From positions 1 through 21,949 of the IMG/VR virus record IMGVR_UViG_3300030107_000172: DNA of 21,949 nucleotides. One strand, given 5' to 3'. A program made the translations under genes and the position numbers. The first letter of the stretch is position 1; every line of letters begins with the position of its first letter. Shown here in pieces: positions 1-21,949 of the stretch. The notes under the pieces are model-generated. The model was not told where the DNA came from and made no database searches. It saw only the letters and a list, made by a program, of their open reading frames with translations. Source of the DNA: a virus.

Positions 1-580
1 GATCTAAGTAAAAATAACCACCTGCATAACCAGAACCTGTAAAGTTTACTGTATTACTATCACCATCGACATCAACATAAGAAGTACCACCATCATAATT
101 TATATCAAAATCAAATTGGTTTCCATCTCCTTGTATAATCCAATCTAAATCAAGAGTTGCTGCTAAAGCACTTGTTCCATGATCTAAAGTAAAGGTGTTT
201 GTGCTGCCTGTAACATCAACATTATAATTTGAACTATCAATACCATAAGTATTAGTAGGATCTCCTTGAATAGTAAAAGTATTACTATCGCCATCAAATT
301 CAAAAAAACCTGTTACAGAATCTCCTAATATATCACCAAGAAATTTGTTTGTATCACCTATTTGGTTTATATCTAACGTCATAGTAATACCATCTAAATC
401 TAGTGCAGTTAGCGTACCTGCAACTGAATTTAGACCACCAATAATATTACCTGAACCAATTTGTTCTAAATCTATATTAGCAGTAGCACCACTTTGATCT
501 ACATATATTTCGTTATCAGCCCCGTATGTTGTCAACGCAGTCAGCATCACAATCAGGCTTATCAATTTTAATTGAGTCAT
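1..580 (-). CDS. Secreted curlin-like repeat protein (partial, runs off left edge)
   Basis: An open frame starts with ATG at 580 and stays open for 193 codons to the left edge, so the C-terminus is missing. The first 20 or so residues look like a Sec signal peptide: Lys5, then a hydrophobic stretch LISLIVMLTAL, and probable cleavage near YGA-DN. The rest is low in charge, rich in Gly, Asn, Asp and Thr, and built of repeats with a G-x-x-N core at about residues 42, 75, 97, 125, 151 and 173 (IGSGN, IGDTN, DGDSN, TGSTN, QGDGN, DGDSN). The first two follow the curlin style with E-Q-I-G or N-Q-I-G. Curlin subunits (CsgA/CsgB) are secreted through CsgG and stack such repeats into amyloid strands. 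A good ribosome site (GGGAG, 7-base spacer) supports this start. The gene overlaps the CsgG-like gene by 65 bases. Substrate status is inferred from repeats, signal peptide and neighbours. The later repeats are degenerate, so a different beta-solenoid protein is possible. Confidence 0.72.
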   Translation of the reverse strand, partial: MTQLKLISLIVMLTALTTYGADNEIYVDQSGATANIDLEQIGSGNIIGGLNSVAGTLTALDLDGITMTLDINQIGDTNKFLGDILGDSVTGFFEFDGDSNTFTIQGDPTNTYGIDSSNYNVDVTGSTNTFTLDHGTSALAATLDLDWIIQGDGNQFDFDINYDGGTSYVDVDGDSNTVNFTGSGYAGGYFYLD

Positions 581-1385
581 TCTTTTTCTCCCAAAAACCT
601 TTATCATAACCTATTTTTACTATTTGCAAAACTGCTTCTTCTACAGCTTTTTGTAAAGCTAAAGTTGTAGGCTCGTTTTCTGCATCTCCTGTTTCTATTT
701 CTACAAGTTCTGTACCTGCTTCAATAAACCTAAAAACATCTTGTGATTGTCCATAACTATAAATTTGTTTATTCACCAAAACATCAATTAATACTTCTCC
801 TGTAGCTATAGAAACCATACGCAAGGCAACTGTTATATTGTCTATACGGTATTGTTTACTACTGCCAATTCCTAAATATCTAGCACCAATACCACCACTT
901 TTAATATTTGTGTCATACCCAATTACTGCACCTTCCATAAGCACACCTGCAAACAATAAAGGCATAATAGGTTTAGGTCCATCTGTTGCTTCGTTTTGTT
1001 CCCTAGCTGATCTTATAAGTTGTCTTTCTTTGGTAAGATTGTCCAGTCCAACTCTTTCAGCTACTCTAAAAAATTTACCATCTGCGGTATGTTTTAGAGT
1101 TCTAATTAATAAATGACTTGGAGCTTGCGTTAGTGCTGTACTAAACAAAGCAAATTCACTATTACTTTTTCTTTGTCCTGTTTGATCTGTAAAACTATTA
1201 GGATATACCGCAACAACAATAGGTATTTTAGGTTGTGCTACATTTAATAATTCTTCAGATTGTATTTGTAAAATACTAGGTAAAGTTTTACCTTGTTGTA
1301 AATTAGTATCTACAGGAGCTAAACTACAACTAGAAAGAAAAATCGCCAATAGGCAACTGAATTTCTGTAACATTTCCGTTTTCAT
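516..1385 (-). CDS. csgG: CsgG-like curli secretion channel lipoprotein
   Basis: This 289-residue protein is a clear CsgG homologue, the outer-membrane lipoprotein that forms the nonameric curli secretion pore. It has a lipoprotein signal with lipobox L-S-S-C (Cys20). Ser at position +2 is compatible with outer-membrane sorting. The most diagnostic block is residues 152-174, with GYDTNIKSGGIGARYLGIG, followed by YRIDNITVALRMVSIATGEVL, a Phe-Arg-Phe-Ile segment near 218 and ENEP at 236-239. Each of these matches E. coli CsgG as I remember it. Length is normal for the family. By hand alignment the constriction Phe is kept (F81), while the Tyr and Asn of the E. coli eyelet appear to be Asn75 and Leu80. 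The C-terminal tail (about residues 270-289, with C-D-A-D-C) is unlike E. coli and is encoded where the next gene overlaps. The start overlaps the CsgF-like gene by 56 bases. Met5 (at 1373) is an alternative start that also keeps the lipobox. Confidence 0.93.
   Translation of the reverse strand: MKTEMLQKFSCLLAIFLSSCSLAPVDTNLQQGKTLPSILQIQSEELLNVAQPKIPIVVAVYPNSFTDQTGQRKSNSEFALFSTALTQAPSHLLIRTLKHTADGKFFRVAERVGLDNLTKERQLIRSAREQNEATDGPKPIMPLLFAGVLMEGAVIGYDTNIKSGGIGARYLGIGSSKQYRIDNITVALRMVSIATGEVLIDVLVNKQIYSYGQSQDVFRFIEAGTELVEIETGDAENEPTTLALQKAVEEAVLQIVKIGYDKGFWEKKNDSIKIDKPDCDADCVDNIRG
588..592 (-). promoter_or_regulatory. Ribosome binding site of the curlin-like gene
   Basis: GGGAG on the minus strand lies 7 bases before the ATG at 580, inside the 3' end of the CsgG-like gene. 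It decides the start of the curlin-like gene and shows that the 65-base overlap is probably real. Confidence 0.6.
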
Positions 1386-1830
1386 CCGTAATAATTAAAG
1401 TAATAAGGCCATCTTTAATACTATATTGAATGGTATTACCCTCTAATGTTAAAGTACCTTCTGTGCTTGGCGTTTCTCCAAATAAATTTTCTACAAGTTG
1501 TCTTGATAGTTGTGCGTAAATTCTTGATTCTAAATTACGAATAAATCTAGCTAACGTGGTATTTTCTTTATCTCTCTCTAACTGTTCTTGTATAGCTTTT
1601 ATTTCTTCTTTGATAGACATTTTACGATTAAATTCTTGATTCTCTATCGTTAAATAGTGTGAACTTGTACCAATACCACTAAATGATGGATTTTTAAATT
1701 TGTGAGTTATAGTGTCAGCAGTTAAATTTATACATAAAATAGCTACAAACATAATAGCTCCTATATAAAAAGCCCATATAGCTATTCTAGTTTTTTCTAA
1801 TTCATGTTGATCAATCTTTCCTTTGGTCAT
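1330..1830 (-). CDS. csgF: CsgF-like curli assembly factor with N-terminal membrane anchor
   Basis: The protein is 166 residues from ATG at 1830, preceded by AAGG with a 9-base spacer. Residues 39-52 (DTITHKFKNPSFSG) match the mature N-terminus of E. coli CsgF, including the F-x-NP-x-F segment that plugs into the CsgG channel. The C-terminal part (about 92-163) fits the rest of CsgF: a helix ending in Q-L-V-E-N-L-F, then beta strands with IQYSIKDGLITLIITDE and a closing TEIQLP. Residues 71-91 add a charged helix. It differs from CsgF in its beginning: a 15-residue charged cytoplasmic stretch and a hydrophobic segment at about 16-37 instead of a short Sec signal. LTA-DT would allow cleavage; otherwise the protein stays anchored in the inner membrane. 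The gene overlaps the holin-like gene by 20 bases and the CsgG-like gene by 56. CsgF normally couples secretion through CsgG to fibre nucleation at the cell surface. Confidence 0.85.
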   Translation of the reverse strand: MTKGKIDQHELEKTRIAIWAFYIGAIMFVAILCINLTADTITHKFKNPSFSGIGTSSHYLTIENQEFNRKMSIKEEIKAIQEQLERDKENTTLARFIRNLESRIYAQLSRQLVENLFGETPSTEGTLTLEGNTIQYSIKDGLITLIITDENGNVTEIQLPIGDFSF

Positions 1831-2161
1831 CTCTATCCGCCTTAGCAATTTTGTTGCTATCTATTAACTGTGGCACACCTAGTATAGTCTTGATAAGTGT
1901 ATCTTGCCTAATAATTTCGTTGTCTAAACTGCGGATTCTGTCTATCAATGCTACCAAAATACCGTGTTGTGAATCAAGTTTTGTACCAAGTCGTTCTTCA
2001 ATCGCTTGTATTTGACCAGCTACTTTTTCATCAACTACATCTAATTTTTGCTCCATGCCATCTACAATACGCATGATAAGCTTATAAATAAACCAACCAA
2101 GACCAAGTGCGGCTGCAATAGGAAATCCAACTTCTTGAATTAAAGTAACGGCTGATTCCAT
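1811..2161 (-). CDS. Holin-like small membrane protein
   Basis: This 116-residue protein has one hydrophobic segment near the N-terminus (about residues 11-30, VGFPIAAALGLGWFIYKLIM) followed by a long charged helix with heptad character (about 33-90). One membrane span plus a soluble coiled coil is typical of small phage holin-like proteins and of spanin or anchor proteins. No enzymatic motif is visible. The start overlaps the nuclease stop by one base (TAATG), and the 3' end overlaps the CsgF-like gene by 20 bases. Expression of the three is therefore probably coupled. Holin function is inferred from topology and late-gene position; no lysozyme was found beside it in this window. Confidence 0.55.
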   Translation of the reverse strand: MESAVTLIQEVGFPIAAALGLGWFIYKLIMRIVDGMEQKLDVVDEKVAGQIQAIEERLGTKLDSQHGILVALIDRIRSLDNEIIRQDTLIKTILGVPQLIDSNKIAKADRDDQRKD

Positions 2162-2541
2162 TAATAATCACCCCAAACTTTAGTCTTAGTTCCTCCGTGA
2201 TATTCTACTGCATGACCTTCATCTACAAGCATTTTACAGATGTCTTTGCCATCTTCTGTGTATGGTATACCTAATATACGACCATACTTACCTTTACCTA
2301 AAGATTTAACTTTTATACTGCCGCAACAAAGTTCTTTTAGTCTTGCTTTTGCAACAAGACCAAGTTTCTTTTCAGCAAGATCTCTAGTTCTACTTTCTGG
2401 TGTATCTATGCCTGCAAGCCTAACACGTTGTTTATGTAGCTTTACATCAAATCCAAGATCAAGACAGCAATCAAATGTATCGCCATCTACGATTCTTTCT
2501 AATGTAGCGTTATAAACAAACGCATCAGGTGATTTAGCCAT
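2161..2541 (-). CDS. Staphylococcal-nuclease-type (thermonuclease) domain protein
   Basis: The 126-residue protein is a single SNase (OB-fold) domain. The calcium-binding and catalytic positions are all recognisable: VDGDT at 18-22 with Asp21, RLAGIDTPES at 41-50 giving Arg41, Asp46 and Glu49 (the same 5 and 3 spacing as Arg35, Asp40 and Glu43 of the staphylococcal enzyme), and Arg88 in KYGRILG. It should therefore be an active calcium-dependent nuclease. No signal peptide is visible, so it would act in the cytoplasm, for example on host nucleic acid late in infection. TAATG overlaps join it both to the small protein upstream and to the holin-like gene downstream. A pair of Cys at 25-26 and another at 72-73 is unusual for the family. 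The specific role in the phage is unknown. Confidence 0.88.
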   Translation of the reverse strand: MAKSPDAFVYNATLERIVDGDTFDCCLDLGFDVKLHKQRVRLAGIDTPESRTRDLAEKKLGLVAKARLKELCCGSIKVKSLGKGKYGRILGIPYTEDGKDICKMLVDEGHAVEYHGGTKTKVWGDY

Positions 2542-2699
2542 TATTTTTTAGATTTTTTAACTCTTTTAGTAGTCCAGGCTTCGTTTACATCAGGTGTTGA
2601 TTTATCATCAGCTACAAACTTACCTTTTTTAGTTCTAGCTCTTACTTTGACTTCTTCAGTACCAGTAAGATTATTCCAAAATCTTTTTAAAAAACTCAT
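2541..2699 (-). CDS. Small basic hypothetical protein (52 aa)
   Basis: A 52-codon frame from ATG at 2699 to TAA at 2541, whose stop overlaps the nuclease start by one base (TAATG). It begins MSFLKRFWNNLTGTEE, a short amphipathic aromatic helix, and ends with a Lys-rich tail KRVKKSKK. No domain was recognised. The amphipathic N-terminus might bind membrane. Tight coupling with neighbours on both sides argues that it is a real gene. Confidence 0.6.
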   Translation of the reverse strand: MSFLKRFWNNLTGTEEVKVRARTKKGKFVADDKSTPDVNEAWTTKRVKKSKK

Positions 2700-2700
2700 A

Positions 2701-2862
2701 TTACTTATCCTTAGCTTTTAAAACATTTAAAGCACACCAATCAATTACTTTGTAAAGTTTTGATAACCACCAATTACCTTGAGGTGTTGGTGTAATAGCA
2801 GCAACAAATGATGCTATTGCTATTATTGTGCAGATCCATGTAAATATATTAATTATTGTCAT
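2701..2862 (-). CDS. Small single-span membrane protein (53 aa)
   Basis: A 53-codon frame from ATG at 2862 to TAA at 2701, with a strong ribosome site (AGAGGAGAG, GGAG core 7 bases before the ATG). Residues 4-24 are hydrophobic (INIFTWICTIIAIASFVAAI). A Pro-Thr-Pro turn follows, then an aromatic amphipathic stretch with WWLSKLYKVIDW. I recall similar short proteins with a WW-x-x-K-L-Y-K pattern from marine phages, of unknown function. It overlaps the 73-residue upstream gene by 14 bases. Together with the holin-like protein it may belong to the lysis or membrane-remodelling set; this is inference from topology. Confidence 0.62.
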   Translation of the reverse strand: MTIINIFTWICTIIAIASFVAAITPTPQGNWWLSKLYKVIDWCALNVLKAKDK

Positions 2863-3070
2863 TATTACTCTCCTCTTTTATTTTACCAGTTTGTTCTTTC
2901 ATGCTTTCTGCCATAGCTTGTTTATACATATTTAAACTAGGCATAAGTTCATCAATTTCAAAATGATGTTGTGATATTTTAGTTGTCAAGCTTTGTATAT
3001 GAGCTTGCAGATTTTTTTGTTCAGGCGTAAATTCTACCTCAACAGTTTCTTTAGTTTTGGCTTTTGCCAT
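2849..3070 (-). CDS. Hypothetical protein with helical coiled-coil character (73 aa)
   Basis: This 73-residue, strongly hydrophilic protein has a Lys-rich start (MAKAKTKETVEVEFTPEQ), a central helix of about 45 residues with Leu/Ile/Met spacing suggestive of a coiled coil, and an Asn/Asp-rich end. No membrane segment or known motif is visible. Its start overlaps the oxygenase stop by one base (TAATG). I do not recognise a function. Confidence 0.65.
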   Translation of the reverse strand: MAKAKTKETVEVEFTPEQKNLQAHIQSLTTKISQHHFEIDELMPSLNMYKQAMAESMKEQTGKIKEESNNDNN

Positions 3071-3786
3071 TATTGCACCTCCTTAGGTGTTGGTTGCACA
3101 TCCCAACAGTTTAAGTTGGATGCGATGGTTCGTCTTTCTCCTTCACCTTTGAAGGGATAGACCATATGTTGTAACCAAGAAGGGAAAAGTAATAACTTTC
3201 CTACTTCTGGAGTCATAACAAATGATTGAGCTGGTTTTAATCTATCGCCGTCTATAACTGATACTTGTCCGTATTGAAATGTTATACAGCCGTCTGAATG
3301 TCCACTTTCATTGTATAGCGAATACGTTGGTGTGTTAGCTGTAGCTTTTGCACCTATTTGTGGCGGTACTTTAGTCCAAGCTGTAGTAGATATACCCATT
3401 ATAGTTTTAGTGCCGTGATCGTGTATTGGGTTGTAGTCACCATCGTAACTATGTACTGACCAAGTTTCGTCTATTTGAACTTGTTTAGGACCTTTAAGAC
3501 TATTACCCGAAGCAGCAAAATGATTAATATATTCAACACCAAGGTTGCAGATAAAATTATTATAGTCGACCATTCTTTTATCATTGTGATCTAACAGTAA
3601 CTGCTCTCCTTTATCTATTTGTCCTACTAAAGTTTTTGCTAAGGATTCTTTATTTTTATCTTCCCTATACTCATCCATATAATCATTAACATCATCAATC
3701 ATCTGCTGTGGCATTTGTGTTTCTAATACATATACCGCAGGCATATTGTGCATAGTAAATTTGTGACCTCTCTCCTGATCATTCAT
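3070..3786 (-). CDS. Putative 2OG-Fe(II) oxygenase
   Basis: The 238-residue protein fits the phage 2-oxoglutarate/Fe(II)-dependent oxygenase family (PF13759-like). The iron ligands are probably in NPIHDHG (His122/His124 with Asp123) and His207 in LLLFPSWLQHMVYPF. Arg218/Arg219 in GERRTIASN would bind 2-oxoglutarate. The family hydroxylates proteins or small molecules and is frequent in phages of marine bacteria, but the substrate is rarely known. The gene follows the tail fibre region by three bases past a small unknown gene, so a structural or surface protein is a possible target. The exact first ligand pair (H-x-D or H-x-H) is ambiguous because the motif reads HDH. Confidence 0.75.
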   Translation of the reverse strand: MNDQERGHKFTMHNMPAVYVLETQMPQQMIDDVNDYMDEYREDKNKESLAKTLVGQIDKGEQLLLDHNDKRMVDYNNFICNLGVEYINHFAASGNSLKGPKQVQIDETWSVHSYDGDYNPIHDHGTKTIMGISTTAWTKVPPQIGAKATANTPTYSLYNESGHSDGCITFQYGQVSVIDGDRLKPAQSFVMTPEVGKLLLFPSWLQHMVYPFKGEGERRTIASNLNCWDVQPTPKEVQ

Positions 3787-3788
3787 GC

Positions 3789-4121
3789 TTAACTAGGTAC
3801 GCTAAATGCTTGATCTGGTGTGCTTAATGTAGGTGGATTAGTTATAACACTATCTACTTGACTAGCAAAAACTACATCCCAATGTGATATAGGACATATA
3901 GCTACTAAGTTAGCGTTAGTCCAGCTACTTTTAGCTTTTAATGTAAAGTTAGCATTACCATCTTTATCTAATTGGGTGACTTTAATATTAAAATTAGAAG
4001 TATAGTAAGTGCTATCGCCTTCACTGTCATTTTCATATTTCATTTCTATATCCCACTCATCAACTTTATTAGATGAGTTTATATAGGGTACACATTTAGT
4101 TATTGCTTTTGTTACTGCCAT
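3789..4121 (-). CDS. Conserved-looking hypothetical protein after tail fibre (110 aa)
   Basis: The 110-residue protein shows alternating hydrophobic and polar residues typical of beta strands (STYYTSNFNIKVTQL, ANFTLKAKSSW) and has no signal peptide or membrane span. It lies one base after the tail fibre gene and two bases before the oxygenase. A small tail-associated protein is a reasonable guess from location only. I do not recognise the family. Confidence 0.65.
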   Translation of the reverse strand: MAVTKAITKCVPYINSSNKVDEWDIEMKYENDSEGDSTYYTSNFNIKVTQLDKDGNANFTLKAKSSWTNANLVAICPISHWDVVFASQVDSVITNPPTLSTPDQAFSVPS

Positions 4122-4122
4122 T

Positions 4123-6981
4123 TTATTCTCCTTCGTTTAATTTAGTTTTTAATTCTTCTACTTGCATAGAAAGTTCTTGTATTGCTTTTACTAACACAGG
4201 CACAAGTTTTTCATACTTCATACTATATTGTTTACCGTCTTCTGATAAATTTATAGTTAAGTTAGTTTTATTATCTTTATCATAACCTGCTGCTTTTTCT
4301 AATATTTCAACATCTTGTGCTTTAAACCCTATATCTAACCAATTTTCTTTATGAGTTCCATCATGTGTAATAGTATCTAAATCTGTATCTGGGTTTGTAT
4401 CCCAATCAACATAATTAATCCTTTTATCCCATTTATAAGTATAGGGCTTCATTTGTTTTACAAAATCTAGCCCTAAGTCTAAATTTGTAAAATCAGTTTT
4501 ATCTCTTTCATCTGATGCAACTGATAATGCGACCTGACAATTTAACTGATCAATACTTGAATTACCTAAAACGACTTTATTACTTGCACTTGTTATTTGA
4601 CCGCCAGGCATACCAGATTTACCTGCTTCTTTACCTAGTAATAAATTATTAGAACCAGTTGTAAGATTAGCTCCTGCATTTGTTCCTATACAAGTACATT
4701 CAGATGAAGTTGTAGCATCTTCCATAGCATCAACACCCAATGCTGTGTTATTACTTGCAGTAGTAATATTTTGTCCTGTTCTTGGACCTATAAGTGTATT
4801 AGTGCTTCCAGTTGTTAGATCTGTTCCTGCTTGGTAGCCCATTATTATATTATTAGAACCTGTAGTAATAGCATCTCCTGCATAATTACCAACTATTGTA
4901 TTATCAGCACCTGTAGTTATTGCGGCTCCTGCAAATACGCCTATTCCTACATTATCATCGCCTGTTGTAACTGTATCAAGAGCACCATAGCCAACTGCTA
5001 CTCCTCTAGCTGCTGTAGTGCTAGAAGTTAGGGCAGCACTTCCAACAGCAGTATTATATCCACCAGTTGTTGTTGCATCTAGTGCGTTTCTACCTACTGC
5101 GGTGTTATGTATAGCTGTTGTATTTGCTGTTAATGCATCAAAACCAACAGCTGTATTTGAATGACCTGTGGTGTTTGCTCTTAATGTTTCAGAGCCAACT
5201 GCCGTATTATTAGAAGCTGTAGTATTAGCCTGTAGTGCTGTATATCCTACAGCAACATTAGAAGCACCAGTTGTATTGGCAGCCATGGCATCTCTGCCTA
5301 TAGATGTATTTTCATCTGCTGTTGTGTTTTGAGGTAAAGAATTGTAACCAACAGCAACATTGTTTGTTCCTGTTGTATTTAAAGCCATCGCTGTATGTCC
5401 AAAAGCTGTATTATTGTTTGCTGTGGTATTAGCAGTCATCGCTTCAAAACCAACAGCTGTATTTCTAATACCTGTGGTATTTGCGTCAAGAGATGCACCA
5501 CCAACTGCTACATTTTGATCGCCTGTGGTGTTTGATAATAAAGCATCTTTACCTACGGCTGTGTTATTTGAAGCTGTAGTATTTGCTGCTAATGCTGCTG
5601 CACCAAATGCTGTGTTATTACTTGCTGTTGTATTCGCTTCTAATGCAGCATAACCAACACCTACATTACTACCACCTGTTGTATTTGCTACTAATGTATT
5701 ATGACCAACACCCACGTTTGATGCTCCAGTAGTATTTGCTACTAAAGAACTTGTACCTACTCCTGTATTACTAGCACCTGTTGTGTTTGCTTTTAAAGCA
5801 TCTTTACCTACTGCTGTGTTGTCACTAGCTGTAGTGTTTTGTTGTAATGAATCGGTGCCAACAGCTACGTTTGATGCTCCTGTTGTATTTGAACCAAGAG
5901 CAGATGTTCCAACGGCTGTATTGTTTGAAGCAGTCGTATTAGCATCTAGTGCTTGACCACCAACTGCTGTGTTTGAAGCACCTGTGGTATTAACTAATAA
6001 AGCATTTCTACCTATAGCTGTGTTAAAAGTTGCTGTGGTATTAGCTCCTAATGCTCCAGCTCCTACTGCTGTGTTGTAACCACCTGTGGTGTTAGCATCC
6101 ATAGCTTGACTACCAACTGCTGTATTTTCTACACCACTTGTTAAATCATCAAATACTTCAAAACCTAAACCTGTGTTATCAGAAGCAGAAGATAAAGTGC
6201 CTGTACCTGCATCATTACTGATAAGTAAACTTTGTGAAAAGTTAGTTATATTGTATGAAATACCTACGCCATTAACTGTACCAGCAGTTAAAGCTCCTGA
6301 TACATCTGCTGCACCATTCATATCAATAGTAGTAGCGTTGATTTCTATTTCAGTATCAGAAACTAAATCTAAAACTCCATCTGCTGATTGATGTATATAA
6401 GTTCCAGAATCACCAAATTGTAATTGTCTAGTGCTGTTTAATAAAATGCCTGTATCTGCAACATGAGTAAGAGTAGTGTCTGTATCAGCACCAAAACCCA
6501 AGACTGACGCATCAGACGCAAGTGTTAAATCATCTTGAACTTTTAAATCTACTACGCTAAGACTAGCGAAAGCGTCTACCATAGCTCCGCCAGATCCTGC
6601 TCCGTCTGAATAAATTGCTTTAGTATCTCCAGGAGGTACGGTAATTGTTGCTCCAGAGCCTTGTTTAATAATTATATTTTGAGATCCAGAAGTACCGTTT
6701 TCTATAAACCAAAGCTTAGATACGGTATTAGGGCTTATAGTTATAGTACAAGCACTATCAAGAGTACCTGTATATTTAAGATACATAGACCTACCTGGGT
6801 CTGTTGCTCCGTCAGCTATTACTGTGCTGTGAGTATCAGCGTTTGTTGTTATAGCCTCTGTACCAAAGCTAAATGCTTCTGCAATAAGCTCTAAATTTGT
6901 ATTCGTAGATGTTCCCCAGGTTCCTGATTCATCACCTGTCGCTATCTCTTTTAACCTTAAATCATTTACATAAGTTGCCAT
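4123..6981 (-). CDS. Tail fibre/spike with 29 tandem repeats and S74 autoprocessing domain
   Basis: This is the largest gene, 952 residues. Residues 1-60 look like a phage fibre attachment region, and 60-290 hold beta-rich shaft sequence. Residues 297-789 are 29 tandem copies of a 17-residue unit of the form NTT-x-x-x-N-T-A-V-G-x-x-A-L-x-A, similar in style to head repeats of YadA-like trimeric adhesins (Hep/Hag type). Residues 820-952 form an S74 intramolecular chaperone domain: the motif ASDERDK places the cleavage Ser at 823 and the partner Lys at 828. FVKQMKPYTYKW and GFKAQDVEILE follow, then the coiled-coil end QELSMQVEELKTKL. Such fibres trimerise, release the chaperone by self-cleavage and bind the host surface. 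Variable residues cluster at fixed points of the repeat, as expected for exposed loops. The gene follows the 22-residue-repeat protein by three bases. Confidence 0.93.
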   Translation of the reverse strand: MATYVNDLRLKEIATGDESGTWGTSTNTNLELIAEAFSFGTEAITTNADTHSTVIADGATDPGRSMYLKYTGTLDSACTITISPNTVSKLWFIENGTSGSQNIIIKQGSGATITVPPGDTKAIYSDGAGSGGAMVDAFASLSVVDLKVQDDLTLASDASVLGFGADTDTTLTHVADTGILLNSTRQLQFGDSGTYIHQSADGVLDLVSDTEIEINATTIDMNGAADVSGALTAGTVNGVGISYNITNFSQSLLISNDAGTGTLSSASDNTGLGFEVFDDLTSGVENTAVGSQAMDANTTGGYNTAVGAGALGANTTATFNTAIGRNALLVNTTGASNTAVGGQALDANTTASNNTAVGTSALGSNTTGASNVAVGTDSLQQNTTASDNTAVGKDALKANTTGASNTGVGTSSLVANTTGASNVGVGHNTLVANTTGGSNVGVGYAALEANTTASNNTAFGAAALAANTTASNNTAVGKDALLSNTTGDQNVAVGGASLDANTTGIRNTAVGFEAMTANTTANNNTAFGHTAMALNTTGTNNVAVGYNSLPQNTTADENTSIGRDAMAANTTGASNVAVGYTALQANTTASNNTAVGSETLRANTTGHSNTAVGFDALTANTTAIHNTAVGRNALDATTTGGYNTAVGSAALTSSTTAARGVAVGYGALDTVTTGDDNVGIGVFAGAAITTGADNTIVGNYAGDAITTGSNNIIMGYQAGTDLTTGSTNTLIGPRTGQNITTASNNTALGVDAMEDATTSSECTCIGTNAGANLTTGSNNLLLGKEAGKSGMPGGQITSASNKVVLGNSSIDQLNCQVALSVASDERDKTDFTNLDLGLDFVKQMKPYTYKWDKRINYVDWDTNPDTDLDTITHDGTHKENWLDIGFKAQDVEILEKAAGYDKDNKTNLTINLSEDGKQYSMKYEKLVPVLVKAIQELSMQVEELKTKLNEGE
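4615..6093 (-). repeat. 29 tandem 51-bp units (17 aa each)
   Basis: The fibre gene contains 29 in-frame, gap-free units of 51 bases. Units 1-20 begin NTT; later units begin TTT, STT, VTT, ITT, LTT or ATT and have drifted towards a different second half (G-x-x-A-G). The residue after NTT alternates between Gly and Ala over long runs (units 1-6 and 13-23), which points to an older 102-base double unit. Codons differ between copies, so the array is not a recent perfect duplication. Confidence 0.9.
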
Positions 6982-6984
6982 ATT

Positions 6985-7743
6985 CTATGCTACCTCTTCC
7001 CAATTTGGAGTTTGTGTTTCATTTATTTCAGCAAAGGATGAACTTTGGTCAGTATTTATATTAGCATAATTTTTTGTTTGTGTATCATCTATTAACGACC
7101 AAACAAGGATTGAACCAACTTCTCCTGTTCCAAATACGCCAACTAGAGTTACATTAGCTTTAGATATTGTTGTTACAGATCCAATAGCACTTGAAGCAGA
7201 AACACCTTCAATATTAAACCTAGCGTTATGATGAACAGTTACTGATCCAACTGCTGAAGTTGCAGAAACACCAGATATTACTACGTTTGCTTCACCATCT
7301 ACATCTACGCCAACACTACCAACTGAGCCTACAGCTCCTGGTGCATTGGCAACAGCATCACCATTTACACCAACACCTCCAATGGCTGATGTTGCAGATT
7401 GTCCTGTTGGTACTATGTTTGCTTTAGCAACTGTGGATATGGTGCCTAATGCACTTGTTCCAACTTGAGATGAAAGTGTTTGATTTGCTTTTGCTACAAC
7501 TGTAACTGATCCTACGGCTGATGTAGCAGATTGACCTGTAAGAGTTAAATTAGCTTTACAATTAAAAGTAAGCGTGCCTACTGCTGTTGTGCCAACTTGT
7601 GATGAAGGTGTAACGTCAGCTTTGGCTACTACAGAAATAGTGCCTAGTGCACTTGTAGCTGATTGACCTGTTACATCTACTGATATGCCTGCAGGTTGAC
7701 CCCAAGGACCAATACCCCAGGTAGCACGACCCCAGCCAGCCAT
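6985..7743 (-). CDS. Gly/Ala/Val-rich 22-residue-repeat structural protein
   Basis: The 252-residue protein begins with a Trp/Gly-rich segment (MAGWGRATWGIGPWGQ) that I remember from uncultured marine phages. Residues 26-201 are eight 22-residue repeats of the type GQSATSALGTISVVAKADVTPS, with a partial ninth. Repeats 1-4 alternate between GQSAT and SQVGT beginnings, so a 44-residue double unit is present there. The C-terminal 36 residues are polar (DDTQTKNYANINT and ETQTPNWEEV) and non-repetitive. Strong beta propensity and position directly before the tail fibre suggest a tail or fibre-associated structural protein. No signal peptide or catalytic motif is visible. Exact role unknown. Confidence 0.82.
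   Translation of the reverse strand: MAGWGRATWGIGPWGQPAGISVDVTGQSATSALGTISVVAKADVTPSSQVGTTAVGTLTFNCKANLTLTGQSATSAVGSVTVVAKANQTLSSQVGTSALGTISTVAKANIVPTGQSATSAIGGVGVNGDAVANAPGAVGSVGSVGVDVDGEANVVISGVSATSAVGSVTVHHNARFNIEGVSASSAIGSVTTISKANVTLVGVFGTGEVGSILVWSLIDDTQTKNYANINTDQSSSFAEINETQTPNWEEVA
7141..7668 (-). repeat. Eight tandem 66-bp units (22 aa each)
   Basis: Eight in-frame 66-base units lie within the Gly/Ala/Val-rich gene. The most conserved part is [AT]-[TS]-[SG]-A-[VIL]-G-[ST]-[VIL]. Unit 6 is degenerate (GAVGSVGSVGVDVDGEANVV). The alternation of two unit types in the first four copies indicates duplication of a double unit. Confidence 0.85.
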
Positions 7744-7746
7744 TTG

Positions 7747-8172
7747 TTAAGCTATTCTTATAATAGCTGTGCTTGCTGCTGCTGCTGGAAAAACTATAGT
7801 AAAATCACCTGCGGTTGATGTTTTATCGCCACCAAAGTCAATTGTAGCAACAGATTTGTCACTATTAGTGTCGTTATAAATTAAACAACCTCTTGCAGTA
7901 ATAGTAGCTGTACCAAAAGTTAAATCTGCAAAATCAGTAAACCCAGTAGTTCCAGAACTTGTTGGAGCTACTTTAGTTAATGCAGCACCTGCTGCCGTAT
8001 AGTTAGTACCACTTACTTCATTAGAAGTTGAGTATGCAGTTGTAGTTGCTCCCATAGTGGCAGAACTTGTATAGAGAGCAAGTTTAAAAGCATTACCATT
8101 AGTTGCAAAATTATGAGTTGCAGTTAATAGTTCTTTTTTAAAACTTGTAGTTAATGTTGATGTAATGGCCAT
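7747..8172 (-). CDS. Probable phage structural protein (141 aa)
   Basis: The 141-residue protein starts MAITSTLTTSFKKELLTATHNF and continues FKLALYTSSATMG. I recall this opening pattern (T-x-F-K-x-E-L-L-x-x-x-H-x-F, then K-x-A-L-Y) from conserved tail-region proteins of marine phages. The remainder is Thr/Ala/Gly-rich beta sequence. There is no signal peptide or membrane span; the hydrophobic end (VFPAAAASTAIIRIA) fits a final beta strand. It lies between a short conserved gene and the 22-residue-repeat protein. A small virion or tail-associated protein is likely; a more exact role cannot be given. Confidence 0.75.
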   Translation of the reverse strand: MAITSTLTTSFKKELLTATHNFATNGNAFKLALYTSSATMGATTTAYSTSNEVSGTNYTAAGAALTKVAPTSSGTTGFTDFADLTFGTATITARGCLIYNDTNSDKSVATIDFGGDKTSTAGDFTIVFPAAAASTAIIRIA

Positions 8173-8173
8173 A

Positions 8174-8473
8174 TTAAATACCTTTAATTATTTTTGCTAT
8201 ATCTTCGCTACCTTGACCTAATAAATCTTGTATCAAAGTTGCTTTGTAAGATTTTAACGCATTTTCTATATAAATCAAACATACCTTATAAATCATATCT
8301 CTATAGGCCCTAGCTTGTTCTTTGATGTATGGATCTTCACTATCGCTAGTGCTAACTATCTTTTCGGTTAATCTTTCTGCCCAGAACTCTGGAGGATGAC
8401 CACCATAATTACTGGTTTTAGCCTCTATAAGACCTAATCCAGGCATTCCTGCTGGTGTTATTTTATCTACCAT
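8174..8473 (-). CDS. Conserved phage hypothetical protein (99 aa)
   Basis: This 99-residue protein has a polar N-terminal half including NYGGHPPEFWAERLTEKI and a helical C-terminal half (QARAYRDMIYKVCLIYIENAL). I remember the G-G-H-x-P-E-F-W-A-E-R pattern from neck/tail-region proteins of marine phages, with no assigned function. The start overlaps the upstream gene by 7 bases. Location suggests a structural or assembly role, which is inference. Confidence 0.72.
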   Translation of the reverse strand: MVDKITPAGMPGLGLIEAKTSNYGGHPPEFWAERLTEKIVSTSDSEDPYIKEQARAYRDMIYKVCLIYIENALKSYKATLIQDLLGQGSEDIAKIIKGI

Positions 8474-9198
8474 TTGTTAGGCTCTGGTGGTTTTAAATGT
8501 GAATCGTTACGATCTATTAAAATTGGTTGTTGTGTTTTTCGGGTAATTTCAAGATTATTAATTTTTTCTACTTTTAAACCACTTTCATCTGACATAACTA
8601 CTAAAGGATTGCTTAATCTATGATACCCATATAATTTTTGTTCTGCTGGAACATCTGTATCTAATAAACCTGATGTATGTGCAACCTCTATTTGCATACC
8701 TGTTGATATACATTTACTTAACCAAAACTCTACACAACCTCTGCCTGCTTCAGCAAAATGTAAATTACCTTTGTATGAGAAATCAACACCAAACATTTTT
8801 AAAACTGCTACTTCGTTCCATAATGCAAAAGCTATGGCATAAGCAACCGTATTATTTAAGTAATAACAATTAAGTTCTGTAACAACTTCTTCTATTGGAT
8901 ATTCAACTAAACCAGGACATCTATCATCTAATTGACACGTATAAATGGGACCTTCATGTTCTTGTAACATTTTAGCCATGCTTTCAGTTTGACCACCAGC
9001 ATCATCTGTATCTAAAAACCTAGATGCAGGATCCATCATAAACACTCTATCGTGGTATATTACTGATGCTACACCATTTATAGCCCACACTTCATCAAAG
9101 TGAACTCCGTGTGATTTTGCAAGATTATAATCAAACCAGCTTTTACCCATACCGACTATGGCTACTGATTTGCCCTTTAGACTTTCAATTTTTTCCAT
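8467..9198 (-). CDS. Rossmann-like protein, possibly DUF115/MptE-like
   Basis: The 243-residue protein opens with a beta strand and Gly loop (KSVAIVGMGKSW, residues 10-21) and continues EVWAINGVASVIYHDRVFMMDP. That combination resembles the DUF115/6-hydroxymethylpterin pyrophosphokinase-like fold and some glycosyl- or sialyltransferase-like phage proteins. A further segment reads AVLKMFGVDFSYKGNLHFAEAGRGCVEFW (about residues 131-159, shown in shortened form as FGVDFSYKG and GRGCVEFW), compatible with a second nucleotide-binding half. No catalytic residues can be assigned. It sits between structural genes, eight bases after the adaptor gene. A nucleotide-sugar enzyme that modifies virion proteins is one possibility; a purely structural role is another. 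Confidence 0.6.
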   Translation of the reverse strand: MEKIESLKGKSVAIVGMGKSWFDYNLAKSHGVHFDEVWAINGVASVIYHDRVFMMDPASRFLDTDDAGGQTESMAKMLQEHEGPIYTCQLDDRCPGLVEYPIEEVVTELNCYYLNNTVAYAIAFALWNEVAVLKMFGVDFSYKGNLHFAEAGRGCVEFWLSKCISTGMQIEVAHTSGLLDTDVPAEQKLYGYHRLSNPLVVMSDESGLKVEKINNLEITRKTQQPILIDRNDSHLKPPEPNKW

Positions 9199-9205
9199 GT
9201 ATTTT

Positions 9206-9880
9206 TTACGATACCGTTGACCTCAAAGAATCGTAACGGTATTCATCTCTCCTTCCACGTGCTTCTGCAAGATTTTTAAGCCTTGTTATTTCAAGTAAAA
9301 AACGTTGCTCGTATTGCTGTTGCATATCGCTTTCACCTTTTAAAAATATATTAGCTTCTACTAAAGATCCATATAATAAAGCATTTCTAGCATTATTAGA
9401 AACCCATGTGCCTGTAGTATCTGTTACTAATGAATTAGGTTTGTATAAATAGTGCAATTCAACACTATAGTCAGCATCTGGCACAGGGCTTACAATTAAT
9501 GTAGAACCATTATTAGAGGCTGTAGATAATTCTTTATCAAAATCTGCATAATATAAAGGCCTGCTTCTTTCGCTTGTAGCTGTAGGATCTACTGCATATT
9601 CACGCATAAATGTAGTATGTTTCTTATCTAAATAATGGTAATCACCGTTACCATCTATAATTGCTAAAGAAAAAGACATTTGAAAGTCTGTAGGTGCTGT
9701 TAAATATGTATTACCAGTAGTAAGAGTACCAGTTACATTTTTTCTAAAATAATCAAATTGTATTAGCTCAAATATTCTTTCTTCTGCATTCTTAATAAAG
9801 TCATCTAGCGTAGCCACAAAAGTAGTTTCTGTGTTTTCTACATAATTTTGTATAAGTGTTTTTAACTCTGATAATGTCAT
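9206..9880 (-). CDS. Head-tail adaptor, SU10-adaptor-like
   Basis: The 224-residue protein begins MTLSELKTLIQNYVENTE and continues FVATLDDFIKNAEERIFELI. This is the pattern of the adaptor family typified by podovirus SU10 (a helical N-terminus, a beta-rich middle and a C-terminal helical arm). The middle contains strands such as TLIVSPVPDADYSVELHYLY. The end is a charged helix (LLEITRLKNLAEARGRRDEY). In that family the protein sits under the portal and forms the neck. The start overlaps the zinc-ribbon gene by 4 bases (ATGA type), and the next structural adaptor gene is close by. The family call is from pattern memory. Confidence 0.75.
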   Translation of the reverse strand: MTLSELKTLIQNYVENTETTFVATLDDFIKNAEERIFELIQFDYFRKNVTGTLTTGNTYLTAPTDFQMSFSLAIIDGNGDYHYLDKKHTTFMREYAVDPTATSERSRPLYYADFDKELSTASNNGSTLIVSPVPDADYSVELHYLYKPNSLVTDTTGTWVSNNARNALLYGSLVEANIFLKGESDMQQQYEQRFLLEITRLKNLAEARGRRDEYRYDSLRSTVS

Positions 9881-10215
9881 GTAACTATTGTAACCTCGCC
9901 AACACCACCTGTCATCTTCTCAACTGTAAAGTTGGTTGGTAAAGTAGATGGATTTAAAAAATCTGGTTTAAAGTTATTTGACTGCACAACAACAACAAAA
10001 CCTTCTCCCTCTTCTTCATCATTGTTTGGTCTTGGTTTATATAAAGCTTCTGGATCTGCTGTAGCAGTTAATGGTTCTAATTGTGGATGTTTTGGCTCAT
10101 AACAGTCTGGACAGGTTTTCAGACCATTCCATTCTTCTTTTAGTTCGTTTAATTTGTATTCAAACCCACATCTATCACATAAAGCTTTAGCAAATTTACC
10201 AAATGCATATGCCAT
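9877..10215 (-). CDS. Zinc-ribbon phage protein (112 aa)
   Basis: The N-terminal 45 residues carry two CxxC knuckles (Cys13/Cys16 in CDRCGFEY and Cys35/Cys38 in CPDCYE) 18 residues apart, a classic zinc ribbon, followed by KHPQL. A proline/acidic linker (NNDEEEGEG) leads to a beta-like C-terminus. I recall this CDRCGFEYKL pattern as conserved in marine phage neck modules, with no known role. The stop overlaps the adaptor gene by 4 bases and the start overlaps the upstream gene stop by one. A structural, zinc-stabilised connector component is likely from context. Confidence 0.75.
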   Translation of the reverse strand: MAYAFGKFAKALCDRCGFEYKLNELKEEWNGLKTCPDCYEPKHPQLEPLTATADPEALYKPRPNNDEEEGEGFVVVVQSNNFKPDFLNPSTLPTNFTVEKMTGGVGEVTIVT

Positions 10216-10886
10216 TAATTCATCCTTATATTAGGTCTAATTCTAAATGAAGCTCTATCCTCATCTTGGTCAGCAGCTCTACGGAACTCTTCTTCATACA
10301 AAGCTTTTAACTGTGGTGTTAATTGTGGGTTTTTCTTTAATGATAAGTAATAAGCTAAACCAGCTACAAAACAAGGGTAAAACCTAAAAGGCATATCCAT
10401 AGTATTAGTTGCTTTATCTGCATCATCCATACGTACAAGTTTATTAAAAACTAAAATATCTGTGCTGTTTTCGGGTGCAGGCCAAACTTTAAGTGATGGA
10501 GTACTTAATTTATCAAAAAAGAATTGAGATGGTCTTGCTTTTGTAGTTTTATTAGGAATGTTTAGATATTCACTTCTACTAATACGATTCATGCTTATAT
10601 CTGTTTGTGTTTGATTTACTGTTCTTCTTACAACCACATCTAAAACATCTATTACATTAGCATTTAAAGAATAACTTGAAGTGCCTTCTGTAACAGTTTG
10701 AGTAGCTTGTTCTATGGTCCATTGGTTTAAACCTCTGTTAGCCCATTCTGCAAGCATTAAATTTACGCTACGTATTGCTGTTTTTAGATCATAACCTGTT
10801 CTTAGTTCAGCTCCACATCTCTCATACGCTTCTTCAATAAACTCTGTTACGTTGGGTTCAAAATCTGTACTACCTGATAATGCCAT
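10215..10886 (-). CDS. P22 gp4-like tail accessory / head-completion protein
   Basis: The 223-residue protein has the signature FIEEAYERCGAELRTGYDL followed by AIRSVNLMLAEWANRGLNQW. That is the N-terminal helical pattern of P22 tail accessory factor gp4-type adaptors (head-closure ring bound to the portal). The middle is beta-rich (SYSLNANVIDVLDVVVRR), and helices return at about 170-205 (FVAGLAYYLSLKKNPQ, LKALYEEEFRRAADQD). It lies in the neck block together with the SU10-like adaptor, separated by the zinc-ribbon gene. The start overlaps the upstream stop by one base (TAATG). The presence of both adaptor types supports a short-tailed virion. Confidence 0.78.
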   Translation of the reverse strand: MALSGSTDFEPNVTEFIEEAYERCGAELRTGYDLKTAIRSVNLMLAEWANRGLNQWTIEQATQTVTEGTSSYSLNANVIDVLDVVVRRTVNQTQTDISMNRISRSEYLNIPNKTTKARPSQFFFDKLSTPSLKVWPAPENSTDILVFNKLVRMDDADKATNTMDMPFRFYPCFVAGLAYYLSLKKNPQLTPQLKALYEEEFRRAADQDEDRASFRIRPNIRMN

Positions 10887-11572
10887 TACTTATTATCCTC
10901 TTGGTTATATAAATTATCAAATGTTATATTTGGATCTATATAACTCTCATGTTTTTCTGCTGTATGAATCCACTGACTTGGTGAAAAGTCTGGAGCACCT
11001 TCTCCAACTCGCCACAAAGCAGGATTTGTTGCTCTTACCCTATTATTGGGTAAAGCTACAAAATTACCAGTATATTCACCTGCATCTGTTAAGTATAGCA
11101 CATGACTTTGTTTGTGTTGTGCAGGATCATCTGCAATCGAATGTTCGGTGTAATCAACAGTAAACATATAAGTGCCTGTATAAAACTCTCCGTTTATTTT
11201 GCATATCCAAGGAGATGAACTTACTCTATCTAAAACTACAACTGAATGGTGATGACTTAAACAATCCCAAGGTTGAGCTAAATGATCCTCCATAGGAGTT
11301 GGCCAATCTTGTAAAGGCACATCAGCTATAAGAGCTTGTATAGGCATTCTAGCCCACATTGCACCACCATGTACGTTTTCATCGGGATAACCATCAAAGT
11401 CAGTTTCACAACCCGTAAAAACAACTTGAAAAGATAAAGATCTATCAGGAATAGTATTTACTGCAAAAGCTAAAGCGTGCAAGTATTCACCATGATAGTT
11501 TTGATGATTTGCTGTAAATTCTTTACGCACCCAACACTTAAACTGTGGGATGTTTGATATTAAATAAGACAA
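10886..11572 (-). CDS. Conserved marine-phage protein of unknown function (228 aa)
   Basis: The 228-residue protein is rich in aromatic residues and His (WDCLSHHHSVVVLDRV, HALAFAVNTIPDRSLSFQ) and looks like a compact beta protein. HGGAMWARMP and GTYMFTVDYTEHSIADD are further strong patterns that seem familiar from marine phage contigs. No catalytic motif, signal peptide or membrane span is evident. It stands between the basic-protein cluster and the gp4-like gene, with its stop overlapping the latter's start by one base. A virion structural component is the likeliest role, by position. Confidence 0.7.
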   Translation of the reverse strand: MSYLISNIPQFKCWVRKEFTANHQNYHGEYLHALAFAVNTIPDRSLSFQVVFTGCETDFDGYPDENVHGGAMWARMPIQALIADVPLQDWPTPMEDHLAQPWDCLSHHHSVVVLDRVSSSPWICKINGEFYTGTYMFTVDYTEHSIADDPAQHKQSHVLYLTDAGEYTGNFVALPNNRVRATNPALWRVGEGAPDFSPSQWIHTAEKHESYIDPNITFDNLYNQEDNK

Positions 11573-11593
11573 AATAACCCCCGTTATTTAAAG

Positions 11594-11782
11594 TTAAACT
11601 TTTCCACCCTTTGCCATATATTTACTTTTTTTCATTGGGCCGCCTTTAGCCATGTACTTGGACTTTTTCATTGCTCCACCCTTGGCCATATATTTAGAAC
11701 CTTTCATAGCACCGCCTTTAGACATATATTTACTGCCTTTGACAGCACCACCCATTGCATAATGTTTTGTTCTTTTAAACAT
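11594..11782 (-). CDS. Lys/Gly-rich 12-residue-repeat protein (62 aa)
   Basis: Almost the whole 62-residue protein is repeat: after a 10-residue start (MFKRTKHYAM) come four 12-residue units of the form GG[AP][VM]K[GK]SKYM[AS]K, then a partial GGKV. It has many Lys, no acidic residue at all, and a Tyr-Met pair in every unit. It must be strongly positively charged and either disordered or repetitive in shape. Nucleic-acid or membrane-surface binding is plausible. It lies at the end of a run of five basic proteins and shares the GGPM-K motif with the EF-hand-like protein of the run. Function unknown. Confidence 0.75.
   Translation of the reverse strand: MFKRTKHYAMGGAVKGSKYMSKGGAMKGSKYMAKGGAMKKSKYMAKGGPMKKSKYMAKGGKV
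11609..11752 (-). repeat. Four tandem 36-bp units (12 aa each)
   Basis: Four gap-free 36-base units encode GG[AP][VM]K[GK]SKYM[AS]K. Codon differences between units are few, suggesting relatively young duplication. Confidence 0.85.
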
Positions 11783-11784
11783 AA

Positions 11785-11955
11785 TTAATCCTTTTTCTTT
11801 GGTCTGCCTCTTTTAGCAGTAGTTTTCTTTTTTGCAGGAACCTTTTTTTTGGGCATATTGTAAAGAATACGCTCATCTTTAACAGGCTCGTCTGGTCTTA
11901 CTTTAGCATTTAATCTAGCTTGTAACTTTGGATCTTCAGATTTTTTCTTTGGCAT
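11785..11955 (-). CDS. Small basic protein with AT-hook-like motif (56 aa)
   Basis: A 56-codon frame from ATG at 11955 to TAA at 11785, two bases before the repeat protein. It starts MPKKKSEDPKLQARLNAK and ends KRGRPKKKD, which matches the AT-hook core R-G-R-P flanked by Lys. AT-hooks bind the minor groove of AT-rich DNA, which would suit this genome. The start lies eight bases after the EF-hand-like gene. A second Lys-rich patch (MPKKKVPAKKK) precedes the hook. DNA association is inferred from the motif and charge only. Confidence 0.68.
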   Translation of the reverse strand: MPKKKSEDPKLQARLNAKVRPDEPVKDERILYNMPKKKVPAKKKTTAKRGRPKKKD

Positions 11956-11963
11956 AATTTCTC

Positions 11964-12407
11964 CTAGCTTATAGTGGTTACTTTTCTGCGGTTATTCATA
12001 ACTTTACCACAACCTTTAGCTATAAAACCACCATTTTTCTTTTTTACTCTGTTTTGAGCAGCCATAGATCTTTCAATAGCCATACCTCGTTTTTTTTCAT
12101 ATGAAGATAATTTGCCATCGTTATTAAGATCAGCTTTAGATTTATTTTTTATCATAGGTCCTCCTTGACGCATTGAAACTTTTGCTTTTTTTGTGTTGGC
12201 AACAACAGTTTTACCTTTGCTACCTGCTCTTTTCTTTTTTCTAGCTGTTGTTGCACGCTCTGCTTTTGACAAACTGTTTGCTTTAGATCTTGGTAAACAA
12301 CGATCTGGGTTTTTTTTATCTTTACTTGTACCACACGGTCCTTTGATAGAACCATCTGTACCAATTCTAACCCAATTTTGCTCTCGCCATTCTTTGAGCT
12401 GACCCAT
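11964..12407 (-). CDS. Basic phage protein with EF-hand-like loop (147 aa)
   Basis: The N-terminal part has WREQNWVRIGTDGSIKGPCG, then RCLPRSKANSLSKAERA and a Lys/Arg patch (TARKKKRAG). I remember this as a conserved marine-phage module. Residues 93-104 read DLNNDGKLSSYE, a textbook 12-residue EF-hand loop (Asp1, Asn3, Asp5, Gly6, Leu8, Glu12), followed by a helix. The C-terminus has GGFIAKGCGKVMNNRRK, which matches the end of the next upstream protein. GGPMIK (82-87) recalls the repeat protein. Calcium binding and nucleic-acid contact are inferred. The start overlaps the neighbouring stop by one base (TAATG). The protein may be a virion or DNA-organising component. Confidence 0.78.
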   Translation of the reverse strand: MGQLKEWREQNWVRIGTDGSIKGPCGTSKDKKNPDRCLPRSKANSLSKAERATTARKKKRAGSKGKTVVANTKKAKVSMRQGGPMIKNKSKADLNNDGKLSSYEKKRGMAIERSMAAQNRVKKKNGGFIAKGCGKVMNNRRKVTTIS

Positions 12408-12622
12408 TATCTAAGTCTTTCCTTCATAACAATACCTTGTCCTCTAATTACTGGGCCACCTTTAGCTTTTTTAGCTCTTTTAGATTTTTTAGCGTAGTTA
12501 GGATCTTTGCAATACTTAGATGCAGCCATATTTGCATAAGCTGAAGGGTATGTATCAAAAGTTCTTTTTGCCCAGGCTTTACCTGAAGGACATATTTTGC
12601 CACCACTTTTTGCTTTAGCCAT
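12407..12622 (-). CDS. Small basic Cys-containing phage protein (71 aa)
   Basis: The 71-residue protein contains GKICPSGKAWAKRTFDTYP and SAYANMAASKYCKDPNYAK, a pattern I recall as strongly conserved in marine phage structural regions. Cys11 and Cys38 could bind metal or form a disulphide. A Lys-rich stretch (KKSKRAKKAK) precedes the C-terminal motif GGPVIRGQGIVMKERLR shared with the EF-hand-like protein. The stop overlaps that gene's start by one base, and the start follows directly on the stop of the next upstream gene. Function unknown. Confidence 0.78.
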   Translation of the reverse strand: MAKAKSGGKICPSGKAWAKRTFDTYPSAYANMAASKYCKDPNYAKKSKRAKKAKGGPVIRGQGIVMKERLR

Positions 12623-12916
12623 TTAACACTTCCATCTTCTTCTTGCTTGCCTAATTCTTGAATTAGGATCATTTCTTGTTTTTGCTGAACTTTTTTTAAG
12701 TTGTCCTGCAGATCTAGCACAATAGGACTTACGTCTTTTTGCGGCTTTACTGCCTTTTTTTACTTTACCAGTCACAGCAGTTTTAAGTTTGCTACCAGGA
12801 TTTGCTTTTCTATAGGCCTTTACGCCTTTTTTGGTCATTCCCGCCCCACTTTTAGTAGGACGGTAATTTCCACCTTTACCTGTAGTTCTGCGTATAGGTT
12901 TTGCTCTGCTAGCCAT
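12623..12916 (-). CDS. Highly basic conserved phage protein (97 aa, possibly DUF6321)
   Basis: The 97-residue protein has about one third Lys/Arg. Its central block, GMTKKGVKAYRKANPGSKLK then TAVTGKVKKGSKAAKRRKSY and CARSAGQLKK, followed by RIRQARRRWKC, is one I remember as a conserved phage domain (I believe DUF6321). Cys66 and Cys97 are candidates for metal or disulphide bonding. The charge suggests nucleic-acid binding in the capsid or during packaging, but no function is established to my knowledge. It opens the run of five basic genes, three bases after a structural gene. Confidence 0.8.
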   Translation of the reverse strand: MASRAKPIRRTTGKGGNYRPTKSGAGMTKKGVKAYRKANPGSKLKTAVTGKVKKGSKAAKRRKSYCARSAGQLKKSSAKTRNDPNSRIRQARRRWKC

Positions 12917-12919
12917 TCA

Positions 12920-13321
12920 TTAATAGTTTTTATTAAGAACTAAAATGATTGAATATGTGTCACCACTAGAGTGTCCAACAGTAGTAAAGTCAATGTCACC
13001 AGTAACTCCACTGCCTGCATTATTTGGTATGCCTGTAAATAAATCGTAATACTCATCTCCAGTGCTATCTGATGGTAAACCAGTTAATAACACATTAGAA
13101 GTAGCATCAAATTCTAAATTTACACCCATACCTCTAGTAGCCCAATATATTCTAGCGACTGATACTGAAGTACAAGACTCTCCTGCACTATTTGTAGTTA
13201 GTGCAGAAACGTCTACTTTTTTTACAGCCGATTCACCTGTGCCATCTGACACATTGGTAAATTTCATAATAGCAGTTTTTTCGCCATCTTGAATGGTTTG
13301 TGATGTTACTGCATCAGCCAT
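12920..13321 (-). CDS. Probable structural protein (133 aa)
   Basis: The 133-residue protein reads TIQDGEKTAIMKFTNVSDGT near the start, a pattern I associate with small virion proteins of marine phages. It continues with beta-strand-like segments (VSVARIYWATRGMGVNLEF, GDTYSIILVLNKNY). It is rich in Ser, Thr and Gly, with no signal peptide or membrane span. It lies between a probable decoration-type protein and the basic gene run. The role is inferred from location and composition. Confidence 0.72.
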   Translation of the reverse strand: MADAVTSQTIQDGEKTAIMKFTNVSDGTGESAVKKVDVSALTTNSAGESCTSVSVARIYWATRGMGVNLEFDATSNVLLTGLPSDSTGDEYYDLFTGIPNNAGSGVTGDIDFTTVGHSSGDTYSIILVLNKNY

Positions 13322-13331
13322 AATTTACTCC

Positions 13332-14048
13332 TTATCTTTCAACTGCTGCTACAACGTAGTCAATAGTCATAGTTTGAGCTGATGCTTCACCATTTTGAAT
13401 ACCAAATGATACAGTTAATTCTTCATCATCAGGTAAGTTGGTAATTGCAACTCCTACTGGATCAGCATTATTGATTGAATAATATACTTTTGAAGCATTT
13501 GAATCTATAAACCAAGTGGTTGTAATAAAAGTATCATCTGCCATAGTTGCTACATCTTCTGTAGTAGTAGCACTGTTATCTTTCTCAACTAAGAAATCTA
13601 ACCCTGCATCACCATCTGCTGAAATAAAGAACACACCATCTGTAGTATCAAGAGGTGTTGTATCTGTTATACCAAGACCCATAACAAAGTCAGATTGGTC
13701 TACATCATTTACTTTAAACCTAGCAGAAAAGTATGCATTTTTACTTGTGCTTAATTTAAAACCTTCGCCTTTTAATTGCAAAAAGTCTAAATCGTTATCT
13801 CCAGCAGCATTAGTAAGCAATAAAGCTCCACCTGCTGAAGAAGTAACAGCTTCAGATGCACTACCAGTACCAGCCTCAGTAGTTGTTATAGTCCAATCAC
13901 CAGAGTTATAAGTGAAAAAATCATTATGGTACATATAGTACGTTTGATCTGATGGATATGGAACGAACATGGGTTGGTTTTTCTTATGCTCTGTAGCAAC
14001 AGTATTACCTGCCCATAATATTAAGTTTTGAAAATGTGGATTAGCCAT
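13332..14048 (-). CDS. Probable virion decoration / jelly-roll-like protein (238 aa)
   Basis: The 238-residue protein has an N-terminal segment (MANPHFQNLILWAGNTVATE) and an HNDFFTYNSGDWTITTTEAG start of a beta-sandwich. AYFSARFKVNDVDQSDFVMG and TWFIDSNASKVYYSINNADP follow, and the protein ends MTIDYVVAAVER. The strand pattern resembles lectin-like (concanavalin-type) beta-sandwiches. It follows the capsid gene's terminator and has its own strong ribosome site (AAGGAG, 5-base spacer). It is therefore probably made in quantity, for example a capsid decoration or fibre protein. No catalytic motif is seen. Confidence 0.72.
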   Translation of the reverse strand: MANPHFQNLILWAGNTVATEHKKNQPMFVPYPSDQTYYMYHNDFFTYNSGDWTITTTEAGTGSASEAVTSSAGGALLLTNAAGDNDLDFLQLKGEGFKLSTSKNAYFSARFKVNDVDQSDFVMGLGITDTTPLDTTDGVFFISADGDAGLDFLVEKDNSATTTEDVATMADDTFITTTWFIDSNASKVYYSINNADPVGVAITNLPDDEELTVSFGIQNGEASAQTMTIDYVVAAVER

Positions 14049-14053
14049 TATGA

Positions 14054-14060
14054 ACTCCTT
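14054..14060 (-). promoter_or_regulatory. Strong ribosome binding site before the decoration-like gene
   Basis: AAGGAGT on the minus strand with a 5-base spacer to ATG at 14048, one of the strongest ribosome sites in the window. Confidence 0.6.
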
Positions 14061-14077
14061 TACTTGTATTAATGGAA

Positions 14078-14089
14078 ATCGAAATCGAT
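14078..14089. promoter_or_regulatory. 12-bp dyad in the leader after the capsid terminator
   Basis: ATCGA-AA-TCGAT has perfect 5-bp arms and overlaps a short direct repeat (GAAATC GAAATC). It lies about 30 bases before the decoration-like gene, in the leader of the candidate promoter. It could be an operator or a short RNA hairpin. Significance is uncertain in AT-rich DNA. Confidence 0.25.
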
Positions 14090-14122
14090 CCTCATTAAGC
14101 TAATTAATTTAAAACTACCTTG

Positions 14123-14151
14123 AGTTTACACCTAGAAATGAAAGTAATCAA
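14123..14151 (-). promoter_or_regulatory. Candidate sigma70-type promoter after the capsid terminator
   Basis: On the minus strand TTGATT (14151-14146) and TAAACT (14128-14123) are separated by exactly 17 bases, with four of six matches to each consensus box. It lies directly after the terminator and would restart transcription for the genes leftward. This 170-base stretch (14049-14218) is the largest intergenic space in the window. Weak boxes of this quality also arise by chance in AT-rich DNA. Confidence 0.33.
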
Positions 14152-14152
14152 C

Positions 14153-14175
14153 AAAAAAAGGGAGCCGAAGCTCCC
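14153..14175 (-). terminator. Intrinsic terminator after the major capsid gene
   Basis: In the minus-strand transcript GGGAGC-UUCG-GCUCCC is followed at once by seven U residues. The stem is perfect (6 bp, GC-rich), capped by the very stable UUCG tetraloop. It is placed about 45 bases after the capsid stop codon, as in many phages that terminate or attenuate transcription after the capsid gene. Confidence 0.92.
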
Positions 14176-14180
14176 TAAGA

Positions 14181-14208
14181 ATTGTAGTTGAGTGAGAAAC
14201 GCTACAAT
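14181..14208 (-). other. Second stem between capsid stop and terminator
   Basis: ATTGTAG and CTACAAT form a perfect 7-bp stem with a 14-base loop just upstream of the terminator hairpin on the transcript. It could protect the 3' end of the capsid mRNA. It is AU-rich, so only modestly stable. Confidence 0.35.
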
Positions 14209-14218
14209 AAATCGTTCC

Positions 14219-15121
14219 TTAAGCTCCTTGAGAACCGTAAACGGCTCTAAAGTTTGAATATCCAAAGCTATAACGCTCTCTAGCCTTATATCTCATGTTG
14301 CCAGTATCGAAATCACCTTCCAATGAAGTTGTCATTGGTGATCTTTCAAAATACTTAAATCCGTCAGGACAGTCTGTTTTCAAGAAGAAAGCATCTGTAT
14401 CTGTCAGATAGTTATTCACAACATAACCATCAGGTAGCATACCAGTATTTTTAATAGCATTAATGTCATTGTCAGAAGTTCCTACTCTGCCTGGGCTTTG
14501 TAGTAGTCTGTCAGCAACAAATACTAATTGTGGTGGAATAATTAGCTTCATTCCTTTTAACGCAATGTTAAGACCTTTATCATCCGTAAATGTAGAGATA
14601 TTAATTAATGCGTCTTCAAGTGAAGTTTCATTAAGATCCGCCATAGTGGTAGCTCTGTTTGCTAGTGAACCACCTCCGCCTAGTGGATGATCTGTAGCTA
14701 CAAGCACTTTACCATCACCACCTGTTGTAGAGAACGCATTGTTCAATACAGATGCAGCTTTGATTTGCTTTGTATTAGCCATAGACCTTGCTAGTGCTTT
14801 GGTGTATCTTGCTCCGAGTCTATCATAAAGATTATCTTCAACTGCTTCTTCAGTTAGTGCGAATGCTAAAGCCACTGTTTCGTGGGTGTAACGAGATGTA
14901 TAACCTTCGTTAGCTGTATCAAATCTGACACCGCTACCTTCAGCTTTTACCTCTGCATTACCAAACCCTACTATTAGAGTTTCTTCTTCAAACGCTCTAT
15001 CAGAAGTTTCGGTATCGAAAATTTCTGTATGTTGAGATTCGTATCTTGAGTATTCCATACCGAACAAGGCATTAAGACCTGGCTCGAGCTCTTTCGCTAA
15101 TTGTGCTCTATTAATTGCCAT
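14219..15121 (-). CDS. Major capsid protein
   Basis: The 300-residue protein begins MAINRAQLAKELEPGLNALF and has QHTEIFDTETSDRAFEEETL, a pattern I associate with HK97-fold major head proteins of the Mu gpT-like kind found in marine podoviruses. A conserved stretch YTHETVALAFALTEEAVED (about 75-95) is typical of the axial/peripheral region, and KGMKLIIPPQLVFVADRLLQ is a further family-type segment. The C-terminus (YSFGYSNFRAVYGSQ) is a strong beta strand. Position after scaffold and decoration genes, and the terminator that follows, agree. The ribosome site AGGAG precedes ATG by 9 bases. Confidence 0.87.
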   Translation of the reverse strand: MAINRAQLAKELEPGLNALFGMEYSRYESQHTEIFDTETSDRAFEEETLIVGFGNAEVKAEGSGVRFDTANEGYTSRYTHETVALAFALTEEAVEDNLYDRLGARYTKALARSMANTKQIKAASVLNNAFSTTGGDGKVLVATDHPLGGGGSLANRATTMADLNETSLEDALINISTFTDDKGLNIALKGMKLIIPPQLVFVADRLLQSPGRVGTSDNDINAIKNTGMLPDGYVVNNYLTDTDAFFLKTDCPDGFKYFERSPMTTSLEGDFDTGNMRYKARERYSFGYSNFRAVYGSQGA

Positions 15122-15124
15122 TAT

Positions 15125-15685
15125 TTATACTCCTGTTGGGTCGATATAGAAATGCTCATTAAATTTAACAATCACATTCACGTTAGCTGATCCTGTTGTA
15201 CTGTTATCTGGGTCACTCGAAAAGCCCATAATTCTGAACGTAGCAGTTGTAGCTGCTGTTGTTCCAGATAGTTCCAAAGCTGACATCCCTGTTTTCACAG
15301 AGCCAGCAGTATAGGAAATATCTGCGTTCAAACCGACATCAGTTTGAGCTGGAGAACCTGCACTTTGAATTTCAAATACAGCATCAGGGTCATCTATTAC
15401 GAATGCTTTTATATCAGACGATACAGTTCCATCGGGAAAGTGCGAACTAAAAATAGTTTCACCAGAAGAGTTTGTAAAAGTACAACCTCTAAATACACCG
15501 ATAGACTCATCACCAGCAGCAGCAACTAAGATAGTACCTGCATTGGTCATTTTTACTAAATCGCCAGAAAAAATATTCCCAGAAGCACCAGAGGCAATTG
15601 CGTATTCTGTATGTCCACCATTTTGAACTCCAGAACCTAATTTACCTACTACTCGTGCTCCAAACGGGGCATTCTTGTTAGCCAT
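15125..15685 (-). CDS. Head decoration / stabilisation-like protein
   Basis: The 186-residue protein starts MANKNAPFGARVVGKLGSG and shows the Gly/Ser/Thr-rich beta pattern of small capsid-stabilising proteins (GNIFSGDLVKMTNAGTILVA, then ESIGVFRGCTFTNSSGE). The end VNVIVKFNEHFYIDPTGV is a strong strand pair. No enzyme motif is present. It stands three bases before the capsid gene, the classic place for a decoration protein or capsid cofactor. It could also be a minor capsid protein. Confidence 0.75.
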   Translation of the reverse strand: MANKNAPFGARVVGKLGSGVQNGGHTEYAIASGASGNIFSGDLVKMTNAGTILVAAAGDESIGVFRGCTFTNSSGETIFSSHFPDGTVSSDIKAFVIDDPDAVFEIQSAGSPAQTDVGLNADISYTAGSVKTGMSALELSGTTAATTATFRIMGFSSDPDNSTTGSANVNVIVKFNEHFYIDPTGV

Positions 15686-15723
15686 AATAAGTCACCTTAT
15701 ATTTGTTATTTAAAGTTTAGCGA

Positions 15724-16209
15724 TCAACTACGTTGACCACCGCCAAAAGTTACTTTGCTTGATCTCTGAGGCGTAAGCATCGGAGAACTTGGATCTGATT
15801 CCTTCATCATATCGTTATCTACAGCATCTTGCTGAGTTTGAGCACGTTTTGCGAAATAGGAGTTTCTCTCTTCACGTGTTTCATTAGGAATCTTAGCCAA
15901 TAGCAAACCACCTCGTGCAACAACTCCTGCGTGTTTACCTTGTTGTAATGTGTCAAAACGATCTTGGTCAGAATCATGCAACTCGTCAGATCTTACTAGG
16001 TCAAAACCTTCGCTCAATCTTGAAGTTATATTCTTACGATCTTCTTGGCCTACAATTTCGGCTCTAATCCACCTGTAAGTATAACCTTCAGGTGCAGGAG
16101 GAGTATCCAACGTAGATGGTGGGCTCCATGGTTTGCGAGCTTCTTTTTTAGCTCGAGTGTCGGCAGAACGTGGTGTTCTGTTTAAATCTTTGTTATCTTT
16201 TTCTGTCAT
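15724..16209 (-). CDS. Conserved phage head-region protein (161 aa)
   Basis: The 161-residue hydrophilic protein contains PAPEGYTYRWIRAEIVGQED and ITSRLSEGFDLVRSDEL, a pattern I remember as conserved in marine phages between scaffold and capsid genes. GKHAGVVARGGLLLAKIPNE and a helix (REERNSYFAKRAQTQQDAV) follow. The N-terminus is charged and probably disordered. The small folded core with charged ends fits an assembly or minor head protein. No catalytic motif is visible. Confidence 0.75.
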   Translation of the reverse strand: MTEKDNKDLNRTPRSADTRAKKEARKPWSPPSTLDTPPAPEGYTYRWIRAEIVGQEDRKNITSRLSEGFDLVRSDELHDSDQDRFDTLQQGKHAGVVARGGLLLAKIPNETREERNSYFAKRAQTQQDAVDNDMMKESDPSSPMLTPQRSSKVTFGGGQRS

Positions 16210-16214
16210 AACTA

Positions 16215-17147
16215 TTACCTTTTAACATATTTTGCGTACTCTGTTAAGGGTACGTTTAATCTTTTTGCCATTTGAACTTCTGCTGGCGACAACTTAACTT
16301 GTCTTTTTGAGCTAGTATTACCAGCTACTCTGCCTGCCGAAGCCACCTTTTGTTGAGGCTTCGATTTAGCAGAAGACTCTTCAAACTTGTGCGGAAACTC
16401 TTTTCGTAATCTTTTATCAACTTCATTGTAATAGTCATCAGTCTTTGGGTCAAAGCCTTCTTGTACTAATTTTTGATCTATTGAAAAAGCTGCAAGAGTC
16501 ATAATTTCATCTTCACCAAACCAAGCGTTGTTTTCTACCCATTTTTCTTGTTTTTCATCAAGCTTAGGAGGAGCCTGGTATTGAGGTGCTGGTTGTTGGC
16601 CATTTATATTAACTGGTTGTTCTTGCACAGGTTGTTCTAAAGCCATTTTAGAAGTATTTACTTTGTTTTCTTCTACGGCTATTTTAGCTAAAACATCTTG
16701 TGCTTTTGCTACTTTTTCATAATCTTGCACTTCATGTGCAGATTTTAAAGCAGACATAGCTTGTTGTTTTTGTGATTTTAATCTATTTTCTGCTTCCATT
16801 AGATAAGATCTATCTAAGTTTGAGCTTTTAGTTTTAAGTTGCTCGTTTTCAGCAGCAGTTCTTTTTGCATACTCATAAGCAGACTCTTGTCCTCTTTCTG
16901 CTTCTCGCAGTTTTCTAGTCAGCGTGTTTATTCTTTTTTGAACGCTTTTTGAATAATCTTCAAGTTCTTCTTCTTTTTTTGCTTCTGGTTCTTCAGAAAC
17001 ATCTTCTATTTGTTCCTCTGCTTCTTTATCTTCAGACTCCATAGGAATTTCTGTTTTAGGTTTTTCTTCTTCTACAGGCTCTAGTTCAACAATCTCTCCT
17101 TCTTCTACTTCTGTTTCTTCTACTGCCTTTACATTTTCTTCAGCCAT
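16215..17147 (-). CDS. Scaffolding-like protein
   Basis: The 310-residue protein has a very acidic N-terminal third (repeated Glu runs such as EETEVEEGEIVELEPVEEEK). A long coiled coil follows at about residues 68-160 (QKRINTLTRKLREAERGQES). A Gln/Pro-rich linker, a helical stretch (MTLAAFSIDQKLVQEGFDPK) and a basic C-terminus (RQVKLSPAEVQMAKRLNVPL) complete it. Acidic coiled coil plus basic capsid-binding tail, directly before head genes, is the usual build of a phage scaffold. The ribosome site (AGGAG) precedes ATG. The last helix is the probable capsid-interaction segment. Confidence 0.82.
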   Translation of the reverse strand: MAEENVKAVEETEVEEGEIVELEPVEEEKPKTEIPMESEDKEAEEQIEDVSEEPEAKKEEELEDYSKSVQKRINTLTRKLREAERGQESAYEYAKRTAAENEQLKTKSSNLDRSYLMEAENRLKSQKQQAMSALKSAHEVQDYEKVAKAQDVLAKIAVEENKVNTSKMALEQPVQEQPVNINGQQPAPQYQAPPKLDEKQEKWVENNAWFGEDEIMTLAAFSIDQKLVQEGFDPKTDDYYNEVDKRLRKEFPHKFEESSAKSKPQQKVASAGRVAGNTSSKRQVKLSPAEVQMAKRLNVPLTEYAKYVKR

Positions 17148-17156
17148 TTTTTCTCC

Positions 17157-17669
17157 TTATACTGCAAGAATATCATCAGGATCTAGTATAGTAGCTATTA
17201 CTTCATCATCGTTAATGATTCTGCATTCAGACTCATCTCCAAGTTTGAAACGAGCTCCAGCATACCTGCCTATCAATACCCATTGTTTTTCCTGACACCA
17301 TGGTTCTGCAAATTTATTTGCGTCTTTATAGCAATCAGGGCCCATTTTTACAACATATCCAACCACTGTAGCTAAAGATTCTCTATCTACAGTTGATTGA
17401 ACTAGGTGTATACCGCCATCGGTAACCGCTTTGCCTGCATAAGGAAGTATTAACATCCTCCAACCTGTAGGTTGTGGCATTCGGTCTAAAAAAGATTTTT
17501 CTAATAAAGTAGGATCTAGTACCCGTGCAGATTCTTTTACATATGCAGGGTTTTCTTGTTTGGATTCAGGACCACCATCTTCTGTTGGTGTATCAATTGT
17601 TTTGTTTTGTTTTTTTAAGTCAGATTCTATGGACTTTGCTACATGATCAGGGACTTGTATCTTTGTCAT
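17157..17669 (-). CDS. Phage-encoded GroES-like co-chaperonin
   Basis: Residues 64-170 of this 170-residue protein follow the Cpn10 fold: GWRMLILPYAGKAVTDGGIH has the core strand and a mobile-loop-like segment with hydrophobic triplet IHL (87-89). VVGYVVKMGPDC matches the G-x-V-x-x-V-G pattern. WVLIGRYAGARFKL and DDEVIATILDPDDILAV resemble the barrel end of GroES. The N-terminal 63 residues are a phage-specific extension. Co-chaperonins like T4 gp31 replace GroES so that host GroEL can fold the large capsid protein. The placement between portal/terminase and scaffold/capsid supports that. The start overlaps the upstream gene by 23 bases. Confidence 0.83.
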   Translation of the reverse strand: MTKIQVPDHVAKSIESDLKKQNKTIDTPTEDGGPESKQENPAYVKESARVLDPTLLEKSFLDRMPQPTGWRMLILPYAGKAVTDGGIHLVQSTVDRESLATVVGYVVKMGPDCYKDANKFAEPWCQEKQWVLIGRYAGARFKLGDESECRIINDDEVIATILDPDDILAV

Positions 17670-17853
17670 CTTCTTGTATTCTTCCTAGCAGCTCTCTAAA
17701 AATATTTTCTGCATCGGCTAGAGAACTGTACCGCCCACGCAAATATTCATACTGAGAGAAGTCTTTACACCCTGACAACATAGCGTCTTTGGTGTCTTCT
17801 CTTCTGCCTTCAAGTTCTTTTAAAAACTTTTCAGCAAGCCAAACTGACGACAT
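17647..17853 (-). CDS. Small helical conserved phage protein (68 aa)
   Basis: The 68-residue protein is a predicted helical hairpin (MSSVWLAEKFLKELEGRRED, then FSQYEYLRGRYSSLADAENI and FRELLGRIQEDD). I recall the WLAEKFL-K-ELEGRRED plus YLRGR pattern from marine phages, near portal genes. No known function. The start and the upstream stop overlap by one base (TAATG), and its end overlaps the GroES-like gene by 23 bases. An assembly factor is plausible. Confidence 0.72.
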   Translation of the reverse strand: MSSVWLAEKFLKELEGRREDTKDAMLSGCKDFSQYEYLRGRYSSLADAENIFRELLGRIQEDDKDTSP

Positions 17854-18059
17854 TAATAAATGCCTGAAAACTTGCCACCGAACTCGGCAGCACCCATACC
17901 TCTACACTTACCTTTACCCATACCAGGCTTAGCTTTTGTGTCTTTGGAAAAAGTACCAGCTTTAGTTTTTAAAGACACACTGCCTTTCTTACCATAGCTA
18001 TTTTTATTTTTAAGCACTTTTGGTGTTTTCTGTTGACTTATTTCTGTTCTTTTATACAT
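17853..18059 (-). CDS. Small basic phage protein (68 aa)
   Basis: The 68-residue Lys-rich protein ends KGKCRGMGAAEFGGKFSGIY. This Cys-Arg-Gly-Met-Gly-Ala-Ala end with a GGKF tail is one I remember as common in marine phages next to the portal. It resembles in composition the basic proteins at 11594-12916. No clear ribosome site is visible before ATG at 18059. Function unknown; nucleic-acid or portal association is a guess from charge and place. Confidence 0.7.
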   Translation of the reverse strand: MYKRTEISQQKTPKVLKNKNSYGKKGSVSLKTKAGTFSKDTKAKPGMGKGKCRGMGAAEFGGKFSGIY

Positions 18060-18098
18060 ATGCTGTATTATGTTGTGTCATTTTTAATTTTGCAAGTA

Positions 18099-20570
18099 TT
18101 AATTTTTGTTTTGCAGATCTAACATTTTAAAACGTGCTTGTTGCTCAAGTCTTGCTCTTGCAGTTTCATCACGTAATTCAGCTATATCTTCCATAGATTC
18201 TATTCTTTCTTTATCTACGTTAATTCTTCTTTGAGCATCCATTGCCTTACGTTGCTCTTCTTGTAAAAACTGTTGTTGTTCCATAGATAACTCTTGACCT
18301 TTAAGGGCAAGTTCTTGTTTTCTAATTGCTACCAATGGATCTTCATCACTTGGATCTGCAACTTGTTGACTATATTGAGTAATAAGCTCTGCCATAATCG
18401 GTGCAGAAAATTGAGCCAATATATCTCCTGCTTGTTGTGCCATCTGTTGTGCTTCTGCTGGACTTGCCTGTTGTGCTTGTTGCTGTAGCTGTTGAAATTG
18501 TTGCATCACCTCTGGTGGCATTTGCTGTTCAGCTAAACTATCTGCTTTCATTTGTAAATGTTGCATGATATGTGAATGTATTAAAGCTTGTACTTGTGCG
18601 TTCATTTGCACAGGTGGTGTCTGTAATAAAGCCATATGTGTTGCTATATGAGCATCATGATTCTGTTGGCCAAATGCTTGAGCTTGTTGTCCTAACAATA
18701 ATTTATTATTTTCAAAACCTGCTTCTAAAGGACTAGGTTCTGTAGGTGGTGGCGGAGTAAGTATTTGTTCAATATTATCAACACCAATAGCTGAGTACAT
18801 TCTTTTGTAAGATTCATATATACCAGTAGGGCCATGCACATCAGGATTAGATTGAACTAATGCCATCATTTCTTGTGCCATAGCAATACGTTGCGATTGA
18901 CTAAATATGTCTGGGTTAGAAATTGGGAATATATCAACTCTTTCATCAAAGTCTGTTAGTTTAATTTGTGAGTTGCCACCAGCTATTGCATAGGGATATT
19001 CAGGCGGTAAATATTCTTTAAATACTTGAGCTAATAACTTAAATTCTTTTTTCTGTGAATTATGTAATCTTTTATGGATAGCTGATAAAACTTTAGTAGA
19101 TCTTTCAAGCAAAGCTAATGTAGTGCCTACAGGTGCATTAGGGTTACCTTTACCTGTGTTAATTTCAGCAATAGATGCAAACTTTTTACCACCATCTACT
19201 AATATACCTAGTAAATTTAACAATGTGCCACTAGGCTCTTTAAAAGGTAATGGTTGGATAGATTCTCTTAATGATCCACCAGGAGCATCAACATCTCTAA
19301 ATTCTCCAGGTTGAATTGGAGTATCTTCATCTCTAATTCTAATACCTCTAGTTTTAAATCCAGCAGGCAAGTTAGCAAGAGTGCCAGCGTCTATTAATTG
19401 TCTTAAAATTGAAGTAGATGCTTTAGATAAACCACCTATCATATGAGTTAGGCCAAATCCATAGAATCCTAATCCAGGCAAGAACTTAAAGTGAACAAAG
19501 TATTCTATTTTATTTTTTAAAGGATCTTGTTCTTGATAATTTCTACGTATAGATAATATTTCATTAGAATTTGAATCTATAGTTACTATATACGGCAATT
19601 TAACTTCTGTTATTTCGCCATTTTCATCTACATCTTCAAACCCATCTATTTGTAAATTACAATGCACTTCATATAATATTGAAACTTCACCATCATCATA
19701 AGAAGACTCCATACCAGATAACTTATCTATTTCTTCTTTTACATCAGATGACTCTATATCATCACCGTAATCTATATCTACTTTACGATAAAAACCAAGA
19801 GCTTGTAGTTTTCTAACTTCATTCTCTGGCATCTTTATGACATTAGTAATTCTAGGACAAGTTTCTAAATCTGTAGTAAAGTAAGGTACGATTAAATCCT
19901 CTGGAGCTACAAACTTAGAAACAGCTCTACCTAAATTTTCATCGTAATAAACTTTCTTAAATGCAGAACCTGCAAGCGGTAAGTAGAACAACATTTGATC
20001 TAGTTCTTCATCAAACTCTTCCATTACATGAGTAATCTGATAATTCATAAACTCTTTAACTCTTTGAGCTTGTTCTTCTACAGCACTATCATAAGCACCA
20101 ATAACTTGAGTTTTAACAGGTCCACCAGAGGGTAATAATTCTTTGTATGCTTGTGCTTGGAAAGTTGTAACTGCTTCACCTAATAACGGATGAATAACTC
20201 CAGAGGCACCTTCAAAAGGCTCAGACCTTTCATCATCAAACTTCATGCCTAAATATTTAAGGCCATCGGTATAAGTACGTTCCCAATCTTCTCTGGATGA
20301 TTTATCTTTTTCTATCCCATCTACAAGCTCATTAGCGATTTTACCTAACTCACTATCATCCATAGATTCAGCTAAATTTTCATCAAAACCTGTATTTATT
20401 TGTTCTTGCATACTAGATTCTAATATTGCACTGCCATCTTCTTGCATTACAAAATCTTCCATGCCAGCTTCTTCAATAGCAGCAAGTGCTATTTCCATGC
20501 CCTCATCTCCTAGGGCTACTTGGTTTTCTTCATTGAGTACGGTTGGATTGATTTCTTTTTCTATTGCCAT
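18099..20570 (-). CDS. Portal protein, P22-like
   Basis: The 823-residue protein has an acidic N-terminus (about 1-90). The P22-type portal core follows: DWERTYTDGLKYLGMKFDDE, EPFEGASGVIHPLLGEAVTT and FQAQAYKELLPSGGPVKTQV, then DQMLFYLPLAGSAFKKVYYD. Further on come PLPFKEPSGTLLNLLGILVD and LLERSTKVLSAIHKRLHNSQ. The Gln/Met-rich C-terminal quarter (about 620-823) forms long helices like the barrel region of large podovirus portals. The dodecameric portal is the DNA gate and the binding site for terminase. The start overlaps the terminase stop by one base. Confidence 0.9.
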   Translation of the reverse strand: MAIEKEINPTVLNEENQVALGDEGMEIALAAIEEAGMEDFVMQEDGSAILESSMQEQINTGFDENLAESMDDSELGKIANELVDGIEKDKSSREDWERTYTDGLKYLGMKFDDERSEPFEGASGVIHPLLGEAVTTFQAQAYKELLPSGGPVKTQVIGAYDSAVEEQAQRVKEFMNYQITHVMEEFDEELDQMLFYLPLAGSAFKKVYYDENLGRAVSKFVAPEDLIVPYFTTDLETCPRITNVIKMPENEVRKLQALGFYRKVDIDYGDDIESSDVKEEIDKLSGMESSYDDGEVSILYEVHCNLQIDGFEDVDENGEITEVKLPYIVTIDSNSNEILSIRRNYQEQDPLKNKIEYFVHFKFLPGLGFYGFGLTHMIGGLSKASTSILRQLIDAGTLANLPAGFKTRGIRIRDEDTPIQPGEFRDVDAPGGSLRESIQPLPFKEPSGTLLNLLGILVDGGKKFASIAEINTGKGNPNAPVGTTLALLERSTKVLSAIHKRLHNSQKKEFKLLAQVFKEYLPPEYPYAIAGGNSQIKLTDFDERVDIFPISNPDIFSQSQRIAMAQEMMALVQSNPDVHGPTGIYESYKRMYSAIGVDNIEQILTPPPPTEPSPLEAGFENNKLLLGQQAQAFGQQNHDAHIATHMALLQTPPVQMNAQVQALIHSHIMQHLQMKADSLAEQQMPPEVMQQFQQLQQQAQQASPAEAQQMAQQAGDILAQFSAPIMAELITQYSQQVADPSDEDPLVAIRKQELALKGQELSMEQQQFLQEEQRKAMDAQRRINVDKERIESMEDIAELRDETARARLEQQARFKMLDLQNKN

Positions 20571-21949
20571 TAATAATATACCCTTCTAACTGGTGCTTTT
20601 TCTTGATCTGAATAGTCATCATCAAGTGAAACTAAGCCGCCCTCTCTAAATCGCATGAGAGCTTGAGTCATAGTATCACATAAATCATCATTTTTTCCAA
20701 AAGGAAACGCAGCACATTCTTCTATCATTTCTTCTGCAAACTTTCTTTCTGGTGCATAAACAAGTTCAGATTCAAAAATAGGTGCAACTGAGTGCATCCT
20801 AGTTGACTTATCATGCCCTCTTGTAGGTGAATAATTAACAACAGGTATACCTAATCTACGTAATTCATGCGTAAGTGGCGTACCTGATGCCTTTGCTTCA
20901 ATCAACGTCATATCTGGTTCCCAATACTTATATTCGTTGTAAGCTATTCGTTTTAATTCTGGAAAGTCCCATCTGCCTTTTTGTGCATCTAGTAAAATAA
21001 TACAATCGGGTGAATCAGGTGTTGGCCTAAATACACCCCATGTTGAAATAGCAGAATAGTCAGCGTTTTCTTTTTTACTAAACGCAGTATCATAACTTTG
21101 TATAATATAACTTACAGGTGGTAAAGAATCTCCTTCCCATACATTCCACCATTCACGTTTAATAATAGATCCTTCTTCGGAAGTGGGTGTCTGCATCCAC
21201 TGAGCATTCCATTTTTGTACTGGCAGAGAAGCTTTTACTTTGTTTAATTCATCTATAGCCCAGAACTCAGGCCATAAAGCATTATTAGTTTTAGGGAAAA
21301 TAGCAGGAAACTCTACTACTTCCCATTGATCGGCTGCATCTTCTTTTTGTGCGTCTAACAACTTTGCAGTTAAATCTATAGAACTCCATCTAGTCATAAC
21401 CAGTATAATGGCTCCACCTGGTTGCAAACGCTGTCTAGGTCCAGAGGTGTACCATTCATAACAAGATTCAAGGGCACTAGGGCTCAAAGCGTCTTGTTCA
21501 GAGTGTGGATCATCAATAATAAGCAAGTCCGCACCACGACCTGTAATAGCACCACCGACACCAGCAGCAAAGTATTCTCCGCCTTTGTTAGTTTCCCATC
21601 TACCTGCTGACTTAGAATCAGCTTGTAGCTCTACTTTGTCAAAAATACGCTTGTATTCATCAGTATCCATCATGTTTCTTACTTTACGACCAAATCGTAC
21701 TGCCAGTTCGCCTGTGTGAGTAGTCTGCATAATTTTACGATTTGGTTGCTTACCCATGATCCAAGCAGGGAAATAGGTAGAACAAAACTCTGATTTAGTG
21801 TGTCTAGGTGGCATATTGACGATTAATCGGTTAATTTTGCCATTTGCAACGTCTTCTAGCTTTTGTGCAAAAATTTTATGATGTCGGCCACAAATAAACT
21901 CAGGCCACATATATTCTACGTAGTTAAGGAAGCTATCTTGGCATTTCTT
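20570..21949 (-). CDS. Terminase large subunit (5' end cut by window edge)
   Basis: The frame is open to the right edge. Thirteen codons before the first Met in the window (21910) read KKCQDSFLNYVEY, which joins MWPEFICGRHHKIFA as in other terminases, so the true start lies outside. Counting from that Met: Walker A-like MPPRHTKSE at 33-41, Walker B LLIIDDP at 129-135, coupling motif VMTRW at 171-175. The nuclease (RNase H-like) domain has Asp in QSYDTAFS (273), TLIEAKASG at 335-343 and DDLCDTMTQAL at 408-418. All ATPase and nuclease acids appear intact. The enzyme drives DNA packaging into the procapsid through the portal encoded next. Confidence 0.95.
   Translation of the reverse strand, partial: KKCQDSFLNYVEYMWPEFICGRHHKIFAQKLEDVANGKINRLIVNMPPRHTKSEFCSTYFPAWIMGKQPNRKIMQTTHTGELAVRFGRKVRNMMDTDEYKRIFDKVELQADSKSAGRWETNKGGEYFAAGVGGAITGRGADLLIIDDPHSEQDALSPSALESCYEWYTSGPRQRLQPGGAIILVMTRWSSIDLTAKLLDAQKEDAADQWEVVEFPAIFPKTNNALWPEFWAIDELNKVKASLPVQKWNAQWMQTPTSEEGSIIKREWWNVWEGDSLPPVSYIIQSYDTAFSKKENADYSAISTWGVFRPTPDSPDCIILLDAQKGRWDFPELKRIAYNEYKYWEPDMTLIEAKASGTPLTHELRRLGIPVVNYSPTRGHDKSTRMHSVAPIFESELVYAPERKFAEEMIEECAAFPFGKNDDLCDTMTQALMRFREGGLVSLDDDYSDQEKAPVRRVYY

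Follow-up and report, generated by a model that had tools for sequence, protein, structure and literature searches.

The window, the whole stretch of 21,949 nucleotides analyzed here, is one viral record, as a record check established. Near its start, all on the minus strand and in order of transcription, lie a staphylococcal-nuclease-like endonuclease gene (SNase; 2161..2541), a gene for a small membrane protein of 116 aa (1811..2161), csgF (1330..1830), csgG (516..1385) and the 5' part of a curlin-like gene (2..580). The last three junctions overlap by 20 bp (116-aa gene/csgF), 56 bp (csgF/csgG) and 65 bp (csgG/curlin). The SNase-like gene, assigned by PF00565 (E = 1.4e-12) and synteny, is a syntenic upstream neighbor and was kept outside the module. 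Translation and Pfam searches confirmed the claim of the first-pass annotation that positions 1-1830 hold three overlapping minus-strand genes for CsgF, CsgG and a curlin-like protein; the CsgF and CsgG profiles are both matched far above the Pfam cut-offs, and the family matches support its view that a phage carries type VIII secretion genes for a channel, for CsgF and for a substrate. No Rfam match to a riboswitch control as in Melnitz was obtained in the window or in the related loci L003 and L051, and promoter and terminator signals at the module were not above chance level.

Channel, accessory factor and curlin-like substrate

CsgG (289 aa), the outer-membrane lipoprotein pore subunit, is identified by PF03783 (E = 2.7e-48), by E. 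coli CsgG as the PDB match (E = 4.9e-48), and by alignments and a tree. Its lipobox, LSSC20, is nearly invariant, Cys20 being invariant in comparison with bacterial CsgG; the signature block GYDTNIKSGGIGARYLGIG is present, and the pattern GY(D/E)xNxxxGGxGxxYxGIG is retained relative to bacterial CsgGs. The Tyr-Asn-Phe constriction of E. coli CsgG is only partly kept in the aligned phage CsgG, whose loop is one residue longer. CsgF (about 166 aa, ATG at 1830) passes the cut-off of PF10614 (E = 7e-18) across residues 24-158, an assignment backed by alignments. It begins with a hydrophobic or signal segment followed by FKNPSFSG, and the alignment keeps the motif FxNPxFxG, which in mature E. coli CsgF lies at the CsgG-binding N-terminal end.

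CsgE, unrecognized in the window at first reading, is indeed absent: PF10627 had no match in the window record and seven related phage records, including the complete genomes of HTVC008M and Melnitz, with a positive E. coli control. In E. coli, CsgE is a periplasmic plug and adaptor that makes export efficient; it is not universal. Because the alphaproteobacterial curli type also lacks CsgE (PMC9599517), this absence does not bar membership in type VIII. With CsgG, CsgF and a curlin-repeat substrate present and CsgE missing, the set can be classed from its sequences as a type VIII (curli) system with putative fiber formation.

The secreted curlin-repeat protein, the putative T8SS substrate, preferably starts at the in-frame ATG at 580 rather than at 607, and its gene exits the contig at base 2, so that the window holds the first 85% of the protein (193 of about 229 residues). 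It comprises a signal peptide and two canonical half-repeats, VDQSGATANIDLEQIGSGN and MTLDINQIGDTN, plus degenerate rungs. Seven G-x-x-N turns, spaced by 22-33 residues, compare with a shuffle mean of about 1.1-1.3 (0/3000 shuffles as high), and canonical half-repeats are nearly missing from shuffled sequences. PF07012 matches the partial copy weakly (E = 0.18), reaches 20.5 bits against a cut-off of 20.7 in the full-length relative L003, and passes in the orthologues L139 (21.9 bits) and Melnitz (26.0 bits); all scanned members of the window's own clade miss this cut-off. An AlphaFold model of modest confidence (pLDDT 68) displays short beta rungs in a run. Among predicted viral proteins, the four that match it best have E ≤ 2.1e-4; three bear the name 'Curlin associated', with E down to 2.4e-6. 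Comparison of the model with solved CsgA fibrils was not significant (E = 2.7), no PDB fold match was significant, and direct profile comparison with E. coli CsgA and CsgB yielded probabilities of only 3% and 8%.

The small membrane protein, recognized by profile, position and inspection, consists of a single membrane span and a coiled-coil tail; about 97 residues are typical, within a range of 57-121 aa. A search with its profile recovered a single copy or a pair beside csgF in 140/140 podo- and myophage loci with at least 1.5 kb of upstream sequence; the phage module obligatorily begins with this gene. A tblastn search of 50,697 phage records recovered it only in HTVC008M and Melnitz strains, all curli-bearing, and 289 alphaproteobacterial genomes contained it only in one MAG, on contigs carrying the phage module. 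In several myophage loci (L139-L150), one copy lies between csgF and csgG, not before csgF. PMC9599517 states that curli genes are always preceded by one, sometimes two histidine kinases, and we equate the small membrane protein with this gene because position and copy number match that description. HATPase_c and HisKA domains were absent from 18 members of the family, and HATPase_c (PF02518) was absent from eight phage records, including complete HTVC008M and Melnitz, with 14/14 control genomes positive. The gene identified by position and copy number with the published 'histidine kinase' is therefore not a kinase. A weak match to a YvrJ/BhlA-type holin (E = 0.18) was also seen. The protein may be a phage-specific helper of the module, of which it is a defined candidate component.

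Further genes of the window, all on the minus strand, include a 2OG-Fe(II) oxygenase (3070-3786; PF13759, E = 3.3e-14) immediately upstream of the curli region and a 952-aa tail spike (4123-6981), rich in NTTGxxNTAVG-type repeats and ending in an S74 endosialidase chaperone. The tail spike varies among relatives (27-91% identity), whereas the nearby curli genes are near-constant. A 62-aa basic protein (11594-11782) is built from the repeat KYMAKGGxMKKS, present four to five times (TRF period 36), and adjoins more small Lys-rich proteins (11964-12916); these may be DNA-condensing or virion proteins. A protein with a Cpn10 (GroES-like) domain (17157-17669; E = 1.5e-6) is encoded in the head-gene region.

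Phage lineage and conservation of the module among relatives

The TerL of the window phage is 58-62% identical, and its portal 43-47% identical, to those of 023Pt_psg01, HTVC027P, DSL-LC04 and HTVC023P; by both proteins HTVC023P and HTVC027P, with portal identities of 46-47%, are nearest, before all other phages except DSL-LC04. Based on these identities, the window phage is assigned as an HTVC023P-type podovirus, a marine relative of SAR11 podoviruses, and a putative host is assigned to the contig from phage lineage alone. The four reference genomes gave no CsgG or CsgF match; the isolates with such matches are HTVC008M and Melnitz.

In the CsgG tree, the window protein falls inside a podovirus clade (support 100/100), and phage CsgGs are split from four bacterial CsgGs (support 99/91). 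CsgG was detected in 4/297 sampled Pelagibacter-family genomes, two copies being canonical and the other two matching at E = 2.7e-9 and 4.3e-6; both canonical copies sit on phage-like contigs with a phage-type module. This rarity agrees with literature describing SAR11 without curli. The small membrane protein, FecR and cyclase had no match near csgFG at three alphaproteobacterial csgF loci. A bacterial origin or misassembly was considered and rejected, the matches in genome collections being phage-like contigs binned into MAGs.

Relatives were collected in two scans, the first giving 80 viral loci with close csgG and the second, with HTVC008M CsgG as the query, 80 myophage-type loci. Across the first set, SNase, small membrane protein, csgF, csgG and curlin follow one another in unchanged order. 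A 370-aa FecR-domain protein and a 584-aa CHASE2 cyclase follow in every one of the 56 close relatives whose sequence extends 2.5 kb or more past curlin. In a mixed set of podophages, myophages and contigs binned into MAGs, each having 4.5 kb or more behind csgG, curlin, FecR and cyclase are all present at 72/74 loci. The 370-aa protein matches Pfam FecR (E = 2.1e-9) and by inspection has an apparent signal peptide. The 584-aa protein combines CHASE2 (E = 1.5e-27) with a class III cyclase domain (E = 5.1e-19; both Pfam), whose metal-binding Asp motifs, Lys/Asp adenine contacts and Asn/Arg motif appear intact. Because the contig ends within the curlin gene, the FecR and cyclase genes of the window phage are predicted from these relatives. 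By eye, the C-terminus of the FecR-domain protein resembles curlin repeats, and one half-repeat beats shuffles (P = 0.006); the idea that it forms nucleator-like curlin repeats was dropped, given a 1% probability against the curlin profile and a model pLDDT of 42.

After the cyclase, podovirus contigs with at least 4 kb encode a phage lysozyme (endolysin) in 32/47 cases and a putative holin, which has no Pfam or named PHROG match, in 28/47; an Rz-like spanin family occurs in four contigs, and the remaining 15/47 carry different downstream genes, probably for virion or ejection functions. Many myophage loci have a second curlin between FecR and cyclase, which was found in none of the podovirus relatives sampled. 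One podovirus contig binned with a Maricaulis MAG (L185, 3916-5040) carries csgF-csgG-curlin-FecR followed by holin-like and lysozyme-like genes and no cyclase, so FecR and cyclase are separable.

The survey bears on several statements of the first-pass annotation. Channel, CsgF and curlin co-occur in kept order in dozens of viral contigs, as it had suggested looking for, and misassembly with a bacterial chromosome, which it had named as a risk, is excluded because the order SNase-small membrane protein-csgF-csgG-curlin, with tail genes upstream, recurs in dozens of independent viral contigs. Its term 'minimal' cassette does not hold, since relatives have FecR and cyclase genes past the contig end and a small membrane protein gene precedes csgF in the window itself. 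Its placement of the genes at the end of a late operon needs correcting: the module does lie in the late gene block, but lysis or other virion genes come next in relatives.

Selection on the module and its possible function

Pairwise Nei-Gojobori dN/dS over the non-overlapping gene parts, values to be read with dS near 1, loci picked by CsgG similarity and pairs non-independent, was in podoviruses 0.038 for curlin, 0.069 for FecR, 0.080 for CsgG, 0.086 for the small membrane protein, 0.132 for CsgF and 0.178 for the cyclase, with neighboring control genes at 0.06-0.31 (lysozyme 0.198, SNase 0.075, putative holin 0.062). Curlin is thus the most constrained module gene in podoviruses and under strong purifying selection; its dN/dS was below that of CsgG in 1795/1847 matched podovirus pairs. 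Myophages showed the same direction (curlin 0.129, CsgG 0.193; curlin lower in 1001/1185 pairs), and their second curlin is loose (0.460, about 3.5 times the first). That curlin is more constrained than CsgG favors a working export substrate and counts against a pore-only role; it is unlikely that a gene so constrained merely accompanies a pore retained for another purpose. To our knowledge, this argument from curlin constraint has not been published before.

The most likely reading, which we consider probable, is a late CsgG/CsgF pore exporting a curlin-type surface protein, with cyclic-nucleotide signaling attached. Late in infection, nine CsgG subunits would come together as a pore in the infected cell's outer membrane, capped by CsgF. 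The host Sec pathway would deliver the curlin-repeat protein to the periplasm, from which it would pass through the CsgG pore and assemble on the cell surface into a beta-solenoid or amyloid-like coat, while the FecR-domain protein and the CHASE2 nucleotide cyclase might sense coat or export and signal via a cyclic nucleotide. Gene identities, operon order, the absence of CsgE, purifying selection on curlin and linkage to virion and lysis genes are direct observations; export, assembly, timing and benefit are what we infer. The likeliest benefit would be a coat that blocks superinfection or holds neighboring cells together, an idea put forward in PMC7029224 and PMC9599517. Caution is warranted because CsgE is missing, only two canonical half-repeats are present, the structural model is modest, and Melnitz-infected cultures showed no clumping (PMC9004378). 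It is conceivable, if rather doubtful, that the module is a rewired type VIII apparatus complete in itself. In this reading the small membrane protein, a phage-specific extra element, would help export in place of CsgE/CsgC or link export to the CHASE2 cyclase, and the nearly invariant curlin would form a coat, produced shortly before lysis, that acts against superinfection or in cell cohesion.

Degenerate repeats, the C-terminal cysteine pair conserved in the alignment of podovirus curlin and the PA14 domain in the second curlin of HTVC008M would suit an exported protein that coats the surface without forming fibers, acts as an adhesin or decorates virions, and is not an amyloid. In that second curlin (L082, 9435-10760, annotated as hypothetical), PA14, a glycan-binding type of domain, accompanies three curlin repeats. 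We regard a non-fibrous product as unlikely, since canonical half-repeats are retained, as is CsgF, which in E. coli couples export to fiber nucleation. Improbable as well, and more so, is that the pore now serves as a gated hole in lysis or its timing, with curlin incidental, as put forward for Melnitz (PMC9004378). The endolysin and putative holin after the module in podovirus relatives do place it in a lysis neighborhood, and the Melnitz authors' model has a narrowed pore (PMC9004378). However, an endolysin just downstream, joined in some contigs by an Rz-like spanin, weakens this idea because no stand-in is needed, and the 15 other podovirus contigs have different downstream genes. CsgG, moreover, is an outer-membrane pore and cannot substitute for an inner-membrane holin. 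Curlin, the supposedly incidental part, is more constrained than CsgG; although csgA and csgB were said to be lacking in Melnitz (PMC9004378), its deposited annotation lists two curlin-repeat genes. Least probable of all, and very much so, is uptake of large nutrients such as cobalamin or siderophores during infection (PMC7029224, PMC9599517), FecR then being an iron-related regulator. The missing CsgE plug and the FecR domain speak for it, but on inspection the FecR-domain protein apparently starts with a signal peptide, where true FecR has a cytoplasmic anti-sigma N-terminus, and the conserved curlin and CsgF are left unexplained.

If the fiber reading is true, the ocean's most abundant bacteria receive from their phages a surface-fiber system that they never had, which would affect aggregation and superinfection; the constraint on curlin is a concrete reason to prefer this reading over a pore-only hypothesis.

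Relation to known curli systems

The first-pass annotation held that the unit deserves description; phage curli modules were already published in 2020-2022, and the window contig is a further member, since PMC9599517, PMC7029224 and PMC9004378 preceded it. The CsgF-CsgG-curlin-FecR-cyclase module was described in HTVC023P-type podoviruses, the same lineage, and in pelagimyophages (PMC9599517, 2022), along with its myo-to-podo transfer, ocean-wide presence and expression in ocean metatranscriptomes (PMC9599517). Reports of csgF and csgG in pelagimyophages also exist, with sibling capture proposed (PMC7029224). Lysis, superinfection exclusion and aggregation, uses that the module may have, are likewise published hypotheses. 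Added here are the curlin constraint, the lysis-gene neighborhood and the re-reading of the 'histidine kinase'.

The closest system is the HTVC023P-type pelagipodophage T8SS (PMC9599517, Clades V, VI, VIII and IX), which has lineage and CsgF-CsgG-curlin-FecR-cyclase order in common with the window. Both are without CsgE, CsgC and CsgD, and a gene called HK precedes; the window differs in that its curlin is cut by the contig end and its preceding gene encodes a small membrane protein, not a kinase. The clusters of the pelagimyophage HTVC008M and the methylophage Melnitz (PMC7029224, PMC9004378) also comprise CsgF, CsgG, curlin, FecR and cyclase, with two copies of the small membrane protein. 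Their CsgG, however, is only 38-42% identical to that of the window, a second curlin is present (with PA14 in HTVC008M), and the cluster lies in a hypervariable region (PMC7029224), not beside lysis genes. With E. coli csgBAC/csgDEFG the phage module shares the CsgG pore lipoprotein, CsgF and secreted curlin repeats. Unlike the E. coli system, it has no CsgE, CsgC and CsgD were not seen, and its curlin repeats are degenerate, while it adds a small membrane protein, a FecR-domain protein and a CHASE2 cyclase.
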